Origin: Ancylobacter amanitiformis
Lineage (GTDB): Bacteria; Pseudomonadota; Alphaproteobacteria; Rhizobiales; Xanthobacteraceae
NCBI RefSeq assembly: GCF_030814815.1
Contig: NZ_JAUSVR010000004.1
Span: 264,721-328,720 of the forward strand
Direction: 5' to 3'
DNA: 64,000 bases
Shown here: piece after piece, positions 1 through 64,000 of the stretch
How the letters are laid out: every line of letters begins with the position of its first letter
How positions within the stretch are numbered: position 1 is the first letter of the stretch
Notes under the pieces: model-generated
The model's database searches: none
Seen by the model: only the letters and a program-made list of their open reading frames with translations
What the model was told of the DNA's origin: nothing
Program-made: the position numbers and the translations under genes

Positions 1-71
1 ACCAGAGGCCGAAACCGCGAGGTGTAGTCGACGCCATTGACTTCGACTTTGAAGGCGGGGAAGGCCGACAT
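1..71 (-). CDS. Phage late control protein gpD-like, 5' fragment only
   Basis: Only the first 23 codons are inside the window; the gene runs off the left edge. The peptide starts MSAFPAFKVEVNGVDYTSRF. A short beta strand followed by a VNG..YT turn is the usual start of P2 gpD-type tail proteins, which form the spike/hub together with gpV. Its ATG shares a base with the tape-measure stop (TGATG), so the two are translationally coupled. P2 also places D at the 3' end of the tail operon. The name rests on position and on this short stretch only. Confidence 0.5.
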   Translation of the reverse strand, partial: MSAFPAFKVEVNGVDYTSRFRPL

Positions 72-3055
72 CAGGCGAAGTCCAGCCCGTAATCGCCGAA
101 TACCCCGGCGAGTTCCCGCGTCATCTTTTCAGCGATCTCCTGCGCATCATCGCGAGAGCCGTGGATGTGGAAGGTGAAGGGCCCGATGCGGCTGCCCTGG
201 CCGGCCGGCGCGCCGGCGCCGCGCCCGCCCTGTCCCATGCGGGCCATCTTGTCGGCGGGCACGACGGTGCCGCTCTGGTCCGGCACAAAGCCCTCTTGGC
301 CCAGTTCGTTGATCATGTAGAGCCCGCCGGCATAGACGTGACCGCCGGAGGCGCGTCCGGGGCCCGTCGCGCGCCCGGCGGAATCAATGCCGAGACCTTC
401 CGGGCCGCGCGCGCCGGCGCGGTTCATCCCGACGCCCGGGAACGCCATGCTGGACGGCTGAACGCGCACCGGAACGTCCACGCCGAACCCGAAGATCGCC
501 CGGATGCGGTCGAAGATGGACTGGCTCGCCTGCTCGATCTCGGGCGCGCGGGCCTTCAGCCCGGCGACGACGTCGCTGCCGATGCCGCTACCCGCGTCCT
601 GCGCGGCCTGCCGACCGTTCGGACCATAGACCGCTGCAGCAAGCCCCATGCCTGGGTCCATGGCCCCCAGCATCGGGTTGTCCTGAATCGCGCCCAGCAT
701 CTCCCTGTTCTGCTGGACGATATTGGTCGCTGCGGCGGCGAGACCGGCACCACCCGCGATCACGCCGCCGACCACCGCGCCAGCCGCAACCGCGCTGCCG
801 CCTGCAGCGGCCCCCGCGGCGGTTGTCGCTGCCGACGATACGCCAGCGCCGCCGAGACGAGCGGCGGCAGCCGTCAGAGCCGCGGCCGACTCGTTCAGGG
901 CGACGGCCGAGGACTGCAGGCCGAAACCACCCGACAGGGTGCTCCAGATCTTGTAGGCGCCATATCCGGCCCCCGCGACGCCCGCCACGCCCGCGCCCGC
1001 ACCCAGCACGGTGCCAGCCATGCCGCTTTCCTTGAGCCACGCCGCAGTGCGCGAAAGCACATCAGCGAACGCGTTCAACCCCGAGATAGCCGCTGGCGTG
1101 ATCGGTTCGACCAAGGCGCCGACAGCGTTCTTGAGCTGGTCCAGCGCGCCGGCACCGGCTACGAAGGGGTCCTTCTCCGACATCTGCTCACCGGCGGCCA
1201 AGCCGGGAGCCTGATTCATCTTCCTCTCTTTGTTGAGATACTGGTCGGCCTGCAGCACCATGCGGCCGAACAGGTCGGCGACGCGCTGGTTGGAGAACAA
1301 CTTGCTCATGGCCGCCGTGACCGCCATGTCGTTGTTGGTATCGATGCCCTGCTTACGCAGCGCCGGCATCAGCACCTTCTCGGTGTATTCGAATGGATCG
1401 CTCAGGAAGAGATCCTGATTGACGAAGTCGCCGTTCTTCCCGCGAAGCCCGTAGCGACGCTGCTCCGCCATCGAAGACTTGGTGGCGCGACCGCCGACGA
1501 CCTGCGAAACGCTCGAACCGAGCGCCGTGCCGACCTGGTCCGGTCCGAGGTCGGAAATGAGGGCCGGGAGAATGCGCGTCAGGAATCGGTCGTTGAGCGA
1601 GAAGCCTCCAGACTTGGAGCGCTTGGCGGTCGTGTAGACATCGCCAACGCTGAACTCGGCGCCCTCGACCCCCTGCGCGCGGATGAAGCCATCGAGCAGG
1701 GTGCGGATGACGTCGATATCGACGTTCTTGCCCAGAGTGTCGAGGCCGCGAAGCAGGCGTGTGAGGGCAGAAAGGGCCTCGTCCGGGCTCTTCATGGAGC
1801 TGACGACAGCCATGCCCCGTGCGAGGTCCGGCGCGAGCTTCAGCGCGCCATCGACGCCCACATTCGTCAGCGAGGTTTCGCGCAGCAGATTGTGCATGGT
1901 CGCCGCGTCGACGGCGCGGACCTGTGCGGACGTCTGGAACGACCGCGCCTGGATCCGGGCCGTGTCATTCGGCGAGAGGCCACCGAGATAATCGCGCGCC
2001 TTCTCGCGCTCGAGTTCCGCGGCGGAGAGTGCCGTGGCGCGGATGCCGCGACCGGCAAGGTAGGTGCCACCGCCGAGGCCGGCGGCATAGCCCAGGTTGC
2101 GGACGGTATCGCTGCCGAAGCCGACGAGCCGGCGACGCTCGCGGGCCTCTTGGCGTAGGTGTTCACGGCGCGCATGAGAGGCCTCGCGATCACGGCGCTT
2201 GGCCTCTGCGGAAGCCTGGCGCGCCTCCTCCTTGGCGATCCGGGCAGCGTCTCGCGCGAGCTTCGCCTTCTCGCGCGCGGCCTCCTCAGCGATGCGAGCC
2301 TGTTCTTTCGCGGCATCACGCTGCGCCTTGGTCGTCTCGCGGGCGAGCCTCGCCTGTTCTCTCGCGGATTCGCGCGCGGCTCGGGTGGCCTCTTGAAAAG
2401 CCGTGCGGGCCGCTCGGGTGCCATCCGCTGCCGCCTTGGCCGCTTCCTTCGCAGCTTCTCGGCTTGCCCGCGCCTGGGCCTTCGCGGCTTCATTGGCCGC
2501 GCGCTCGGTTTCCCTCGCTGCTTTGACCTGCGCGCGCGCGGCATCCTTCGCTGCGCGCTCCGCATCCTGCGCGGCTTTCTCCCTCGCCTTCGCCTCATCC
2601 TTGGCTAAGCGTGCGCGCTCTTTGGCTGCATCGGCTGCAGCCTTCTTTTCGGCCTCCGCCTGCGCCTTGGCTTCGCGGATCCCGTCTTCGGATAGCTGCC
2701 GCTGCGCCTCGCGCACCGAGAGAATGCTGGCGAGCGCCTCGTTCTTCCAACGGGTCGCTGCGGCGGTCTGGAACGCCTTGTTGCCGTTGGCCCCGATCTC
2801 CTTGCTGAGGGAGACCCACGATGCCTTCAGGCGCTCCATCTCGGCCACGGACAGCCGTAGACGATCGACCTGCTTCTGGAAGCCGCCGCCCCAGTTCGGG
2901 GCCTTGCCGGCGGTGGCGGCGAATTCCCGCGCCTTCTTCTCGGCACGGTCGAGGGTCTTGCCGAGGGCATCGACCGCGGCGGCAGCCTTCGGCGCGCCCT
3001 TCGAGAGCTGATCCTTCAGCCCAAGAATGACGTTGGCCTCGTACGTGCGCGCCAC
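71..3055 (-). CDS. Tail tape measure protein (gpT-like)
   Basis: A 994-residue protein that should span the tail lumen, set tail length and move into the host envelope at DNA ejection. Residues about 100-300 are an almost pure Ala/Lys/Arg/Glu coiled-coil region. After that come a globular part and an Ala/Gly-rich hydrophobic stretch (about 690-800) suited to membrane insertion, then a Gly-rich C-terminus. Size, composition and position (after the gpE chaperone pair, before gpD) are those of P2-like tape measures. It starts just after the E' stop at 3061. Long open frames on the opposite strand are by-products of the biased codon use. Confidence 0.9.
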   Translation of the reverse strand: MARTYEANVILGLKDQLSKGAPKAAAAVDALGKTLDRAEKKAREFAATAGKAPNWGGGFQKQVDRLRLSVAEMERLKASWVSLSKEIGANGNKAFQTAAATRWKNEALASILSVREAQRQLSEDGIREAKAQAEAEKKAAADAAKERARLAKDEAKAREKAAQDAERAAKDAARAQVKAARETERAANEAAKAQARASREAAKEAAKAAADGTRAARTAFQEATRAARESAREQARLARETTKAQRDAAKEQARIAEEAAREKAKLARDAARIAKEEARQASAEAKRRDREASHARREHLRQEARERRRLVGFGSDTVRNLGYAAGLGGGTYLAGRGIRATALSAAELEREKARDYLGGLSPNDTARIQARSFQTSAQVRAVDAATMHNLLRETSLTNVGVDGALKLAPDLARGMAVVSSMKSPDEALSALTRLLRGLDTLGKNVDIDVIRTLLDGFIRAQGVEGAEFSVGDVYTTAKRSKSGGFSLNDRFLTRILPALISDLGPDQVGTALGSSVSQVVGGRATKSSMAEQRRYGLRGKNGDFVNQDLFLSDPFEYTEKVLMPALRKQGIDTNNDMAVTAAMSKLFSNQRVADLFGRMVLQADQYLNKERKMNQAPGLAAGEQMSEKDPFVAGAGALDQLKNAVGALVEPITPAAISGLNAFADVLSRTAAWLKESGMAGTVLGAGAGVAGVAGAGYGAYKIWSTLSGGFGLQSSAVALNESAAALTAAAARLGGAGVSSAATTAAGAAAGGSAVAAGAVVGGVIAGGAGLAAAATNIVQQNREMLGAIQDNPMLGAMDPGMGLAAAVYGPNGRQAAQDAGSGIGSDVVAGLKARAPEIEQASQSIFDRIRAIFGFGVDVPVRVQPSSMAFPGVGMNRAGARGPEGLGIDSAGRATGPGRASGGHVYAGGLYMINELGQEGFVPDQSGTVVPADKMARMGQGGRGAGAPAGQGSRIGPFTFHIHGSRDDAQEIAEKMTRELAGVFGDYGLDFA

Positions 3056-3060
3056 GGCCG

Positions 3061-3348
3061 CTACCTCTTCTTCGGAACCATGATGATGACCTTCTGCACG
3101 CGCTCGGCGCGTGCAGTTTCCCGGCTGCGTTCGATCTCATAGGCCGCGTTGTAGTCGGCCAGCAGCTCGAGCCAGTCTTCCTGCAGCAGCTCGGCCTTGC
3201 TTGCGTTCAGGATGCTTCGGAGGAAGGTGACGTACTCGCGCCACCTTCCGGGGACTGCCCTGCCGCCGGACGCAAGCGGCGGGGCAAGAAACGCTGAACG
3301 ACCTCTTCGATCTTGTCGGCATCGTCGGGATCGAGCGCATCGATCACT
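3061..3348 (-). CDS. E' extension frame (probable -1 frameshift product E+E')
   Basis: The frame one base back from gpE is open from 3348 to the TAG at 3061-3063 and has no credible start of its own. Its last part encodes a helical, charged stretch beginning REYVTFLRSILNASKAELLQ and continuing through LELLADYNAAYEIE. This is the size and position of the E' part of P2 (and the T part of lambda G/T), made by ribosomal frameshifting within the tail chaperone gene upstream of the tape measure. A -1 shift anywhere between 3348 and 3207 would fuse it to gpE. I could not pick a convincing slippery heptamer, so the shift site is open. Confidence 0.6.
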   Translation of the reverse strand, partial: SDRCARSRRCRQDRRGRSAFLAPPLASGGRAVPGRWREYVTFLRSILNASKAELLQEDWLELLADYNAAYEIERSRETARAERVQKVIIMVPKKR

Positions 3349-3569
3349 TCAGGCGGGGCATCGAACATCGGCAGCCGGGCCGTCTTGTCATCGGCAAGAA
3401 CGGCCTCGAAGAACTGCGTGATCTGCGGGGTGGAAAGCCGCGACACGGTAATAGAGGTCCAGGTCCGCCCGTCATATTCGACGGGGAACTCCAGCGGCAC
3501 GGGTTCAGATCGGTTGCCCAGCAACCGGGGCGGCGCCGGGCGGTGCTCCAGCGTGTTCTTTTCGCTCAT
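3207..3569 (-). CDS. Tail assembly chaperone gpE-like (Mu gp41 family type)
   Basis: A 120-residue protein of the tail-assembly-chaperone type (P2 gpE, Mu gp41). The core has a P..YDGRTW..ITVSRLSTPQI pattern, then an acidic helix ending in VVQRFLPRRL. The family coats the tape measure before the tube polymerises. The ATG at 3569 was chosen because it follows a GGAGATCCCT-type ribosome site and sits 19 bp after gpX; more upstream ATGs overlap gpX. The C-terminus is low-complexity Ser/Pro/Gly, as expected if the useful product is often made by shifting into the E' frame before this stop. Confidence 0.8.
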   Translation of the reverse strand: MSEKNTLEHRPAPPRLLGNRSEPVPLEFPVEYDGRTWTSITVSRLSTPQITQFFEAVLADDKTARLPMFDAPPEVIDALDPDDADKIEEVVQRFLPRRLRPAAGQSPEGGASTSPSSEAS

Positions 3570-3588
3570 AGGGATCTCCGGGGTGCCG

Positions 3589-3801
3589 TCAGTCCCAGAG
3601 GCTGACGACTGTTCTGGATGTGGTCTGGGTGGTGAGGTCGGGGAGGGTGATCGTCGTGCCCATCGGTAGCGGCGAGGGCAGATCGGCGAGTCCTGGATTG
3701 GCCTCGAGGACAGCCTCGACATAGGTGCTCTCGTCGCCGTAGGTGCGCCGGCAGATCATGTCGATCATCTCGCCCTGCCGGGTCTTGTAGGTGCTCGCCA
3801 T
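3589..3801 (-). CDS. Tail protein gpX (LysM-like)
   Basis: A 70-residue protein with the gpX/LysM layout: YKTRQGEMIDMICRRTYG, then an ANPGLADL turn and PMGTTITLPDL. The LysM-like fold in P2 gpX is a small baseplate/tail component thought to contact peptidoglycan or the hub. Stop and start are tightly packed against gpU (2 bp gap) and gpE. The length is normal for the family. Confidence 0.88.
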   Translation of the reverse strand: MASTYKTRQGEMIDMICRRTYGDESTYVEAVLEANPGLADLPSPLPMGTTITLPDLTTQTTSRTVVSLWD

Positions 3802-3803
3802 CG

Positions 3804-4232
3804 TCAGCCCCCGAACAGCGCGCCCGCGATCGACACCGGCGAAAAGCTCCCGCCAGCAAAGCGCCGGAGGCCGATGCGGAACACGTTCATGCGCGGCATG
3901 CCGTATCGATCATGGTAGGACTGGTCCTCGCCGACCGAAGTCACGACATGCAGCCCGTAAACGTTGCCCGCGAGCGAGACCAAGGGCAGGACAGCGCCGC
4001 CGATGGACATGGCGCGCAGGCCTTCCATGGTGCCGAGCCCGCCGAACTCCTCGGGGAAGATGACGCCTTCGATGGTGACGGCATCGCCGGAGCCGCCCAT
4101 CCATTGCAGGAGGTCAAGGCTACCGAGCACCTGGTTGCTCGCCCACTGGACGTCGAGGTCGCGCTTCAAGCCGTTGAAGCCGAAGCTGAGGCTCTCGAAC
4201 ATGAAGGGGCCGAGAGCCATGGGGACCGGCAT
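3804..4232 (-). CDS. Tail protein gpU (P2 GpU family)
   Basis: 142 residues with the recognisable GpU opening LGPFMFESLSFGFNGLKRDL, the VTIEGVIFPEEFGGL core and the closing FRIGLRRFAGG. GpU belongs to the P2 tail completion set acting at baseplate/tail assembly. It follows the tube gene by 18 bp and precedes gpX, the same U-X pairing as P2. Here the pair lies before E and T rather than after them, a local rearrangement of the P2 order. Confidence 0.88.
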   Translation of the reverse strand: MPVPMALGPFMFESLSFGFNGLKRDLDVQWASNQVLGSLDLLQWMGGSGDAVTIEGVIFPEEFGGLGTMEGLRAMSIGGAVLPLVSLAGNVYGLHVVTSVGEDQSYHDRYGMPRMNVFRIGLRRFAGGSFSPVSIAGALFGG

Positions 4233-4250
4233 TGTGCGGCTCCCGATCTA

Positions 4251-4757
4251 TCAGGCGAGAAGCGCCGCACGGATCGCGGCGGTCTGCGAGGAGCCGCCGA
4301 TCGAGACGCTGAACGGGTCCATCTCGATCAGTACGCTGCCCGCCACCTCGAGCTTGTAGTAGCGGATGCTGATCGAGAAGGTGTTCTCGGCCATCGCGCC
4401 GGGACGCCACCCGCCATGGTCGGGCCGGGTCAGTCGGCCGCGAATGTAGGCCGTGGCGTTCAAGATGGTGCCGTCTTCGTGCGCGAGCGCGCCCGTCACC
4501 ATGAATTCGCGCTCGACGCCGACGGCAAGGCCGAACTGGGTGATGACCTGCGGATCGAACGCCGTCAGCTTGAACGACGCCTCCAGCTTCTCGTAGCCCA
4601 GGGGGATATCGATCGGCATGACCATGCCGGCGTTGCGCAGCTCCTCCATCTTCTCGGTGGGAACCGGCAGGTTGATCTCGTTCGCCTGTCCGATCTTCGA
4701 TACGCGGTTCACGAAGATCGCACAGTTGCGCAGGATATAGCTCGGCGTATCGGACAT
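4251..4757 (-). CDS. Major tail tube protein gpFII
   Basis: 168 residues matching the P2 FII tube family: it opens with ILRNCAIFVN and a GQANEINLPVPTEKMEE segment, then a GMVMPIDIPLGYEKLEASF core strand. It forms the inner tube inside the contractile sheath. It lies directly downstream of the sheath gene with a 63-bp gap and its own ribosome site (AAGGAGATCGGCC before the ATG). Length is usual for the family. Confidence 0.92.
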   Translation of the reverse strand: MSDTPSYILRNCAIFVNRVSKIGQANEINLPVPTEKMEELRNAGMVMPIDIPLGYEKLEASFKLTAFDPQVITQFGLAVGVEREFMVTGALAHEDGTILNATAYIRGRLTRPDHGGWRPGAMAENTFSISIRYYKLEVAGSVLIEMDPFSVSIGGSSQTAAIRAALLA

Positions 4758-4820
4758 GGCCGATCTCCTTCACAAGGTAGGGGGAAGCCGGGCCGGCCGG
4801 CGAGCAGGGAAGGGCAGCCG

Positions 4821-6254
4821 TCAGGCCGCCAGCGCCCCGGAGCTGATCTCCTGCGCGACCTGGTTCAGCAGCAGCGTGTAGGAGGCGATGTTGCGGTAGG
4901 CCGTGATGCGGATATCGACCATCGGCGCCGGCGGCTCGAACTTGACGCCGAGCTTGATGATGCCCTGCACCATCTCCCCTTCCGTGTTCGTGTCGAGGAG
5001 CCAGACGTCGTGCCCGGGAAGGATCGCTCCCTCCTTCTCCATGAGGCGGAGGAATGCCCGGCCTCCCTCGATCATGAACTTCAGATTGGCCTTGGAGAAC
5101 GGGCGATCGTTGAACTCGATATAGGCCTTCTCGAGCGACTCGTTGATCGCGTCGGCGCACCGGCGGACCGACACGAACTGCCACATCAGGTCGCTGGCGC
5201 AGGTCCACACACCCCAGAGGCGGAACCCGTCGTTGTCGATGTTGACGATGGTGTTGATGCGGTTTTCGTTCAGGTAGTTTGCCTGCGTGCCGTACTCGAT
5301 CGGGCGGTTCGTGCCGCCGATCCCGGCGATCTCCATGTTCGAGCCGGCCGCCCAGAACCCCTGCTCCAGATCCATCTTTGCCTGGCAGGCCGCCCAGATC
5401 GGCGAAGAGGGCTGGGGCACATAGGCGTCGATCTCGGTGTCCCATTTCAGGGTCTTCGGATCGGCAATGAAGATGCGGCCGGAATTGATCAGCGCGCGAT
5501 ACTGGACCGCCGCCTGGTCGGTCGTGTCGGGCCCGTCGACATAGACAATCGCCTTGAGCTTGTCGGCCACGCCAGCCAGTTCGGCGACGACCGGGTTAAT
5601 GACCGAGCCACGGGCCGCGGTGGCGGTCGCGCCGGTGCCGCCACCGCCCGTCAGCGTGACCGTGAGGCCGGAGGTGGGATAGCCGAAGCCGGGGTTGGTC
5701 ACGGTGATCGCCGTCACAACGCCGCCGGCGACGGTGGCGACAGCCGTCGCGCCAGCCCCGCCGGAACCGGCAATGGCGACCGTCGGCGCGGACGTGTATC
5801 CCGTGCCGCCAGCAGTCACCGCGATCGACTGGATACCGTCGGCCGGCGAGGTCTGGGTGAGACCGGGCGCCAGCAGCAGCTTCGGCTTGTAGAGGCCGTC
5901 CGGCTGCGCGCGGCGGAAGGCATGGACGCCGCTGAAGGAGACCTGAGAGCCGATCGCGTTGCTCCAGGTCTCGGCCGGCGTGCTGCCCTCCTCGATGCGC
6001 ACGACGATGACCGGGCAGCCGACCTGGTCGAAGATGCTGTCGATGGCCGGAGAAAGCGTCCCCTCGACGCCGAGCAGCGCCGCATCGGAGGCGCGAAGAA
6101 GCTGCTTCGGGATGTTCAGCGGAAAGGCCGTCTCATCCGCGTCAGGCGCAGTGCCGATGATGCCGATGACGGCGGTGCGCGCAATCCGCACCAGCAGCGG
6201 CGTCTCCGCGCTCTCGAAGACGCGCGTGCCATGGTGGAAAGACACAGAAGCCAT
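4821..6254 (-). CDS. Tail sheath protein gpFI with inserted beta-repeat domain
   Basis: 477 residues. The N-terminal part ([21 protein letters not shown]) and the C-terminal part ([20 protein letters not shown] and [11 protein letters not shown]) are typical of contractile sheath proteins of the P2 FI type. The ATG at 6254 has GGAGA 8 bases upstream; an earlier ATG at 6275 is less likely. Residues about 140-220 are unlike the rest: a Gly/Thr/Val-rich stretch with two repeats of the form GYxSxPTVxI..GGxGA, separating the N-terminal domain from the conserved core. This probably faces outward as a surface decoration. Confidence 0.92.
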
Positions 6255-6338
6255 CTCGGCTCTCCTTGTGCGCAAACGAAAAAAGCCGCCCTTGCGGGGC
6301 GGCCATTCGGTGGGGATTGGTGCTAGTTCGGGCGGACT

Positions 6339-6932
6339 TCAGTCCGGCCAGCCGGCCTCAATGTCGACGGCGTCGAGCGCGGCTTCGTCCTCGGCCGCCA
6401 GCAGCGCGTCCTTGATATCGCGGGCGTGCTGGACGATGCCCGCGTACCAAGCGCCGACGGCAGCCGCGAGAGCGAGCCCCGCCGCCGGTGTCGGCAGTGC
6501 GATCCTTGTGTTGGACATCGTGATCCAGCCCAGCGCATAGGATGCGGGCCACGGGATCGTACCCGCCGCGGCACCGAGCGCCGTCGTGCCCATCGCGGTT
6601 ATGTCGGCGCGAGCCCCGTCATCGACCTTGATGCGCTCACCGTCCGCCGGCGCGCCAGCCGCGAGGAGTGCGTCACGCAGAGCATCTGCGTCGCGCACGC
6701 GACGAGCCTGGTGGAACGAGAAGGGTATAGGCGGCGCCACAAGCTCGCTGCCGCTGACGAGCCAGCCTATTTGCGCGCCTTCCTGCGCCCAATAGGTCAC
6801 GCCCTCCTCGGCCGGAAGCCCGCCACCCGGCCACGTCACTTCCAATCTATCCGGCGCGACGATGGCATCGTCGGGAACCCGACGGGCGTTTACGGACACT
6901 CCGCCCGAGCAAATCTGTATGGTCTTAGCCAT
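6339..6932 (-). CDS. Putative tail fibre assembly / fibre-associated protein
   Basis: 197 residues, directly downstream of the tail fibre gene, the usual place of a fibre chaperone. The N-terminal half is beta-rich; the middle (FSFHQARRVRDADALRDALL) resembles the segment found in DUF4376-type fibre-associated proteins; the C-terminal half is Ala-rich and helical and ends in EIDIEAGW-like acidic residues. The start at 6932 was chosen over the ATG 12 bases upstream because GAGGAG lies 5 bases before it. The family call is a resemblance, not a proven match. Confidence 0.6.
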   Translation of the reverse strand: MAKTIQICSGGVSVNARRVPDDAIVAPDRLEVTWPGGGLPAEEGVTYWAQEGAQIGWLVSGSELVAPPIPFSFHQARRVRDADALRDALLAAGAPADGERIKVDDGARADITAMGTTALGAAAGTIPWPASYALGWITMSNTRIALPTPAAGLALAAAVGAWYAGIVQHARDIKDALLAAEDEAALDAVDIEAGWPD

Positions 6933-6940
6933 GACGCTCC

Positions 6941-8557
6941 TCACCAGCGCAGGTAAACGATGCCGTCAGCACCAGCGCCGCCCGCCCGCGCTGTCGTGCC
7001 ATAGGCACTGGCACCGCCGGAGCCCGGGATTGCGGCGGGACCAACAGTGGTGACGCCACTCGATTGGCCGGTTCCCCACCAACTACCCCCGCCGTTGCCG
7101 GCCCAGTCGCTGGAGCCGGTGACACCATCCATGCCGTCGCTACCCGAGATATTGAGCGTGCCGCCAGATGCCAGACCGCCGGCGCCATTGACGATGCCGG
7201 ACAGATTCGCGCCTCCGCCACCGTTCCCCTGCATGCCATTGAACGTGGTGCTTCCGCCGGCGCTGCCATTCGAGCCAAGATTGATGGCTCCACCAGCTCC
7301 ACCGGCGCCGATTGCAGCTGGGTAAACCGAGCCCGGGGTGACGGGCTTGAACCCCATTGCCGTGCCACCGCCGCCACCCGTGGCACCGCCTTGTGACGCA
7401 GAGCATCCAAGACCACCGCCACCGCCACCGGTCACGATCTGATAGACTTGGGCGACCCCGACAGGGCACGTCCAGTTGCCGCTCACATAGAAGGCGGCCT
7501 CGCCGTTCTGCGGCACATATCCGTCAAGATGTGCGGACGTGCCATCGAAGAGCAGAACGACCGGAACGCCGGCGAGCAGTGTGGCGGCCGGGAGCAGGGT
7601 CGCGCCGCGCGACTTGACCGGGATCGCGCCGATGCCGTTGACGTTGATCGTTACGGAGCCGGCGTTGTTGCTGGATCCAGGGACAAGGAATAGCGCCCGG
7701 ATTTGGCTATACGACGTGATCGGAGGGTCGAGCGTCGCTGTGATGGCGTTGGCTGTCCCGCCACCCGCGACATAGTTCAGAGCGAACGATCGAACCGCGA
7801 CCGCGAGTTGATCCTGGTTGGCGGCAGCGAAGGTGAAGCCGGCCTTGACGATCGTCTGCTCGACCTTCCCACGCTTCACATAGGTGCCGCCGATGCGCAC
7901 GTAGACGCTGCCATCCGGCAGCCCGACGCCGTGGCCGTCCGGCGGGGGCAGGAGAGCCCAACCGGCTGTGGTGAATTCGGCGACCTTGCCGGCCTGCCCC
8001 GACCAAGATCCGCTCGCGCCCGTTGGCACGAGATAGCAGTCGCCCACCACCGGGGAGCCCGGCGGCGCGGTCGTGGTCATCGACAGGATCGGGATCCACG
8101 GCAGGCGTGAAAGACGCTGCAGAGCGACCTTGATCGCCGGGTCGATCGTGATCGCAATGTTCGCGAGGTTGGAGAACGCCACCTCAAGGCGAACCGTGCC
8201 TTCGACCGTCTGGCCGGAAGACGGGACCGGCTTGTTGATTGGGGGGTCGTAATAGGCGATCGCGATCAGATCGCCGGCGGAATCGATCAGTCCGGCTTCG
8301 CGGATCGTGTACGGGCCATCGCCGGCCGCGAGATAGGCGTCGAAATAGGCGACGTTCGAAGAGCCGACCACCGTGCCGCTGCCGCTGATCGCCTTGCGGG
8401 CGACCTCGTGATAGAGCGCGGTCTCGCCGCCGCTCGGCACCGTGACGCCGTCGCCGATGGCGATATTGGTGATGACGACAGCGGTGCCGCCGGCCAAAGC
8501 GGCAGCCTCCTTCGCCCGACCGAGGTTGGTCAGGAGAGCAAAAGACGTCTGGGCCAT
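6941..8557 (-). CDS. Tail fibre protein with collar-type N-terminus and Gly-rich C-terminus
   Basis: 538 residues. The N-terminal 150 residues (MAQTSFALLTNLGRAKEAAA, ITNIAIGDG, YTIREAGLID) are the phage tail-collar fibre module that attaches to the baseplate. A middle part around PPGSPVVGDCYLVP to AEFTTAGW resembles the DUF2793 module of prophage fibres. The last 150 residues are dominated by Gly/Asn/Ser (GGGGTAMGF, GGAGGAINLG) and are the likely host-binding tip. It sits between gpI and the fibre-associated gene, as gpH does in P2. Confidence 0.88.
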   Translation of the reverse strand: MAQTSFALLTNLGRAKEAAALAGGTAVVITNIAIGDGVTVPSGGETALYHEVARKAISGSGTVVGSSNVAYFDAYLAAGDGPYTIREAGLIDSAGDLIAIAYYDPPINKPVPSSGQTVEGTVRLEVAFSNLANIAITIDPAIKVALQRLSRLPWIPILSMTTTAPPGSPVVGDCYLVPTGASGSWSGQAGKVAEFTTAGWALLPPPDGHGVGLPDGSVYVRIGGTYVKRGKVEQTIVKAGFTFAAANQDQLAVAVRSFALNYVAGGGTANAITATLDPPITSYSQIRALFLVPGSSNNAGSVTINVNGIGAIPVKSRGATLLPAATLLAGVPVVLLFDGTSAHLDGYVPQNGEAAFYVSGNWTCPVGVAQVYQIVTGGGGGGLGCSASQGGATGGGGGTAMGFKPVTPGSVYPAAIGAGGAGGAINLGSNGSAGGSTTFNGMQGNGGGGANLSGIVNGAGGLASGGTLNISGSDGMDGVTGSSDWAGNGGGSWWGTGQSSGVTTVGPAAIPGSGGASAYGTTARAGGAGADGIVYLRW

Positions 8558-8575
8558 CTGGTCCCCGGTTGTTCG

Positions 8576-9235
8576 CTAGGTCTTGGGGTGCGCCGTCGCA
8601 GAGGCGAAGGTCGCGGCCGTCGCGGCCGTGTAGACGGCGGCGCGCACGGTCGGCGGGGTGAACGCGAACGGGTGCGCGGTCACGAGAAGGCTGGATTGCG
8701 CGAGGGCGCCGACATAGACGGGGCCGCGGGCGCCGAGGACGGCGCGGGTCGTGAAGACCCGGGATTTCGGCTTGGCCGCCCGCACGGCTTCAATCGCCTG
8801 GCCTTGGGCAACCGGATCGAAGACAGGGCTGCCGTTCTGGTAGGTGATCTCGACGCGGAAGGTGCCCCGGCGGGAATCGTCCTCCCACCACTCGACAACC
8901 CGGGCATCAAGATCGAAAGCTGCCAGCGCGCGGCGCACCGCGCCGAGCGTGCCCTTCAGCCGGTGAACGATGGGCGAGGCGGCGATGACGGCGCGCTTCT
9001 GCGCCTCCGGCCATGTGTCGGACCAGACGTCGACGGACACGCCCTGTGCCAGCCATGGGAGCAGTTCATCGGGACACGTCGCTGGGTTCCAGATCGATGC
9101 GATGACCCGCGGGTCGATCAGGGACAGGCGGGCGATCTCTGCCGTCAGGATGGCGCGCTCTTCGAGCGACGCGTTCGGCGGCAGGATGGCGTCGGCGATG
9201 GGCGCTGCGGCGGCAATGGCCTCCTCAGTCGTCAT
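8576..9235 (-). CDS. Baseplate protein gpI (tail protein I)
   Basis: 219 residues with the gpI signature around WNPATCPDELLPWLA, then a helix with RAVIAASPIVHRLKGTLGAV. gpI is part of the P2 baseplate wedge and links gpJ to the fibre. Its start overlaps the end of gpJ by 11 bases, in the canonical V-W-J-I-H order. Length is typical. Confidence 0.92.
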   Translation of the reverse strand: MTTEEAIAAAAPIADAILPPNASLEERAILTAEIARLSLIDPRVIASIWNPATCPDELLPWLAQGVSVDVWSDTWPEAQKRAVIAASPIVHRLKGTLGAVRRALAAFDLDARVVEWWEDDSRRGTFRVEITYQNGSPVFDPVAQGQAIEAVRAAKPKSRVFTTRAVLGARGPVYVGALAQSSLLVTAHPFAFTPPTVRAAVYTAATAATFASATAHPKT

Positions 9236-10280
9236 CCCACGTCCCCACCGTCTGCACCGGCGTCACCGTGATCGTGCCAACCTGTGCGGCGCCCTTCGAC
9301 CCTGGGAGGATGTCGGACGACGGCGAGGTGACGTCGATCGTGACGTTGTCGTCGACCGCGGCGCGCCCGCCGATCACTTCGCGCTGCACCGCAAGACCGA
9401 TGCGACGTCGCGCAAGAGCGTAGGCCGTCAGACGCTTCGCAGCCTCGGCGGCGAGCGTGGTCGCATCGGCGCCGGGCGCGTAATAGAGGGTCACGGCGAT
9501 GTTGTAGGTGGTGACCGTCGCGGCCTCGACACGGACGTTGTCGCCCAGCGGGCGGACGTCCTGCGCCGTCACCGCCGTGAAGGCGCGATCGAGGAGAGGC
9601 TGGTCGGCCGCGCCGTAGGCGAGCGTCGGGAGGACGACGAGCAGGATTTCCGGTGCGAGCACCGGATCGCCATTCCCGCGACCGCTGAACGGCGTCGACC
9701 GCATTCCGGCGGAATAGGCATCGGCATGCAGCGTCGCGCTGTAGGTGGCCCCATCCTCTTCGGAATAGGCCGCGGCGTCGGCGATGTCGCGAACGCCGTC
9801 GAGCTCAAGACCATGGAAGACATAGGCGCCTTCGGGGCCGGCCGTGCTGAACGCCTCGAAGGCCAGCTTGATCCGCTCGCGGAAGATGTCGTCCAGCTCG
9901 ACCCATTTGCCGCGGACGCCATCCCACTGCGAATTCGGCGGCTGATCATCCGCCGCGTTGTCGTAGATCAGGCGCGAAATGCCGGCATAGGTCGTGGCGA
10001 TATGGTCGAGATCACCACCCCGCGCCTTGGCGAGGGTGAGCGCCCGGATGGCCTCGTTCACCCTCTGGCGCCACAGCATCTCCTGGTAGCCGCCACCCTC
10101 GCTGTAGGCGACGACGAGGGGATCCGTCTCCAGCTTGGCAACGTCATAGGTGACGCCACGCTGCGCCAGCGCCTCGATCAGGAACTCGTCACGACCGGAT
10201 TTGATGGCCTCGAAGTCGACTGTGACGACCTGCGGAACATCGCCAAGCGAGCCGAGATCCGGCGCGACGAAGCGGCTCAT
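9225..10280 (-). CDS. Baseplate wedge protein gpJ
   Basis: 351 residues of the P2 gpJ / Mu gp47 type. It opens with RFVAPDLGSLGDVPQVVTVD and carries the family's central MLWRQRVNEAIRALTLAKA region and the C-terminal domain with ITVDVTSPS-like strands. The product forms the baseplate arm. The start codon overlaps the gpW stop by 4 bases (ATGA), so translation is coupled. Confidence 0.93.
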   Translation of the reverse strand: MSRFVAPDLGSLGDVPQVVTVDFEAIKSGRDEFLIEALAQRGVTYDVAKLETDPLVVAYSEGGGYQEMLWRQRVNEAIRALTLAKARGGDLDHIATTYAGISRLIYDNAADDQPPNSQWDGVRGKWVELDDIFRERIKLAFEAFSTAGPEGAYVFHGLELDGVRDIADAAAYSEEDGATYSATLHADAYSAGMRSTPFSGRGNGDPVLAPEILLVVLPTLAYGAADQPLLDRAFTAVTAQDVRPLGDNVRVEAATVTTYNIAVTLYYAPGADATTLAAEAAKRLTAYALARRRIGLAVQREVIGGRAAVDDNVTIDVTSPSSDILPGSKGAAQVGTITVTPVQTVGTWDDD

Positions 10281-10663
10281 GCGGCGATCCTCGACAGCGG
10301 CACGAGAATGCTCGCGTTGTCATTCGCCGGCGTGAAGTCGCCGAGGTGGCCGCGCGGGTAATAGGTGCCGGTCAGTGCGAGCTCCAGCGTGCCCTCCGCT
10401 GACGCGGCGATCAGTCGGCACGACGTGACGGCGAAGCGCGGCTCCCACAGGGCAATGGCCGTGGCCGCGGCAGCGTAGACCGCCAGGATCACCTGGTCCG
10501 TCATCGGGCGGTCGATGAGGTCGAGGATTTCGGACCCGAACTCGCGACGCATGACCCGGCTTCCGATGGGTGTGGTCAAGATGACGTTGATCGACTGCAC
10601 GACGTGGTCGAAGTCCGTCAGGACCGCCCCGGTCACGCGGCTGATGCCGGACGACGAGGCCAC
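10277..10663 (-). CDS. Baseplate wedge protein gpW (gp25-like)
   Basis: 128 residues of the P2 gpW / T4 gp25 type: HVVQSINVILTTPIGSRVMR, the GSEILDLIDRPM segment (the family's RR.FGS....D.P) and a WEPRF strand. This small protein joins sheath to baseplate and nucleates sheath assembly. It sits directly upstream of gpJ. The length is normal. Confidence 0.92.
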   Translation of the reverse strand: MASSSGISRVTGAVLTDFDHVVQSINVILTTPIGSRVMRREFGSEILDLIDRPMTDQVILAVYAAAATAIALWEPRFAVTSCRLIAASAEGTLELALTGTYYPRGHLGDFTPANDNASILVPLSRIAA

Positions 10664-10664
10664 G

Positions 10665-10850
10665 TCAGTCGGCCTTGCCCGCGCGCCCGGCTTTCACCGG
10701 AACCTCGGCTTCGACGGGCTCGGGCAGCGCAAGCTGGTGTCCGCGCGGCGACAGGAACGGGCGCGCGATCTTCTCCGGCAGGTCCGGCTCGGAACCGGCT
10801 TCGCGCCAAACGCCGGCGTAGAAGCCGCTTTCCTTCACGATGACCTTCAT
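10665..10850 (-). CDS. Small phage protein in the baseplate operon, function unknown
   Basis: 61 residues beginning MKVIVKESGFYAGVW and ending in a Lys/Ala-rich tail. The ATG at 10850 is preceded by AGGAGACGTC and lies between the PAAR gene and gpW, one base from the latter. The N-terminal half looks like a compact beta hairpin. Short proteins at this place occur in P2-like prophages of alphaproteobacteria, but I do not recognise a named family. Confidence 0.6.
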   Translation of the reverse strand: MKVIVKESGFYAGVWREAGSEPDLPEKIARPFLSPRGHQLALPEPVEAEVPVKAGRAGKAD

Positions 10851-10861
10851 GATGACGTCTC

Positions 10862-11131
10862 CTACGGAATGCGGAAGAAGGGCCGCCCCGTGGTGGGGTG
10901 GCCGCAATTGGCGACATGGCCCGCGCGGCATACAGCGATCCCGCTGACGCGGAACTTAGCGGTGCCCTCGACCATGTACGGCGCGGCGGAATGCGGAGGG
11001 TCTGGCGGATGGGGCGCGACAGCATCGCCGACGACCACCACGGGCTGCCCGCGAACCTTGAACTTGGCGGCCTGCATGCCGAGTTGAACCCCGCCGGCAA
11101 CGTCGACGCTCACGCAGGCGACACCGGGCAT
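10862..11131 (-). CDS. PAAR-like spike tip protein
   Basis: 89 residues. The second half carries the PAAR-type pattern MVEGTAKFRVSGIAVCRAGH followed by CGHPTTG, with a metal-binding-looking set C.AGH..NCGH. PAAR proteins cap the gpV trimer and sharpen the puncturing device. It lies next to gpV, as expected. The N-terminal half holds a Pro-rich segment (APHPPDPPHSAAP). Confidence 0.82.
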   Translation of the reverse strand: MPGVACVSVDVAGGVQLGMQAAKFKVRGQPVVVVGDAVAPHPPDPPHSAAPYMVEGTAKFRVSGIAVCRAGHVANCGHPTTGRPFFRIP

Positions 11132-11135
11132 CAGG

Positions 11136-11636
11136 TCAATCCCATTGGTAATCGTCTGCGACGGCCTTCAGCCCGTCGCCGGTGAGCTCGAAAATCGTCC
11201 CACCGCACTCGATGCGGATCTTCGGCACCTTCACGAGCAGGTCGCCGCTGCGGATCTCGGTCCGGAATTGGCCGAAGGTCGCCACGTGCTCGTCACCCTT
11301 CTCGCTCGGGCTCTTATTGTCGTCGCTCTGCGTGCGCGGGTGCAGCGTGCCTTGCTCGAAGTTTCCGTTGTCGGAATGCAGGTCCATCTGCTGGCCGATG
11401 CTCGGCGGCATGTGCATCTTGAGCGCGCCCATGGTCTGCGCGTAGCGCACCCATGGGCTGAGGAACGGCTTATCGTCGGTTCCGCCAAGGCGGATGCGCG
11501 CCTTGCCATTCTTCGGGTCGACCTCGACGACAGGGCCCGTCGTCTTCGCATTCGCCGCGCGCCAGTCAAGCTGTGTCGAGCGCGCCAGCGCCTCGATCAG
11601 ATGGCGGGGGTTAATCACCGGAAGCCGGCTCCGCAT
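11136..11636 (-). CDS. Baseplate spike protein gpV
   Basis: 166 residues of the P2 gpV spike family: INPRHLIEALARSTQLDW, an OB-fold-like VVEVDPKNGKARIRL segment, and HMPPSIGQQMDLHSDNGNF followed by a beta-helical C-terminal half (IRSGDLLVKVPKIRIECGG). It forms the membrane-piercing trimer under the PAAR tip. Start: ATG at 11636 with GAGG 5 bases upstream was preferred; a GTG at 11618 is also possible. It overlaps the preceding gene by 26 bases. Confidence 0.88.
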   Translation of the reverse strand: MRSRLPVINPRHLIEALARSTQLDWRAANAKTTGPVVEVDPKNGKARIRLGGTDDKPFLSPWVRYAQTMGALKMHMPPSIGQQMDLHSDNGNFEQGTLHPRTQSDDNKSPSEKGDEHVATFGQFRTEIRSGDLLVKVPKIRIECGGTIFELTGDGLKAVADDYQWD

Positions 11637-12363
11637 CGACCTCAACGGCCGTGATGGATGGAGGGTCGGTCTGGAGATCGTCGTCGGCCGGCCCGATAGC
11701 CACGGCCCGGATCTCCGCATCCGACATGCCTTCGCGCGCCTGGATGGCACGCCATGTCGGCAGATCGGCCGGTCGCTCGATAACCGCCTTGATGACATCG
11801 GCGACCGGAATGGTCTCGGGCTGGGTTCGCAGTGCCGCGTCGATCTTCTGCCAGTTCGCGTTCAGCGGCATGCCCATCGTGGGCTCCTGGATGACGTCGC
11901 ATCCGAGGTGGATCTCGCGGCAGGGATAGCGCTGGCCGCGCTCGTTCTCGACCAGCACGGGCTGGCTGGAGAAGGACGAATAGGACTGGACCAGCAGGCG
12001 ATAGATCTCCGCCCACGCACTGGTCGGGTCGGACAGCGCGTCCGTGACCTGGCGCCAGAGGAGATCCATGCCGAAGCCGGCGCCAGCGTCGCTCACGTTG
12101 AGCCCCAGCCCCTCGACGACGACATTGCCGGCGGGGAGGTAGAGCTGCAGGACCATCTCCATGGTCGTGGGCCGGCCGAACTCGCCGTAGAGCCCGCGCC
12201 CGCCGGGCGTGAACTTGATCGCGCCGGTGTAGACCGCGATCACCGGCTTTTCGCCCAGGCTATCGATGGGTTCCTTCGGCGCGTCGAGCACGAACCCGGC
12301 CGACGTTTTCCCCTCAAGCGCATTCACCATGGCGATGCGCGTGGCGATGGCGACCAGGCTCAT
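11611..12363 (-). CDS. Phage protein between capsid and baseplate genes, function unknown
   Basis: 250 residues, encoded between the probable head completion gene and gpV, at the junction of the lambda-like head and the P2-like tail modules. The N-terminal 150 residues are mixed alpha/beta (IATRIAMVNALEGKTSAGFV, VIAVYTGAIKFTP), the last 60 acidic and low-complexity. In P2-like phages this slot holds tail terminator/completion proteins of similar fold, so a connector or tail terminator role is possible. I do not recognise the family. The start overlaps the previous stop by 4 bases. Confidence 0.7.
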   Translation of the reverse strand: MSLVAIATRIAMVNALEGKTSAGFVLDAPKEPIDSLGEKPVIAVYTGAIKFTPGGRGLYGEFGRPTTMEMVLQLYLPAGNVVVEGLGLNVSDAGAGFGMDLLWRQVTDALSDPTSAWAEIYRLLVQSYSSFSSQPVLVENERGQRYPCREIHLGCDVIQEPTMGMPLNANWQKIDAALRTQPETIPVADVIKAVIERPADLPTWRAIQAREGMSDAEIRAVAIGPADDDLQTDPPSITAVEVDAEPASGD

Positions 12364-12770
12364 GCACCATCCCCTTCGGAAATCGAGACGCAGCGGAAGA
12401 CGGTCCGGCCGATGCCGTCAGGTTCCGGCTCCTTCGAGACAGCCCAGACGGGTTGCTCCGGGCGATCGATCAGCCGGAAGCGGTCACCGCGGCGCAGCGC
12501 GAAAGGCAGGCGTGCGTCGGCGATGCTGATGTGGCAGAGGTCCGCCGAAACCTCTGCCATATCGGCATCATTCCGTCCGGCATTGCGCAGGCGCGCGACC
12601 GCCGGCTGCAGGTCGACCACGGCGGCTTCGATGGTGGTCGCGGGGCGGTCGGGGTCCGCCGACGCGAGCACGAATTTGCTGTCGGCGCGCGGCTCCACAC
12701 GCACGCGTTCGCCATAGAGGTCATCGACGGCCTGGGTGACCATCGCCTCGTATTCCGCGAATTTCTGCAT
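12360..12770 (-). CDS. Probable head completion / head-tail joining protein (FII position)
   Basis: 136 residues starting MQKFAEYEAMVTQAVDDLYG. Its position immediately after the major capsid gene and its size match lambda FI/FII-type head completion proteins. The body shows several short beta strands and a Trp/Arg-rich end (PVWAVSKEPEPDGIGRTVFR), compatible with FII-like attachment proteins. The start is the ATG at 12770, 26 bases after the capsid stop. Confidence 0.6.
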   Translation of the reverse strand: MQKFAEYEAMVTQAVDDLYGERVRVEPRADSKFVLASADPDRPATTIEAAVVDLQPAVARLRNAGRNDADMAEVSADLCHISIADARLPFALRRGDRFRLIDRPEQPVWAVSKEPEPDGIGRTVFRCVSISEGDGA

Positions 12771-12796
12771 GGGAGCCGCGTGTCGCCGGGCAGCGG

Positions 12797-13828
12797 TCAG
12801 GTCATGCGACCGGACATGAGCACGCGCGGGCGCGTGACGTAGTGCAGGACGTTGGTCTGGAACTCCATCTGGATGCCTTTGCCGTTCGGCATCTCCCACT
12901 GGTTCGCATAGAGCGCCTGGCCGGGACGGTTGACCGTGGAGTTGTAGTCGGCAGGGGCATAGACCGAGCGGAACAGCCCGGGGACACCGAGCGGGACGAA
13001 CCGCGCCTTGTCGCTGTCGACACCGACATTGAAGCCACCGCGATAGTTCGCCCAGCGGATGCCGAAGAGATTGAACTCGCCCCAGATACCTTCCTGCGGG
13101 TTGCCGTCGTTCAGGAAGTTGGTGCGCAGAATCGCCGCGGCCTCGTAGCCCTTGTAGGTGTCGCGGACTTCCTTGTGCTGGATCAGCTTGTCGAAGAAGG
13201 TATCGCCGCAGAGGGCAAAGATGCCGCTGAAGGGGAGGCCGCCAAGGGTGGCACCCATGGCCCGGCTGAGATCAGCGGCCTTCTGGCGGAGAACGCCATC
13301 AGCCGGGCTCGCATTGTCCAGATCCCAGTCCACCTCGGTGGGCTGAGACTCGCCCATCTCGGTGAAGTAGTTGTAGAGGACCGAGCCGTCCTTATCGAGC
13401 AGCTTGCCCTGCGTGACGACGGCGAGGCGGTGATACTCCTCCGTCAGCGCGAACGACTGCCGGTGGTCCGCCGCGCGGTCGGCGATGGCGCCCATAAGCG
13501 TCTCGACGGCGGCCTCCTCGCCGAACTGGCGCGCGTTCTGCACCTCGTCGGCAAGGATGGCGTCGTCCCGCTGAAAGTGCGGCACCGTCAGGGTGCGCAG
13601 CGTGCGGCGGCTGCGGCCGACGGTATCGCCGGGCCCGCCGCGCGCGCTGGCCGGAACGATCGAGATCTGGCCGTCCTTGTCCTTCTCGATCGCCACGCTG
13701 GTGGTGGAGATCGAGCGCGTGGTGAACAGGCCGAGCCGGCTGACATAGCCGGGCACGTACCGGACCTCGCGCATCGCATCGGTCAGGGTGGTGACCGAAA
13801 ATGCGTCCTGCTGGAAAATGTCGAGCAT
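12797..13828 (-). CDS. Major capsid protein (lambda gpE-like)
   Basis: 343 residues of the lambda gpE capsid family (HK97-like fold). It starts MLDIFQQDAFSVTTLTDAM and has the TRSISTTSVAIEKDKDGQIS strand, the long central helix region with QRDDAILADEVQNARQFG, and the C-terminal TNVLHYVTRPRVLMSG. The ATG at 13828 follows the decoration gene stop by 14 bases. An in-frame extension upstream is Arg/His-rich and runs into the decoration gene, so it is not used. Confidence 0.93.
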   Translation of the reverse strand: MLDIFQQDAFSVTTLTDAMREVRYVPGYVSRLGLFTTRSISTTSVAIEKDKDGQISIVPASARGGPGDTVGRSRRTLRTLTVPHFQRDDAILADEVQNARQFGEEAAVETLMGAIADRAADHRQSFALTEEYHRLAVVTQGKLLDKDGSVLYNYFTEMGESQPTEVDWDLDNASPADGVLRQKAADLSRAMGATLGGLPFSGIFALCGDTFFDKLIQHKEVRDTYKGYEAAAILRTNFLNDGNPQEGIWGEFNLFGIRWANYRGGFNVGVDSDKARFVPLGVPGLFRSVYAPADYNSTVNRPGQALYANQWEMPNGKGIQMEFQTNVLHYVTRPRVLMSGRMT

Positions 13829-13842
13829 TTTCAGATCGCCCC

Positions 13843-14217
13843 TCAGTTGCGCACGATGATGCCGGCGGCAGCGAGCTGCGTCGCCTTGGCGGCTTTCTTC
13901 GTGTCGTCGTTGACCGTGGCCTCGTAGTTGAGGCACTTGCCGTTGATCTCGGCGTCACGGGCAATGACCGTGACCTTGACATCGACGCTGGTGGCATCGA
14001 CGCCGTAGATGCTGACGACGGTGCCGACCTGGCTGCCGTCCGAACCCGTGGCGGGCGAGGGCACATACTTGCTGCTCGCCGTCACCTTGCCGAGCACGGT
14101 ATTCGGCGGAACCTTTCCCGCGCCGGCGGCGATGGTGATGACGTCGCGCGAGCGGTGCCAGTTGGCCTCGCTCATGATGAACTCGCCCGGACGGGGGCCT
14201 TCGGTAAGAGTGGGCAT
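13843..14217 (-). CDS. Head decoration protein (lambda gpD-like)
   Basis: 124 residues of the lambda gpD type: it opens PTLTEGPRPGEFIMSEAN, a segment ordered on the capsid surface in gpD homologues, and continues with TVLGKVTASSKYVP. Trimers of this family stabilise the expanded capsid at three-fold sites. The order protease, decoration, capsid is exactly the lambda C-D-E order. Length is close to the family's 110-120. Confidence 0.9.
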   Translation of the reverse strand: MPTLTEGPRPGEFIMSEANWHRSRDVITIAAGAGKVPPNTVLGKVTASSKYVPSPATGSDGSQVGTVVSIYGVDATSVDVKVTVIARDAEINGKCLNYEATVNDDTKKAAKATQLAAAGIIVRN

Positions 14218-14246
14218 GGGGATGTTCCGTCAGTTGCGGGCGGGGT

Positions 14247-15302
14247 TCAGGAGGCCGTCGCGCCGCGCGATTCGTTCGCGCGGGCGAATGCGTTCTTCCA
14301 CTTGGCGGAGATGTCGGCCTTGTTGGTCTTGTTCTCCGGCCCGGCCAGTCCGTCGCCTTCAGCCTTGCGCTGGCCGTAGTTCTCGGCCGCCGTCTTCGTG
14401 CCGCCGGGCGTGGACGTGTCGGCCTGGGCTTTCGGGGCGGCGGCGAGCATGCTCTTGGCATCGGCCGCCGACATGGTCGTGTTGAGGGCGATGTGCTTGG
14501 CGAGATCGTCGCGGCCCTTCGCCTCGTCGCAGCTCAGGATTTCGCCGATCCGCTTCGTCGCGTCGGCGGCGGCATCGTTGCGGATCTTGTCGGCGTCGAC
14601 GTTCGTGGTGTCGTCCGCCTTGTTCTTCTCAGCCATGGGAGGTTCCTTCGGACTGGTTGCGACGGCGGACGATGCCGCCTGCATGGCCTCGCGGAGGTTC
14701 CACGAGTTTTTCTTCGTCAGCGCCACTGCAGCGCGCGGCGCATGCGCGTAGATCGAATAGTCGAACGACGCGACGGCCTTGGCTTTCTTGGTGTCGGCGG
14801 AGGTAGCGAACCCTTCCTCGACTGCCTCATCGGCAGTGAACCAGGTCTCCTCCTGCATGATCTCGCGGCACTCGTCTTCGGTCTTGCCCGAGCGGTCGGC
14901 GTAGATCACGGCAATGGACACCGCTTCCTTGTCGAGAATTTCGGCGCTCTTCTTGTGCTCTTCGGCGTTGCCGTAGGTGAAGAAGAGCGGGTCGTGGACC
15001 ATCATCGTCGCGCCTCGGCGCATGATGATCTCCTCGCCGGCCATCGCGATCACGGATGCCGCGGACGCGGCGGTACCCTCGACCGAGACCGTGACCTTGC
15101 CCTTATGCATGGACAGGGCGTTGTAGATGGCCTTGCCGTGCGAGACGTAACCCCCGCCCGAATTGAGGCGAACCATCACGTCCGTGGTGGGGCCGATCTC
15201 GGCCAGCGCTTCGATGACCTCCTTGTCGGTGAAGCCTTCATCCCAGAAGGAATCGCCGACGAACCCGGTGAGGACGATCTCACCGTTCACCAGAACCGAC
15301 AT
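14247..15302 (-). CDS. Head maturation protease, ClpP-like fold, with scaffold tail
   Basis: 351 residues. The first 210 form a ClpP-like serine protease: RLNSGGGYVSHGKAIYNAL, then EGTAASAASVIAMAG with the likely nucleophile Ser80, and His103 in MMVHDP. The remaining part is Ala/Lys/Asp-rich, has the look of a scaffolding domain (as with lambda C/Nu3) and ends with NKTNKADISAKWKNAF. The product would process the portal and clear the scaffold during head maturation. It lies between gpW and the decoration gene. Confidence 0.9.
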   Translation of the reverse strand: MSVLVNGEIVLTGFVGDSFWDEGFTDKEVIEALAEIGPTTDVMVRLNSGGGYVSHGKAIYNALSMHKGKVTVSVEGTAASAASVIAMAGEEIIMRRGATMMVHDPLFFTYGNAEEHKKSAEILDKEAVSIAVIYADRSGKTEDECREIMQEETWFTADEAVEEGFATSADTKKAKAVASFDYSIYAHAPRAAVALTKKNSWNLREAMQAASSAVATSPKEPPMAEKNKADDTTNVDADKIRNDAAADATKRIGEILSCDEAKGRDDLAKHIALNTTMSAADAKSMLAAAPKAQADTSTPGGTKTAAENYGQRKAEGDGLAGPENKTNKADISAKWKNAFARANESRGATAS

Positions 15303-15312
15303 GATGAACCTT

Positions 15313-15603
15313 TCAGACCTTGAAGGGGTCGAAGCCGCCGGGGCGCGCCGGTGCGCCTGCGCGGATGGCGAACCGGGTGGGGCCGCAGCCCCGCTTCTCG
15401 GCGCACTCGCTTTCCAGTCGATCGATCAGGAGCTTGAACTCGGCGACGTCGGACTTGGCGAACCATGTCTCGCGGTCACGGAAGGAGACCTTTTCAACCT
15501 GGCCGCCGGCCATCAGGCGCATGTAGGCCGGACGCAACGCGACAAGGGCCGCGCAGGGGTCGTACTGCTCGACCCCGAAGATCAGCTCGTAATCGATCGC
15601 CAT
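15313..15603 (-). CDS. Head-tail connector gpW-like protein (lambda gpW family)
   Basis: 96 residues. The core MRLMAGGQVEKVSFRDRETW followed by DVAEFKLLIDRLESECAEK has the lambda gpW pattern (L..L..G..V..V...G..V.FT...L..L..YI..L), ending near RCGPTRFAIR. gpW closes the portal channel after packaging. In lambda it lies between A and B; here it lies after the portal gene. Confidence 0.82.
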   Translation of the reverse strand: MAIDYELIFGVEQYDPCAALVALRPAYMRLMAGGQVEKVSFRDRETWFAKSDVAEFKLLIDRLESECAEKRGCGPTRFAIRAGAPARPGGFDPFKV

Positions 15604-15605
15604 GA

Positions 15606-16034
15606 TCAGGCGTCAACCGGCTGGACGGAGAGGTCGCCATCGCCCTGCAGATGATCGGCGAGGACAATCTCGGCGAGATCGGCCGTGTCGAAGACATAGG
15701 CCTTGTCGGGATCAGCATTCCAGCCGGGGAAGTCCCCGTGCATGCTGAAGAAGGAGACCTCGCCGTGCTGGTCAATCCGGCGGATACGATGGGGGCGACC
15801 CCGCTCCTTCGCTGCCGCGGCGGCCTTGGCCTTCTCATCGGCGCGGCGCGCGACCTCCTCGTCCGCCTTCTTCTGGGCCTCGGCCTTCGCGTTTTCTTCA
15901 GCCAGGGCCTTCTCCTTCTCGGCAGCCTCGGCCTGCTCCCGGGCTTCCGCCTTGGCCTTCTCTTCGGCTTCGGCCTTCGCTGCCGCGGCGGCCTTGGCCT
16001 GCGCGTCGTCCGGCTTGGGTTCCTTGCTCGCCAT
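15606..16034 (-). CDS. Charged coiled-coil phage protein, function unknown
   Basis: 142 residues. Residues 5-80 are nearly all Ala, Lys, Glu and Gln and would form a long helix or coiled coil. The C-terminal 60 residues are distinct: HRIRRIDQHGEVSFFSMHGD, then NADPDKAYVFDTADLAEIV. It is inserted between the portal and gpW genes, two bases from the latter. Its position suggests a head or connector role, but nothing recognisable confirms it. Confidence 0.7.
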   Translation of the reverse strand: MASKEPKPDDAQAKAAAAAKAEAEEKAKAEAREQAEAAEKEKALAEENAKAEAQKKADEEVARRADEKAKAAAAAKERGRPHRIRRIDQHGEVSFFSMHGDFPGWNADPDKAYVFDTADLAEIVLADHLQGDGDLSVQPVDA

Positions 16035-16043
16035 CGAGGGCTC

Positions 16044-17633
16044 CTAATCTGGGACGAATGAGGGGTTGTCGGTCTTGTCCTCGTCCGAGCCCTGCTCTGC
16101 GCGGCTGAACTCGGCGCCGGGGTTCTGGGGGGTGTGCGGATCGGGAAGGCCGAGCTTGATCGCCGCGTCCTTCTCGCGCTTGCGCTGGCGCAACTCGTCG
16201 TCCGGATCGATGCCCAGCGCTTCCGAGATGCGGGCAAGCGACATGACGCCCATGTTCTTGTAGGTTTCGTAGGCGCGCGCGGCCTTCAATTCGTCGGCCT
16301 GCGGCTGTGCCGGGCCGTTCCATTGGCTGCCGCAGGCCGCCGCCTTGTTCTCGAGGAAGGCGTCGAGACCGCCCGGGAATGGAAGGCTTCCGGACCCGAT
16401 TTCGTCTTCGAGCCACGCCTCGTAGACTGATTGGCAGAAGGGCTTCACGATGAAGGCGCGGCGGCGGAGCACCACGTTCCAGTTCACCGCCGTATCCATG
16501 CGGACCGAGGAATAGGTGGCCTTCCGCGAGTCCAGCGTGCCGGCCGTGTAGGTGACGCCGGCAACGAGGCAAAGCTCGCGCAGCAGCCATCCCATGAACT
16601 CGTCATAGGCGGCGCTGGCAGAGGTCGATTCGTGGAACTGGAGTTCCTCGTTCGGGAACAGGTGACCGATCCGGCCGCTCTTGTTCAGGTCGATCTTCTC
16701 GCTCTCGTACCACTGGCTGCGCGCATCCGCGTAGCCGGCAAGGTTGAGTTCGATGCCATCGTCTCCGGTCATCAACCCCTGGAAGGCGCGGATGCCAGTG
16801 AGGTCGGACTTGATCGTGGCCGCGAAGATCGTCTGGATCAGCGCCTTCGTCAGCGTGGCGTCCGAGAACTGGTCGATCTGGCGCACGACCTTCAGCACCG
16901 GCGCCAGCGGGGAGATCCCCCGGTACGTCTGAAGCCCGGGTTCGAAGACATGGATCACCCGCTGGCGCCCATCCCGGTCGAACGCGGAATACTCGCGGTC
17001 GACACGCATGCCCCAGCGGTCGAGTACCTGAATCGTGTAGCTGAACGGGCACCCGAGAGCATCGACGGTGACGCCGTCGAACTGACGCTGGCCGTCGCTC
17101 TTGCGGGATAGACGCGAGGCTGGGAGCAGCGTGACCTTGGAGTAGGAGCCGCCACGCCGGCGCTGGAAGATCGGCAGCAAGGCGAGGATCTCGCCATACC
17201 AGAACCAGCCCTTGTACGCCGCATCCTGCATCTGGCCGAACGTCATCCGCCCGCCGGCATCGCATTCCCGCGCCGTCGTCGACCACGAATAGAACCGGCG
17301 CTCCACCATCCGCGCCCAGGCGGCGCCCTGATCCTCGGTCCAGTCGAGCGCATCGACGTCGGGCTGACACGACAGCGACAGGCCGGTGCCAACGACAGCC
17401 GATGCGGACTGGTCGACAATCCCAGAGATGAAGCCGGAGTTCTGATAGGCATCGATCGTGCGCGCTGCGGCCTGCTGCCATGCGCCGCGGATGTCCTGCG
17501 CGGTCTCGCGCAGCGCCGGCATCCAGGAGCGGAAGAACGGCGAGGCGTTGTTGCGGAAATAGGCCATCGCCTGGCTCCGCGGGGATGCGGCCGGCGGCGC
17601 ACCCTTCTTCGCGAGAGGCCAGAACTTCACCAC
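16044..17633 (-). CDS. Portal protein (lambda gpB-like)
   Basis: 529 residues of the lambda portal family: RTIDAYQNSGFISGIVDQSA and then SAVVGTGLSLSCQPD near the N-terminus, YGEILALLPIFQRRRGGSYS in the wing region, and the stem/crown part around QIDQFSDATLTKALIQTIFA. Twelve copies form the vertex through which DNA is packaged. The start overlaps the terminase end by 7 bases. The C-terminus is acidic. Length is close to lambda gpB (533). Confidence 0.93.
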   Translation of the reverse strand: MVKFWPLAKKGAPPAASPRSQAMAYFRNNASPFFRSWMPALRETAQDIRGAWQQAAARTIDAYQNSGFISGIVDQSASAVVGTGLSLSCQPDVDALDWTEDQGAAWARMVERRFYSWSTTARECDAGGRMTFGQMQDAAYKGWFWYGEILALLPIFQRRRGGSYSKVTLLPASRLSRKSDGQRQFDGVTVDALGCPFSYTIQVLDRWGMRVDREYSAFDRDGRQRVIHVFEPGLQTYRGISPLAPVLKVVRQIDQFSDATLTKALIQTIFAATIKSDLTGIRAFQGLMTGDDGIELNLAGYADARSQWYESEKIDLNKSGRIGHLFPNEELQFHESTSASAAYDEFMGWLLRELCLVAGVTYTAGTLDSRKATYSSVRMDTAVNWNVVLRRRAFIVKPFCQSVYEAWLEDEIGSGSLPFPGGLDAFLENKAAACGSQWNGPAQPQADELKAARAYETYKNMGVMSLARISEALGIDPDDELRQRKREKDAAIKLGLPDPHTPQNPGAEFSRAEQGSDEDKTDNPSFVPD

Positions 17634-19462
17634 TTCTTCCTTCCGAGGGCGGCGCGCAAGGCGGCGTTGGGGTCAGGCTTCGGCGCGTCGGGGACGGCCA
17701 ATTCGGTCTCTCGCCGATCGAAGTCGAAACGGCAGATGTTGCGGACGGCGATGGCGTAGCAGGAGCCGTCCAGCGCCTCGGCCTGCCGGTTTCCGATGCG
17801 GACGAACTTCGTCACGGCGCGGCCGTTGCGAATGTCGACCTTCCGCCGCTCGGACGTGAACTGGATGAAGAACTCGTTCGAGAGCACGTCCGCGAATTGC
17901 AGCGCGCCCTGCTCGCCGGGGTCGATCTGCGTCGACGTGATCAGGTCCATCTTGATCCCGTCGACGCCGACGATGTGCAGCCGGGCGCCAGCGCGGCGGG
18001 CGCGCTTCGACGTGGTGGCCTTGATGAAGGGGCGGGGCCCCTCATCACCCTTGATCGGAATGATGCGGCGCGGCGTGCGCGGGCCGCAGAAGTCGTAGAC
18101 GGCCTGAGTGCGGTTGCCGTCGCCGGAATCGATGGCCGTTGCCTCGACGCCGATGTCGCCGCCCAGCGGGTGACGCCACCGCGTCAGCAACATCGCGTCG
18201 AGATCATTCCAGAGGAGGGATTCGCCGCCGGTGTCGCCACGCAGGATTTCGTGCCCGAGGAACCAACGCTGATCCCGCGACCAGCCGACGAGGACCACCT
18301 CGAGACGGTCCGGCTGCACGTCGACACCGACGGTGATGTAGAGGACCTGCACGGGGATGCGGACATCCCAGCGCTGCCTCTCTTCATCCCACCGCAAGCC
18401 GAACGCCGCGGCGCGCGCCATAAGGTGGTGCTCGTTGACCTGGTCGATTGTCGTCGACCACGGCAGGCCTTCGACGGTGTTCCGGAAGGGCTGGAGACCG
18501 GACGGCCCGGACTTCTTCGCCTCCTCGAACTTCTCCGCCAGAGCGCCCCACGTCGCCGTCGGCTGGAGCGAGATGAGCGCGTTCATCTTGAAGCCGGCGT
18601 GATCTTCGACGTCCGGCTTGGTCCGGTGCCAGTCCCCGGCCTCGATCATCTCGACCTTGAAGCGATGATCGATCGCGTTGGCGCAATGCGGGCAGACAAC
18701 AACGGCCTCGCGCGGCTTTCCCTTCGGCCACTCGACATGCTTCCAAAGCATCTCGAAGAAGACGCCGCAGAACTTGCACGGCACCTCGAAGATACGCTGA
18801 TCACTTTGCTCGTAGCGCTTCCAAACGAAGCTCTCCCCCTCGCCGACGGGCGTGGAACCGACCACGATCTTCCGGTCGGGGAAGGAATTCGTCCGGTTCT
18901 CGGCGAGTTCGACCGGGTCACCTTCCTTGGTGACAACCATCGCATCCACCTCGTCGAGGTAGAGCTTGCGGGCGCGATGCGAGCGCATGTTGCGCGCAGA
19001 ATTGGTGCCAAGAACCTTGAGCGTGCCGCCGCCTGTGAAGGCGCGCACCACCAGCGTGTTCCGGCCATCGTATCGTCCGACCCGCATCTCGGCCTGCAGG
19101 GCAGGGGAGTTGCGAAAGCCCGGGTCGATGTCGTCGACCATGATCTTCCGCGCGTCTTCGTCCGTGGGCACGTAGACGATGACGGACGTCGGGTCGTTCG
19201 CAGCATCGGCGCCAATGCAGGCGGCCAGCAAGGTCGTGTACCCGACCTGCACCGGCTTCACGACTGTCACGCGGGTGTGGGCACGGTCGCCCATGACGTC
19301 GGCGATCTGCTTCTGGAACTTCCAGAGCTTGAAGCGACGGATTGCCCCGGCGCTCTCGATGTAGAAGCTCTGGGCGACCCAGTCCGAATAGGCCAGGACC
19401 GGTGGCGGCCTGAAGCTCCGCGCGGCGCCGCTCAGCGCCAGATCAAGTGCTTCAGACGACAT
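17627..19462 (-). CDS. Terminase large subunit (lambda gpA-like)
   Basis: 611 residues of the gpA family. A Walker A-type loop lies at about 69-77 (KPVQVGYTT), Walker B at about 168-173 (YLDEVD), and there is a Cys cluster C.FC ... CPHC around residues 235-265. The nuclease half is C-terminal. It pairs with the Nu1-like small subunit just upstream, whose end it overlaps by 11 bases. Relatives cut at cos sites, which suggests cohesive-end packaging here, though no cos site could be identified. Confidence 0.95.
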   Translation of the reverse strand: MSSEALDLALSGAARSFRPPPVLAYSDWVAQSFYIESAGAIRRFKLWKFQKQIADVMGDRAHTRVTVVKPVQVGYTTLLAACIGADAANDPTSVIVYVPTDEDARKIMVDDIDPGFRNSPALQAEMRVGRYDGRNTLVVRAFTGGGTLKVLGTNSARNMRSHRARKLYLDEVDAMVVTKEGDPVELAENRTNSFPDRKIVVGSTPVGEGESFVWKRYEQSDQRIFEVPCKFCGVFFEMLWKHVEWPKGKPREAVVVCPHCANAIDHRFKVEMIEAGDWHRTKPDVEDHAGFKMNALISLQPTATWGALAEKFEEAKKSGPSGLQPFRNTVEGLPWSTTIDQVNEHHLMARAAAFGLRWDEERQRWDVRIPVQVLYITVGVDVQPDRLEVVLVGWSRDQRWFLGHEILRGDTGGESLLWNDLDAMLLTRWRHPLGGDIGVEATAIDSGDGNRTQAVYDFCGPRTPRRIIPIKGDEGPRPFIKATTSKRARRAGARLHIVGVDGIKMDLITSTQIDPGEQGALQFADVLSNEFFIQFTSERRKVDIRNGRAVTKFVRIGNRQAEALDGSCYAIAVRNICRFDFDRRETELAVPDAPKPDPNAALRAALGRKKW

Positions 19463-20024
19463 CGGGATTCAGGTCTTGCTTGCTGGCGCCAGGCACCGCC
19501 TTGCCCCCGCCGATCTCGTCGGCGATTTCCTCCAGCGCCTCCCGGCACACGGTGGAAATCTTCTCGCCGTCATGCGCCGTCAGGTGCGGGAGCTCGAAGC
19601 GGATGCGCGAGGTCAATCCGAGCACCGTGCTCTTCGTCTTCCCAGCGATGCGCGCCCAGCCGTCTTTCACCTCCTCGAAGGTCAGAACCGTGCGCAGGTC
19701 CCGATCAAGGGCGAGCTGCTCGCGCTTCTTCTGGATCGCCGTCAGTTCCGCGCGCTCGTCGGTGAGCGATTTCCCCGTCTGCGTGCTGGCGCGGCCGGTC
19801 GCCTGATCGCGCAGGTGGCGATGGTAGCGGTGCAGGCTATCCATCAGCCGGTACTGACCGCGATGCGTGCGCGCGAGGATGCCGCGGGCGGCAAGATCGA
19901 GCATCGTGCGCCGGTTCACGCCGAGGATCACCGCCATCTGCGCGCCGGTCACGATCTCGGGCAGCGACGCGAGGAACTCTTCGCTCTCGACGCGCTTCTC
20001 GCCCTTCGGCGTTCCCTTCGGCAT
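19452..20024 (-). CDS. Terminase small subunit (Nu1-like)
   Basis: 190 residues. A winged helix-turn-helix at about 24-65 (EIVTGAQMAVILGVNRRTML) is the Nu1 DNA-binding fold. It is followed by a helical region with DERAELTAIQKKREQLALDR that in this family contacts the large subunit. It precedes the gpA-like gene and overlaps its start. Length matches Nu1 (181). Confidence 0.88.
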   Translation of the reverse strand: MPKGTPKGEKRVESEEFLASLPEIVTGAQMAVILGVNRRTMLDLAARGILARTHRGQYRLMDSLHRYHRHLRDQATGRASTQTGKSLTDERAELTAIQKKREQLALDRDLRTVLTFEEVKDGWARIAGKTKSTVLGLTSRIRFELPHLTAHDGEKISTVCREALEEIADEIGGGKAVPGASKQDLNPDVV

Positions 20025-20028
20025 GGGG

Positions 20029-20574
20029 CTACGGAGCGATGACCTTCACGACATGGCGCAGCGCCCGCGCGGCGAGGTCGCTCTCGACCAGGCGCTCGAT
20101 CGCCGGCAGCGTCGGCATGTCCGGCCGCAGCAGTTCATTCGGCAGCAGCGGACCCCAGACCCGGCGGATCGGGAACCGTCCCTTGCCGGTGCGGCGATAG
20201 ATGCGCCCGCCGAAGCGCGGGACGATGAACGTCCCGGCATAGGTCTTCGTGTCCCAGTCGCCGGCCGTGGCGCCGGCCGCGGAGCGGGACCAGGAGCGCG
20301 ACGTCAGTTCGCCGAGCGGGACGCTCTCATCGCGGACGCGCAGACGACCGACGAGGCTCGAGCTCGAATGCCGCACGCTGGTGGCGCCGGATACGCGCGA
20401 GGTGGGCAGCTTCGTCTGGGCAGCCATCAGCGTCACCGCCTGGCGATCCTGCAGACGCAGATGCTCGCCCATGGCGCGCGACAGCCCGCGCTTGATCTCG
20501 GGTGTCTTCTGCAGATTGAGCGCGAGCTCGGCCAGGGCCTTGCGGCCCGACCGCTCGACCTTGAATTCGATCAT
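20029..20574 (-). CDS. Minor tail protein Z-like
   Basis: 181 residues starting MIEFKVERSGRKALAELALN. A long basic N-terminal helix region (LSRAMGEHLRLQDRQAV) and a C-terminal half with FIVPRFGGRIYRRTGKGRFP resemble the prophage minor tail Z family, which finishes the head-proximal tail end. In lambda Z lies after FII; here it heads the late operon upstream of the small terminase, 4 bases from it. The ATG at 20574 follows a weak ribosome site. Confidence 0.6.
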   Translation of the reverse strand: MIEFKVERSGRKALAELALNLQKTPEIKRGLSRAMGEHLRLQDRQAVTLMAAQTKLPTSRVSGATSVRHSSSSLVGRLRVRDESVPLGELTSRSWSRSAAGATAGDWDTKTYAGTFIVPRFGGRIYRRTGKGRFPIRRVWGPLLPNELLRPDMPTLPAIERLVESDLAARALRHVVKVIAP

Positions 20575-20980
20575 GGTGCCTCGCGCGTGGATGGGTAACC
20601 GGCACACCTCGCCGCGACGGGTCTGGCTCCGCGTCGAGGGTCATGGGCGTGCCGGAAAGGTGGTCAGGCGATCGAAGCGTGTCGTCGCTTTCGGCCTGAA
20701 AAGTGAAGTGTGCCGCTGTTCCCGAGCCTATGTCCAAGGCTCAGAGGGGCTTCGGGCCTGCAAGCCGGCGGGCGCCATTAGGACGTTGGCGTCATTGCCG
20801 GGGTCGGCCGCTCGCGGTGCTCCCCGCCGGAATTGTCGGGCTTGTAGCCGTCATCAGACGCGCCGTCGCCCGCCGGCTTCGTGGTTTCGCAACGCCCCCT
20901 CGCTCAAGCCGGAAGAGCAGCGCGCTAGGCGGGATCGCCCCCGCCAGTGATATGGCGGGCCGAAGCCCGCCGCTGGAAAC
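20575..20980. other. Gene-poor spacer with a hairpin
   Basis: 406 bases between the Z-like gene and the next small minus-strand gene. A minus-strand frame encoding a short acidic peptide is open near 20767-20890 but has no start codon. A perfect 7-bp hairpin lies at 20954-20971. No other gene is supported. It should carry the leader and possibly the promoter of the leftward late operon, but no clear promoter boxes are visible. Confidence 0.5.
20954..20971 (-). terminator. Possible terminator hairpin
   Basis: GGCGGGC-CGAA-GCCCGCC, a perfect 7-bp GC stem with a 4-base loop, 10 bases past the stop of the small minus-strand gene at 20981. There is no U-tract, so termination would be weak or factor-assisted. 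Confidence 0.35.
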
Positions 20981-21178
20981 TCAGCTGGCGCTCGGCGCCT
21001 TAGCGTATTCCTGGACCTCGTGGACATGGAGATCCATGCCGCCGTGAACGTAGAAGGTCCGCTCGGTGTTCGGCTCCACGCGTTCCGGCCCGGCGAGCGC
21101 CTCGCCCGTCTTCGGATCCTTGCGCGTGACATCCACCGGCCAGCCATGGTTGGCCTTCACGACAACGCTGGTCGTCAT
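20981..21178 (-). CDS. Small phage protein, function unknown
   Basis: 65 residues beginning TTSVVVKANHGWPVDVTRKD, with a beta-rich look and a C-terminal FYVHGGMDLHVHEVQEY. The ATG at 21178 has a strong AGAGGAGATGAC ribosome site. Short proteins of this appearance occur near late genes of alphaproteobacterial prophages, but no function is known to me. It stands alone, with over 400 bases of non-coding DNA upstream and downstream. Confidence 0.65.
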   Translation of the reverse strand: MTTSVVVKANHGWPVDVTRKDPKTGEALAGPERVEPNTERTFYVHGGMDLHVHEVQEYAKAPSAS

Positions 21179-21603
21179 GTCATCTCCTCTGCGATGTTCT
21201 GAAGGCGAGGCTGCCGCGCCGATCTGGCATCGCCGGACCGGCGGCGACACGTGACACCACACGTCCTATTCGTGACAGAGCTTATCGAAAGTGTGACGCA
21301 AGAGGTTGCTCACCCTAATAACCAAAGCTGAGTCTTGTGCTTGGACAGGATCTTAAGTGGTGCTTGGGGAGCGCCGCTTGGCGGCGCGCTCCCTTAAGTC
21401 CGAAGCGCTGGGACTTAAGTCGTGCACTGAGTGCAGCTCTCACCGTTGCCGCACGAAGAGAAGCCCAGAAAAGTGACATCCGTCAAGCGCCGTCTGGTGC
21501 CGAAGAGGTAACTCCCAAGCCCAGATCCAATGGTTGAAATGCAACGCCAAGCGATTCCGCTCAACGGGTTTCGCGACGTCGTCGGACCCGAAATACACCC
21601 TCG
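21179..21603. other. Non-coding region with CTTAAGT repeats and a large hairpin
   Basis: 425 bases with no supported gene. It contains CTTAAGT at 21352-21358 and 21393-21399 and ACTTAAGT at 21413-21420, with a GC-rich hairpin between the first two (arms 21367-21377 and 21381-21393, two-base bulge). The part at 21260-21350 is less GC-rich and may hold the promoter for the minus-strand gene at 20981. Confidence 0.5.
21367..21393. terminator. GC-rich hairpin flanked by CTTAAG
   Basis: GGGAGCG pairs with CGCTCCC and CCGC with GCGG around a TTG loop, leaving a 2-base bulge. It lies about 210 bases past the end of the minus-strand gene at 21604. It could be a terminator for that gene or a structured leader of the next; neither side has a clear U-tract. 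Confidence 0.35.
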
Positions 21604-21999
21604 CTATAAAATTGTGGAACGCACCTTGACAGCTTCCCCGCGGAGAAGCCGTTCGACCACTTTTTCGCGCTTCCGGGCAAGCTCCCGGCGAATCGTTCGG
21701 AGGCTCGGCTGCCGCCGCTCTGAGGGTTGGCGAGGCCGGGGCGCCGCCAGGTCTACGGCGCGCACCGTCGAGGGCGTCAACTCCACCTCGCCGCAATCCT
21801 CGAGCCAATGCAGAGCGTCATACAGGCGGCGCCCCCCGAAGCCGCACTTCCCGATATGCCCTCGCGCCCGAAGGCTCTCGCGCATGTGCTCGCGCTCCAT
21901 GAACGGGCTCTCGCGCAGCATCTTGCGGATCTGAGGGATCAGCGTGCGGGTGCCACGCTGGTAGCGTCCGGGCGCATCCGCGCCGGCTATGTCAAGCAT
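21604..21999 (-). CDS. Basic phage protein, possible DNA-binding regulator
   Basis: 131 residues from the ATG at 21999 (MLDIAGADAPGRYQRGTRTL), which has GAGGG about 9 bases upstream; an ATG at 22056 would add 19 residues. The protein is Arg-rich. Its middle (MERE..RESLRARGHIGKCG then GGRRLYDALHWLEDCGEVEL) has the spacing of a winged-helix domain, with a basic C-terminal helix (REELARKREKVVERLL-like). Its isolated position upstream of the late operon would suit a late-gene regulator, which is inference only. Confidence 0.55.
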   Translation of the reverse strand: MLDIAGADAPGRYQRGTRTLIPQIRKMLRESPFMEREHMRESLRARGHIGKCGFGGRRLYDALHWLEDCGEVELTPSTVRAVDLAAPRPRQPSERRQPSLRTIRRELARKREKVVERLLRGEAVKVRSTIL

Positions 22000-22750
22000 C
22001 GAAGTCCCTCGCCAGATAGGAGCGTCGATCAGCACCAGAAGTGTTTGATCCTGCAATCAAATCACGCTGCAAGCCTACTTTTCATCAGCACCCGCTGCAA
22101 CAAGTTTTCTCATGCAAGTCACAGTTCCATCGGCAATGCTTATCGGTGGTGTGGGGCGCTTAGGAGCCAAATTCGCCGAGATGTCGGGGGCGACGAGGTC
22201 TCCCGCGGCCCGCCCGTGCCCCTACGGTCCCTAGACTTCCCCGCTGGCGCCCGTTCGCCCCCTCGACCTAGGCAAGGCACCCCTCGCACCACGTTTGCCC
22301 GTCCTGCGCTCCCTCTGCTCCCCCGTGCGCGCTCCGCACCATGCCGCCGCACATGGCCCGCGCCCTCATGCTGTGCCCGTGCCATCGAGGTCGCCCCGTG
22401 GCTCAACCTTGCGCCATCGATCCTTGGGCATGGGCAAGGCTGCCTCCCGCGATCTTGCGAGCTGCACGCCCCCGCGCATGACGTCCCGGCCTTGGCCGGC
22501 CGATACCTGGCACCCATGCCCCATGCGGGCACACGCGCCCCACCAGCCCATAAGCACGGCGCACGCACAGAGGCGCCCCGCACGCGCACGCACGGGCCTT
22601 GCGCCCTGCTGTGCAACACCACGTGCAGCACAGCACAGCGTGCGCCCTATGCCACGGCCAATCGCATTTCGCGCGCACTCACAGCCGGATAGCCGGCCTT
22701 AGCTGCAGGTAGGCCGAGCACGAAAAAAGTTGTCGACTTGCTCATTTCGA

Positions 22751-22763
22751 GTTGCAAAACAAC
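22751..22763. promoter_or_regulatory. Putative repressor operator GTTGCAAAACAAC
   Basis: A near-perfect dyad (GTTGY-AAA-ACAAC) repeated at 43046 and 44063. It lies 80 bases upstream of the first gene of the rightward small-gene unit, in A/T-rich DNA suited to a promoter. AAAAAAGTTGT 28 bases upstream is shared with the 44-kb site. Confidence 0.6.
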
Positions 22764-22818
22764 ACAAGCCGCAGTACATTTAATTCAACGAAGCAACGGC
22801 GAACGCCACCGCTTCACA

Positions 22819-22830
22819 GGCAACTGTGCC
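22819..22830 (+). promoter_or_regulatory. Leader hairpin 1 of the CA-AYYG-TG family
   Basis: GGCA-ACTG-TGCC: 4-bp stem, loop ACTG, ending 13 bases before the ATG of the 53-residue gene and directly upstream of its GAAGGAAAAG ribosome site. One of six such elements in this operon. Confidence 0.55.
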
Positions 22831-22843
22831 GAAGGAAAAGACG

Positions 22844-23005
22844 ATGAACACCCACAACGAAATCGCCCTCAAGTGGCAAGCCCGTGTTGCCGAAGACCTC
22901 GCGCGGGCGGCCGATTGCCGCGCCCGTGGGTTTGAGGAAGCCGCTGTGCTCTGGGAAGAGAACGCCCGCCGGAACCAGCGCCGCGCGGACCGCGCGGCCT
23001 CCTGA
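22844..23005 (+). CDS. Small helical phage protein, function unknown
   Basis: 53 residues, MNTHNEIALKWQARVAEDLA onward, Ala/Arg/Glu-rich and wholly helical by appearance, with an Arg-rich end. The ATG has a good GAAGGAAAAG site, preceded by hairpin 1. It is the first gene of the rightward unit after the 22.75-kb operator. No family recognised. Confidence 0.6.
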   Translation: MNTHNEIALKWQARVAEDLARAADCRARGFEEAAVLWEENARRNQRRADRAAS

Positions 23006-23014
23006 ACCGCCATC

Positions 23015-23028
23015 CGTCAATCGTGACG
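23015..23028 (+). promoter_or_regulatory. Leader hairpin 2 of the CA-AYYG-TG family
   Basis: CGTCA-ATCG-TGACG: 5-bp stem, loop ATCG, ending 13 bases before the ATG at 23042. The following AAGGAAAAG ribosome site is the same as after hairpin 1. Confidence 0.55.
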
Positions 23029-23041
23029 AAGGAAAAGACCG

Positions 23042-23281
23042 ATGCTCAAAGACTACGCCCGCACCCTCTACAACGCTTCGCGCTTCTGCCTCCGCAATCG
23101 CAAGCACATGACCGCGATTGACGCGGTGGAGATTGTGGCCTTGTCCATGCTGGCCCTGACGCGTGCCGGAAGCCCCACGGCGAAAATGATGATTGGGCAG
23201 GTTCGGGCCAAGGCCCACCGCGTCCAAGCAGCGAAGGGCGTGCGTCACGTCCAGGCCTCGCTGCGCACTGCGAACGTGTGA
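23042..23281 (+). CDS. Small phage protein, function unknown
   Basis: 79 residues: MLKDYARTLYNASRFCLRNR, a hydrophobic helix (AVEIVALSMLALTRA) and a basic C-terminus. The start is set by AAGGAAAAG 6 bases upstream. It sits 36 bases after the first gene of the unit and shares the same leader design. No family recognised; one hydrophobic stretch is too short to call membrane-bound with confidence. Confidence 0.62.
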   Translation: MLKDYARTLYNASRFCLRNRKHMTAIDAVEIVALSMLALTRAGSPTAKMMIGQVRAKAHRVQAAKGVRHVQASLRTANV

Positions 23282-23288
23282 GGGCGCT

Positions 23289-23540
23289 ATGCGGTATATC
23301 GCAGAAACCCCGCGCACCGAATTGCGCGTCGCTATCCGGGCGGGCTGGAGCATGGACCGCGCCGAACATTTTTATCGTTTCGGCATGTTCTCGCCCGCCG
23401 CTATGGACCGCTTCGCGCGCCTTTGGGCGTGGTCCACGGCGACCGAGCACCCGATGACACGGCACGCCTCGCTCAAGCGCTGGGGCGAGCGCCGTGAACG
23501 TATCCGCCGCGCGGTGCGCGCGATCATTGCGAATGCTTGA
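23289..23540 (+). CDS. Small basic phage protein, function unknown
   Basis: 83 residues, MRYIAETPRTELRVAIRAGW onward. It is Arg/Trp-rich with a helix-turn-helix-like run (GWSMDRAEHFYRFGMFSPAA) and a very basic end (ERRERIRRAVRAII). The ATG at 23289 lies 7 bases past the previous stop. DNA binding is possible from charge and helix pattern, but no domain is recognised. Confidence 0.6.
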   Translation: MRYIAETPRTELRVAIRAGWSMDRAEHFYRFGMFSPAAMDRFARLWAWSTATEHPMTRHASLKRWGERRERIRRAVRAIIANA

Positions 23541-23549
23541 GGGGCCAAC

Positions 23550-23882
23550 ATGGACACGGCATTTTATGCAGGCGCGTTCCCCGCGTACACCTCGGCCGAA
23601 CTGCGCCGGTTCATCGCTGAGGGTGCCGCACGGTCGGACGCCATGCGCGCCGAAATCGAACGCCGCGAAGCGGTGGAAGCGGGCGACCTATCCCGGGCCA
23701 CACCGGGCGAGAATCTCGATGCAGCGCGGAGGCACGCGGAAAGTGGGCGCGAGTCGTATGAGGCCAGCCTGCGCCAGCGCCCCAACTATCCGGGAGGGCG
23801 CCCGCGCAGAACGTGGGGCCAACTCGACGATGTCGCGCGGTGGAGTTGGACGCGCGACCAGTCGGCACATCGCACGACGTGA
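23550..23882 (+). CDS. Phage protein, function unknown
   Basis: 110 residues: an N-terminal YAGAFPAYTSAELRRFIAEG, a charged helix (MRAEIERREAVEAG) and a C-terminal Arg/Trp-rich segment. It starts 9 bases after the previous stop. Nothing recognisable is visible beyond the helical content. Confidence 0.6.
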   Translation: MDTAFYAGAFPAYTSAELRRFIAEGAARSDAMRAEIERREAVEAGDLSRATPGENLDAARRHAESGRESYEASLRQRPNYPGGRPRRTWGQLDDVARWSWTRDQSAHRTT

Positions 23883-24037
23883 GCTCTGCAAGCGCGCACC
23901 CGTGCGGTGCGCGTCATGGAGCGCTCGCCGGCCCGTGCTGAACGGGCCAAGGGGCACGCCCCGCGCCGGCCGGATGCCGGTTCCGAAGTGGGAGGGAAGG
24001 GCCATGCTCTGGTCGCTCTCCCTGCTCTGGAAAAGAA

Positions 24038-24070
24038 AAACGGCGACGGTCCGCATAACCATCGCCGTTT
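24038..24070. terminator. Rho-independent terminator, strongest for the minus strand
   Basis: AAACGGCGACGGT pairs with ACCATCGCCGTTT (one C/A mismatch) around a 7-base loop. On the plus strand it is followed by GGTTCTTC; on the minus strand by TTTTTCTTTTC, a classic U-tract. It can end rightward transcription of the 22.8-23.9 kb genes and would block leftward read-through better. Confidence 0.7.
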
Positions 24071-24153
24071 GGTTCTTCTAGCAGCAGGCGCCGGGGGGCA
24101 TTCGCTCCCCGGTTGCCCGGAAGATAAGCCCAGCTGCTCCCCGCCGCAACCCC

Positions 24154-24165
24154 GTCAATCGTGAC
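24154..24165 (+). promoter_or_regulatory. Leader hairpin 3 of the CA-AYYG-TG family
   Basis: GTCA-ATCG-TGAC: 4-bp stem, loop ATCG, ending 18 bases before the ATG at 24184, with GAAAGG between them. Confidence 0.5.
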
Positions 24166-24183
24166 ACCTGAAAGGACCAGATC

Positions 24184-24312
24184 ATGACTAAGCTTGAACG
24201 CAAATGCCGAGCCGCCGTAGCCGACAGCCGCCAGCGCATCTTGCGCACGGCGCGGCGCCAGCGCATCGCGGCGAAGCATGTGGCCCTGTCCGATGCGTTC
24301 ATCTACGCGTGA
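24184..24312 (+). CDS. Very small basic protein, function unknown
   Basis: 42 residues, MTKLERKCRAAVADSRQRIL onward, with about a quarter Arg/Lys and a helical look. Support: GAAAGG ribosome site, leader hairpin 3, and only 7 bases to the next start. No family recognised. Confidence 0.5.
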   Translation: MTKLERKCRAAVADSRQRILRTARRQRIAAKHVALSDAFIYA

Positions 24313-24319
24313 CGTCGCC

Positions 24320-24646
24320 ATGCGCTCCGCTCTGATCCTCGGGGGCGCCCTCGCGCTGGCCGTCTCCGCTCTGAACGCGTCCGGCCCGCCCGTCATGCCC
24401 CTGCACGAACGCATGGCCGTTCTCGCCTCCTCGGGCTGCACCGCCGACATCGTGTGCGACCTGCGCGCGGCGGACCTCGGGTTAGACCCAGTCCTGTTGG
24501 GGATGCCCGATGATGCGCTCTACGCGGCGTGTCTCAAGGGCGCCGAGCCCGCGTGCCTCTACCTCGAAGCGCAGCACCGCGCGCAATGCGCGGACGACAT
24601 GGACCACGACGATTGCGCCGTGTTCCGGGACGAGCCGTCGCACTGA
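24320..24646 (+). CDS. Secreted Cys-rich small protein, function unknown
   Basis: 108 residues. Residues 1-22 (RSALILGGALALAVSALNAS) form a Sec signal peptide: positive start, hydrophobic core, small residues before a cut near 20-22. The mature part has six Cys in three near pairs (GC..DIVC, AC..AEPAC, QC..DHDDC), suggesting disulfides in the periplasm. The ATG at 24320 follows a modest ribosome site; longer in-frame starts would hide the signal peptide. A periplasmic protein in an early phage operon suggests superinfection exclusion or lysogenic conversion, which is inference. Confidence 0.6.
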   Translation: MRSALILGGALALAVSALNASGPPVMPLHERMAVLASSGCTADIVCDLRAADLGLDPVLLGMPDDALYAACLKGAEPACLYLEAQHRAQCADDMDHDDCAVFRDEPSH

Positions 24647-24652
24647 CCACCT

Positions 24653-24664
24653 GGCAATTGTGCC
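24653..24664 (+). promoter_or_regulatory. Leader hairpin 4 of the CA-AYYG-TG family
   Basis: GGCA-ATTG-TGCC: 4-bp stem, loop ATTG, ending 18 bases before the ATG at 24683. Confidence 0.55.
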
Positions 24665-24682
24665 GAATCGAAAGACATCGCC

Positions 24683-25705
24683 ATGACCACCGAAGCGCAC
24701 CCCGTGCACGAAGTTGCGCGGTTCCACGATGACGCCTTGAGCGTGTCGGCCGGCGGGTTCTCGTTGGACCTCACCGTGAAGCAGATCGAAGGCACATGGG
24801 ACGCCCTGTCCCATTTTCCGGATCGCCGCGCCCGCATGGAGCTAGGCGCCCTCGCCGAACGGCTCAACGCCTTCGCGGCGCATGTCGTCGCCACTATCGA
24901 GCGCGGCGGGAATCTCGACGCCTCGGCAGAAGTCGAGCGCTTCGCCGTCCGGCACGTCTCCATGACGCGCCGCGCATGGGCGATGGATTCGCGCTGCATG
25001 TCGTGGTTCGTCGTCGGCCCGGCGCGGTTCCCCGTGGACCGCAACCGCAAGCGCATGGATTGGGCGGAGAACGCCTTCCGCGCCCTTGGCGAGCACGTCA
25101 AAGCCGCACGCGCATCGGTCGAGCGCACCGCGTTCCCGCACGGTGCACCGGGCGAACCGATCCGCGCCAGCAACCCCGATGCGCCGGCGCTTATCCGCGC
25201 CGAGATCGAGAAGCACCGCGCCTCACATGCGCTGATGAAAGCCGCCAACGCGGCGATTCGGTCAGCGAGGGGTAAGGACGTCGACACCAAGGTGCAAGCC
25301 GTGGTCGACGCCACCGGTTGGCGCGAGGCGACGGCCCGGCGCTGCGTTGTCCCGCCTCAAAAATGGATGGGCGCTGGTTTCGCCGCCTATCAGCTTTCGG
25401 GCGAGCTTGCCGAGATCAAGCGGCTGGAGGACCGTCTAGCCACCATCGAGCGGAACCGCGAACGCGGCACGGTGGAGCGCGAGCACAACACGGCTGCCGG
25501 GCGCCTGCGTGTTGTCGAGAACGGCGAGGCCGCGCGCATTCAGCTGTTCTTCGACGGGAAGCCCGCCGCTGAGGTTCGCGACACCTTGAAGCGCGAGGGC
25601 TTCCGCTGGGCGCCGTCCGAGGGCGCGTGGCAGCGGCACCTCAACAACGGCGGACGATACGCCGTCTCGCGTGTCGTGTCGGCGCTCCAGCCGGCAGGGG
25701 CGTGA
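24683..25705 (+). CDS. Phage/plasmid-type protein with C-terminal FDGKP..LK..GFRW motif
   Basis: 340 residues. The N-terminal 200 are helical and charged. Around residues 245-285 there is a coiled-coil-like Arg/Glu stretch. The last 60 residues carry LFFDGKPAAEVRDTLKREGF followed by RWAPSEGAWQRHLNN, a short module found at the end of many phage and plasmid proteins of unknown role (often next to DUF3560-type parts). The start has leader hairpin 4 upstream. The module is known by recurrence; its biochemical role is unknown to me. Confidence 0.7.
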   Translation: MTTEAHPVHEVARFHDDALSVSAGGFSLDLTVKQIEGTWDALSHFPDRRARMELGALAERLNAFAAHVVATIERGGNLDASAEVERFAVRHVSMTRRAWAMDSRCMSWFVVGPARFPVDRNRKRMDWAENAFRALGEHVKAARASVERTAFPHGAPGEPIRASNPDAPALIRAEIEKHRASHALMKAANAAIRSARGKDVDTKVQAVVDATGWREATARRCVVPPQKWMGAGFAAYQLSGELAEIKRLEDRLATIERNRERGTVEREHNTAAGRLRVVENGEAARIQLFFDGKPAAEVRDTLKREGFRWAPSEGAWQRHLNNGGRYAVSRVVSALQPAGA

Positions 25706-25707
25706 CC

Positions 25708-26463
25708 ATGGCGAAGCTCACGAAATCCCAAGCCAAGCACCACGCCGCAGCTGTGGACCTTCTGCGCAAGGACCGCTTGACGGATGACCAGCGCGAATTC
25801 GTGCTGCGCAATTGGCGCGAGGACGCGAACCACGTCAACGGCACCGCCGGGGCGTTCTTCACGCCGCTGGACTTGGCCCTAGACTTCACCATCGAGGTTA
25901 ACGGGCGTCGCATCATCGATCTGTGCGCCGGCATTGGCTGCCTTGCGTTGGCGTGCCACTGGCGCAACGGATGGAACGAGCCGCCGCGCGAAATCGTGTG
26001 CATCGAGAAGAACCCCGACTATGTCGCGGTCGGGCGCAAGCTCCTCCCGGAGGCGCAATGGATTTGCGCCGACATATTCGAACTGCCGTTCCTCGCCGCC
26101 GATCTCGGGCGCTTCGATATCGCTATCAGCAACCCGCCCTTCGGGGCGGTGCGGCGGGCTGGCCGCAACGGGCCGCGATATCGCGGCAATGCCTTCGAAT
26201 ATCACGTCATCGACCTCGCGGCGGACGTTGCGGACGCCGGGACCTTCATCATCCCGCAGAGCTCGGCGCCATTCCGTTACAGCGGACGGCCCTGCTTCGA
26301 GCGACGCGAGGAACCCGGCTACCTCGATTTCAAGAAGGCCACGGGCATCACGCTTCAGCATAACTGCGGCATGGACTGCAACGTTCACAAGGACGGGTGG
26401 CGCGGCGTCTCGCCGACGGTCGAAATCGTGCTCGCGGACTTCACCAACGGCAGGAAGGACTAA
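25708..26463 (+). CDS. SAM-dependent methyltransferase, N6-adenine type (NPPF)
   Basis: 251 residues. A SAM-binding motif I is at IIDLCAGIGCLALAC, the acidic loop at VCIEKNPDY, and the catalytic NPPFG motif follows DIAISNPPFGAV. The GxFFTPLDLA segment resembles N-terminal parts of class I DNA adenine methylases. The ATG at 25708 is 2 bases after the previous stop. DNA modification to evade host restriction is the usual role. No restriction enzyme gene lies nearby. RNA or protein methylation cannot be excluded. Confidence 0.75.
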   Translation: MAKLTKSQAKHHAAAVDLLRKDRLTDDQREFVLRNWREDANHVNGTAGAFFTPLDLALDFTIEVNGRRIIDLCAGIGCLALACHWRNGWNEPPREIVCIEKNPDYVAVGRKLLPEAQWICADIFELPFLAADLGRFDIAISNPPFGAVRRAGRNGPRYRGNAFEYHVIDLAADVADAGTFIIPQSSAPFRYSGRPCFERREEPGYLDFKKATGITLQHNCGMDCNVHKDGWRGVSPTVEIVLADFTNGRKD

Positions 26464-26467
26464 CGTC

Positions 26468-27004
26468 ATGAAAATCCACATTCTCACGGCCGAACACTTC
26501 AGCGTGCCGGGCAACATCACCAAGGCATTCGCGGACCTGGCCGGCGCCGAAGCCGAGGCCATGGACCTGACGAACCTCATGCTTTCCGACAACGGGCAGG
26601 CCAAGAGCGCCAACGCTTCCAACTGGCGCGCCAAGGTTGAGGCGTTGCAGGACGAGCACGGCGCCGCGCATTGCTATGTCGAGATTGCCGAGCACGTCGT
26701 TGTTGGCGCCGTGCCCGATCCGGTTGCCCATGCCCTCCGCCGTGCCGAATCCTTCATCGCCGGCTTCGAGGACGACGAGTCGCAGGACGGCATTCTCGAC
26801 CTGCTGGCGTCGATCCGCGCGGCCATTGCCGGCGCGCCGGCGGACCCGGTCCGCGATGCCGCCCCCCAAATGCTGGCGGCTCTGAAAGAAATAATCACGC
26901 TTCTGGAGCGAGAGAGCAGGAACCCGCGCTGGATACAAACCCACCCTGCCTACCTCCGCGCGATTTCCTCGATCAACAGGGCGGAGGGCCGCGCCAATGG
27001 ATGA
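26468..27004 (+). CDS. Phage protein, function unknown
   Basis: 178 residues: MKIHILTAEHFSVPGNITKA, then a helical body rich in Ala/Asp/Glu, ending RAEGRANG. The ATG is 4 bases past the methyltransferase stop and the end overlaps the next gene by 8 bases. The C-terminal part (MLAALKEIITLLERESRNPR) looks like an isolated helical motif seen in assorted phage proteins. Confidence 0.65.
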   Translation: MKIHILTAEHFSVPGNITKAFADLAGAEAEAMDLTNLMLSDNGQAKSANASNWRAKVEALQDEHGAAHCYVEIAEHVVVGAVPDPVAHALRRAESFIAGFEDDESQDGILDLLASIRAAIAGAPADPVRDAAPQMLAALKEIITLLERESRNPRWIQTHPAYLRAISSINRAEGRANG

Positions 27005-27548
27005 TTTCCCCAGTCGGGATGGCGCTGAAGACGCTGTCCACAAGAGGCTTCGGCGGGCAGTCGAGAAGCGCGAGAAGGCTTATCTCTGGACGCCATCCGA
27101 CGCGATCACCTTCATCCCCCGCGTCTCGCCAACCATTTACGGCGATGGCCGCGCACTCTTCACCATCGCCACGATCAACCAGCGGCCGGCCTATTGGGTG
27201 ATCCGCGCGTGCAGCACTTGGGGCAGCGGAAACGACCGCGAGGATGCGACGGGTCCTGATTTCGGCGAGGTGACCGATCAGATCATGACCGACCTCGAAG
27301 ACCAGTTCGGACGTGGTCGATGCGGCTATTCCGGTAACAGCCTGTTCTGGCCCCGCAAGGAACGCCTCCGCAATTGCCAGTGTGAGGAGTGCGACGAGAA
27401 GAGGTTCAAAGCACGCTGGCCCATGGTCGACGATGACGGCGGCTGCTCATGGTCAAGGTGCGATTGGCCTCCGGGTTTTCCCACCGCACCTAACCCGCTT
27501 TCTTGGCGAGGCAACCTTCTTGCCGAGGAGGGGCGCGCCAATGGCTGA
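26997..27548 (+). CDS. Phage protein with Cys cluster, function unknown
   Basis: 183 residues. An N-terminal basic helix (HKRLRRAVEKREKAYLW) is followed by a beta-rich middle and a C-terminal Cys set (NCQCEECDEKRFKARW, CSWSRCDW) that could bind zinc. It overlaps its neighbours by 8 bases at each end, so it is translated as part of the operon. Confidence 0.65.
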   Translation: MDDFPSRDGAEDAVHKRLRRAVEKREKAYLWTPSDAITFIPRVSPTIYGDGRALFTIATINQRPAYWVIRACSTWGSGNDREDATGPDFGEVTDQIMTDLEDQFGRGRCGYSGNSLFWPRKERLRNCQCEECDEKRFKARWPMVDDDGGCSWSRCDWPPGFPTAPNPLSWRGNLLAEEGRANG

Positions 27549-28101
27549 GCGCAAGGACGGCGGGCCGGCGTTCCCGGTCCAGAACGCCAACTACACTCAC
27601 GCGTATGGCGGCGCGCCTGGCATGTCCTTACGTGACTGGTTTGCTGGCCAAGTTTTATCGTCTGTGGCCAGCTACATGATTGAGAATGCTTACAAAGATG
27701 AAACGAGCAGGGAGGAGGGCATCATCAATGCCGTGCATCTTTCCTACGACATCGCTGACGCGATGGTAGCTGAACGCTCCGGCCCGACAATCACCGACGC
27801 CGACCTCTTCAACTGCTGGTCCGGCGGCGTCAGCCCGACACCCGAAGAAATCGCGCGCTTCGATTGGCTGGAGGTCGGCGGCGTGCGCGACGTCTCCGAG
27901 CCCGGTGACAACGGCACTCACATGGAAGCGTGCGACGACGCCGACGCGGAATTCTGGTCCGTCTATGGGCACTACCGCCCGACGGCGACGCATGTCGGCT
28001 GCGAGTGCATCACGGACGGCCCGCCGGGCGACAAAGAGCGTGCATGGGCCATTGCCGAGCATCTCGGCCGGCTCTGGAATCTTCCGGTGCGAGAGCGATG
28101 A
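27541..28101 (+). CDS. Phage protein of the AERKDGGPAFP...SLRDWFAGQ type
   Basis: 186 residues. The opening AERKDGGPAFPVQNANYTHA and the GMSLRDWFAGQ segment are very common in temperate phages of proteobacteria, in proteins of unknown role; the C-terminal half (FNCWSGGVSPTPEEIARFDW) is specific to this copy. It overlaps both neighbours by a few bases. Confidence 0.7.
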   Translation: MAERKDGGPAFPVQNANYTHAYGGAPGMSLRDWFAGQVLSSVASYMIENAYKDETSREEGIINAVHLSYDIADAMVAERSGPTITDADLFNCWSGGVSPTPEEIARFDWLEVGGVRDVSEPGDNGTHMEACDDADAEFWSVYGHYRPTATHVGCECITDGPPGDKERAWAIAEHLGRLWNLPVRER

Positions 28102-28526
28102 TGGACAGGCAGGAACTGGTGTGGGCACTTTCCCGCATTTCGGCGCCGGTGCGCCCATGTCACTGGATCGCGACGCCGAACGGTGACAACGGCTATGAAT
28201 GGTGCCCTGACTGCGGGTACTTCAAGGTTCGCAACCTTCGCCGACATGACCGTAAGCGCCGCAACGATTACATCCTGGACGGTGGATGGCGGACCTCCCA
28301 TGACAGCATGCCGGGCTGCCATGGGTGCGGGGCTCTCCTAGATGGGTCACTGACATCTTACGGTGCCAGCTCCGAACTCGACTATTACGAGGAAGCTGGG
28401 CTTTCAACAGACCCGAAGGTTGACGCCCTCTACCTGTCCGAAATCCTCGACAACTTGCCGGAAGACGACGGACGGCTTGAACTTGCCATGAGCCTTGCCC
28501 GTGCACTGCTGGAGAAAGAGCGATGA
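28098..28526 (+). CDS. Zinc-ribbon-like phage protein
   Basis: 142 residues from the ATG at 28098 (an ATG follows at 28101). Cys/His pairs at CHW, CPDCGYF and CHGCGALL suggest one or two zinc sites; the C-terminal third is acidic (SEILDNLPEDDGRLELAMSL). The start overlaps the previous stop (ATGA). It is probably a nucleic-acid or protein adaptor; no family recognised. Confidence 0.68.
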   Translation: MMDRQELVWALSRISAPVRPCHWIATPNGDNGYEWCPDCGYFKVRNLRRHDRKRRNDYILDGGWRTSHDSMPGCHGCGALLDGSLTSYGASSELDYYEEAGLSTDPKVDALYLSEILDNLPEDDGRLELAMSLARALLEKER

Positions 28527-28621
28527 GCCGCGTCCGCCGACCCCGCACCGCCTTCCGCTGGCCGAACGGCGAACTCGACGAATACCGGCCGCCGCGTCGA
28601 CGGCGCACGGCGAAGACCTGA
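28523..28621 (+). CDS. Tiny basic protein, function unknown
   Basis: 32 residues, MSRVRRPRTAFRWPNGELDE and an Arg-rich end. The ATGA overlap with the previous stop and a GAGAAAGAG ribosome site are the only support. It ends 5 bases before leader hairpin 5. Confidence 0.4.
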   Translation: MSRVRRPRTAFRWPNGELDEYRPPRRRRTAKT

Positions 28622-28626
28622 CACCA

Positions 28627-28638
28627 GCCAATTGTGGC
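28627..28638 (+). promoter_or_regulatory. Leader hairpin 5 of the CA-AYYG-TG family
   Basis: GCCA-ATTG-TGGC: 4-bp stem, loop ATTG, ending 19 bases before the ATG at 28658. The outer pairs differ from hairpins 1 and 4 but still match. Confidence 0.55.
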
Positions 28639-28657
28639 AAAGCAAAAGGAGAACACC

Positions 28658-28885
28658 ATGGACGACTTCACCGTCTTCGCCGCCCGCTACAACAAGGGCA
28701 AGCTGGTCGTGCGCTGCCCGTCGCCGGACGGATACAAGACCCTCGCGGCGCGCATCATCGGCGACGACCTGAAATGCCGCTTCTCCTACCGGGAAGGTGG
28801 CTACATCGCGTCGGCGACCAAGGTTGAGAAGTTCCGCCGCATTATCGCTGGCCCCACAGCCGCGCCCGCCGGCGCGCCGCTGTGA
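28658..28885 (+). CDS. Small phage protein, function unknown
   Basis: 75 residues, MDDFTVFAARYNKGKLVVRC onward, beta-rich with ARIIGDDLKCRFSYREGGYI in the middle. The ATG at 28658 follows AAAAGGAGAACACC; an in-frame GTG at 28634 lies inside hairpin 5 and is not favoured. The end overlaps the next start by 4 bases. Confidence 0.65.
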   Translation: MDDFTVFAARYNKGKLVVRCPSPDGYKTLAARIIGDDLKCRFSYREGGYIASATKVEKFRRIIAGPTAAPAGAPL

Positions 28886-29088
28886 CGGGCAAGGCGCGAC
28901 CTCTGGTCGCCTACCCCTATCCCGTCGGCGCCAAAGTCGAAGGCGTCGACGCGGCGGGCGCGCGCTTCGCCGGCACGGTGACCGGCATCATCGGGCCCTA
29001 TTCCGTGTGGGTCGACGGCGTCGGCACGCCGGTGAGCCTGATATCGACGCCGCCGACGACGGATGATGCGTTCGACTACGACGAATAG
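28882..29088 (+). CDS. Small beta-rich phage protein, function unknown
   Basis: 68 residues with YPVGAKVEGVDAAGARFAGT then GIIGPYSVWVDGVG, a pattern of short strands like a small SH3-type barrel, and an acidic end (TDDAFDYDE). It is coupled to the previous gene (GTGA overlap region). It is the last gene before the hairpin-rich leader. Confidence 0.6.
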   Translation: MTGKARPLVAYPYPVGAKVEGVDAAGARFAGTVTGIIGPYSVWVDGVGTPVSLISTPPTTDDAFDYDE

Positions 29089-29599
29089 CTCCCCAACCAG
29101 CGCCCTTCGTGGAGGGCGTCAGGGTGGGAAGCCACCGACCGCTCCGCGCTGCACGGCATCGCTTCGCCCTGCGCCGCCACGCGCCTTGACGCACCGCAGC
29201 TCAACGCACCAGCGCCGGCCCTCCGGGGCCGGCATCCCCGAGCCCATGCCGTGGGTTTCGGGATGCCGGAAGGCATCACAAGGCACCGCTTCGCGGCGCC
29301 TCGCAACGCAGCTCCACGCTTCTCCACGCAACGATCTTCCCTAACTAGGACGGCTCCTCCGGGAGCCGTCTCAAGGTGGGGAAACCTGCCACAACGCTTC
29401 GCTCCGCTGCGCGACACCACGCCCCGCAGTACTACTCAACGCAGCGGCCCTCGATCTTCGGATCGGGGGCACCCCCGAGGAGGTCGCGGCCTCTTCCTGG
29501 GTGCTCTCGGGCGCCATCTGCCTCGCAGTGCTTCGCTAGGCTCCACCGCGCAACTCTCCGCGTCGCAACGCTTCCGCCACCTCAACACAGGAGATCCTC
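29089..29599 (+). repeat. Hairpin-rich repeated leader with UNCG loops
   Basis: 511 bases with no supported gene. Stable hairpins: 29101-29118; 29214-29233 (GCCGGCCC stem, loop TCCG); 29231-29267 (long, interrupted, mutually exclusive with the previous one); 29349-29370 (9-bp GACGGCTCC stem, loop TCCG); 29448-29469 (loop TTCG). Between them recur degenerate words: GGTGGGRAA after a hairpin, CGCTTCGC/CGCTCCGC, CCACGCCCCGCAG and CTCAACGCA. C(UNCG)G loops are exceptionally stable in RNA. The region precedes the 200-residue gene at 29600; a similar tract lies at 30250-30350. Confidence 0.6.
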
Positions 29600-30202
29600 A
29601 TGAATTTCACCTCTGCCACCGTCACGCTCAAGTCCATGTCCCCCTACAGCCAGTCCTATGACCACGGGCTGCCGATGCTGAAGGGTGAGGACAAGGGCGA
29701 CTACGATCGCCGGAACTTCATGTCGAAGGCGCACTTCAACGCCGCCGGCCACCTGGTCATCCCCGCCGTCGCCATCCATCAGGCGCTCGTTGCCGCCGCG
29801 AAGTATTCGAAGCGGCAAATCCCGGGGCAGGGCAAGGCGACATGGACCGCGAAATTCAAGAGCGGGCTGATCCTGGCCGAAGATATCGACACCGGCATTC
29901 CGCGTTCCGAGGTCGGCTTCATCGACGTGAAGTGCGATTCCAAGGGAATGACCGGCGCCCAGAAGAGCACGACCGTCACCCGCCGATTCCCGCAGGTCCC
30001 GTCGTGGTCGGCAAGGTTCGACATCTGGATCGTCGACCCGATCATCACCGAGGAGGTCTTCCGCGAAATGGTCGACATCGCCGGGCTGTTCGTCGGCATC
30101 GGCCGCTGGCGGCCGGAGATGAGTGGCGGCATGAACGGCCGGTTCAGCCTCGCCGGTCTTGAGTGGCACGACAACCGTGAGTTCGTGGCCAAGGCCGCCT
30201 GA
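29600..30202 (+). CDS. Phage protein with GxGRWRP..G.NGRF motif, RAMP-like by pattern
   Basis: 200 residues. Visible marks: FMSKAHFNAAGHLVIPAVAI, IHQALVAAAKYSKRQIPGQG, a TTVTRRFPQVPSWSARFDIW stretch, and near the C-terminus FVGIGRWRPEMSGGMNGRF. Proteins of this layout occur in many phages and plasmids as hypotheticals. The glycine-rich loop near the end recalls RAMP/Cas7-type RNA-binding folds, but this is a visual resemblance, not a match I can verify. The ATG has CAGGAGATCCTC upstream and sits directly after a hairpin-rich leader, so an RNA-linked role is worth testing. Confidence 0.6.
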   Translation: MNFTSATVTLKSMSPYSQSYDHGLPMLKGEDKGDYDRRNFMSKAHFNAAGHLVIPAVAIHQALVAAAKYSKRQIPGQGKATWTAKFKSGLILAEDIDTGIPRSEVGFIDVKCDSKGMTGAQKSTTVTRRFPQVPSWSARFDIWIVDPIITEEVFREMVDIAGLFVGIGRWRPEMSGGMNGRFSLAGLEWHDNREFVAKAA

Positions 30203-30362
30203 TCCGGCCCGGCCCCACAAGGGCCGGTTGCCCCGCCCGCCTCGACAAAGGGACGGGCAGGGGAGCCGGTAACGGTTCCACCGCGCTCCGCCACGCCCCG
30301 CAGCGCTACGCAGCGCTACGCTACGCACCTCAACGCAACGCAATCCTTCATGGAGAATGTAG
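30203..30362 (+). repeat. Second short hairpin/ACGC-repeat leader
   Basis: 160 bases with a CCGGCCC-CACAA-GGGCCGG hairpin just after the preceding stop and then an array of ACGC words (CAGCGCTACGCAGCGCTACG, CTCAACGCAACGCAA), sharing CGCTCCGC, CCACGCCCCGCAG and CTCAACGCA with the 29.1-29.6 kb leader. It ends at the GGAGAATGTAG ribosome site of the next gene. Confidence 0.5.
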
Positions 30363-30878
30363 ATGTTCAAATCATCTTCTGAAAAGCTTCTCGTCCGCAT
30401 CGCCGTCCTGCAAATACTTTACGAGACACCGATCGGCGGCACCGTTACCTATGCCAAGATCCACGAAATCACAGGCCTCGATGCCCAGTCCGCACGCCCG
30501 TTCATCTACGGCGCCATGCAGCGGGCGAACAAGGAGCGGGGTCTTCTGTTCGAGAATGAGCGCGACGTCGGCTATCGCCGGATCGAGCAGGAACACGCGC
30601 CGGGGCTCGGGCTGAAGGCTCGGCAATCTATCGGGCGCAAGGCACGCAGGACCGCCGTCGCCCTCACCAGGTTCACGCTCAACAGCAATGGGCTGGAGCC
30701 GGAGGTGGCGAAGAAGGTGAATCGCGAGATCGCGCTAGCCGGACTGATCGAATACAGCGCGAGCAGCAAGGGCATGCGTGCGGTCGAGGCATCGGAAAGC
30801 GCTGAGAACCCCAGGGTGTCGACCGCGACCGCGGGCGCGGCCATATTGGCGAAGCTGAACGCCCGGGATAAGGGCTGA
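30363..30878 (+). CDS. Winged-helix-like phage protein, function unknown
   Basis: 171 residues. Residues 5-75 (SEKLLVRIAVLQILYETPIG, VTYAKIHEITGLDAQSARPF, then GLLFENERDVGYRRI) have the helix-helix-wing order of a winged helix; the middle is basic (KARQSIGRKARRTAV) and the end Ala-rich. It lies between the GRF-motif gene and the HerA-like ATPase. DNA or RNA binding is the natural guess; no named family recognised. Confidence 0.62.
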   Translation: MFKSSSEKLLVRIAVLQILYETPIGGTVTYAKIHEITGLDAQSARPFIYGAMQRANKERGLLFENERDVGYRRIEQEHAPGLGLKARQSIGRKARRTAVALTRFTLNSNGLEPEVAKKVNREIALAGLIEYSASSKGMRAVEASESAENPRVSTATAGAAILAKLNARDKG

Positions 30879-30890
30879 ACACCCACCTTA

Positions 30891-30904
30891 CTCCAATCGT
30901 GGAG
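30891..30904 (+). promoter_or_regulatory. Leader hairpin 6 of the CA-AYYG-TG family
   Basis: CTCCA-ATCG-TGGAG: 5-bp stem, loop ATCG, ending 9 bases before the ATG at 30914. Here the 3' arm contains GGAG, so the hairpin may also mask the ribosome site. Confidence 0.55.
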
Positions 30905-30913
30905 AACCAAGAG

Positions 30914-32239
30914 ATGCGGGTCGACCTCGCCCCGGGCCATGGCATCGCCCTGAAGTATGCCAACCGCCACGGACTGATCACCGGCAGCACCGGTGCCGGC
31001 AAGACGACCACGCTCCAGCGCCTCGCCGAGGGATTCAGCGCCGCTGGCGTGCCGGTCTTCGCCGCCGATGTGAAGGGCGACCTCTCTGGCGTCTCCACCG
31101 CCTTCCCCGTGCGGTTCTGGGACGTCTTCGGCGACCTCGGTATGCCCATCAAGACGTCGGTCGAGGAGATGGGCCCGGACCTGATGGCCCGCCTGCTCAA
31201 CCTCAACGCGACGCAGGAGGGTGTTCTCCACGTCGCCTATCGCTGGCTGTCCGATCCCGACTTCCACCCCGGGGCATCGCTGATGATGGACCTGGACGGG
31301 CTGCGCGCCAGCATCACGGACATGCTCGACCACCGGGAGGCGCTGCGCACGCGCCACGGCAACGTCACGGCAGCGTCAATCGGCGCCATCCAGCGTTCTA
31401 TGCTGGTGCTGGAAGGGCAGGGCGGCGGCAACCTGTTCGGCGAACCGTCCTTCGACATCATGGATCTGCTGGAGACAGCGCCGGACGGCCGCGGCGTCAT
31501 CAACCTGCTAGCCGCCCAGCGTCTCATGGATGCGCCCCGCACCTATGGCGCGCTGATGCAGTGGCTCCTCATGCGCCTGTTCGCGGCGCTGCCCGAGGCC
31601 GGCGACCTCGACAAGCCGAAGCTCGTCATCTTTCTCGATGAAGCACATCTGCTGTTCGACGGGGCTTCGCGGACAATCCTCGACACGATCGAGCGCACCG
31701 TCCGCCTGATCCGCTCCAAGGGCGTCGGCGTCTATTTCGTGACGCAGCACCCGCTCGACGTCCCCGAAAGCGTGCTCGGCCAGCTCGGCAACAAGATCCA
31801 ACACAGCCTGCGTGCCTTCACCCCGCGCGACGCGCGGGCGGTGCGCACTGCAGCGGCATCCTTCCGCCAGAACCCGGACGTCGAGGCCGAGCGCGAGATT
31901 ACCGAGATGCGGGTCGGCGAGGCGCTGGTGTCCTTCCTCGATGCCGGCGGCGCGCCCAGCCCCGTCCAGAAGGTCAAGATCGACTTCCCGACCGCGCAGG
32001 TCGGCCCTATCCGCTTCGGCCAGCGCATGGACATGATCCGGCAGGACCCGCTGGCCGACCACTACGGCGTGACGTTCGACGATCGCGACGCCATGTTCGA
32101 CGCCTTCCGGGCGCGCTATCAGAACAACCAGGCCGTCAAGGCCATCCAGGCAGAGGAGGTCCAATCATGGCGCCGCGCTTCGAATATGACCGCCTCACCG
32201 CCGAGCAGTTCCGCAACGGACTGCGCGATGCAGGTGTGA
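30914..32239 (+). CDS. HerA-like ATPase (DUF853 type)
   Basis: 441 residues. Walker A GSTGAGKT is at 24-31, the following PVFAADVKGDLSGV segment and later LVIFLDEAHLLFD (Walker B) and VYFVTQHPLDVPESVLGQLG are typical of the HerA/FtsK-related DUF853 ATPases. These are hexameric DNA motors, sometimes partnered with nucleases in repair or in anti-phage systems. The ATG at 30914 was chosen; a GTG at 30899 lies inside hairpin 6. The C-terminus runs 73 bases into the next gene in another frame, so the last 25 residues may be a late frame slip. Confidence 0.82.
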   Translation: MRVDLAPGHGIALKYANRHGLITGSTGAGKTTTLQRLAEGFSAAGVPVFAADVKGDLSGVSTAFPVRFWDVFGDLGMPIKTSVEEMGPDLMARLLNLNATQEGVLHVAYRWLSDPDFHPGASLMMDLDGLRASITDMLDHREALRTRHGNVTAASIGAIQRSMLVLEGQGGGNLFGEPSFDIMDLLETAPDGRGVINLLAAQRLMDAPRTYGALMQWLLMRLFAALPEAGDLDKPKLVIFLDEAHLLFDGASRTILDTIERTVRLIRSKGVGVYFVTQHPLDVPESVLGQLGNKIQHSLRAFTPRDARAVRTAAASFRQNPDVEAEREITEMRVGEALVSFLDAGGAPSPVQKVKIDFPTAQVGPIRFGQRMDMIRQDPLADHYGVTFDDRDAMFDAFRARYQNNQAVKAIQAEEVQSWRRASNMTASPPSSSATDCAMQV

Positions 32240-32472
32240 GCGTATCCGCTTTCGCACGCATATTCGGCGTGCGTCTCAAGCGCGCCGAGGAGTGGGCTCG
32301 CGGCGCTGAGGATATTCCGACTTGGGTGCGCCCTGTGCTGCGGATGCTGCTAAACGCCCAATCGCAAGATGCTGCACGCGCGGCGGCGGCGGAGATGATT
32401 CGAGCCGACAACCTACAGCCTTCCTTGGGACCTTACCCCTACTTGCAGATGCGCGAGAGCCCACAGACTTGA
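32167..32472 (+). CDS. HTH (XRE-like) small regulator
   Basis: 101 residues. LTAEQFRNGLRDAGVSVSAF then ARIFGVRLKRAEEWARGAED has the two-helix pattern of an XRE-type HTH in which a phage-like regulator also recognises the preceding ATPase unit. It has GAGGAGGTCC upstream of its ATG and overlaps the ATPase gene by 73 bases. Confidence 0.65.
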   Translation: MAPRFEYDRLTAEQFRNGLRDAGVSVSAFARIFGVRLKRAEEWARGAEDIPTWVRPVLRMLLNAQSQDAARAAAAEMIRADNLQPSLGPYPYLQMRESPQT

Positions 32473-32484
32473 CGGTACCGCTTT

Positions 32485-32507
32485 CCCTGCTCCACCATCA
32501 CGCAGGG
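32485..32507 (+). promoter_or_regulatory. Hairpin next to the ribosome site of the membrane protein gene
   Basis: CCCTGC pairs with GCAGGG around an 11-base loop; the 3' arm runs straight into the GGGGAGG ribosome site of the gene at 32517. It could limit initiation. Confidence 0.4.
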
Positions 32508-32516
32508 GAGGCCATC

Positions 32517-32720
32517 ATGACCATCATCATCTTCGGCGCGATCGTCGTCATCATCTTGGTCGCTACCGTGCGCATTCTCGCCGGCTGGTTCCTCCCGGCA
32601 CATGTGGCGGCGGGTCTCGGTCGGGCGATCGGCGGCACCTTCGAATTCGTCGGGAAGCTGAGCATCGTGTTGCTCTGCCTCGGCATCATCGGCTTGATCA
32701 TCGCGGCGATGTTGCACTGA
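32517..32720 (+). CDS. Small two-helix membrane protein
   Basis: 67 residues. Two strongly hydrophobic helices: residues 2-24 (TIIIFGAIVVIILVATVRIL) and about 46-65 (LSIVLLCLGIIGLIIAAML), with a short amphipathic loop between. Last gene of the rightward unit, converging on the leftward operon. Size and topology would suit a holin or superinfection-exclusion protein, but without a neighbouring endolysin this is not assignable. Confidence 0.65.
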   Translation: MTIIIFGAIVVIILVATVRILAGWFLPAHVAAGLGRAIGGTFEFVGKLSIVLLCLGIIGLIIAAMLH

Positions 32721-32736
32721 GGCGTCTCTTCAACCC

Positions 32737-32761
32737 CTGAGATCCAGCCTCACTGTCTCAG
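32737..32761. terminator. Weak inverted repeat at convergent gene ends
   Basis: CTGAGA (32737-32742) and TCTCAG (32756-32761) flank the stop of the minus-strand gene at 32750, between two converging units. A 6-bp stem with a 13-base loop and no U-tract; a bidirectional terminator is only possible. Confidence 0.3.
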
Positions 32762-32965
32762 CCGCGTGTGACGATCGAGGATGTTCTCGGCAGCGCGGCC
32801 AGCGTTGATCGCCGGGCTTGCATCGCCGCCCCACGCAGGGTCGTAGGACCACAAGCCAGCCGCTGCGAGCGTGTACAGGAGCGCGACAGGCACAACGACA
32901 TGGGTGCCGGACGCCACCTTGTTGTATGCGTCCTGCGCGGCTTCTGCGCGAGTTTCGATCTTCAT
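32750..32965 (-). CDS. Small phage protein with one hydrophobic helix
   Basis: 71 residues: a charged N-terminal helix (KIETRAEAAQDAYNKVAS), a hydrophobic segment (HVVVPVALLYTLAAAGLW) and a polar end. The ATG at 32965 has GGGAGGGATCGG upstream. Last gene of the leftward early operon; overlaps the previous stop by 4 bases. Confidence 0.62.
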   Translation of the reverse strand: MKIETRAEAAQDAYNKVASGTHVVVPVALLYTLAAAGLWSYDPAWGGDASPAINAGRAAENILDRHTRLRQ

Positions 32966-33249
32966 CCGATCCCTCCCGCCGCCTCGATCGCCGCTCGCTT
33001 GCAGCGCTCCCAGCACTTGCGCCAGTGCCGGTCAAAGCGCACCGCCTCAATCCGTTTCGGCGAGCCCGCGGGATAGGTCCATGCGGCGTTCTGGCCGAAG
33101 CGCTTCCGATACCAACGCCCGGCGCGCGCGAGGCGCCTGCGCTCGCGTTGCGGGACCGCCGACCAGTGCTTGCCACAGACCCATTCGTCGTGACGATCTT
33201 TGGTCGTTCGCCGGCAGAAGGGAACGCAGCATTGGAGACGCGTGGTCAT
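32962..33249 (-). CDS. Small zinc-finger-like phage protein
   Basis: 95 residues. TRLQCCVPFCRRTTKDRHDE followed by WVCGKHW has a C..C...C..H spacing suited to one zinc site; the rest is Arg/Trp-rich. This pattern recurs in small proteins of rhizobial phages. The start overlaps the upstream stop by 4 bases (ATGA). Confidence 0.65.
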   Translation of the reverse strand: MTTRLQCCVPFCRRTTKDRHDEWVCGKHWSAVPQRERRRLARAGRWYRKRFGQNAAWTYPAGSPKRIEAVRFDRHWRKCWERCKRAAIEAAGGIG

Positions 33250-33764
33250 GGTGCCGTCTCCGGCCACTCGCCGAGCCCGGCAGATATCGCAGCGGCGTCC
33301 ATTCCGAGCCCAGCGTAATATCCCTGCGCCTGCAGCCGCCGGATCATCTTGCGCGCCTGCTTCTCGGCTGAAGCCACTACCCGCGGCTCCTCGGCTTTGT
33401 GCTCGATCGCGCCGATGTAGAGCCGCAGAGCCTCGTCGATCGCGCTGCCCTCGGCAAAGATGAAATAGCCGCTCTCCACCAGCATCTTGATCCAGAAGAA
33501 GGCGATCAGGCCGAATTTGGCGACATCCTCGCCCTCGCCGGCATAGGGCTGCACGACCTGGTGGTGCAGGCGGCGGACGCGCTCCAGCAGCTTGCGCGCC
33601 TTGCGGTCATCGAGGTCGGTGATGGGCTCTCGCGCCGCGGTCTTCAGCAGCTCGACAGCCCGGGTAAATTCCGCGTCCTGTTCCACGACGCCCGCGAACA
33701 GCACGCCCATCATGACGTGGGCCGGCAGGCACAGCTCGGCACGCTGGCGATCGGTCAGGTACAT
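33246..33764 (-). CDS. Helical phage protein, function unknown
   Basis: 172 residues from the ATG at 33764 (MYLTDRQRAELCLPAHVMMG). Mostly alpha-helical with a hydrophobic middle (AKFGLIAFFWIKMLVESGYF). No domain recognised. It overlaps the gene on each side, within the leftward early operon. Confidence 0.65.
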   Translation of the reverse strand: MYLTDRQRAELCLPAHVMMGVLFAGVVEQDAEFTRAVELLKTAAREPITDLDDRKARKLLERVRRLHHQVVQPYAGEGEDVAKFGLIAFFWIKMLVESGYFIFAEGSAIDEALRLYIGAIEHKAEEPRVVASAEKQARKMIRRLQAQGYYAGLGMDAAAISAGLGEWPETAP

Positions 33765-34060
33765 GGCCCATCTCCTTCCAGCGCCCAGGCGACAATGTTG
33801 CGGAGCCACGCGGCACCAGAGAGCCCAGCCCGGCGGGCGCGACACTGCACGCGATCCGCGAGCTCGATTGTCATCCTGATCTTCACTTCGATCTTGCCGG
33901 AGCGCTGTCGGCGCAGGCCCAGCAGCCGCGCACGGCGCTGGACGGCGAGGGACGAGCGGCCCGGCAAGCGGGCGGAGAGCTGCGCGAAGGTCTCATGCGG
34001 GAATGACCGACGCAGCATGTCATCCTCCTCCGGCGTCCAGAGTGGGCGGGCAGGGCGCAT
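33755..34060 (-). CDS. SANT/Myb-like plus RHH-like DNA-binding protein
   Basis: 101 residues. The first half (LWTPEEDDMLRRSFPHETFA followed by LSARLPGRSSLAVQRRARLL) has the W..EED..L pattern of a Myb/SANT or GcrA-like helix-turn-helix. The second half (IEVKIRMTIELADRVQCRAR then LSGAAWLRNIVAWAL) resembles a ribbon-helix-helix. The ATG at 34060 shares bases with the upstream stop and has AAGGAAGG before it. Confidence 0.62.
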   Translation of the reverse strand: MRPARPLWTPEEDDMLRRSFPHETFAQLSARLPGRSSLAVQRRARLLGLRRQRSGKIEVKIRMTIELADRVQCRARRAGLSGAAWLRNIVAWALEGDGPCT

Positions 34061-34293
34061 CAAGGACCTTCCTTTCGGGCGTTGCATGTGGGGCAGGGCA
34101 GGCCGCGCCGGATCTCCGACACCGTCATGTCGAAGGACCAGCCGTCATCGTGGCCGCAGCGCCGGCAGCGAAAGTGCCCGCCCATGCTGGTGCGCCAGCC
34201 CGGCATCAGGCCGGGCGCATGGCCGGCGTCGACCGCATGCATTCGAGTAACCCGCGCCACTGCGGGGCGGGGGCCGAACAGATCAGCCTTCAT
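34060..34293 (-). CDS. Zinc-ribbon protein
   Basis: 77 residues; HFRCRRCGHDDGW and LPCPTCNARK give a four-Cys zinc ribbon in the C-terminal half. Its role is unknown; comparable ribbons in phage replication operons modulate transcription or replication. It overlaps the preceding gene by 11 bases. Confidence 0.65.
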   Translation of the reverse strand: MKADLFGPRPAVARVTRMHAVDAGHAPGLMPGWRTSMGGHFRCRRCGHDDGWSFDMTVSEIRRGLPCPTCNARKEGP

Positions 34294-34891
34294 CGTCGCG
34301 ACCCGCCGCTGCCTGGGCTTGCTCGATCGCCTCGGTGGTCAGCCCATAGACGATGAGCGCAACGGCGCGGTCCCGCCGCGCGATGGCGGTGCGGTGCACC
34401 AGCCCCAGTTCCTTCGTCACCTTCGTCCAGGGGCGACGGGTCGCCTTGGCGAGCAGCCAGGTGTTGAGGGCGCGACGGACATGCTCCTGCGGCACGAAGC
34501 GCGGCACCCATGCGAGCGCCACGTCCGCGGCAACGATCTCGGCCGAGGTGGCGCCGATCTTCGGCCGGTTGCGCTCGAAGTCGCCGTGTTCCCGCTCCCA
34601 TGCCTCCTGCGTCGACTGGAACCAGAGATCCAGCCCGCTGTACTCGTAGTCGGGCATGGACCGGCCGAACCCCTTCGGCCCCGGGCGGCTGACGGTGCGG
34701 TGGACCAACCGGATGGCGTCGGCGAGCCGGTCCATGACCAGCTCGCGCGTCCATTCCTCCGCGACCTCTACCCCGCTCTCGAAGAGGGCCTTCAGCATCG
34801 CCTCGGTATCGAGCGGCGCGACGCCTTCCTCTCCTTCCGTGACACCAACGTCGAAATCCGTGACGCTCGCCATGAATTTTGCCTCGCTCAT
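34283..34891 (-). CDS. Phage protein resembling DUF6362
   Basis: 202 residues. The arrangement of ADAIRLVHRTVSRPGPKGFG, PDYEYSGLDLWFQS and a C-terminal LLAKATRRPWTKVTKELGLV then HRTAIARRDRAVALI resembles DUF6362 proteins, which sit in phage replication operons. The last part reads as a helix-turn-helix. It overlaps the helicase gene stop by 4 bases. The family name is from memory of its pattern. Confidence 0.62.
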   Translation of the reverse strand: MSEAKFMASVTDFDVGVTEGEEGVAPLDTEAMLKALFESGVEVAEEWTRELVMDRLADAIRLVHRTVSRPGPKGFGRSMPDYEYSGLDLWFQSTQEAWEREHGDFERNRPKIGATSAEIVAADVALAWVPRFVPQEHVRRALNTWLLAKATRRPWTKVTKELGLVHRTAIARRDRAVALIVYGLTTEAIEQAQAAAGRDDEG

Positions 34892-36240
34892 TCGCCGAAA
34901 CCGGACAGGAAGTCGTCTTCTTCATCGCGGCCCAGGGCGGATGGTTTTTCGTCGGCGATCTCGCGCGCCTTCTTCCGCTCACCACCCATGGACATGCCCT
35001 TCACCGGTTTGCCGGTGATCCACATCCACGCCACTGTCGAGCCGGGAGCCTCGTGCGAGCCCACGATCCCGTACTGGACCATGCGGTCGTGCGCCCGCTT
35101 CCATCGCTGCCGAAGCGCGTCCTTTTTGACCTCTTCGGTGCCCTCCTCGCCGGCGGAATAGCGCGACCAGAACAGCTTCTTCACCGTGTTGACGGTGACG
35201 GCCTGGGTGATCCGGCCCGGGCAGGGGAGGTCGGTCGGCGGCGTCTGGCCGTCATTCTTCACGGCGTCGAGGACGCACTGCAGGAACTGCCGGTCCCGCT
35301 CCGAGGCGTTGAACCCGCCATCGGCCGGACCTGACACATCGATGTCCTGGGCGGGCGGCACGCAGACGCAGGACGTGACGGGCTTGCCGAGCCGGTCGGT
35401 GCCGACCTCTACCGCCCGCAGCACGAACGGCCAGGACGCGCCGGCCTCGGAATCCTTCTGCTTCGTCACCTTGGCGTAGCGGATCGCCCGCCCATCCTCG
35501 TCCACCCGCTTCTCGGAAAGCTCGACCGAGACCACGTTCTCGACGTTGGCGAAGATCGACGTGTGTCCGCGCGGCTTGGTGCCGCCCTGGTTGGCGTGGT
35601 GGACGATCGTCACCGCGCAGCCGAGCTCCTCGGAGATCCTCGTTGCCCTGGCCAGCACGGGGGTAATGTCCCGGGCACTGTTCTCGTCGGCCCCCGGCGT
35701 CGCGGCGGAGAAGGTGTCGACGATGATCAGCCGCAACGGCACGCCGAACTCGGCCTCGAACAGATCGTTCCAGTGCTTCCCGTCGTCGATCAGCGCATTG
35801 GTGTCGTCGTCGCCCGCGAACAGGTTGAATTTGCCCGGCAGGAAGCCGAAGGGCAGATCCATGCTCTTGGGCACCTCGTCGGCGTTCCAGGAGCGATAGG
35901 CACGCAGGCGCTTCTTGATGCCGCCGCCGCTCTCCGCGGCGATGTAGAGCACACCGCCCTGCAGCGAGGCGTGGCCGAAGAAGTCCGACCCGCGCGCGAC
36001 GCACATGCCGTACTCGACCGCGAAGAAACTCTTCCCGTGCTGGCTGGGGCCGACGATCAGCGACACCGCAGCGGCCGTGAACACCTGGTAGACCAGCCAC
36101 TCCGACTCCGGGCCGGCGGCATCCAGGTCGCGCCAGCGGATCGTCCGCAGCTTCGGGCGCCACGCCGCCTTGATCTCCTCCTCGTGCTGATATTCGAAGG
36201 CGCTCATATCCATGAGGTCGTCGTCGACAACGCCGGTCAT
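34888..36240 (-). CDS. RepA-like replicative helicase / RecA-fold ATPase (AAA_25 type)
   Basis: 450 residues. Walker A GPSQHGKS is at 64-71, Walker B in RLIIVDTFSAATPG, and VTIVHHANQGGTKPRGHTSI is the sensor region typical of RepA/RSF1010-type hexameric helicases. The C-terminal third (RQRWKRAHDRMVQYGIV) looks like a winged helix. Its start overlaps the primase stop, so helicase and primase are made together. It is the likely replicative helicase of the phage. Confidence 0.88.
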   Translation of the reverse strand: MTGVVDDDLMDMSAFEYQHEEEIKAAWRPKLRTIRWRDLDAAGPESEWLVYQVFTAAAVSLIVGPSQHGKSFFAVEYGMCVARGSDFFGHASLQGGVLYIAAESGGGIKKRLRAYRSWNADEVPKSMDLPFGFLPGKFNLFAGDDDTNALIDDGKHWNDLFEAEFGVPLRLIIVDTFSAATPGADENSARDITPVLARATRISEELGCAVTIVHHANQGGTKPRGHTSIFANVENVVSVELSEKRVDEDGRAIRYAKVTKQKDSEAGASWPFVLRAVEVGTDRLGKPVTSCVCVPPAQDIDVSGPADGGFNASERDRQFLQCVLDAVKNDGQTPPTDLPCPGRITQAVTVNTVKKLFWSRYSAGEEGTEEVKKDALRQRWKRAHDRMVQYGIVGSHEAPGSTVAWMWITGKPVKGMSMGGERKKAREIADEKPSALGRDEEDDFLSGFGE

Positions 36241-37385
36241 GACGTCCGCCTCCGCTGCATCAGCACGTCGTTGAAGTCAGCGCCCCGGGGGGCGAGGTCG
36301 TAGAGGACTTCCACGCCCTGGTGCTGGAACCGCCGCCCGCCCATCAGGAGGCGGGCCTGCGTCATCACCGGATCGGAATCGCCATCGCCGAGGATGGCGA
36401 CGACCTCGACGCCTGCCGGCAGGACAATGCCGGGGCTGTCGAGATCCGGGTCGACCGGAACCTGCATCGGCCGGCCGCTCGGCATGCGCGCCGATGGATG
36501 GTCCCGGCGCGTCAGTGCCCGGCCGGACAGGTTGCCGAGCGACACAGCCGCCGCGATGGCCCAGTCCCGACTGGTGGGTGAGCGGAGCACCCGCCACGAG
36601 CGCGAGGTTTCAATGCCCTCGCCCATAGCCAGATAGGGCCGGATTGGCGACAGGCGGATGAGCCCGCCCTTCTGCTCGCCGGTGATCTTTTTCGCCTTGT
36701 TGCGCTTGCGGTCGCCCGGCGGGGCCAGCTTGGCGCCGGTGCCCGCCTCGAGGTAGGTGCGGTGCACGCCGATCAGGCTTCCCGCCGCGTCGCGGATCGC
36801 GGCAAGCATGGCAGGATGGTCGCCCAGATCCCGGACCTCTTCGGCAGCCTCGTCGGCATAGCCGAAATAGGGCAGGCCGCGCATGTAGCGCAGGTCGAAG
36901 GTCCATGACGGGTCGACGGCCATGCCCCGCGATTCGAGATAGTGGGCGGCGAGGGTGCCGGCGATCGGCCGGGCGCGGTCGAACAGCCGCTCGCACCGGG
37001 TCATGTCGCGCTCGCGCCGGCGGCGGTCCTCCGCCTCCTCCTGCGCCTTCCTCTCCTGCCGCTCGCGCTCCCGGCGCGCCGCCACTTCAGGATCGACCTC
37101 CTGCTCGCCGCCAAGGATCTTCACGGCCTCCATGAAGCCGACGCCGTCGTGCAACATCACCAGCTTGAAGACATCGCCGCCGTCCTCACAGGTCGCGCAG
37201 ACCCAGCCATCCGCCCACGCTTCGAAGGACGTCGAATCCTTCGCAGTGGGGTCAATCGAATGCAGCGGGCAGGGTCCAACCATGCACCCCTTCGCGCCGC
37301 CGCGGCGCAGTTTCACCCACTTGCCGGCAACGGTCGTCACAGGGTTGCGGTCGCGCAGATCCTGCTTCTGGGCCTCGGAAATCAT
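36237..37385 (-). CDS. DNA primase with CHC2 zinc finger and Toprim domain
   Basis: 382 residues. Zinc finger Cys39/His42 and Cys63/Cys66 (PCPLH ... VCATC) open the protein; a charged linker follows (about 97-130). The Toprim domain has GEGIET at 255-260 and GDGDSD at 333-338. This is the phage primase layout that pairs with a RepA/DnaB-type helicase, here encoded directly downstream with overlapping start. It synthesises primers for phage replication. Confidence 0.9.
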   Translation of the reverse strand: MISEAQKQDLRDRNPVTTVAGKWVKLRRGGAKGCMVGPCPLHSIDPTAKDSTSFEAWADGWVCATCEDGGDVFKLVMLHDGVGFMEAVKILGGEQEVDPEVAARRERERQERKAQEEAEDRRRRERDMTRCERLFDRARPIAGTLAAHYLESRGMAVDPSWTFDLRYMRGLPYFGYADEAAEEVRDLGDHPAMLAAIRDAAGSLIGVHRTYLEAGTGAKLAPPGDRKRNKAKKITGEQKGGLIRLSPIRPYLAMGEGIETSRSWRVLRSPTSRDWAIAAAVSLGNLSGRALTRRDHPSARMPSGRPMQVPVDPDLDSPGIVLPAGVEVVAILGDGDSDPVMTQARLLMGGRRFQHQGVEVLYDLAPRGADFNDVLMQRRRTS

Positions 37386-38266
37386 GGGCGGATCTCCGCG
37401 AATAGGGGCATGTGGGAGCCCCCACGGTGGGTCCGCAGCGCAGTTGCGGCGGCTGGGTTGATCCAGAGAACTTCCGTGCGCGCACGGGCGCCATCGGCGA
37501 GCGCCTTGGTCTCCACACGGCTCCAGCCTCGGAGCATTTCGTCGTAGAGCTCGGTCGGATAGCCGGATAGGACAACCATGCCCTTCAATTCGGCCAGAAC
37601 CGACAGCAGCTGCTGATGATCTTCTGCCGAAAGCTCGTAGCGATAGAGATGCTTGGGGTCGTGTTTGTTTTTCAACCCTCTTGTTTCATGCATATAGGGC
37701 GGGTCGACGTAGTGAAGAACGTTCGGACCATCATGCTTGGTCATAATCTGAAGAGCTGGGCGATGTTCGATTACTACGCCTCGCATTCTTTCTACGATGG
37801 AATAGAGCGATGCGGGGTACCGCGACCAATCGTGAGCTGGGGTTGACCCAGACTTGGTGGAGTCGGCCCGAAAGCCGGTCGCTCCCCTGCCGAGTTCCAC
37901 GTTATGGGCGTTGGAGCCGAACCCCATGAATGAGCGGATGACCAGCCGCCGGGCCTGCTCAATCTCATTGTCCGCGGCTTCCCAAGCGAGATCGAATTCT
38001 CGCCGAGAGAACGGTGTCAGATACAGGCGACTGACAAGCTGCTCCGCCTTGCAATCGTCCTGCAGGACACGGAAAAGGCCGACGATGTGGTCATCGAGAT
38101 CGTTGTAGACTTCCGCATAAGAGCGCTCCTTGCGCAGCAGCACGGAAGCCGCACCCCCGAACGGCTCGACATAGACCCGGTGAGGCGGGAAGTGCCGCAA
38201 TATCCATGGCGCCAGCTTCCACTTACCGCCATGCCAGCGGAGAACGGGGCGAGTCGGCCTGGTCAC
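37382..38266 (-). CDS. DNA adenine methylase, Dam (D12) class
   Basis: 294 residues. GGKWKLAPWIL and EPFGG (34-38) form the SAM-binding motif, and DPPY (188-191) is the catalytic motif of N6-adenine methylases of the D12 type. The region between (FMGFGSNAHNVELGRGATGF) is family-specific. It overlaps primase and Dcm genes by 4 bases each. It would methylate phage and host DNA, for protection or for timing. Confidence 0.9.
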   Translation of the reverse strand: MTRPTRPVLRWHGGKWKLAPWILRHFPPHRVYVEPFGGAASVLLRKERSYAEVYNDLDDHIVGLFRVLQDDCKAEQLVSRLYLTPFSRREFDLAWEAADNEIEQARRLVIRSFMGFGSNAHNVELGRGATGFRADSTKSGSTPAHDWSRYPASLYSIVERMRGVVIEHRPALQIMTKHDGPNVLHYVDPPYMHETRGLKNKHDPKHLYRYELSAEDHQQLLSVLAELKGMVVLSGYPTELYDEMLRGWSRVETKALADGARARTEVLWINPAAATALRTHRGGSHMPLFAEIRP

Positions 38267-40110
38267 GCTGCAACCTCGCTGAACAGGTCCGGCGCTCCGA
38301 CGACTTCCGCAATCTCGACAGAACGCTCGACATGTCGTCTGCGCGCCTCGACCAGCCGCCGGCGCGGCAGCGGCTTCATCTGGGCCGCATCAATCATATT
38401 GGCGCGGACCAGCGCGGCGGCCGGGAACGGGCTGACCGAATTGCCGATCATCCGGCGCTGCTCGGTCTCGTTGAGCGTGCGGCCGTTGTAGTTTGCCGCC
38501 AGCACATAGCTGTCCGGGAAGCCTTGCGCGCGTGCCAGCTCGCGCGGCGTGAGCATCCGCATGCCGAGGTCGACGATGACATAGGGGCCGACGGTGACGA
38601 ACTCGCGATCGTCCCAGGCCCCGAACTCGCGCAGGAACGCGGCGACGCGCCGAGCCGAAATCTCCTGCTCCGGCGTCATCGGCGGGATGACGGCCTCCGC
38701 CTCGACCAGGCCGAAGCGCGGCTTGGAAGTGACCGTCCGCATCGGCTCGTCGACGCCGGCCCCGTCCTCGTCTGAACCGTAATAGACCGTGAGGGTCGGC
38801 ATCACGACGGCGTTGTGCTGCCCCTTTGCGCATGCGGTCGGCGCCGGCGCCTCGACCGACGACGCGCGGCGGTCGCTACCCTTGAGCGTCAGCATATGCG
38901 CCGACACCACCGCCTGCTGGCTGCCGCTGGTGGTGGGCGTCGACATCGGCTCGCGGACGTCCCGGCCGGGCGCCCCGGGGCGCGGTCCGGCGTTGTGCTG
39001 GGCCAGGTAGGCGGAAACGACGGCATGCTTGCCGCCGCCGGCAACTGCGGTGCCCAGCGGCTTGTGAATATCGAGGGCGCGTGGCGACTGGCCGTCGCGC
39101 TCGCCGTAGCCGGTCTGGATCATTGTCGGGGAAACCAGACCGTGGGCGTCGCGGGAGGCCGCCACTGTCTTGAAGGGCTCACCGACATCCTGACCCCGGA
39201 AGCCGTCACCGCTGTGATTGCACGTCACGATGAACGGTTTCTCGGCGTCGAGGATGTAGCGTTTCGTGCCGGCGGCGATTCGCGCCATGGTATTGCGTGC
39301 CAGCGGCCGGTTCACCTTCACGCCGGTGCGGAGCTTGTAGTGGCGTGCCTCGGTGCGCGCCATGAAGATGGAAGGGCAGGGCCGATCCCAGTCGATGATT
39401 TCGGCCGCCGTGCGCCAGGGCAGCAGCCCGCCAGACCGGACCACCGCCGACTTCGGATCCCCATGGCTCGACGCCGGCCACACGATGGGCAGCCCGTCAC
39501 AGCGGGCGACAAGGAAGAGGCGGTTGCGCGTCGTCGGCGCGCCATAGTCGCAAGCGCGCATGCGCCGCCACTCGACGTCGTAGCCGAGGCGGGCCAGCTC
39601 GGCGACCCAGCGCTTGAACTCCTGCCCCTTTCGCTTCTTGCAGCGGTTCCCCTCGGCGTCAATCGGACCCCAGTCCTCGAACTCCTCGACGTTCTCGAGC
39701 AGGATGACCTTCGGACGCACCTGCCGCGCCCAGCTCACCACCACCCACGCCAGCGCGCGGACCGAGCGGGAAACCGGACGGCCGCCCTTCGCTTTCGAAT
39801 GATCGCGACAATCCGGCGACGCCCACATCAAGCCGACCGGCTGGCCGGCCGTGACCGTCATCGGGTCCGCCTTCCAGATGTTCTTGTTGAGGTGGAGGGT
39901 TCGCGGGTGGTTCTGGCCGTGCATCGCCAGCGCAGCGGCATCCGTATTGATCGCGACGTCCGGCGAGCGGCCGAGCGCCCACTCGATCCCGGTGGATGCG
40001 CCGCCACCGCCCGCGAAGCCGTCGACGATCAGGCCACGCAGCAACCCGCCGAGGATGTCGTCGGGAATAGGCTTGGCGTCCGCGAAGCCCTCGAAGGCGA
40101 GGTTTTTCAT
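38263..40110 (-). CDS. C5-cytosine DNA methyltransferase with repeated target domain
   Basis: 615 residues from the ATG at 40110. Motif I DGFAGGGGAS (30-39), motif IV SPDC (98-101, with the catalytic Cys), ENV (139-141) and TRNRL (194-198) are all present, and the closing QRRMIGNSVSP is the conserved C-terminal motif. Residues about 290-470 consist of five repeats of the form xPxxTxxxxxxxxAxV. Such long variable middles set the target in phage Dcm enzymes, here possibly with several specificities. Confidence 0.92.
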   Translation of the reverse strand: MKNLAFEGFADAKPIPDDILGGLLRGLIVDGFAGGGGASTGIEWALGRSPDVAINTDAAALAMHGQNHPRTLHLNKNIWKADPMTVTAGQPVGLMWASPDCRDHSKAKGGRPVSRSVRALAWVVVSWARQVRPKVILLENVEEFEDWGPIDAEGNRCKKRKGQEFKRWVAELARLGYDVEWRRMRACDYGAPTTRNRLFLVARCDGLPIVWPASSHGDPKSAVVRSGGLLPWRTAAEIIDWDRPCPSIFMARTEARHYKLRTGVKVNRPLARNTMARIAAGTKRYILDAEKPFIVTCNHSGDGFRGQDVGEPFKTVAASRDAHGLVSPTMIQTGYGERDGQSPRALDIHKPLGTAVAGGGKHAVVSAYLAQHNAGPRPGAPGRDVREPMSTPTTSGSQQAVVSAHMLTLKGSDRRASSVEAPAPTACAKGQHNAVVMPTLTVYYGSDEDGAGVDEPMRTVTSKPRFGLVEAEAVIPPMTPEQEISARRVAAFLREFGAWDDREFVTVGPYVIVDLGMRMLTPRELARAQGFPDSYVLAANYNGRTLNETEQRRMIGNSVSPFPAAALVRANMIDAAQMKPLPRRRLVEARRRHVERSVEIAEVVGAPDLFSEVAA

Positions 40111-40496
40111 TCTTCTGTCTCGCTCATCAAGTTCATCAACATCACCCGCTCCTCGACGCACATCAGCGTCAGGGCCCGGGCGGCGAATTCTTCGGATGTC
40201 AGATCCGCGCCGTCGGCGAGATCGCTGATGGCCTTGGCGACAGGGCGCTCGATGCGCACCATGAGCAGCTCAACGCCGCCGGCCTCGCGCAGGAGCGGGG
40301 TGCCCATGTTGCGCAGCACGGCACGCACCTTCTGCGGATCGTCGACGCCGACCTCGTCCGCGATCTGCCGCCCCGACCGGCCCATGCCGGCGAGGTAGGC
40401 CATGCGGATCTTCATCGGCACCGAGTAGGAGATCGTCCGCCGGCGTGGCGCGCGGCGGCGCGGGCGGGGAGGACGATCGGGAGAGGGCTGCTTCAC
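40107..40496 (-). CDS. Basic HTH-like phage protein
   Basis: 129 residues from the GTG at 40496, chosen because it overlaps the previous stop as GTGA. The N-terminal 35 residues are Pro/Arg-rich. The middle (MAYLAGMGRSGRQIADEVGV then DDPQKVRAVLRNMG) is a helix-turn-helix of Hin/RHH-like spacing, and the rest a Met/Leu helix bundle. A regulator of the operon is plausible. Confidence 0.6.
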   Translation of the reverse strand: MKQPSPDRPPRPRRRAPRRRTISYSVPMKIRMAYLAGMGRSGRQIADEVGVDDPQKVRAVLRNMGTPLLREAGGVELLMVRIERPVAKAISDLADGADLTSEEFAARALTLMCVEERVMLMNLMSETEE

Positions 40497-40768
40497 GACC
40501 GCGGCCCCCGTGTCTGCAGACGGCGCACCAGGTCGTTGACCTGTTCGATATAGGGCGAGCACTTCAGGATGAACCGCTCGGCGCGGTGCAGCGCCAGAGC
40601 GCGCCGCAGGATGCTCTCGTCGGGTGCCGGTCGGGTTCCGCTCTCGACGAGATCCCTGTGCCGGCGGATGAGGCCGGCACGCTCAATACTGAGGGCAGCG
40701 AACATGTCGCGCATGGTGACGCGCGGGGCAGGCCAGTCGGGCGGCCAGTCGGACGGCAGGTCGCTCAT
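40493..40768 (-). CDS. Small phage protein, function unknown
   Basis: 91 residues: a Trp/Pro-rich start (SDLPSDWPPDWPAPRVTMRD) and a helical body with LRRALALHRAERFILKCSPY. The ATG at 40768 overlaps the previous stop by 4 bases. No family recognised. Confidence 0.62.
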   Translation of the reverse strand: MSDLPSDWPPDWPAPRVTMRDMFAALSIERAGLIRRHRDLVESGTRPAPDESILRRALALHRAERFILKCSPYIEQVNDLVRRLQTRGPRS

Positions 40769-41085
40769 GCGCATCCCCAGCGGATGTAGATCTGTTCGAC
40801 GGGTTCACCGGTTTCCCGCGCCTCGCGGCGGGCCGACGCCCGGGTGTATTCACGCTTTTTCCACGCGCGCCTCTCCTCGGGGGAGAGGCTGTTCCACCAG
40901 CGCTTCTGCTTCTCTCGTCGTGCCTTTCGGTGCCGCATGAGAAACTCGGTCGCGGAATCACCAACGGCCTCGATCGTCTTCACGCGATAGCCGCAGATCG
41001 TGCAGCGCCGGACGCGCTTGACGGTGTTCATCGGCCCGTTTCGTGAGTCGAGAACCTGCGTTTCGCCGCCACATCGGCATTTCAT
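40765..41085 (-). CDS. NrdR-like zinc-ribbon phage protein
   Basis: 106 residues. KCRCGGETQVLDSR followed by VKRVRRCTICGYRVKTIE copies the NrdR zinc ribbon (C.CG..T.V.DSR ... RRRR.C..CG.R..T.E), but the ATP-cone that follows in NrdR is replaced by a basic helix (RKARREKQKRWWNSL). It may act as a DNA-binding regulator derived from the NrdR ribbon. Confidence 0.7.
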   Translation of the reverse strand: MKCRCGGETQVLDSRNGPMNTVKRVRRCTICGYRVKTIEAVGDSATEFLMRHRKARREKQKRWWNSLSPEERRAWKKREYTRASARREARETGEPVEQIYIRWGCA

Positions 41086-41699
41086 GGGTCCCTCCGCAGC
41101 CAGCGCGTCTCAAAAGGCCCCTCGTATCCACGGAGCCAGACGATGATCAGGAAGTCCTTGTCGCCACCGCCCGGCTTCAGTCCGGCGGCGATGACCGCAC
41201 CCGGGGGCATCGATGGCCGCGGCGTCAGAACCCACACGCGCCTTGGCTGGCTCTGCTCCAGCCACCGGCTGCGCTCGTCGCCCCAGAGCCAGCGCGCCGG
41301 CAGGACCATCGCGACCTTGTGGTCGGCAAGATCGAGCGCGTGCTGGACGAAGCCCAGGGGGCGGCCGGCCTTCACATCGGCTTTGGCAATGCCAAAAGGT
41401 GGATTGCAGACGATGGATCGCGCCGGTCGGCCGCGAACCTGCATCGGCCGCTTCATGGCGAGGAAATTGACGGGCGCGACCTCGCCATATCCGCGAGCGA
41501 CCAGATCGGTCCCGATCGCGTCATAACCCGCAGCAAGGGCCGCCTTGGGAATGGTCATCATGCCCGCGCACGGATCCCATATCGGGCCTTCGAATTTCTC
41601 TTCCGCGAACAGCCTGCGGGCGCACCATTCCTCTTCGACATACCAATCGTTGGGATCGCGCTCCCACAGATGCGCGTTCTTCTTCACTGCCGCCTTCAC
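41082..41699 (-). CDS. Methyltransferase-like protein with NPPFG motif
   Basis: 205 residues. IWDPCAGMMTIPKAALAAG resembles a degenerate SAM motif I, GTDLVARGYG the acidic loop, and IVCNPPFGIA the catalytic NPPF motif of N6-adenine or glutamine methylases. Short phage proteins of this type stand in replication operons. Coupled to its neighbours by 4-base overlaps. Confidence 0.75.
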   Translation of the reverse strand: MKAAVKKNAHLWERDPNDWYVEEEWCARRLFAEEKFEGPIWDPCAGMMTIPKAALAAGYDAIGTDLVARGYGEVAPVNFLAMKRPMQVRGRPARSIVCNPPFGIAKADVKAGRPLGFVQHALDLADHKVAMVLPARWLWGDERSRWLEQSQPRRVWVLTPRPSMPPGAVIAAGLKPGGGDKDFLIIVWLRGYEGPFETRWLRRDP

Positions 41700-42316
41700 A
41701 GGGGGATGTCCTCGATGTCATTGAACCTGCGCAGCAGCGCTTCGGACTTCTCCATCGCCTGGGGCTTGTCGACGATCACGGCACGCGACTGGAAAAGCGG
41801 GGTGGTGGCGATTGACGTCTTCGGCGCGACGACCGCGCAGGCGTAGGACCAGACGGCGAGCGAATCTGCAGCGTCCTCGCTGTCGAATCTCCAGCCGAGA
41901 TGCCGGCAGCGCTGCTGCACCGCCAGCTTGCCTTTCTCGCCCGGCGGGTTGCTGCCGACGAAGTGCTTGCGCACATCCGAGATATCGGTCTCGCGGATCT
42001 CACCGATGCCCTTGGCCTGGGCGAGGGTCTCGATCAGGAAAACCAGGCCGAGCAGGATGCGCGAAGTATTCATGTTGGTCCGCATGCCCATCTTGCGGGG
42101 ATCGAACGGCGCCTCGAAATAGAGGGCATCCACCGGGCAGAGCTTCATGAAGTCGGCGAACCACCGCATCATCCCGCGCCCGACAGCGCCGCATGACGAG
42201 CCGGGGGAGGCGAACCGGATGGTGCCGGCCCGCGGCACCTCCCCGGGCACGCCGTAGGCCCAGCCAGTCTGCGACGCGATGTCGAGCGCCAGGATGCGCG
42301 GCGGTGCCGAGGTCAC
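41696..42316 (-). CDS. RuvC-like Holliday junction resolvase
   Basis: 206 residues. LALDIASQTGWAYG gives the first acidic residue of the RuvC/RNase H fold, ALYFEAPF the second strand, and DSEDAADSLAVWSYA the closing acidic helix. Phage RuvC-type enzymes resolve branched DNA before packaging. Stop and start overlap with both neighbours. Confidence 0.82.
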   Translation of the reverse strand: MTSAPPRILALDIASQTGWAYGVPGEVPRAGTIRFASPGSSCGAVGRGMMRWFADFMKLCPVDALYFEAPFDPRKMGMRTNMNTSRILLGLVFLIETLAQAKGIGEIRETDISDVRKHFVGSNPPGEKGKLAVQQRCRHLGWRFDSEDAADSLAVWSYACAVVAPKTSIATTPLFQSRAVIVDKPQAMEKSEALLRRFNDIEDIPL

Positions 42317-42717
42317 TGGAAGGTCTCGTTCTCGAATTCGTCCACCGCTTCACGGTCCGCCTGCTGCTCGGCAGAGGCCCGCTTGCCCGGCACCTTCTTC
42401 GCGGCCGGCTTGTCACCCTCGTCGTCGTAGTAGTCGAAGAGGCGCGCATCCTCGGCTTCGAGTTCATCGCGGACCTTCTCGATCCGCTTACGCAGGTTCA
42501 GCACCTTGAGCCGGGCCTTGAACGGCTTCAGGACGATGCCGCGCTCCTTGGCCTCCTCGAACAGGTCTTTCATGTCACCGCGCACATCCTTGCACGCATT
42601 CATGTAGTCACTGCGGAGACTATCGAGGTCGCCCTGATAGCTGGCATACCGGCGCTCGAATTCGGCGCACAGTTCCCTGTCAACCGAACCTGTGTTCGGC
42701 TTTGCTTTCTTCGCCAT
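42313..42717 (-). CDS. Helical DNA-binding-type phage protein, GapR-like by pattern
   Basis: 134 residues. A helical central part (YMNACKDVRGDMKDLFEEAK then GIVLKPFKARLKVLNLRKRI) resembles GapR/DUF2312 proteins, which clamp overtwisted DNA in alphaproteobacteria; the ends are Lys-rich and acidic. The ATG at 42717 starts MAKKAKPNTG. The GapR link is a resemblance of pattern and length, not certain. Confidence 0.6.
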   Translation of the reverse strand: MAKKAKPNTGSVDRELCAEFERRYASYQGDLDSLRSDYMNACKDVRGDMKDLFEEAKERGIVLKPFKARLKVLNLRKRIEKVRDELEAEDARLFDYYDDEGDKPAAKKVPGKRASAEQQADREAVDEFENETFQ

Positions 42718-42752
42718 GGGAATATTCCTGGGCTGGGGTTGCGCGCGCCGCC

Positions 42753-43043
42753 CTATGCGGCGGCGCTGTCATCGCTACGCCCGGCCGCGCGACGGGTCGG
42801 ACGCTCAATCCCGTCGGGCCACGGCAGATAGTGCGGCCAGACATCCGAAAATGCCTGGACGCACCGGTCGTAGGTTTCGACGGTGAAGTTGCTCTGGCTG
42901 GAGAGGAGCCGCGCGACATGCGACGCGTCGGTCTGAGACATGCCGACGCTGCGCAGCACGCGGCCGGGGCTGTTCGAGATCGGGCCGCTATAGGCGGCGA
43001 TCAGCCGACCGATGTTGGAGAGGAGAGTCTCACGCATGCTCAT
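42753..43043 (-). CDS. Cro-position regulator of the leftward operon
   Basis: 96 residues from the ATG at 43043 (MSMRETLLSNIGRLIAAYSG); an ATG at 43037 or one further upstream near 43076 would also work. GRVLRSVGMSQTDASHVARL reads as a helix-turn-helix. It is divergent from the repressor gene, and the operator dyad at 43046-43058 lies just upstream of its start: the place of Cro in lambda-like switches. No strong ribosome site is visible, so translation may be weak or leaderless. Confidence 0.6.
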   Translation of the reverse strand: MSMRETLLSNIGRLIAAYSGPISNSPGRVLRSVGMSQTDASHVARLLSSQSNFTVETYDRCVQAFSDVWPHYLPWPDGIERPTRRAAGRSDDSAAA

Positions 43044-43045
43044 GA

Positions 43046-43058
43046 GTTGTAAAACAAC
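43046..43058. promoter_or_regulatory. Putative repressor operator GTTGTAAAACAAC
   Basis: A perfect 5-bp dyad with a 3-base centre between the divergent Cro-position and repressor genes; the same sequence recurs at 22751 and 44063 with one change (T to C in the fifth base). Confidence 0.65.
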
Positions 43059-43153
43059 ACATTCGCGAACGGACATCAACCCCGCAGGCGCTTGATAAAT
43101 TGCCGAAAGTGCGAGATCTATCCGCAGACGGAGGTAATCATTTCGAGGGGAAA

Positions 43154-43765
43154 ATGCTGAAAACGCGCGTGCTGCAACGACTTGAGGCCCTGAGTATCAC
43201 CCAATGGGAGGCCGCGCGTCGGGCCGGGCTGCACCGCAATTTCGTGTACGACCTCATGGAAGGTCGTAAGCAGAAACCCCAGCAGAAAACCCTCCTGGCG
43301 CTCGCCCGCGCCCTGCAGTGCTCCGTCGACTACCTCATTGGCAACACGGAAGAAATCGGTTCGCCACCACCGGTGAGTGAAGCCTCCGGACAGGGGCTGC
43401 CGGTCGTCGGAATCATCGAGGAGGGCGCCTGGCGCCGCCCCTTGAAGCAGCCGCGCGGCACGGTGCTGATCCAGCCGGATGCCCGCTACACCGGCCGGCA
43501 GTCGGCCTACCTGTTCCGCGGGGACCCGCATGCCGGCCTTGAGGACGGCATGTTCGTGCTGGCCGTCGATGCGGGCGACTATGAGCGGCAGATCGGCGCT
43601 CCGGCTGCCGGCAACCCGGTCATCGTCGAGCTGAGGCGCAAGGCGCTAAACGAGGTCCAGACGGTGGTTCGTCCGTGGGCCTCGGGCTTGGAAATGTCGC
43701 TTCGGAGCACAGACGTCGAGGCGCAGGTCGTGGCAATCGTCGCCGCCGCTTTCCGGCTGTACTGA
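43154..43765 (+). CDS. CI-like phage repressor (XRE HTH, S24-type domain)
   Basis: 203 residues from the ATG at 43154 (GAGGGG upstream). Residues 5-65 hold an XRE helix-turn-helix (LSITQWEAARRAGLHRNFVY, ALARALQCSVDYLIGN). The C-terminal half has the LexA/S24 layout: VVGIIEEGAWR, then LFRGDPHAGLEDGMFVLAVD. In self-cleaving repressors the second motif reads GDSM with the catalytic Ser; here it is GDPH (123-126), so autocleavage looks lost. It probably binds the GTTGYAAAACAAC sites and keeps lysogeny. Confidence 0.85.
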   Translation: MLKTRVLQRLEALSITQWEAARRAGLHRNFVYDLMEGRKQKPQQKTLLALARALQCSVDYLIGNTEEIGSPPPVSEASGQGLPVVGIIEEGAWRRPLKQPRGTVLIQPDARYTGRQSAYLFRGDPHAGLEDGMFVLAVDAGDYERQIGAPAAGNPVIVELRRKALNEVQTVVRPWASGLEMSLRSTDVEAQVVAIVAAAFRLY

Positions 43766-44188
43766 GCCGCGAACCTTTCCTGCGCGCGTGCGCCACGCCC
43801 GCGTAGTATATACACTTAGAGTTATATTAAGGTTATATATCAGCAGGTTGCTATGAGGGGCGCCTCAAGCGCCCCCATCATCTGCATAACCCCAATCATA
43901 ATATGCAGCCCATTTTTGTAGAAACTTGTCCTATTTTCTCAGCGTGCTCTGTGCGTCGGGATTTCTCGACGGGCACAACTTTCATGCGCACGTGTTGCAG
44001 GTTCTGTGCCAATCTCGAACGGTAGCTATCTAAAAAAGTTGTAAAAAATCCGCGCCGAGAGAGTTGCAAAACAACTCAATCTGCAACATGCTCTGCAAAT
44101 CGACGCGGGAATGGCTCGCGTCGCTCTCAGGCAGAGCACAACATGACCTCATCTCGCAGGGCCGCACGTGCGGCATCTGGGGGCGCTC
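43766..44188. other. Early promoter region of the rightward recombination unit
   Basis: 423 bases without a supported gene, unusually A/T-rich for this DNA (TAGTATATACACTTAGAG near 43803). It holds the operator at 44063-44075 and AAAAAAGTTGT at 44032-44042, and should carry the promoter for the genes from 44189 on. Exact -10 and -35 boxes cannot be assigned with confidence. Confidence 0.55.
44063..44075. promoter_or_regulatory. Putative repressor operator GTTGCAAAACAAC
   Basis: Same dyad as at 22751; flanked by GA upstream and TCA downstream and about 110 bases before the exonuclease gene. AAAAAAGTTGT lies 31 bases upstream, as at 22723. Confidence 0.6.
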
Positions 44189-45160
44189 ATGGTCATTGAG
44201 CGCATCCAGTTCAGTTCCCGAGACGAATGGCTCGATCTCCGCAAGAACGACATCACCGCATCCGTCGTCGGCGCGCTGTTCGGCGTGCACGACTACCAGA
44301 CCCCGTTCGGCCTCTACGCGCTGAAAACCGGGCTCACCGCCGAAGACCCGGAAGAGACCGACGCGATGAAGCGCGGTCGCCTGCTGGAGCCAGTCGCCGT
44401 GCAGTTGCTGCGCGAGCAACACCCGGAATGGAAGATCACCCACAACACGGGCCGGGGCGCGGCCTACCTGCGTGACGCCAGCGTCAATCTCGGCGCGACC
44501 GTGGACGTGTTTGTCGAGTGCCCGGTGCGCGGCCTCGGCGTCGTGCAGGTCAAGAGCGTCGAGGCCGGCACGTTCCGGCGGAAGTGGGTTGATGCAGAGA
44601 CCCACGAGACGACACCTCCCCTCTGGATCGTGCTGCAGACTCTGACCGAGGCACACTTGGCCGGTGCGGCGTGGGGCGCCGTCGCGCCCTTGGTCGTCAG
44701 CTACGGCATCGACATGCCGCTAATCGACATCCCGATCCATCAGGAAATGATCAAGCGGATCCGCGGACAGGTCCGGAACTTCTGGACGATGGTCGAGGAA
44801 GACCAGGAGCCCGATGCGGACTTCAGCAAGGACGCTGCGCTCATCCAGCGGCTGTACACCCAGGACGACGGTTCCTCGGTTGACCTCAGCGGAAACCGGA
44901 TCGTGCAGATCCTTGCCGAGCGCGAGAAGTTGAAAGAGGTCGAGCGTGCCGGCGCGTCGGCCGAGAAGGCCCGCAAGACGATCGATACCGAGATCATCAA
45001 CATGCTCGGCAATGCCACCACCGGGCGGATGAGCGACGGCACCGAGGTGACGGCCAAGACCACGCACCGCAAGGGCTACGAGGTCAAGCCGAGCAGCTAT
45101 CGCAGCGTGAAGGTGAAGGCGGGCGCCGTGACCGCGCCGGCCGACATCGACGAATTCTGA
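44189..45160 (+). CDS. YqaJ-type phage exonuclease (lambda Exo-like)
   Basis: 323 residues from the ATG at 44189 (GGGGGCGCTC upstream). The YqaJ nuclease fold shows RKNDITASVVGALFG, GRLLEP with Glu68, LGATVD with Asp106 and VVQVKS with Gln120/Lys122, the D-E-x-K metal site. The C-terminal quarter is helical and ends in VTAPADIDEF. It degrades one strand of duplex DNA ends and hands ssDNA to RecT, encoded three genes downstream. Confidence 0.88.
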   Translation: MVIERIQFSSRDEWLDLRKNDITASVVGALFGVHDYQTPFGLYALKTGLTAEDPEETDAMKRGRLLEPVAVQLLREQHPEWKITHNTGRGAAYLRDASVNLGATVDVFVECPVRGLGVVQVKSVEAGTFRRKWVDAETHETTPPLWIVLQTLTEAHLAGAAWGAVAPLVVSYGIDMPLIDIPIHQEMIKRIRGQVRNFWTMVEEDQEPDADFSKDAALIQRLYTQDDGSSVDLSGNRIVQILAEREKLKEVERAGASAEKARKTIDTEIINMLGNATTGRMSDGTEVTAKTTHRKGYEVKPSSYRSVKVKAGAVTAPADIDEF

Positions 45161-45186
45161 CATCTCGAACTTGAAGGGGTCTCGCC

Positions 45187-45954
45187 ATGGAGGCTGAGAA
45201 TCCGCGTGCGGTCATGGGTGGGAATAACCCGCCCAGCTTGGCCGAGGTGCTGGCCGACCGTCATGCCGGGCTGTTTGCGCTGGTGGAGCCGCTGGCGAAG
45301 CGGGCCAATGAGCAACCGAAGACGCTCTCGACCGAGGAGGAGAACTTTGCCCTCGGTGAGGTGGTGAAGGCTGCGACCGAGGCGTTCTCGTCGATCGAGG
45401 GCGCGCGGGTCGAGGAGAAGGCCCCCTTCCTTCGGGATGGGAAGATCGTCGATGACACCTTCCGCGGCCCGAAGGAGCGGCTCGACAAGATCATCAAGGG
45501 CCTGTCGGCGCGGGCCGATGCCTATGCGCACCAGAAGAAGCTCGAGGCGCGGCGCAAGGCCCTGGAGGAGGAGCAGAAGCTCCGGGACGAGGAAGAACGC
45601 CTGCGGCGCCTCGCCACCTTCGAGGCCGACATCGGCGACACCGATGCGGCTGAGGTCCACGCCGAGATTGCCGAGACCGTGGCTTTCCGCGCCTCCCAGG
45701 CTGCCGAAACCACCACGGCCCGGGCGGCCGATCTGACCCGGGCGCGCAGCGACACCGGCATGCTGGCGACCGCCAGCGACAAGTGGGACTTCCGCGTCGC
45801 CGACTGGTCGAAGGTCGATATCGCGGCACTCCGCCCGTACCTCACGGTCGATGTGCTCGAGAAGGCGCTGCGCGCGCACATCCGCACCCACAAGGGCTCC
45901 ATGCCGATCGCCGGCGTCGAGTTCGTGGAGATGACAAAGGCGTCGTTCCGATGA
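45187..45954 (+). CDS. Phage recombination-unit protein, coiled-coil, function unknown
   Basis: 255 residues. AVMGGNNPPSLAEVLADRHA begins it; the middle is a long Lys/Glu/Ala coiled coil (KLEARRKALEEEQKLRDEEE); the end has VLEKALRAHIRTHKGSMPIA. Proteins of this layout stand between exo and recT in many alphaproteobacterial prophages. The end overlaps the next ATG by 4 bases. No biochemical role known to me. Confidence 0.68.
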   Translation: MEAENPRAVMGGNNPPSLAEVLADRHAGLFALVEPLAKRANEQPKTLSTEEENFALGEVVKAATEAFSSIEGARVEEKAPFLRDGKIVDDTFRGPKERLDKIIKGLSARADAYAHQKKLEARRKALEEEQKLRDEEERLRRLATFEADIGDTDAAEVHAEIAETVAFRASQAAETTTARAADLTRARSDTGMLATASDKWDFRVADWSKVDIAALRPYLTVDVLEKALRAHIRTHKGSMPIAGVEFVEMTKASFR

Positions 45955-46442
45955 GCAAAGACCTGCGAAACTCGGCTGAGAACATGCGGGCTTGTTCGTC
46001 TGGTGAAGCTTCCGGCATTTCGGACCCGATCGTGATCGAGAGGGACCCGCACGGCTTCACGGTCAGACATGGCGATCGCTCCTGTGATGGCCTCTGCTGG
46101 GACGAGATGCTCGGCCAGGTGGTCAACCTGACGCTCCCGAACGGCGGTGGGCGGCTCTATCGCATGCTGTCTGATGCCGAGCGCGCCACGGAAGAGGCGC
46201 GGGGCCGGGAGCGGGCAGAACAGGTGGCCGCCCGCCGGCGCGCCGTGATTGCCGTCGAGTACCCGATTGAGGGCGCACGCCGGCTGAACCTCGACCTCGC
46301 CGACATCCTCTGTTGGGCCGCAGGCTTCCGCGCCGCCAGGCCCGACGACCCTTCCAATCATCCGATGGGAATTCACGCCGTCCGCGAGTTTCGCGACGTG
46401 CTGTCCCGCGCAATCGAACAGGCATCCACCGATGAGCAATGA
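45951..46442 (+). CDS. Phage protein, function unknown
   Basis: 163 residues from the ATG at 45951. Features: DPHGFTVRHGDRSCDGLCWD, LNLTLPNGGGRLYRML-like middle, and a C-terminal helix with ILCWAAGFRAA. Coupled by overlap to both neighbours, upstream of recT. Confidence 0.65.
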   Translation: MSKDLRNSAENMRACSSGEASGISDPIVIERDPHGFTVRHGDRSCDGLCWDEMLGQVVNLTLPNGGGRLYRMLSDAERATEEARGRERAEQVAARRRAVIAVEYPIEGARRLNLDLADILCWAAGFRAARPDDPSNHPMGIHAVREFRDVLSRAIEQASTDEQ

Positions 46443-47667
46443 TCTCGCCGCGCTCGAGGAGCGCATCGCCGGTCGCATCGACCCTCTCGAGACTCGTGGC
46501 CTCGCGATCTCCAACAGCGCCGGCGGCATGTCCTTCTCCAACATGTCGCAGGTTCTGGAGTTCGCCAAGATCATGGCGATCGGCGGCGTCGCCATCCGCA
46601 AGCATCTGCGCGGCAACCCCGGCACCTGCCTTGCCGTCACGATCCAGGCGATCGAGTGGCGCATGTCGCCCTTCGCCGTCGCCAATAAGAGCTACTCGGT
46701 CAATGACCAGCTCGCCTATGAGGCGCAGCTCATCCACGCCGTGATCCTGATGCGCGCGCCGCTCAAGGGCCGGCCGAAGTTCCGCTTCGAGGGAGAGGGC
46801 GGCACACGCAAATGCATCGTCTGGGGCGTTCTCGACGACGGCACGGACGACACGGTCGAGTACGTCTCGCCGGCCTTCGACAAGATCACGCCGAAGAACT
46901 CGCCGCTGTGGAAGGCGGACCCAGACCAGCAGCATGGCTATTACAGCGTGCGCGCCTTTGCGCGCCGTCACTTCCCGGACGTCATCTTGGGGGTCTACGC
47001 AGTCGACGAAATCGAGCACGATCGCGGCGCCCCTCGTGACGTCACGCCGGCACGGCCGACGCTCGGCCAGGCGCTGGACCGGCTCTCGGTGTCCGTCGAC
47101 GCCGACGAGGTGGAACTCGTCGAGGCTGCAGCAGCCGTGAAGGTCGAAGCTGAGAAGCCGAAGCGGGAGCGGCGCACGCGCACCACGACGCGCGAAGCGG
47201 CCGAGGCTGAGAAGGCGGATCAGGTCGAGGAGGCGTCGCAAACCGCGCAGCGGAGCGAGCCGGAGACAGCCTCGACTGAGGCCAGCAGCGAGCCGGCCGC
47301 GACGCGCGCCTCCGACGCCACGGCGCAACAGGATGTCGCCGCGACGCCCGAGGAAGAAGATCCGTTCGCGGAGGGTGACGCGGGAACCTCCGATGCCGAC
47401 CCCGCCGACGAGGCCGAGGCCGTCTTCACCCGCATGGAGAACCTCGACGTCGCGCCGCGCGGCATCGACCAGAGCGATATCGAGCAGTGCAGGATGTACC
47501 TGCAGGGGCATGACGCCGCCCATGCCGGCCACCCCCGGACCGTGCCGGCCGAACTGAAGCGCCGGTATGTCGAGGAGAAGGACGAGAAGGCGCGGGTGCA
47601 CGGCATCTGCTGGATGAAGGGGCACGACAGCGTCACCGGCTACAAGCCGCCGCCGAAGAACGGGTGA
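46432..47667 (+). CDS. recT: RecT-family single-strand annealing protein
   Basis: 411 residues. The RecT core runs to about 200: FSNMSQVLEFAKIMAIGGVA, CLAVTIQAIEWRMSPFAVAN and KSYSVNDQLAYEAQLIHAVI, then PKNSPLWKADPDQQHGYYSV. The remaining 200 residues are a low-complexity Ala/Glu/Arg tail (about 215-330) and a short conserved end with CRMYLQGHDAAHAGHP-like residues. It anneals ssDNA made by the YqaJ exonuclease. The tail is long for the family. Confidence 0.88.
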   Translation: MSNDLAALEERIAGRIDPLETRGLAISNSAGGMSFSNMSQVLEFAKIMAIGGVAIRKHLRGNPGTCLAVTIQAIEWRMSPFAVANKSYSVNDQLAYEAQLIHAVILMRAPLKGRPKFRFEGEGGTRKCIVWGVLDDGTDDTVEYVSPAFDKITPKNSPLWKADPDQQHGYYSVRAFARRHFPDVILGVYAVDEIEHDRGAPRDVTPARPTLGQALDRLSVSVDADEVELVEAAAAVKVEAEKPKRERRTRTTTREAAEAEKADQVEEASQTAQRSEPETASTEASSEPAATRASDATAQQDVAATPEEEDPFAEGDAGTSDADPADEAEAVFTRMENLDVAPRGIDQSDIEQCRMYLQGHDAAHAGHPRTVPAELKRRYVEEKDEKARVHGICWMKGHDSVTGYKPPPKNG

Positions 47668-47933
47668 TCGTCATGCAGCAGGATCTGCACGGCGCAATCC
47701 GTGAGGCTGTCCGCGAGCACGTTGTGGCTCGCGGGCAGAAGACCGGCGACGGGATGGTGTTCGACGCCGCCGAGGTGGCGGAGGCCCTCGTCCAGGTTCT
47801 CGCCGAGGTCATCGTCTCCGGCCACCCGGCCGAGCGCGGGACCTTCACCGCAACGATCCATCAGGCGCTCGATGAGGCCGTGGTGGACAGGGCCGCGGCC
47901 AGCCAGGTCCCGTATCCGGTGCTGCCGCCATGA
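47664..47933 (+). CDS. Small phage protein, function unknown
   Basis: 89 residues (MIVMQQDLHGAIREAVREHV; an ATG at 47673 is an alternative). Helical and Ala/Val/Glu-rich, with EAVREHVVARGQKTGDG. It overlaps recT and the next gene by 4 bases each. No family recognised. Confidence 0.62.
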   Translation: MIVMQQDLHGAIREAVREHVVARGQKTGDGMVFDAAEVAEALVQVLAEVIVSGHPAERGTFTATIHQALDEAVVDRAAASQVPYPVLPP

Positions 47934-48205
47934 CAGTCGAGCACCTGCGGGAGCGGCTCAACGTCGTGATCAGCGAGTGGGTGCAGGAGTTCGGCGAGGG
48001 TCCAAGTCTCGGGGTTCCTGTCGAGATGCTCCTCTCGGCGACCACGCACACCTTGGCCGATCTGCTCCTTGATATCGCCGATGCCGCTCTCCGCACCGAA
48101 CTGGCGCGCAGCACCCACGTCTATCTCGACCTTTGCCTCGCCGAAGAGCCCCGGCCGCGGGCGTTCGGCGCCACCGCCAAGATCATACCGCTGAGGCCGC
48201 AATGA
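47930..48205 (+). CDS. Small phage protein, function unknown
   Basis: 91 residues, TVEHLRERLNVVISEWVQEF onward, helical with LLSATTHTLADLLLDIADAA in the middle. Overlaps both neighbours by 4 bases. It looks related in style to the preceding gene but I see no clear sequence identity. Confidence 0.62.
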   Translation: MTVEHLRERLNVVISEWVQEFGEGPSLGVPVEMLLSATTHTLADLLLDIADAALRTELARSTHVYLDLCLAEEPRPRAFGATAKIIPLRPQ

Positions 48206-48921
48206 TCATTCGCTGCATCGACTTCGAGACCACCGGAGAGCCCACGGAGGACGTGCGACAGGCCATCTGCGAGGTTGGCTGGTGCGATATCACGGTCGAC
48301 GAGCAGGATCTCGAAGACGGCTTTGCTGTGCCGGTGCTCGGCCAGCCCAAGGGCTATCTGGTCAATCCGGGGCGCCCGATCCCGCCGGAGGCCCGCGCCG
48401 TGCACCATATCTCGGACCGGGATGTGGTCGGCGCCCCGACGCCGGACCGGGCCTGCATGGATCTGGCGTCCGGCGACATCGCCCACTACGCCGCCCACAA
48501 AGCCGAGTTCGAGCAGCAGTTCTTCGGCAGCACGGTCTCTTGGATCTGCACCTACAAGGTCGCGCTGCGGATGTGGCCCGATCTGGACAGTCACAAGCTG
48601 CAGTTCCTCCGATATGCGCTGGATCTGGATATCGACCAGGCGCTCGGGCTTCCGGCCCATCGCGCCGTGCCGGACGCTTATGTCGGTGGCGCCCTGATGG
48701 CCCGCATCCTCGAAGAGGGGCGCGTCTCGATCCACGACATGGTGCGCTGGTCCAAGGGGCCGGCGCTGCTGCCCAAGTGCACCTTTGGCGAACACAAGGG
48801 AAAACGCTGGGACGACGTTCCGACGAAGTACCTCGTGTGGATTGTCGAAAAGTCAAGTTTCAAGGGCGATGTTCTCGCGAATGCGAAGCATCACTTGAAG
48901 AATCGCGACGCATTTCGTTGA
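48202..48921 (+). CDS. ExoX-like 3'-5' exonuclease with DUF3820-type tail
   Basis: 239 residues from the ATG at 48202. IIRCIDFETTG (Asp7, Glu9) opens a DEDD exonuclease domain; HRAVPDAYVGGALM carries the closing His/Asp. The C-terminal FGEHKGKRWDDVPTKYLVWI module is the one found at the end of E. coli ExoX and in DUF3820 proteins. It probably trims DNA ends during phage recombination. It overlaps the previous gene by 4 bases. Confidence 0.82.
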   Translation: MIIRCIDFETTGEPTEDVRQAICEVGWCDITVDEQDLEDGFAVPVLGQPKGYLVNPGRPIPPEARAVHHISDRDVVGAPTPDRACMDLASGDIAHYAAHKAEFEQQFFGSTVSWICTYKVALRMWPDLDSHKLQFLRYALDLDIDQALGLPAHRAVPDAYVGGALMARILEEGRVSIHDMVRWSKGPALLPKCTFGEHKGKRWDDVPTKYLVWIVEKSSFKGDVLANAKHHLKNRDAFR

Positions 48922-49086
48922 TTTCGCGTCTACCGATATGGTCAGTTTTTGCAATTTAATGTGGCGAGAACTTAACCAAATCAGTGAATCGTCTCTGACT
49001 ATACGTTAGATCAATTCTTATGAGGCCGGCCGTCGTCTTACATTTCGGACCGTAAAGTCTGAAACGACGTTAGGGGAAACCGTTAC

Positions 49087-49293
49087 ATGGCCGATAAGCC
49101 CAAGAGCAGAGAACAGGCAGGGGCACGGGCGCTTTCTGTCACGCCGATCTCTCAAGCCGCACGCAACGACATCGCAGCGCAGGCGCGCGCGAAGGCGCTG
49201 CGCACCATGACGGCGGAGGAATGGGAGGCGCGCCGCCAGGCGAGCGGCGACCCCGTCCGGGCCGACGTCGACATGGCCTTCGGGCCCGACTGA
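49087..49293 (+). CDS. Small phage protein before SSB, function unknown
   Basis: 68 residues: a charged start (ADKPKSREQAGARAL) and a helical part with KALRTMTAEEWEARRQA. It follows a 165-bp A/T-rich gap that may hold a second promoter, and has GGGGAAACCGTTAC upstream. 13 bases separate it from ssb. Confidence 0.6.
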   Translation: MADKPKSREQAGARALSVTPISQAARNDIAAQARAKALRTMTAEEWEARRQASGDPVRADVDMAFGPD

Positions 49294-49306
49294 ACGGAGC
49301 AACATC

Positions 49307-49822
49307 ATGAGCATCAATCGCGTCACGGTCCTGGGGCGGCTCGGCGCCGACCCCGAGGTGAAGCGCACGGGCACCGGCAAGCTCGTGGCGAATCTGCGCG
49401 TCGCATGCAGCGAACGTTGGAAAGATCGCAATGGTGAATGGCAGGAGCGCACCGACTGGGTGCCGGTCGTCATCTGGACCGAGTTCCTCGCCGAGCGCGT
49501 CGAAGAGCATGCCCGCAAAGGCGACATGGTCTATGTCGAGGGCAAGTTCCAGACCCGCGAATACGAGAAGAACGGCGAGAAGCGGTACGTCACCGAGGTC
49601 GTTGTGCAAGGCTTCGGCAGCACGGTCGAAGTGCCCGGCGCGGCTCGCAAGAGCGGCAGTCGTGATGACGGTCGGGACGACCGGGGCGGCGGGCGGGATA
49701 GCCGCCGCAGTGAGGATCGAGGGTCTAGCACCAGGTCGTCGGGCAGTGGCAGCCGTGGCCCTCGGAGCATGGCCGATGATTTGGACGACGATATCCCTTT
49801 TGGCCCGGAGTGGCGGGGATGA
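49307..49822 (+). CDS. ssb: Single-stranded DNA-binding protein
   Basis: 171 residues. The OB fold is clear: MSINRVTVLGRLGADPEVKR, ANLRVACSERWKDRNGEWQE, then DMVYVEGKFQTREYEKNGEK. The C-terminal part is Gly/Ser/Arg-rich and ends in the acidic DDDIPF-like tip that docks partner proteins. Coupled by overlap to the following helicase gene. Confidence 0.93.
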   Translation: MSINRVTVLGRLGADPEVKRTGTGKLVANLRVACSERWKDRNGEWQERTDWVPVVIWTEFLAERVEEHARKGDMVYVEGKFQTREYEKNGEKRYVTEVVVQGFGSTVEVPGAARKSGSRDDGRDDRGGGRDSRRSEDRGSSTRSSGSGSRGPRSMADDLDDDIPFGPEWRG

Positions 49823-50925
49823 GCTGGTCCCCGCAGCAGGAGGACGCCCGCCGTCAGGTCGCCACATGGCTACGTGACCGGAACGGCCCGCAGGTCTTTT
49901 ACCTCGCCGGCTTCGCCGGGACGGGCAAGACCACGTTGGCAAAGGATCTCGCCAGCGAGGCGCATGGCGAGGTGCTCTACGGCGCCTTCACCGGCAAGGC
50001 GGCGCTGGTGCTGCAGCGCAAGGGGTGCATCGGCGCGTCGACCATCCACTCAATGATCTACAAGCCGCGCCGCAAGCGTGGCGGGGTGGTGGAGTTCGTC
50101 CTCAATGAGGACAGCGCGGTGAAGAAGGCCGGGCTGGTCGTGATCGACGAATGCTCGATGGTCGACGAGACGTTGGGCAAGGATCTCCTGTCCTTCGGCA
50201 CGAAGGTGCTGGTGCTCGGCGATCCGGCGCAGTTGCCGCCGGTGCGCGGGGAGGGGTTCTTCACCAGCCGGCAGCCGGACGCGATGCTCACTGAGGTGCA
50301 CCGCCAGGCACAGGACAGCCCGATCATCCGCATGTCGATGGATGTGCGCGAGGGGCGGGAACTGACTTTCGGCGTCTATGGCGCCAGCAAGATCATCCGG
50401 CCGCGTGACGTCGAGCAGGGGGAGGTGCTGGGCGCCGAGCAGATCCTGATCGGCTTGAACAAGACGCGAACCCGCTACAACGCGCGGATCCGCGATCTGC
50501 GCGGGTTTACCGGGCAGCGCCCGCACATTGGCGAGCGGCTGGTGTGCCTGAAGAACCGGCACAACAAGGGCCTGCTGAATGGCGGCCTCTGGGCCGTCGC
50601 CGACCACATGCGGTCGGATGACCCGGACTATTTCGAGATGGTGGTGGAGCCGTCGGATGCCGGCGCGACGCGGCAGCCCGTCGATGTGAAGGTCCACCGT
50701 TTCTACTTTGTCGGCCGCGAGAAGGAACTGGAGTTCCACCAGATCCGCGGCACCGAGCAATTCGATTTCGGCTACGCGCTGACTGTCCACAAGAGCCAGG
50801 GCTCGCAGTGGGACAACGTCTTTGTTTTCGATGAGAGCGAGACGTTTCGGGAAGACGCAGCCAAGCATTTATATACCGCAATTACGCGAGCGGCCGAGCG
50901 CGTTACTATCGTGAGGAGTCAATGA
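49819..50925 (+). CDS. RecD/Dda-like SF1B helicase
   Basis: 368 residues from the ATG at 49819 (ATGA overlap with ssb). Walker A GFAGTGKTT (31-39), motif II IDECSM (109-114), LGDPAQLPPV (motif III), and the C-terminal GYALTVHKSQGSQW with YTAITRAAERVTIV (motifs V-VI) are all present. A 5'-3' helicase of the Dda/RecD2 type, acting with the SSB just upstream. Confidence 0.92.
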   Translation: MSWSPQQEDARRQVATWLRDRNGPQVFYLAGFAGTGKTTLAKDLASEAHGEVLYGAFTGKAALVLQRKGCIGASTIHSMIYKPRRKRGGVVEFVLNEDSAVKKAGLVVIDECSMVDETLGKDLLSFGTKVLVLGDPAQLPPVRGEGFFTSRQPDAMLTEVHRQAQDSPIIRMSMDVREGRELTFGVYGASKIIRPRDVEQGEVLGAEQILIGLNKTRTRYNARIRDLRGFTGQRPHIGERLVCLKNRHNKGLLNGGLWAVADHMRSDDPDYFEMVVEPSDAGATRQPVDVKVHRFYFVGREKELEFHQIRGTEQFDFGYALTVHKSQGSQWDNVFVFDESETFREDAAKHLYTAITRAAERVTIVRSQ

Positions 50926-51158
50926 GCAAGATCCTCAAGCGATCTCTTGTGATCGCGGGCCACAAGACCAGCATATCCCTCGAGAACGAATTCTTCGATG
51001 CCTTCAAGGCGCTCGCTGCACGCGAGGGGAAGACGATGAGCGCGCTGGCCGGCGAGATCGATGCCGTCCGCGCTCCCCACAACAACCTGTCCTCGGCCAT
51101 CCGCCTGCGGGTGCTGGCGGACCTGCAGGCCAGCTCACCGGCGCCCGTGGCGCCGTGA
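50922..51158 (+). CDS. Ribbon-helix-helix protein (RHH_4 type)
   Basis: 78 residues: KRSLVIAGHKTSISLENEFF, then DAFKALAAREGKTMSALAGE and NNLSSAIRLRVLADLQ. The KTSISLE strand and following two helices match RHH_4 DNA-binding proteins, frequent in alphaproteobacterial genomes and phages. Overlaps both neighbours by 4 bases. Confidence 0.8.
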   Translation: MSKILKRSLVIAGHKTSISLENEFFDAFKALAAREGKTMSALAGEIDAVRAPHNNLSSAIRLRVLADLQASSPAPVAP

Positions 51159-52507
51159 CCATGGCGAAGCGCAAACCCAAGATACCGAGGAGCCAGATGT
51201 CCAAGTTTGACCCGATCATGCGTACCGTGAAATTCGATATTCAGCCGAGGGAAACCGAGCACCTCTTAGGCGGCTGCGGCGATCCAACGTGCCCCCAGTG
51301 CTATCCGCGTGACGGCCGGAAGCCTGATGGACGTGTAGAGGGCGGCGCGGGCGGAAGCTCCACATTCGTATCCGATGACTTCCGTAGCATTGGTGCGATC
51401 TTCGATGAGATGAGTCGCAGGGGTTACACAGCCCTCTTTAGTGGATCCGCGCTTCAGGATGATCGCGAATACGAGAATGCCAAGAAGGTGGTCGAGAAGT
51501 ACCTTCTGACAGCTGAGCATTCGACGCAGTGGGACGACGTCGTCGGGAATGAGACCGCGCGCACGGCACTGCTGGAAGCGATCGAGCATCCGGCCAAGCA
51601 CGCGGACCTCTATCGCCATTACGGCAAGAAGCCGCTCAAGGGCGTCTTACTGTTCGGCCCGCCTGGCTGCGGCAAGACGATGTTCGGCAAGGCGGCAGCG
51701 GCTGCGGTCGGGCGGCTCTATGGAGCCAACGCATCACTGATCAAGATCAACGGGCCGGAGATCCAGAGCCCCTTTGTCGGCGTCACGGAACAGACCATCC
51801 GCAACATCTTCAAGTTCGCCCGGCTCTACAAGCGCAAGCATGGGCATCCGCTGGTCATCTTCATCGACGAAGCCGACAGCATCCTGCCGCCGCGCGATGC
51901 GACCAGCGCGTCCTTTCATGCCTCCAACGTGGCCGCGTTCCTGGCGGAGATGGACGGGCTAGAGGAGAGCGGCGCCTTCGTGATGCTGGCGACCAACCGG
52001 CCTTCCGCGATCGATCCGGCAATCCTGCGCGACGGGCGAATTGATCGGCGTATTCGGGTGGAGCGCCCGACGCGCGACGCGGCGCACGCCATCATCATGA
52101 AGGCTATGGCCGGCGTCCCGCTGGCGGACGGGTCGGCCGAGGAGATGGCGCGGCACGCGTGTGATCGCTTCTTCTCCGACGAGAACGTTCTGGCGCTCGC
52201 GGGCAGAGCCAGCGTGACCAAGAAGGGCGCGGATGCCGACTTCCGGCCGTTCCTGCTCGCCAACGTCGTCTCCGGCGCGATGCTGGTCGGCTTGGTGGAG
52301 CGTGCCAAGGGCATCGCATTCCGGCGCGACATCGCGGCCGGGAGCATCTCCGGCATCAGCGCCGCCGATATCACGGTGGCGGTCGAAGAGATCCTGGCCG
52401 ACGCGCGTGGCAGCGACCACCGGCTTGCCATCGCCGAATTCATCGCCTCGATGCCGGCGCCGGCCAGCACCGAGGCGGCCCACGACATCCCGAAGATCCT
52501 GCAGTGA
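51155..52507 (+). CDS. AAA+ ATPase with N-terminal Cys motif (CDC48/ARC-like)
   Basis: 450 residues from a GTG at 51155 that overlaps the previous stop; ATG at 51161 or, with the best ribosome site (CGAGGAGCCAG), ATG at 51197 are alternatives. A C-x4-C-x2-C cluster (CGDPTCPQC, 41-49) precedes a AAA+ domain with Walker A GPPGCGKT (168-175), Walker B IFIDEAD (235-241) and the MLATNRPSAIDPAILRDGRI arginine-finger region. Single-ring unfoldases of this type remodel protein complexes. No protease partner is encoded nearby, so a host-directed or replication-assembly role is open. Confidence 0.82.
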   Translation: MTMAKRKPKIPRSQMSKFDPIMRTVKFDIQPRETEHLLGGCGDPTCPQCYPRDGRKPDGRVEGGAGGSSTFVSDDFRSIGAIFDEMSRRGYTALFSGSALQDDREYENAKKVVEKYLLTAEHSTQWDDVVGNETARTALLEAIEHPAKHADLYRHYGKKPLKGVLLFGPPGCGKTMFGKAAAAAVGRLYGANASLIKINGPEIQSPFVGVTEQTIRNIFKFARLYKRKHGHPLVIFIDEADSILPPRDATSASFHASNVAAFLAEMDGLEESGAFVMLATNRPSAIDPAILRDGRIDRRIRVERPTRDAAHAIIMKAMAGVPLADGSAEEMARHACDRFFSDENVLALAGRASVTKKGADADFRPFLLANVVSGAMLVGLVERAKGIAFRRDIAAGSISGISAADITVAVEEILADARGSDHRLAIAEFIASMPAPASTEAAHDIPKILQ

Positions 52508-52512
52508 CGCCA

Positions 52513-52532
52513 CGCCGCGCGTAGCCGCGGCG
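52513..52532 (+). promoter_or_regulatory. GC hairpin in the gap after the AAA+ gene
   Basis: CGCCGCG (52513-52519) pairs with CGCGGCG (52526-52532) around CGTAGC, 6 bases past the AAA+ stop and 20 bases before the next ATG. Without a U-tract it is better read as an attenuator or processing site than as a terminator. Confidence 0.35.
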
Positions 52533-52552
52533 CGTCCATTCTGGAGAACATC

Positions 52553-52738
52553 ATGAGCGAGACATTCTGGCTCGTCTGGAACCCGAAGGGCGTTCGTCCG
52601 CCCCAGTTCCGGCACGAGAGCGAGGAAAGCGCCATCGGCGAGCGGGGCGCCTTGCCGAAGAGAACCCGGGCGAACAGTTCTTCGTGCTTCCCGCAATCGG
52701 CTTTGCCTCGGCTGATGCGCCGCGGGCGCGCTACATGA
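52553..52738 (+). pseudogene. First part of a frame-broken phage gene
   Basis: 61 codons in this frame. SETFWLVWNPKGVRPPQFRH and ESEESAIGE look like the normal start of a small phage protein, with GGAGAACATC upstream. After about residue 30 the frame becomes low-complexity (KRTRANSSSCFPQ), while the frame one base back continues sensibly as RLAEENPGEQFFVLPAIGFA. The two therefore look like one gene split by a 1-base change near 52640, or read by a -1 shift there. Confidence 0.55.
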
Positions 52739-53205
52739 CCCTGCCGCCGGCCCCGCCGTCGATCGAAGAGTGGGGCAATCCCACCGAGGTGCCCGATTGC
52801 CTCGCCGACCTTTTCGTTGCACCGAAGCGCACCTTGGTCCCCGGCACGTTCGTGCCCGGTGATCGCGTCCGGTTCACGGGCCGCTATTACAACGCGTTGC
52901 CGGGGCTTTACGGCAAGGTCGGGCGCCTATGCGTCCTCGACGCAGGCATCGCGACGTTCCTGCTCGACGGGGAGTCAGCGGTGCGCTCCTGCTCGGTCGA
53001 GAACCTGGAACACGAGAGCCTGCCGCAGTTCGAGGTCGGTGACATCGTGCGTCATTGCGGCGATGGCCCGGATGAGGACGCGCGCGTCGTCAACGTCGGC
53101 CCGCGCCTCCTGAGAGCCGCGTATCTCGACGGAAGGGGCGGAACAGAGGGGTATCCGATTCACTTTGTCCTCCGCTGCCCCGTGCAGGCTGGGGGCGGAT
53201 CATGA
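52735..53205 (+). CDS. Phage protein following the broken frame, function unknown
   Basis: 156 residues from the ATG at 52735 (MTLPPAPPSIEEWGNPTEVP); the same frame is open upstream to about 52640 and carries the displaced end of the previous gene. Small beta-barrel-like repeats appear twice: FVPGDRVRFTGRYYNALPGL and FEVGDIVRHCGDGPDEDARV. The ribosome site at 52735 is weak, so it may instead be made as a fusion from 52553. Its end overlaps the ASCH gene by 4 bases. Confidence 0.6.
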   Translation: MTLPPAPPSIEEWGNPTEVPDCLADLFVAPKRTLVPGTFVPGDRVRFTGRYYNALPGLYGKVGRLCVLDAGIATFLLDGESAVRSCSVENLEHESLPQFEVGDIVRHCGDGPDEDARVVNVGPRLLRAAYLDGRGGTEGYPIHFVLRCPVQAGGGS

Positions 53206-53675
53206 CCGGCGCCATCGTGAAGGCGCTCACCGTCTGGCAGCCGTGGGCCTCTCTCATCATCCTCGGCTTCAAGCCCTACGAGTTCCGCGGCTGGCCGGCG
53301 CCGATCAGTCTGCGCGGCAAGCGCGTCGCCATCCACGCCGGCGCGCGGCCGGTGAGGGCGACGGAGGTTGCTGACCTCATCGTGCGCTTGAAGGGCGACG
53401 ATGCCTGGACGACGTGCCTCAAGCCCGAGGCTCTGGAGTTCCTGGAGCGTGTGAAGCTGACTCCGGGCATCCTGCCGCGCTCGCACATCCTCGGCACCGC
53501 GGTGCTCGGCGCGCCTATGCGCTCGTACGAGATCGTTGGCGAGTTCGGCGGCACCATCAACGACAGCGACCGCGACGAGCACTGCAATTGGGCCTGGCCG
53601 GTCTCCGAGATCGAGCAGATCAAGCCGCCCGTGCCGGCGAAGGGCGCGCAGGGCTTCTGGGATTGGAGGCCATGA
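53202..53675 (+). CDS. ASCH-domain protein
   Basis: 157 residues. VKALTVWQPWASLIILGFKP, then YEFRGWPAPISLRGKRVAIH and the FWDWRP end are typical of ASCH domains, RNA-binding folds related to PUA and found as stand-alone phage proteins. Some ASCH proteins bind or cleave RNA; which applies here is unknown. Overlaps both neighbours by 4 bases. Confidence 0.85.
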   Translation: MTGAIVKALTVWQPWASLIILGFKPYEFRGWPAPISLRGKRVAIHAGARPVRATEVADLIVRLKGDDAWTTCLKPEALEFLERVKLTPGILPRSHILGTAVLGAPMRSYEIVGEFGGTINDSDRDEHCNWAWPVSEIEQIKPPVPAKGAQGFWDWRP

Positions 53676-54298
53676 CCATGTTGCAGAGGCTCCCGTATCT
53701 CGATCGCGCCATCAGCATCGATCACTCGGTCGAGCATTCGATCCGCGACTATCACGTCAAGGGCTTCGACTACATCTGCGTCCGCCGCAGCCCAACCGAG
53801 ACCATTAAGCTCTACTTCTTCGACGGCGATGTGACCCGTTTGCCGGAGGTCGTGAACCCTCACGATCACCGATATGACTTCGACACATGGGTCATTGCTG
53901 GGGCATCGGAGAACGTCTGGTTTGACCTCGACCCGCGCGGGCAGCGGTTCAACCGCTTCCACTACCGGACGCCGCTCAACGGCGGCAACGGCTTCATCTT
54001 CGCCGAAGAGGTCAACTTAGCCGAGACCCGTCGCCTTCAGCGCGAAGCTGGCGAGCACTATTTCATGCACGCCGACGAGCTCCACACCATCCGCATCGTC
54101 GAGAACGAGACCGTGCTGATGCTCCGGCAGCGCGAGGACGTCGTCCCGCTCGGCGTCCCGACGTCGACCTTCGCGCGCGGCGATGCCCCGTCGCTTTCGG
54201 GCCTCTACAGCCGCTTCACCGCAGACGAGATCATCGCCCGGCTGCGCCGGCTGCATGAGCGGACCGGCATCGATCTGTTGGGAGGCGGTAGTGGCTGA
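53672..54298 (+). CDS. Cupin-like phage protein
   Basis: 208 residues from the ATG at 53672. NPHDHRYDFDTWVIAG has the H-x-H-x4/5 look of a cupin metal site and GEHYFMHADELHTIRIV the second His strand. The product could be a small-molecule dioxygenase or a binding protein; no phage role is known to me. Coupled to its neighbours. Confidence 0.62.
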   Translation: MTMLQRLPYLDRAISIDHSVEHSIRDYHVKGFDYICVRRSPTETIKLYFFDGDVTRLPEVVNPHDHRYDFDTWVIAGASENVWFDLDPRGQRFNRFHYRTPLNGGNGFIFAEEVNLAETRRLQREAGEHYFMHADELHTIRIVENETVLMLRQREDVVPLGVPTSTFARGDAPSLSGLYSRFTADEIIARLRRLHERTGIDLLGGGSG

Positions 54299-54557
54299 AC
54301 CCCGTTGGCACTGGCGCAACTGCCGCGACATCGGCTTCAGCGCCCACCTCTTCCCGCTGACATGGCATTTCGGCTTCGAGAAGGACGCCGACGTTTATGG
54401 CGGTAATTGGCGCCTCGGTCTTGGACCGATAGGATTCACACTTCACGCTAGCATCGGTCATTGCAGCAGCGAGAACCGCTTCGAAGCCTGGCTCGGCATG
54501 AGTGAGAGTGAGGCGTGGGAGCGCGCCTGCAAGTATGAGGGGCGCGCCGATGGTTGA
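54291..54557 (+). CDS. Small phage protein, function unknown
   Basis: 88 residues from a GTG at 54291 (GGGAGGCGGTA upstream), overlapping the previous stop. AEPRWHWRNCRDIGFSAHLF opens it; the middle is aromatic and Gly-rich (VYGGNWRLGLGPIGFTLHAS). No family recognised. Confidence 0.65.
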   Translation: MAEPRWHWRNCRDIGFSAHLFPLTWHFGFEKDADVYGGNWRLGLGPIGFTLHASIGHCSSENRFEAWLGMSESEAWERACKYEGRADG

Positions 54558-55143
54558 CGCCTTTCCACTCACATGGCCGGAAGGCTGGCCCCGCGTCGCC
54601 GTGGAGAAGCGCGAGGCCGGGCAGTTCCGGACATCGCTCGCCGGCGCCCTCGACAACGTCGAAGGCTCCCTGCGCGCCTTCGGCCGCGACAGCGGCAAGC
54701 CGGTGTCGGGCATTGTCCTCTCTTCGAACATCACGCTGGGCAAGATGAAGCCGGACGATCCCGGCGTCGCAGCATGGTTCCTCTGGGATGGCGAGCAGCG
54801 CTGCATCCCGGTCGACCGCTACAAGACGGTCGAGGCGAACCTGCAGGCGATTCACCACGTGCTCGAGGCGCGCCGCACCGAACTTCGGCACGGCACCCTC
54901 GCACTGGTGCGCGCGACGTTCCGAGGCTTCACGCCGCTACTGCCGCCGCCCGGCGCCAAGCGCCCCTGGCGTGAAGTTATGGAGCGCGCGCCCGGCGAGC
55001 GGGTGACGCACGACATTATCGAAGCCTGCTACCGCCGTCTCGCCTCAATCCGTCACCCCGACAAGCCGGGCGGATCGCATGACGCCATGGCGGAACTCAA
55101 CCGCGCCCGCGATGAGGCGCTGAAGGAGATCGATAATGGCTAA
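54550..55143 (+). CDS. J-domain phage protein
   Basis: 197 residues from the ATG at 54550. The C-terminal 55 residues (VTHDIIEACYRRLASIRHPD, then KPGGSHDAMAELNRARDEAL) form a J domain with the HPD motif, which stimulates DnaK. The N-terminal 130 residues are unrelated and would give target specificity. The likely role is recruiting host DnaK to phage complexes, as lambda does with DnaJ/DnaK at replication initiation. Confidence 0.82.
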   Translation: MVDAFPLTWPEGWPRVAVEKREAGQFRTSLAGALDNVEGSLRAFGRDSGKPVSGIVLSSNITLGKMKPDDPGVAAWFLWDGEQRCIPVDRYKTVEANLQAIHHVLEARRTELRHGTLALVRATFRGFTPLLPPPGAKRPWREVMERAPGERVTHDIIEACYRRLASIRHPDKPGGSHDAMAELNRARDEALKEIDNG

Positions 55144-55315
55144 GTGCAATGGTCCGACGCCGGAAGAGATCGCCGCGGCCTTTGCCGGAGCTGAGGAGCA
55201 ATTCGGCGACAAGAGCACTGAGTTCCTCGCTTCCATCGTCGCCGATCAACTCGGCATCGACTACGGCAATGTCTTTATTGGGCTGGGGGATGCGGGTGAG
55301 GGGGCGACGAAATGA
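55136..55315 (+). CDS. Small phage protein, function unknown
   Basis: 59 residues: MAKCNGPTPEEIAAAFAGAE, then STEFLASIVADQLGIDYGNV and an acidic end. It overlaps the J-domain gene by 8 bases and the next gene by 4 bases, and has AAGGAGATCGATA upstream. No family recognised. Confidence 0.6.
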   Translation: MAKCNGPTPEEIAAAFAGAEEQFGDKSTEFLASIVADQLGIDYGNVFIGLGDAGEGATK

Positions 55316-55482
55316 CGGCCCTTGCCCTGGAAGCCGCGTCCGCCGCGTACCTGCTCTTCCTCGTCGGCATGGTCACCACGAACACCATGCTCGGGACGAT
55401 CATCCATAAATTCATCCCGTGGGTGCTCGGGGTCTTTCTCGGTTGCCTCGCCTTCGCGCGTTTCATGGGATGGCCGGTATGA
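55312..55482 (+). CDS. Small membrane protein, two helices
   Basis: 56 residues with two hydrophobic segments (ASAAYLLFLVGMVTTNTMLG and FIPWVLGVFLGCLAFARFMG). It overlaps its neighbours by 4 bases. Size and topology recall small phage membrane proteins that alter the envelope; no function assigned. Confidence 0.6.
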   Translation: MTALALEAASAAYLLFLVGMVTTNTMLGTIIHKFIPWVLGVFLGCLAFARFMGWPV

Positions 55483-56492
55483 ACGCCGAAATTGCTTCCG
55501 CATTCGCCCAGCGCCTCCGCGCTGTTGCGGATCATGCCGCAGTGCTGAAGCTCAGCGTCGCCAACCTCTCTAGGCTGCCGATCGCCGAATGCCGGGGGCT
55601 TGCCGACTGGATCGACGGGGCCATAGCCGCGCACCTCGCGCAGGCCGGCGGGGCGGTGAAGATCAAGCCGCTGGAGTGGGAGGACCGCAATCCCTATGCC
55701 AGCTACGCCGAGACACCTTTCGGCACGCTTACCGTCTACGGAGATGGAGCGTGGCTTGGGCCGCAAAGCGCCGGGCATGCTTCTAGCGTTATCGAAGCGA
55801 AGAAGACGGTCCAGGATCACTATGAAGCCCGCATCCGCAGCGCTCTTGTCGATCCCCCGTGCGAAGCAACGCCAGTTGTGGCTCACGAGACGGCAGATGC
55901 GAGCGACAACTCCGACGTGGCGGGGCTGGTCGAGGATCAGGCCATCGAGCATGATCGTGGCGGGGAAAGTGTGGTCTTTGCCGAGACCGAGAGTCCGGAA
56001 GATCGTTATGTTCGCGACGCCGAGCTTGCTTGCCCGCACTGCGGTGGCTCGGGGCACAAGGACGACGTCGCTGCCGCCCTCGAAGCCCAAGCCGTGCGGA
56101 TCGCGGAGATGAGCGGTAGTGTCGCGCCCCAGCCCGCAATGGGTGGGGACGCATCAACAGCCAAGGCCGCTCTCCACCATGTTCTCGGCTATCTCGGCGA
56201 GACCCGCCTCACGGTGGCGGAGATCCGATCCATCGTGATGCACCACCCGACGGTGAAGGCTGCGCTGGCCGGGCGGCCTGTCGAGGCAGACGCGCCGACA
56301 TGCCCCCTCACGCTGAGGGTGGGGATCAGCGCCGATGATCGAGCCCGTGCGCAATGGTACCTCGCCACATGGCTCTACGCCTTCAGCTCGCTCTTCGACT
56401 TCGATAACGCCGCCATCGCCGACGCCGAGGCGATAGCGAAAGAGCTGATCGTCGACGCGCCGGCCGCCGCAACGGGAGGCGGCGATGAGTGA
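55479..56492 (+). CDS. Phage protein with Cys pair, function unknown
   Basis: 337 residues from the ATG at 55479. A segment KIKPLEWEDRNPYASYAETP to GTLTVYGDGAWLGP is a short module common in rhizobial phage proteins (its LEWE...G.Y.. layout is repeated in many hypotheticals). LACPHCGGSG is a single Cys pair. The rest is helical and Ala/Glu-rich. Coupled to both neighbours. Confidence 0.65.
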   Translation: MNAEIASAFAQRLRAVADHAAVLKLSVANLSRLPIAECRGLADWIDGAIAAHLAQAGGAVKIKPLEWEDRNPYASYAETPFGTLTVYGDGAWLGPQSAGHASSVIEAKKTVQDHYEARIRSALVDPPCEATPVVAHETADASDNSDVAGLVEDQAIEHDRGGESVVFAETESPEDRYVRDAELACPHCGGSGHKDDVAAALEAQAVRIAEMSGSVAPQPAMGGDASTAKAALHHVLGYLGETRLTVAEIRSIVMHHPTVKAALAGRPVEADAPTCPLTLRVGISADDRARAQWYLATWLYAFSSLFDFDNAAIADAEAIAKELIVDAPAAATGGGDE

Positions 56493-56724
56493 GCCGATCC
56501 GTCGCCTTGACGATATCCGGGGCACCCGACTGGCGGTCTTCATCGACCGGGCAAAGCGGCAGACGCTTCACAACGTTGCGGCCATCCTCCGCAGGAAAGC
56601 CGATCAGGTGCGCAAGGATGGTTCTGGGTTCTATCCGGAGGATTTGGAGAACCTGGCCGACGAGATCGGAAAGATGGCGGACGAGACGACGTGCGGATTG
56701 GTAGCAGCGCATGCCCGCACCTGA
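56485..56724 (+). CDS. Small phage protein, function unknown
   Basis: 79 residues: SEPIRRLDDIRGTRLAVFID, a basic helix with RAKRQTLHNVAAILRRKADQ, then EDLENLADEIGKMADETTCG. Overlaps the gene on each side. No family recognised. Confidence 0.62.
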   Translation: MSEPIRRLDDIRGTRLAVFIDRAKRQTLHNVAAILRRKADQVRKDGSGFYPEDLENLADEIGKMADETTCGLVAAHART

Positions 56725-56905
56725 CGCCGCCGAGTATCTGTCAGCCCAGGCCATCGCTGACATGACCAGCGTGCACGTCGCGACGGTCTGGGAATGGGCG
56801 AAGCAGCCGGGTTTCCCGGCGCCCTACAGGCTCAGCGCCAAGGCGACGAGATGGAAGCGACGAGAGTTCGAGGACTGGCTTGAGACTAAGAGGGCGCCCC
56901 GGTAA
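56711..56905 (+). CDS. AlpA/Xis-like winged-helix protein
   Basis: 64 residues. YLSAQAIADMTSVHVATVWE, WAKQPGFPAPYRLSAKATRW, then EFEDWLETKRAPR is the AlpA/excisionase layout: a MerR-like helix-turn-helix followed by a wing. Last gene of the prophage before its right end, the usual place for a recombination directionality factor or AlpA regulator. An integrase partner is not in the window. Its stop lies inside the terminator. Confidence 0.82.
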   Translation: MPAPDAAEYLSAQAIADMTSVHVATVWEWAKQPGFPAPYRLSAKATRWKRREFEDWLETKRAPR

Positions 56906-56921
56906 TCCGTGGGCGCCCTTT
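56891..56921 (+). terminator. Strong terminator at the prophage right end
   Basis: AGGGCGCCC pairs with GGGCGCCCT, a 9-bp GC-rich stem with an 11-base loop, followed by a short TTT. It overlaps the last codons and stop of the AlpA-like gene. Confidence 0.75.
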
Positions 56922-57165
56922 CCACATGTGCTGCATAAATAAAATTATGGGAGGCCAAGAACGAGGTCAGCGAACGCCGGGCTCATGGTTTTCAGAGTGA
57001 TTTCAAGTAGTTCTTCTTGTATTTATCCAGCCACCTCTTCCGCCATTTCAGTGCCAAACTGGGCACGCCGAGCGCCGTCGATTGCCCTCCTGAGACGGCG
57101 GTCAGGGTTCATGGCCGCCGCTTCCGATCCATACATCCGAACACAATTGTTCGAGTGGATGGAAT
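56922..57165. other. Prophage-host junction candidate region
   Basis: 244 bases between the last phage gene and the LysR gene. Composition drops in GC near 56935 (ATAAATAAAATTATGGGAGG). A minus-strand frame encodes a short unrecognised peptide from about 57115 down (MNPDRRLRRAIDGARRAQFG) that may be a leftover of an interrupted gene. No tRNA and no clear att core were found. Confidence 0.4.
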
Positions 57166-58065
57166 TCATGATACTATTTTGCTCTTCGGGAAATAACTGG
57201 ATATCCATTCGAAGAATAGTTGCACGCGCATTTCCTGATGGCGTCGTCGGTCCGATATCAGATACCACCCGCCGCTGACTTCAATCGTTACCGAGAATGG
57301 ACGGATGAGCGACCCCTCCTTGACATAGGAGTCCGCGAGTTCATCGCTGGCGAGCGTGATGCCTCCTCCGTGATAGGCGAGATCGATGGCAAAGCCGGTA
57401 TCGTTGCAATAGATATGCCTTCGAAATAATCCGAGACCGGACAGGTTGGCGGCTTCCGTCCACTGGCGCCACTCGGTGCCATCGTCCTGATGGATGATTG
57501 TATAGTCCGTCAGTTCCTTCACGTCCTTGGGCATGCCTATTCGTGCGGAGAACAGGCGCGGGCTGCACACGGGCGCCAGGTTTACCTGGCCAAGCAGCCG
57601 GACCACGTGATTAGGCCAGGGACCACTGCCGAACAGCACGGCCACATCGGCATCGTCCTCGAAAATGACCCGCTCATTGTCGACCAGCTTGAGTTGGCAA
57701 CCGACATGGGGATGCCGCTCGACGAAATCGCGCAGATGTCGCGACAGCCATTTGCTGCCAAACATGGAGGAGCAGGCGATCGTTATCGTCCCGCTCAAAC
57801 CGGCACTGCGATGCATCACGCGGACCGAATCGTCGAGTGACCCGAGCATCATTTGAACGGTGCCGAGAAACACGCGACCTTCGGGGCTGAGGCGCACGGT
57901 TCGCCCGTGCCTTTCGAAGAGTGCGACGCCGACCGCCTCCTCCAGTCGTTTCATCTGGTGGCTGACGGCGCTGTCGGTGAGATGCAGGGCCTTCGCCGCC
58001 TGCGAAAAACTTTCGCTCTGCGCGGCGATCTGAAAGGTCGGGAGGGTATCCAGCGGGAGTTTCAT
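57166..58065 (-). CDS. LysR-family transcriptional regulator
   Basis: 299 residues. Residues 1-65 hold the LysR winged helix (LDTLPTFQIAAQSESFSQAA, LTDSAVSHQMKRLEEAVGVA, then LFERHGRTVRLSPEG). The effector domain follows (ITIACSSMFGSKWLSRHLRD, then a GITLASDELADSYVKEG pocket loop). It is divergent from the ABC transporter operon across a 115-bp gap with two perfect inverted repeats, and most likely controls it in response to the imported amino acid or its derivative. Confidence 0.9.
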   Translation of the reverse strand: MKLPLDTLPTFQIAAQSESFSQAAKALHLTDSAVSHQMKRLEEAVGVALFERHGRTVRLSPEGRVFLGTVQMMLGSLDDSVRVMHRSAGLSGTITIACSSMFGSKWLSRHLRDFVERHPHVGCQLKLVDNERVIFEDDADVAVLFGSGPWPNHVVRLLGQVNLAPVCSPRLFSARIGMPKDVKELTDYTIIHQDDGTEWRQWTEAANLSGLGLFRRHIYCNDTGFAIDLAYHGGGITLASDELADSYVKEGSLIRPFSVTIEVSGGWYLISDRRRHQEMRVQLFFEWISSYFPKSKIVS

Positions 58066-58093
58066 GCAGTCTCATGAAAATTATTCATTTAAT

Positions 58094-58121
58094 GATCAAA
58101 AATTGATCTCTTGATGTCAAG
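58094..58121. promoter_or_regulatory. Two dyads in the LysR/transport intergenic region
   Basis: GATCAA-AAA-TTGATC (58094-58108), then CTTGATGTCAAG (58110-58121), in an A/T-rich gap. LysR proteins bind such interrupted palindromes near divergent promoters. Confidence 0.5.
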
Positions 58122-58180
58122 CATATTCACTTAGATGATGAATCCTGCGTTCGTCGCCAATCAAAATTCCAGAGGTTGCA

Positions 58181-58972
58181 ATGTATAAGTGGACTTCGTT
58201 CGTGGGTGCTATTGCCGTCTCCGTATTGGCAAGCGTCAGCGCCTCTCATGCTCAATCCAACGACAGCCTGACCGACATTAAAACGCGCGGAACCTTGCGT
58301 GTCGGCATGGCGGACTCGGTCCCCTCGCAGTCGAAGAATCCGAACACCGACCAGTGGGAGGGCTACAATGTCGACATGGCGCAGAATCTGGCGGGGCAGC
58401 TTGGCGTGAAGCTGGAGATCGTCGACGCCTCCTGGAGCACGCTGATTCCGGGGCTGGTGGCCGGGCAGTACGACATCGCGATGAGCGATCTTTTCGCCAC
58501 CCCCAAAAGGGCGCAGACGGTCGCCTTCACCAATGCCTATATGAGCCTCGGATTTTCCTGGGTCGTGAGGGCGGACTTCCCCGGTGACGATGCTGGAAAG
58601 CTGAACGAGACATCCATCACCATCGCCAATCTCTCCGGCGGCGCGATGGGCGACGTCATCCGCAAATACGCGCCAAAGGCGAAGATCAAGGAAGTGGCGA
58701 GCGACAACGTCTTCTCGCCTCATCTCGAAGTCGCGTCCGGCAGGGCCGATGCCACGTTGATGGATCACTACAACAACCTGCAATTCCTGAAGCAGGAGGG
58801 CGGGAAGAAGGTGCGCATCCTCGGCGGAGATGTGCAGTTCCAGCAGACGCCCATGGCTTATGCGGTCCGCCCCGGCGACCAGCGCCTGCTGAACTTCCTC
58901 AACACGTGGATCGCCTATAACCAGACCACGGGCCTTTCCGAGGAACTGCGCCGCAAATGGTACGGCTTCTGA
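58181..58972 (+). CDS. ABC transporter substrate-binding protein, polar amino acid type
   Basis: 263 residues. Signal peptide at 1-25 (YKWTSFVGAIAVSVLASVSA). The mature part begins DSLTDIKTRGTLRVGMADSV, has EGYNVDMAQNLAGQLGVKLE and continues into YDIAMSDLFATPKRAQTVAF: a bilobal amino-acid binding protein of the PF00497 type. Periplasmic; delivers substrate to the two permeases that follow. AGAGG precedes the ATG. Confidence 0.93.
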   Translation: MYKWTSFVGAIAVSVLASVSASHAQSNDSLTDIKTRGTLRVGMADSVPSQSKNPNTDQWEGYNVDMAQNLAGQLGVKLEIVDASWSTLIPGLVAGQYDIAMSDLFATPKRAQTVAFTNAYMSLGFSWVVRADFPGDDAGKLNETSITIANLSGGAMGDVIRKYAPKAKIKEVASDNVFSPHLEVASGRADATLMDHYNNLQFLKQEGGKKVRILGGDVQFQQTPMAYAVRPGDQRLLNFLNTWIAYNQTTGLSEELRRKWYGF

Positions 58973-59004
58973 GCCGGCTCTGACGGATCGCATCACGGCG
59001 AGCG

Positions 59005-59688
59005 ATGATGTTCTCCATCCTGACGGACCTGCTTCCCGATTTCCTGCTGCGCTACTGGCCCGCGCTGGTATCGGGAGCGCTGGTTTCCCTGAAGTTCCTC
59101 GCCTGGGCGATCGCCATCGGCTTTCCGGCGGGCATGGGGATCGCCGTTATCCAGCTGAACGGCCCGGCTCTCCTGCGCCTTCCCGTGATCGCGCTGGTCG
59201 AGATGGTCCGCAATACCCCGCTTCTCGTGCAATTGTGGTGGATCCACTTCGCCATCCCCATCCTGTTCGGGGCGCGCAGTTCGCCCGAGGTCAGCGCCGC
59301 CATCGGTCTGGCCCTGTCGAGCGCCTGCTATTTCAGCGAGAACATTCGGGGGGGCCTGCTTGCTCTCCCGGAGGGGCAGCGTGAAGCCGCCACCGGCCTC
59401 GGAATAGGGCGCTGGTGCCTGTGGACGCGTATTCTGCTGCCGCAGGCCATCATCGATACGCTCCCGGCGAGCGCCAACACGGTGCTCTCCTTCTTCAAGG
59501 CCACCTCCATACTCTCCGTGATCGCGGTTCCGGAACTCATGATGACGGCCATGCGGATCAGTTCGCGCACTGCCGATCCGATCGGCGTGCTCACGACCAT
59601 GACGCTCATCTACGCCGTGCTTGGCGGCGGGATCGCCTTCGCGCTCCGGCGTCTGGAAGCGGCGCTGATGCTGAGGAGCCGCCGCTGA
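59005..59688 (+). CDS. ABC transporter permease 1, polar amino acid type
   Basis: 227 residues with about five membrane helices. The family motif is present as ALVEMVRNTPLLVQLWWIHF and the EAA loop as LPEGQREAATGLGIGRWCLW. Member of the HisMQ/GlnP group. An ATG at 59008 is an alternative start. Its stop overlaps the next permease start (TGATG). Confidence 0.92.
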   Translation: MMFSILTDLLPDFLLRYWPALVSGALVSLKFLAWAIAIGFPAGMGIAVIQLNGPALLRLPVIALVEMVRNTPLLVQLWWIHFAIPILFGARSSPEVSAAIGLALSSACYFSENIRGGLLALPEGQREAATGLGIGRWCLWTRILLPQAIIDTLPASANTVLSFFKATSILSVIAVPELMMTAMRISSRTADPIGVLTTMTLIYAVLGGGIAFALRRLEAALMLRSRR

Positions 59689-60347
59689 TGCTGGATATCT
59701 CGCTTATCCTCGACGCCTGGCCGGAACTGGCACGCGGAATCGCGACAACGCTGGCCGTCACCGCGGCCTCGTTCCTCGGCGCGCTGCTTCTCGGGCTGCT
59801 GCTCACCATCGGGCGGCTGAGCCGGAGGAAATCCCTGCAACGCGGCTGCGAGGGCTACGTCGCCCTGTTCCGGGTCGTGCCGGAACTTGGGGTGATCTTC
59901 TGGAGCTATTACTGCCTGCCGCTGCTGGTCGGCCTCTCCCTCTCGGAGATTACCTGCGGGATCATTGCGCTGACGGTGATCGCGGCCGCCTATGTCTCGG
60001 AAATCTACCGTGCCGGCTACAACGCGCTGCCGATCGGCCAGTTCGAGGCGGCCAAGGCCATCGGCCTGAAGGAGTGGCATGCCTGGCGGCTGGTGCTGGC
60101 CCCGCAGATCCTGCGGCGCATGACGCCCTCGCTGATCAATTGCGGCATCGACACGCTGAAGAATTCGACGCTTCTCGCCGCGATCGGCGCCACCGAGCTT
60201 GCCTATGAAGCCTATCAGATCGGCAACACGACCTACAATTACCTGACACCGTTCTCCTTCGTGGCCTTTGTGTTCTTCATCGTCATCTTTCCCCTGAGCC
60301 TCATAGCCCGCCGTCGTGAGACGCGGTTGCAGGCACGCCTTCGCTGA
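59688..60347 (+). CDS. ABC transporter permease 2, polar amino acid type
   Basis: 219 residues; same fold as permease 1, with ALFRVVPELGVIFWSYYCLP and the EAA loop IGQFEAAKAIGLKEWHAWRL. The two form the membrane heterodimer of the importer. The ATPase subunit is not adjacent but is probably the gene that starts at 63901. Confidence 0.92.
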   Translation: MLDISLILDAWPELARGIATTLAVTAASFLGALLLGLLLTIGRLSRRKSLQRGCEGYVALFRVVPELGVIFWSYYCLPLLVGLSLSEITCGIIALTVIAAAYVSEIYRAGYNALPIGQFEAAKAIGLKEWHAWRLVLAPQILRRMTPSLINCGIDTLKNSTLLAAIGATELAYEAYQIGNTTYNYLTPFSFVAFVFFIVIFPLSLIARRRETRLQARLR

Positions 60348-60370
60348 AGGCGCCACCGGAAAACGCGAAC

Positions 60371-61552
60371 ATGGCTTTCACGCAGACCCTTCTTGAGCGC
60401 GGCGACGTCGAGCGGATGCTCGACATAAGGCGGGCCATCCATGCCGACCCCGAACTTTCGCACGCGGAGTTCGCCACGCGCGAGCGCGTGTTGAACGAGC
60501 TTGAGCAGGCCGGGCTCACCGCGATCCGGCCGGTCGGTCCCACCGGTTTCGCGGTTGATGTCCTCGGCCGCCGTGCCGGCAGCCGTACCGTTGGCCTGCG
60601 CGCCGACATGGACGCGCTGCCGATCCACGAGACGGCGAACGTGCCGTTCCGGTCGCGGCGTGCCGGCGTCATGCATGCCTGTGGCCACGACAGTCACACG
60701 GCCATGGTTCTCGCCGCGGGTTTCTGGTTCCAGCGCCATGCCGATCGGTTCGGCGGCCGGGTGCGGCTGCTGTTCCAGCATTCCGAGGAAGCCCTGCCGA
60801 GCGGCGCCGAGCAGTTCGTCGCGGCCGGGCTGGCGCGCGACCTCGACATCGTGCTCGGCATTCATGTCGACCCCATGATCGGCACCGGCCGGGTCTCCGC
60901 GCAGCCCGGTCCCTTCGCCTGCGCCTCCGACCATTTCGACGTGACGATCCGTGGCAGCGCCGCGCATGGTGGCCGCCCCCATGAAGGTATCGACGCCATC
61001 GCCGCCGCCGCGACGTTTCTGCAGGAAGCCAACAGGATCCGCGCGCACAATGCCGATCCCATGACGCCGCTGGTGATAACGGCGGGAACCATCGCCGGGG
61101 GAACGGCCCATAACGTGATCGCCGACCATGTCGTCATCGGCGGCACCATCCGCTCGGGCGGGCAAAGCGTGCGGGACGTGGCGCATCGCCGGCTGCGCGA
61201 GATCGCACGCGGGCTTGAGCTGATGCATGGCGTGACGGCCGAGGTCGCGATCGCCGAGGACGGCCCGCTGCTGGTGAACGATGCCGGGGTCGCCGCCCTG
61301 GTCCGCGCGGCGGCGGTCAAGGTCGTGGGCTCCACGGAGATCCTGTCCGACGCCCCCATGTGGAGCGCGAGCGACGACTTCGCCTATTTCAGCAACGCCG
61401 TGTCGGGAACCTATTTCCGCATCGGCGTTCGCCATGAAGCGAAAGGCTGCGTGCACCCGCTTCATCATCCGGACTTCGCCATCGACGAAGACGCGCTGGA
61501 GATCGGCGCGGCCCTGCTCATTCAGGCGACGCTCGACGCACTCGCCGCCTGA
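60371..61552 (+). CDS. M20D-family amidohydrolase
   Basis: 393 residues of the M20D/amidohydrolase type (relatives of hippurate hydrolase and N-acyl-amino-acid hydrolases). Metal ligands show in LRADMDALPI (Asp), HACGHDSHTAM (His/Asp) and LFQHSEEALP (Glu/Glu), with HVDPMIGTG and CVHPLHHPDF near the ends. It removes an acyl group from an amino acid derivative. Ectoine catabolism (DoeB-type) is one pathway that pairs such an enzyme with the M24 and cyclodeaminase genes that follow. Confidence 0.9.
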   Translation: MAFTQTLLERGDVERMLDIRRAIHADPELSHAEFATRERVLNELEQAGLTAIRPVGPTGFAVDVLGRRAGSRTVGLRADMDALPIHETANVPFRSRRAGVMHACGHDSHTAMVLAAGFWFQRHADRFGGRVRLLFQHSEEALPSGAEQFVAAGLARDLDIVLGIHVDPMIGTGRVSAQPGPFACASDHFDVTIRGSAAHGGRPHEGIDAIAAAATFLQEANRIRAHNADPMTPLVITAGTIAGGTAHNVIADHVVIGGTIRSGGQSVRDVAHRRLREIARGLELMHGVTAEVAIAEDGPLLVNDAGVAALVRAAAVKVVGSTEILSDAPMWSASDDFAYFSNAVSGTYFRIGVRHEAKGCVHPLHHPDFAIDEDALEIGAALLIQATLDALAA

Positions 61553-61579
61553 CGACGAATCCAGATCAAGGGAACAGCC

Positions 61580-62770
61580 ATGGACCTAACGAGAAACCTG
61601 CGCTTCAGCGCAGTCGAATACGCACGCCGTCTTGCCGTCATCAAGAACAGCATGGCGAAGCAGGGCATCGAGGTGCTGTGCGACGGCGACCCGGCGAACA
61701 TGTATTACGCTACCGGCTTCGACGCCATGTCGTTCTTCACGCCGCAGCTGATGGTGATCGCTCTCGACGCGCCGGAACCCATCATCATCACGCGGAAGAT
61801 GGACACGCGGGCCGTGCGCCGCACGGCCTATATCGGCGATGACAGCATCCATGGCTGGCCGGAGATCATGTGCCAGCACCTCACTTTCAACCCGATGACC
61901 TACGCCGCCGAGGTCATCCGCGCGCGCGGCTGGGACACCCGCAGCATCGGCATCGAAATGGATGCGTGGATGTTCACGCCGCGGGACTGCGAGGTCCTGC
62001 GCGCCCACCTGCCGAACGCGCGCATCCGCGACGCCAGGCTGCTGATCAACTGGGCCCGCACGGTGAAGTCGGCACCCGAGATCGCCTATATGCGCGAGGC
62101 CGGCAAGATCCAGGAACGGATCATGCGCACGGCGATCGACACCGCCCGCCCGGGCGTCCGCGAATGCGATCTGGCGGCGGAAATCTACCGCGCACAGCTG
62201 CGCGGCACGGAGGAGTTCGGCGGCGATTATTCCGCCTATCACGCATCGATCCCGACCGGCGACAAGGCGGGCAACCCGCATCTGAGCTGGACCGACCAGC
62301 GGCTGGAGAACGACCAGTCCTTCACCATGGAGCTGGGCGCGGTGCGTCACCGCTACCACACGCCGATGGCGCGCACCGTCTATCTCGGGCGTTCGGTGCC
62401 GCAGACGCTCGTCGACACCTCGAAACATGTGATCGACGGCTTCGAGGAGACGATCAGCCGCATCCGGCCGGGCATGACCTGCCACGAGGCCAACGAGTTC
62501 TGGGAACGCTACAACCGCGATTTCAATCTCGAAAAGGATTCCCGCATCGCCTACGCCATTGGCTGCTGCTATCCGCCGGTCTGGCAGGAAAAGACGGTGA
62601 GCATCCGCGCCGGCGAACCGGTGATCCTGGAAGAGAACATGACCTTCCACATGATCCTGGGAATCTTCCACGACAATTGGGGGTATTCGATGAGCGAGTC
62701 GATCCGCATCGGTGCCGACGGCGTGGAAGTCTTCGCCAACTTCCCGCGTGAACTGTTCGTCCTCAACTGA
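61580..62770 (+). CDS. M24-family peptidase-like hydrolase (Xaa-Pro/ectoine hydrolase type)
   Basis: 396 residues. The N-terminal creatinase-like domain (DGDPANMYYATGFDAMSFFT) and the C-terminal pita-bread domain (RGTEEFGGDYSAYHASIPTG, ENDQSFTMELGAVRHRYHTP, EENMTFHMILGIF) are complete. The pattern resembles ectoine hydrolases DoeA/EutD as well as Xaa-Pro peptidases. With the transporter and M20 gene it forms one catabolic operon. Substrate unknown. Confidence 0.88.
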   Translation: MDLTRNLRFSAVEYARRLAVIKNSMAKQGIEVLCDGDPANMYYATGFDAMSFFTPQLMVIALDAPEPIIITRKMDTRAVRRTAYIGDDSIHGWPEIMCQHLTFNPMTYAAEVIRARGWDTRSIGIEMDAWMFTPRDCEVLRAHLPNARIRDARLLINWARTVKSAPEIAYMREAGKIQERIMRTAIDTARPGVRECDLAAEIYRAQLRGTEEFGGDYSAYHASIPTGDKAGNPHLSWTDQRLENDQSFTMELGAVRHRYHTPMARTVYLGRSVPQTLVDTSKHVIDGFEETISRIRPGMTCHEANEFWERYNRDFNLEKDSRIAYAIGCCYPPVWQEKTVSIRAGEPVILEENMTFHMILGIFHDNWGYSMSESIRIGADGVEVFANFPRELFVLN

Positions 62771-62857
62771 GCGAAGATGCGGCGGCGGAAGGCCAGTGCC
62801 CGGCCGCCGCCGTGTCATCCCGTGCCCGCGTCCTTCCCTGCCCGCAGGAGCCACCCC

Positions 62858-63904
62858 ATGGCCGTTGCCCTCAATGCCGTGCCCTTCATCAGTGTCGAGG
62901 GCATGATGAAGCTGGTTCTCAGACAGGGTCTTCCCGCCTTTCTGGTCGATCTCGCCCGGTGCATCGAAGCCGATTTCGCGCGCTGGCCCAGCTTCGACAA
63001 GACGCCGCGCCTGGCGTCGCACAGCGTCGATGGCGTGATCGAGCTGATGCCGGCCAGCGACGGCGAGCTATACGGCTTCAAATACGTCAACGGTCATCCG
63101 AGCAATGCCCGTACGGGGCGCCAGACCGTCACGGCCTTCGGGGTGCTGGCCGATGTCCGCTCGGGCTATCCGGTGCTGCTGTCGGAGATGACGCTCCTCA
63201 CGGCCCTGCGCACGGCGGCGATGTCGGCACTGGCCGCCCGGCACCTCGCCGGGCCCGACGCACGCGGCATGGCGATCATCGGCAATGGGGCGCAGGCCGA
63301 GTTCCAGGCGGTGGCTTTCCGGTCATTGCTGGGCATCGAGCATGTGAGGCTCCACGATATCGACCCCGCGGCAACGGAGAAATGCGCGCGCAACCTGCGC
63401 CGGCTGGGGTTCTCGCTCGTCACCTGCGAGACCGCCGAAGCGGCCGTGGAGGGCGCCGACATCATCACGACGGTGACAGCCGACAAGCAGTTCGCCACCA
63501 TCCTCACGGACAACATGGTCGGCCCCGGCGTCCACATAAACGCGGTCGGCGGTGACTGCCCGGGAAAAACGGAACTGCACCGGGATATCCTGCTGCGGTC
63601 CGACATCTTCGTCGAATATGCGCCGCAAACCCGGATCGAGGGCGAAATCCAGCAACTGGACGCCGACCATCCCGTCACCGAGCTGTGGCAGGTGATAAAT
63701 GGCAACGCGCCGGGGCGTACGGACCGCGCCCAGATCACCCTGTTCGACTCCGTCGGCTTTGCCATCGAGGACTTCGCGGCGCTGCGCCATGTGCGCGGCC
63801 TGATCGGGGAGGCGCCCTTCGACCCTCCGCTCGATCTGCTGGCCGATCCGGATGATCCGCGCGACCTGTTCGGCATGCTCATGCGCGCCGAGGCACGGTT
63901 ATGA
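62858..63904 (+). CDS. Ornithine cyclodeaminase family protein
   Basis: 348 residues from the ATG at 62858 (GCAGGAGCC upstream). The long-form OCD signatures are present: YGFKYVNGHPSNARTGRQTV, SGYPVLLSEMTLLTALRTAA, MAIIGNGAQAEFQAVAF (NAD-binding Rossmann loop) and the VGGDCPGKTELHRDILL region. It converts ornithine (or a relative such as diaminobutyrate) to proline-type products with NAD+. It is the last complete gene in the window and overlaps the next start (ATGA). Confidence 0.9.
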   Translation: MAVALNAVPFISVEGMMKLVLRQGLPAFLVDLARCIEADFARWPSFDKTPRLASHSVDGVIELMPASDGELYGFKYVNGHPSNARTGRQTVTAFGVLADVRSGYPVLLSEMTLLTALRTAAMSALAARHLAGPDARGMAIIGNGAQAEFQAVAFRSLLGIEHVRLHDIDPAATEKCARNLRRLGFSLVTCETAEAAVEGADIITTVTADKQFATILTDNMVGPGVHINAVGGDCPGKTELHRDILLRSDIFVEYAPQTRIEGEIQQLDADHPVTELWQVINGNAPGRTDRAQITLFDSVGFAIEDFAALRHVRGLIGEAPFDPPLDLLADPDDPRDLFGMLMRAEARL

Positions 63905-64000
63905 CGAGCGACACCCATTCGATCGTCCCTCCCGACGCTCTGCCGGCGGTCCACACGCCTCCTGGCAAGGACGTGGCGGTTGAGCTTGTCGGCGTGCACA
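63901..64000 (+). CDS. 5' fragment of a probable ABC transporter ATPase
   Basis: 33 codons before the window ends: MTSDTHSIVPPDALPAVHTP, then PGKDVAVELVGVH. An extended Pro-rich start followed by VELVGVH matches the first strand of many amino-acid ABC ATPases (VEL..VHK.FG). The operon lacks its ATPase, which supports this reading. No Walker motif is inside the window. Confidence 0.5.
   Translation, partial: MTSDTHSIVPPDALPAVHTPPGKDVAVELVGVH

What the first reader, a model, noticed from the sequence alone, without database searches (positions are those of the whole stretch)
22819..30904. Six leader hairpins with an invariant CA-AYYG-TG core upstream of start codons in one operon
Six elements lie 9-19 bases upstream of ATGs: GGCA-ACTG-TGCC (22819), CGTCA-ATCG-TGACG (23015), GTCA-ATCG-TGAC (24154), GGCA-ATTG-TGCC (24653), GCCA-ATTG-TGGC (28627), CTCCA-ATCG-TGGAG (30891). 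The loop AYYG and its closing CA/TG pairs are fixed; the outer pairs change but always match (GG/CC, GT/AC, GC/GC, TC/GA), which is compensatory variation. All sit next to the ribosome site and only in the 22.8-32.7 kb unit. This looks like a family of translational operators for one RNA-binding protein, comparable in size to coat-protein or RegA-type operators but with a loop I do not recognise. A DNA-binding protein reading the palindrome is the alternative.
Basis: seen in the sequence. Interest (0 to 1): 0.82.

Follow-up and report, generated by a model that had tools for sequence, protein, structure and literature searches.

The report
Phage hairpin switches before start codons
In this prophage and 14 other phage or prophage stretches, short sequences with a conserved loop and freely varying but matching arms sit just upstream of the start codons of early genes, and a small helix-turn-helix protein encoded with them likely grips the RNA hairpins they would form and is predicted to switch off translation.

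Summary
Six CA-AYYG-TG elements lie 9-19 nt before ATGs; none of 3000 shuffles gave more than one. Fifteen phage or prophage sets hold 85 start-associated elements. Without requiring pairing, the first outer pair is Watson-Crick in 77 of 79 cores near starts against 18 of 61 elsewhere; G-C, C-G and T-A alternate, also at orthologous genes; some closing A-U pairs become G-U; orientation follows the gene. That fits an RNA hairpin, not a DNA palindrome. No Rfam match.

One protein family, a ~100-residue helix-turn-helix protein (window 32167-32472), is in all 15 sets; its modelled fold is closest to Aca2, a regulator with a published RNA complex. In five sets its own gene or a copy carries an element. 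Two contigs with the other common small protein (Arg-rich) but not this one have no elements. Against it: homologues in four other genomes lack elements, 26 of 28 single-element contigs lack the protein, and one host gene, rpsF, carries an element in the window's genome. Binding and repression are inferred. Best reading: a phage-encoded translational-operator regulon with a new hairpin code.

The parts
22819..22830 (+). Element 1, GGCA-ACTG-TGCC, 13 nt before the ATG of a 53-aa gene (22844-23005)
23015..23028 (+). Element 2, CGTCA-ATCG-TGACG, 13 nt before the ATG of a 79-aa gene (23042-23281)
24154..24165 (+). Element 3, GTCA-ATCG-TGAC, 18 nt before the ATG of the Arg-rich 42-aa gene
24653..24664 (+). 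Element 4, GGCA-ATTG-TGCC, 18 nt before the ATG of a primase-like gene (24683-25705)
28627..28638 (+). Element 5, GCCA-ATTG-TGGC, 19 nt before the ATG of a 75-aa gene (28658-28885)
30891..30904 (+). Element 6, CTCCA-ATCG-TGGAG, 9 nt before the ATG of the HerA-like gene; the GGAG lies inside the 3' arm
24184..24312 (+). Arg-rich 42-aa protein under element 3; relatives stand under an element in 11 of the 15 sets
30914..32239 (+). HerA-like ATPase gene under element 6
   Evidence: (HerA_C E 3e-154)
32167..32472 (+). Helix-turn-helix protein of 101 aa, candidate reader of the hairpins, at the downstream end of the element-bearing unit; no element directly before it in the window

Best explanation
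The elements are likely translational operators: each would form a small RNA hairpin (tetraloop ANNG, mostly AYYG, closed by A-U or G-U on C-G, with an outer stem of any paired sequence) that a phage-encoded helix-turn-helix protein (window 32167-32472) is predicted to bind, holding the ribosome off the adjacent Shine-Dalgarno and so limiting translation of early and replication genes. Shown: place next to the ribosome site, orientation with the gene, free but matched arms, recurrence in 15 sets, the HTH gene in all 15, its position at or near the downstream end of the element array, and an element before it or a copy of it in five (one with a 3-bp stem only). Inferred: that the unit acts as RNA, that the HTH protein reads it, that loop and closing pairs carry the recognition, and that the effect is repression, with feedback on the HTH gene where that bears an element. 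In element 6 the GGAG ribosome site lies inside the stem, so clamping that hairpin shut would repress HerA.
For: Covariation without selecting for pairing: outer pairs 1 and 2 paired in 77 and 69 of 79 near-start cores, 18 and 18 of 61 elsewhere; 49 and 41 of 51 after removing the window and pattern-ascertained elements; 13 and 12 of 13 in contigs found by protein only. Covariation score 0.509 against at most 0.085 slid, 0 of 500 shuffles. Closing A-U to G-U: both outer pairs matched in 8 of 15 near starts, 10 of 160 elsewhere. Reverse-complement core near starts in 11 of 138, core in 79 of 140. HTH: the one family shared by all 11 sets with enough sequence; then found in J, K and M, first met by DNA pattern, and L, met by the HTH itself, which has elements. 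Absent in 16 of 16 control contigs and in 2 of 2 contigs that have the Arg-rich protein without it, where 133 kb hold no element. Element before the HTH gene or a copy: F, G, I, J, E2. Fold closest to Aca2; Aca2-RNA complex in print (PMC11239489, passages).
Against: Four genomes with convincing longer homologues of the HTH (G307, G306, G375, G326) and eight with weaker ones show no element with both outer pairs in the stretches read. 26 of 28 single-element contigs lack the HTH and the other 2 have weak hits; either those elements are chance or another reader exists. In 10 of 15 sets no element stands before the HTH gene. Foldseek's best E is 0.035, none under 0.001; no sequence link to Aca2. 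The hairpins are weak: in 3 of 6 window cases the minimum-energy fold is another and no z-score is below -0.55. A host rpsF element hints at a host role. Two measures (pairs with changes on both sides, pair types) do not exceed shuffles.
Confidence: 0.48

Rival explanations
1. The small Arg-rich protein (window 24184-24312) reads the hairpins, like an arginine-rich RNA-binding peptide, and represses its own and other early genes.
For: It or a relative is in 12 sets at E 5e-11 or better and weakly in B (E 7e-4), and stands under an element in 11, the pattern of an autogenous regulator.
Against: Two contigs with it but without the HTH have no element in 133 kb. In B and M no element stands directly before it; in D no convincing relative was found; J has other small basic genes under elements.
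Confidence: 0.12
2. A host factor (ribosomal or another host RNA-binding protein) reads the hairpins, and phages exploit it; the HTH merely travels with this operon type.
For: One host gene, rpsF, carries a 6-bp stem with loop ATCG and a GGAAAGG site in the window's genome, and the other genome of the genus keeps the hairpin with loop ATAG. 26 of 28 single-element contigs lack the HTH.
Against: rpsF leaders of 28 of 30 genomes of the order and of 2 of 2 of the family show no such hairpin; the 2 others have CGCCGGTG, not the core. No second host gene with the full layout was seen among 20 hits read. The element arrays track one phage gene.
Confidence: 0.17
3. DNA operators: a dimeric HTH protein binds the palindromes in duplex DNA, as a roadblock or stoperator near gene starts.
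For: The sites are short palindromes and the co-occurring protein has an HTH fold close to Aca1 and Aca2, both solved with palindromic or operator DNA.
Against: Arm bases vary among G-C, C-G and T-A yet match. A-U to G-U at the closing pair keeps an RNA pair but breaks DNA symmetry. One orientation prevails next to starts.
Confidence: 0.07
4. The HTH or another protein binds the hairpins but the outcome is activation, mRNA protection or processing rather than repression.
For: Most ribosome sites lie outside the stem (62 of 70 elements have a recognisable site downstream of the 4-bp stem), so a bound protein could also recruit or protect.
Against: In element 6 the GGAG is inside the stem, which fits repression; an element before the regulator's own gene is the usual layout of negative feedback (general knowledge).
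Confidence: 0.11

Closest known systems
Aca2, anti-CRISPR-associated HTH regulator of Pectobacterium phage ZF40
   Different: No sequence link; many targets per phage, replication and small early genes instead of an acr-aca pair; different hairpin code.
Start-associated sequences (SAS/ESAS) of cluster K mycobacteriophages
   Same: Repeated elements at translation starts of a subset of genes, oriented with the genes, function unknown but translation suspected (PMC3203893, passages).
   Different: SAS is an asymmetric 13-mer, GGGATAGGAGCCC, not found here beyond chance (one 2-mismatch site, 2.1 expected); here arms are free and only pairing is kept.
RNA-phage coat-protein operators and T4 RegA operators (both recalled)
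   Same: Small site or hairpin at the ribosome site read by one phage protein that represses translation; several targets for RegA.
   Different: Loop ANNG on C-G plus A/G-U instead of ANYA with a bulge; other protein fold; DNA phages of Alphaproteobacteria.
rpsF leader read by S6:S18 (recalled)
   Same: Hairpin in the rpsF 5' region; the window's host has an element there.
   Different: The element hairpin is missing from nearly all other rpsF leaders read.

Membership tests
Aca2 family | HTH fold like Aca2 | tested here: met
Aca2 family | Detectable sequence similarity to Aca2 | tested here: not met
   Profile search of PDB sequences lists 9 chains up to E 10, none Aca2
Aca2 family | Binds RNA hairpins and palindromic DNA | not testable with these tools
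   Needs a binding assay
Aca2 family | Lies in an acr-aca operon | not tested
   No search for anti-CRISPR genes was made
SAS/ESAS | 13-mer GGGATAGGAGCCC at gene starts | tested here: not met
SAS/ESAS | Located at translation starts, oriented with the gene | tested here: met
Known RNA families (Rfam 15) | Match at the gathering score | tested here: not met
   Window 22600-32800: one sub-threshold match, E 0.24, other strand
Coat-protein operator (ANYA hairpin) | ANYA tetraloop | tested here: not met
   Loops AYYG and ANNG; the ANYA definition is recalled
Protein-read RNA translational operators (general kind) | Conserved pairing with variable stem sequence next to ribosome sites | tested here: met
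Protein-read RNA translational operators (general kind) | Trans-acting protein binds and changes translation | not testable with these tools
   Needs binding and reporter assays

The most novel reading that the evidence does not exclude
RNA-reading HTH proteins would then be a widespread regulatory class rather than one anti-CRISPR example.
Probability: 0.47. Interest if true: 0.88.

Novelty: new variant of a known kind. Interest (0 to 1): 0.78.

Why it matters
Translational operators are mostly known one or two at a time. It makes two open questions directly testable: how DNA-binding folds come to read RNA, and how phages time early protein synthesis after transcription. A tiny operator whose stem sequence is free would also be a useful control part.

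Tried and rejected
Known RNA family: none in Rfam for the unit. Known phages: no near DNA match among 50,697 phage records; the HerA protein has only distant matches there (30 records, all under 60% identity); the HTH none or one distant. Bare hairpin as a barrier: energies too weak. Other hairpin types near starts in the sets: CA-AYYG-TG stands out among tetraloops, other loops stay low. A different recurrent hairpin in HTH-bearing genomes without elements: none convincing. Genome search with the Arg-rich profile: marginal hits, and it missed even the window's own gene. rpsF as a general host member of the family: not supported in the order. Single-element contigs from the pattern scans were not counted as members. 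Literature: searches (terms as entered, open-access library only) showed no description of this system; the Aca2 translation paper is not held.

I therefore withdrew 'only the prophage carries it', raised the host-factor rival from 0.12 to 0.17 and lowered the best reading from 0.5 to 0.48 and the novel case from 0.5 to 0.47.
Full report
WHAT WAS CHECKED. The six elements are present at the stated coordinates on the + strand, each with perfect arms around CA-AYYG-TG. The 8-base core alone is unremarkable (11 found, 6.6 expected). Core plus matched arms plus position is not: 6 of 20 upstream regions (one set two bases off its ATG) against a shuffled mean of 0.002 and maximum 1 in 3000; for any closing pair and purine/pyrimidine loop class, no shuffle has more than 2 regions in one class. 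Phages met by protein similarity (primase-like protein; HerA) show the same elements: five in the Ancylobacter phage, four before starts in the Microvirga one, two in a metagenomic one (hosts named through). A covariance model from the six alone ranks nine true elements first in 200 kb; three more rank 11, 21 and 25.

HOW FAR IT EXTENDS. Most hits are isolated; several contigs carry arrays. Fifteen sets were studied: window (A), Ancylobacter G406 (A2), Microvirga G405 (B), G407 (C), G397 (D), G398 (E), G399 (E2), G400 (F), G401 (G), G402 (H), genome G158 (I), L250/G412 (J), L478 (K), L479 (L), L473 (M). G403 and G404 repeat H and L010 the window's own phage, so they are not counted. Asking for two matched outer pairs, a Shine-Dalgarno-like site and an open frame, they hold 85 elements, 2 to 10 per set; one in C and one in D lie on the other strand and are probably chance. 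J, there counted from 3.6 kb, has nine plus one stray when 35 kb are read.

WHY RNA. Choosing cores only by the 8 bases and a nearby start, the next pair outwards is Watson-Crick in 77 of 79 and the one after in 69 of 79, against 18 and 18 of 61 elsewhere in the same sets (on the first 12 sets 74 and 66 of 76 against 16 and 17 of 54). Dropping the window, and in contigs found by pattern every element that fits a scanned pattern, leaves 51: 49 and 41 paired; types at pair 1 are GC 19, TA 15, CG 15, where independence predicts 33 percent paired. In the four sets met by protein only: 13 and 12 of 13, against 4 and 7 of 15 elsewhere. On 68 distinct sequences the covariation score is 0.509, at most 0.085 when the partner is slid, 0 of 500 shuffles as high; two other measures there (pairs with changes on both sides, pair types) do not exceed shuffles. 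Related rows count many times in such scores, so orthologous sites matter more. The Arg-rich gene has GT/AC in A, A2 and F, GC/GC in C, GCT/AGC in E, GGC/GCC in E2, TGG/CCA in G, GGG/CCC in H, K and L, TGC/GCA in I; the clamp gene has GC/GC in A2 and B, CG/CG in D, GT/AC in E2 and G, GG/CC in I (letters, genes). The commonest single change of the core near starts is A to G in the closing pair, A-U to G-U: both outer pairs match in 8 of 15 near starts and 10 of 160 elsewhere; 3 of 4 elements in M are of this kind. CA-ANNG-TG with other middle bases: 10 of 20 near, 19 of 161 elsewhere. CG closing with non-YY loops shows no excess (1 of 29, 24 of 406). The reverse-complement core is near a start in 11 of 138 cases (4 with matched arms), the core in 79 of 140. 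From the end of a 4-bp stem to the ATG the median is 20 nt, range 7-27 in 70 elements. The hairpins are weak: in 3 of 6 window cases the minimum-energy fold is another, which speaks for a stabilising partner rather than a bare barrier.

WHAT IS REGULATED. Genes under elements include beta clamps (Pfam in A2, B, E2 and I; D and G by resemblance), HerA-like ATPase (A by Pfam; A2 82% identical), a primase-like protein, many small unknowns, and a 32-47 aa Arg-rich protein in 11 sets: early and replication genes, by inference.

THE CANDIDATE READER. All-against-all comparison of 6442 open frames in 12 sets gave one family present in all 11 sets with enough sequence, the HTH protein of window 32167-32472 (invariant Y7, L19, G34, W43, P51). 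K, L, M and the rest of J were not in that comparison; the HTH was then found in each. J, K and M were first met through DNA patterns, L through the HTH alone, and L has elements. The gene lies on the strand of the elements, at the downstream end of the array, except that one element lies further down in I. In the 50 records the HTH is strong in these 4, weak (E about 1e-6) in 2 of 28 single-element contigs and absent in 26, absent in 16 of 16 controls (pattern hits that fail the start test in the loci held), and absent in 2 of 2 contigs with only the Arg-rich protein, which have no element in the 133 kb read (about 5 kb of one was not read). A shorter-range count gave 13 of 84 loci with an element against 0 of 204 without, but 6 of the 13 repeat sets already used and 6 more are weak hits. 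An element stands before the HTH gene or a copy in F, G, I, J (shorter copy) and, with a 3-bp stem, E2; in the other ten none was seen or looked for. Against the link: four genomes with convincing longer homologues (G307, G306, G375, G326) and eight with weaker ones have no element with both outer pairs in the stretches read; there hardly any gene of the unit was found (a partial match in L457 and one in L459).

THE HOST GENE. Of 22 hits of the family model in the host genome, 20 were read. One search read nine on the wrong strand; one search repaired this. Besides the six, one has the full layout: TCCGCA-ATCG-TGCGGA, then GGAAAGG, then rpsF, the gene of ribosomal protein S6 (Pfam S6 match at the same place). 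The other genome of the genus keeps the hairpin with loop ATAG. Two genomes of the family and 28 of 30 of the order do not have it; the two others have CGCCGGTG. So this is a lineage-specific host site: chance, a host use of the same reader, or a host gene reached by the phage regulator.

MECHANISM. I commit to protein-clamped translational repression. A hairpin ending 7-27 nt before the ATG would overlap or abut the upstream edge of an initiating 30S (general knowledge). In element 6 the GGAG lies in the 3' arm, so a stabilised hairpin hides it. Where the HTH gene has an element, feedback follows; its place at the end of the unit would delay shut-off. Activation, a host reader and the Arg-rich protein are not excluded. 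Hosts rest on record names: Ancylobacter and Microvirga; Bauldia and Aurantimonas for HTH relatives; Rhizobium and Hoeflea for Arg-rich relatives.

Noticed in passing
L513 (host contig C2, around 451047-451062, - strand); L575: Host rpsF (ribosomal protein S6) carries an element-like hairpin with a 6-bp stem and loop ATCG in the window's genome, and loop ATAG in the other genome of the genus, but not in nearly all other genomes of the order that were read.
   Followed up: partly
P0006, P0008-P0022; L456, L457, L459, L461: A longer form of the HTH protein with a conserved N-terminal part (often ADKPASRPIAKAL) occurs in Alphaproteobacteria; four genomes with such long homologues had no elements nearby, so it may read another site.
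   Followed up: partly
L423:2198-3838: In the Ancylobacter polymorphus phage the HerA frame runs on without a stop through the HTH gene (546 aa), so a HerA-HTH fusion could be made; in the window the two genes overlap in different frames.
   Followed up: no
L543:2008-3035: The phage in record G412 has two HTH family copies in a row; the short one stands under an element and its match contains stops.
   Followed up: partly
L206, L230, L235-L237, L264, L276, L288, L294 and others: Many contigs share one isolated hairpin, TTGG-CAATYGTG-CCA directly before TAAAGGAG and an ATG; it may be an unrelated or a relative element. Two of these contig types were checked for the HTH and one (L206) has none.
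   Followed up: no
L205, L224, L277, L287, L295, L309: A related group of contigs has a hairpin AGGG-CAATTGTG-CCC before an AAAAAAGGA site and ATG, and a short generic-looking HTH gene with only weak similarity to the family.
   Followed up: no
29100-29590 and 30280-30350: Stretches without an obvious gene, rich in short CAACGC/CTACGC-like repeats, before the genes at 29600 and 30363.
   Followed up: no
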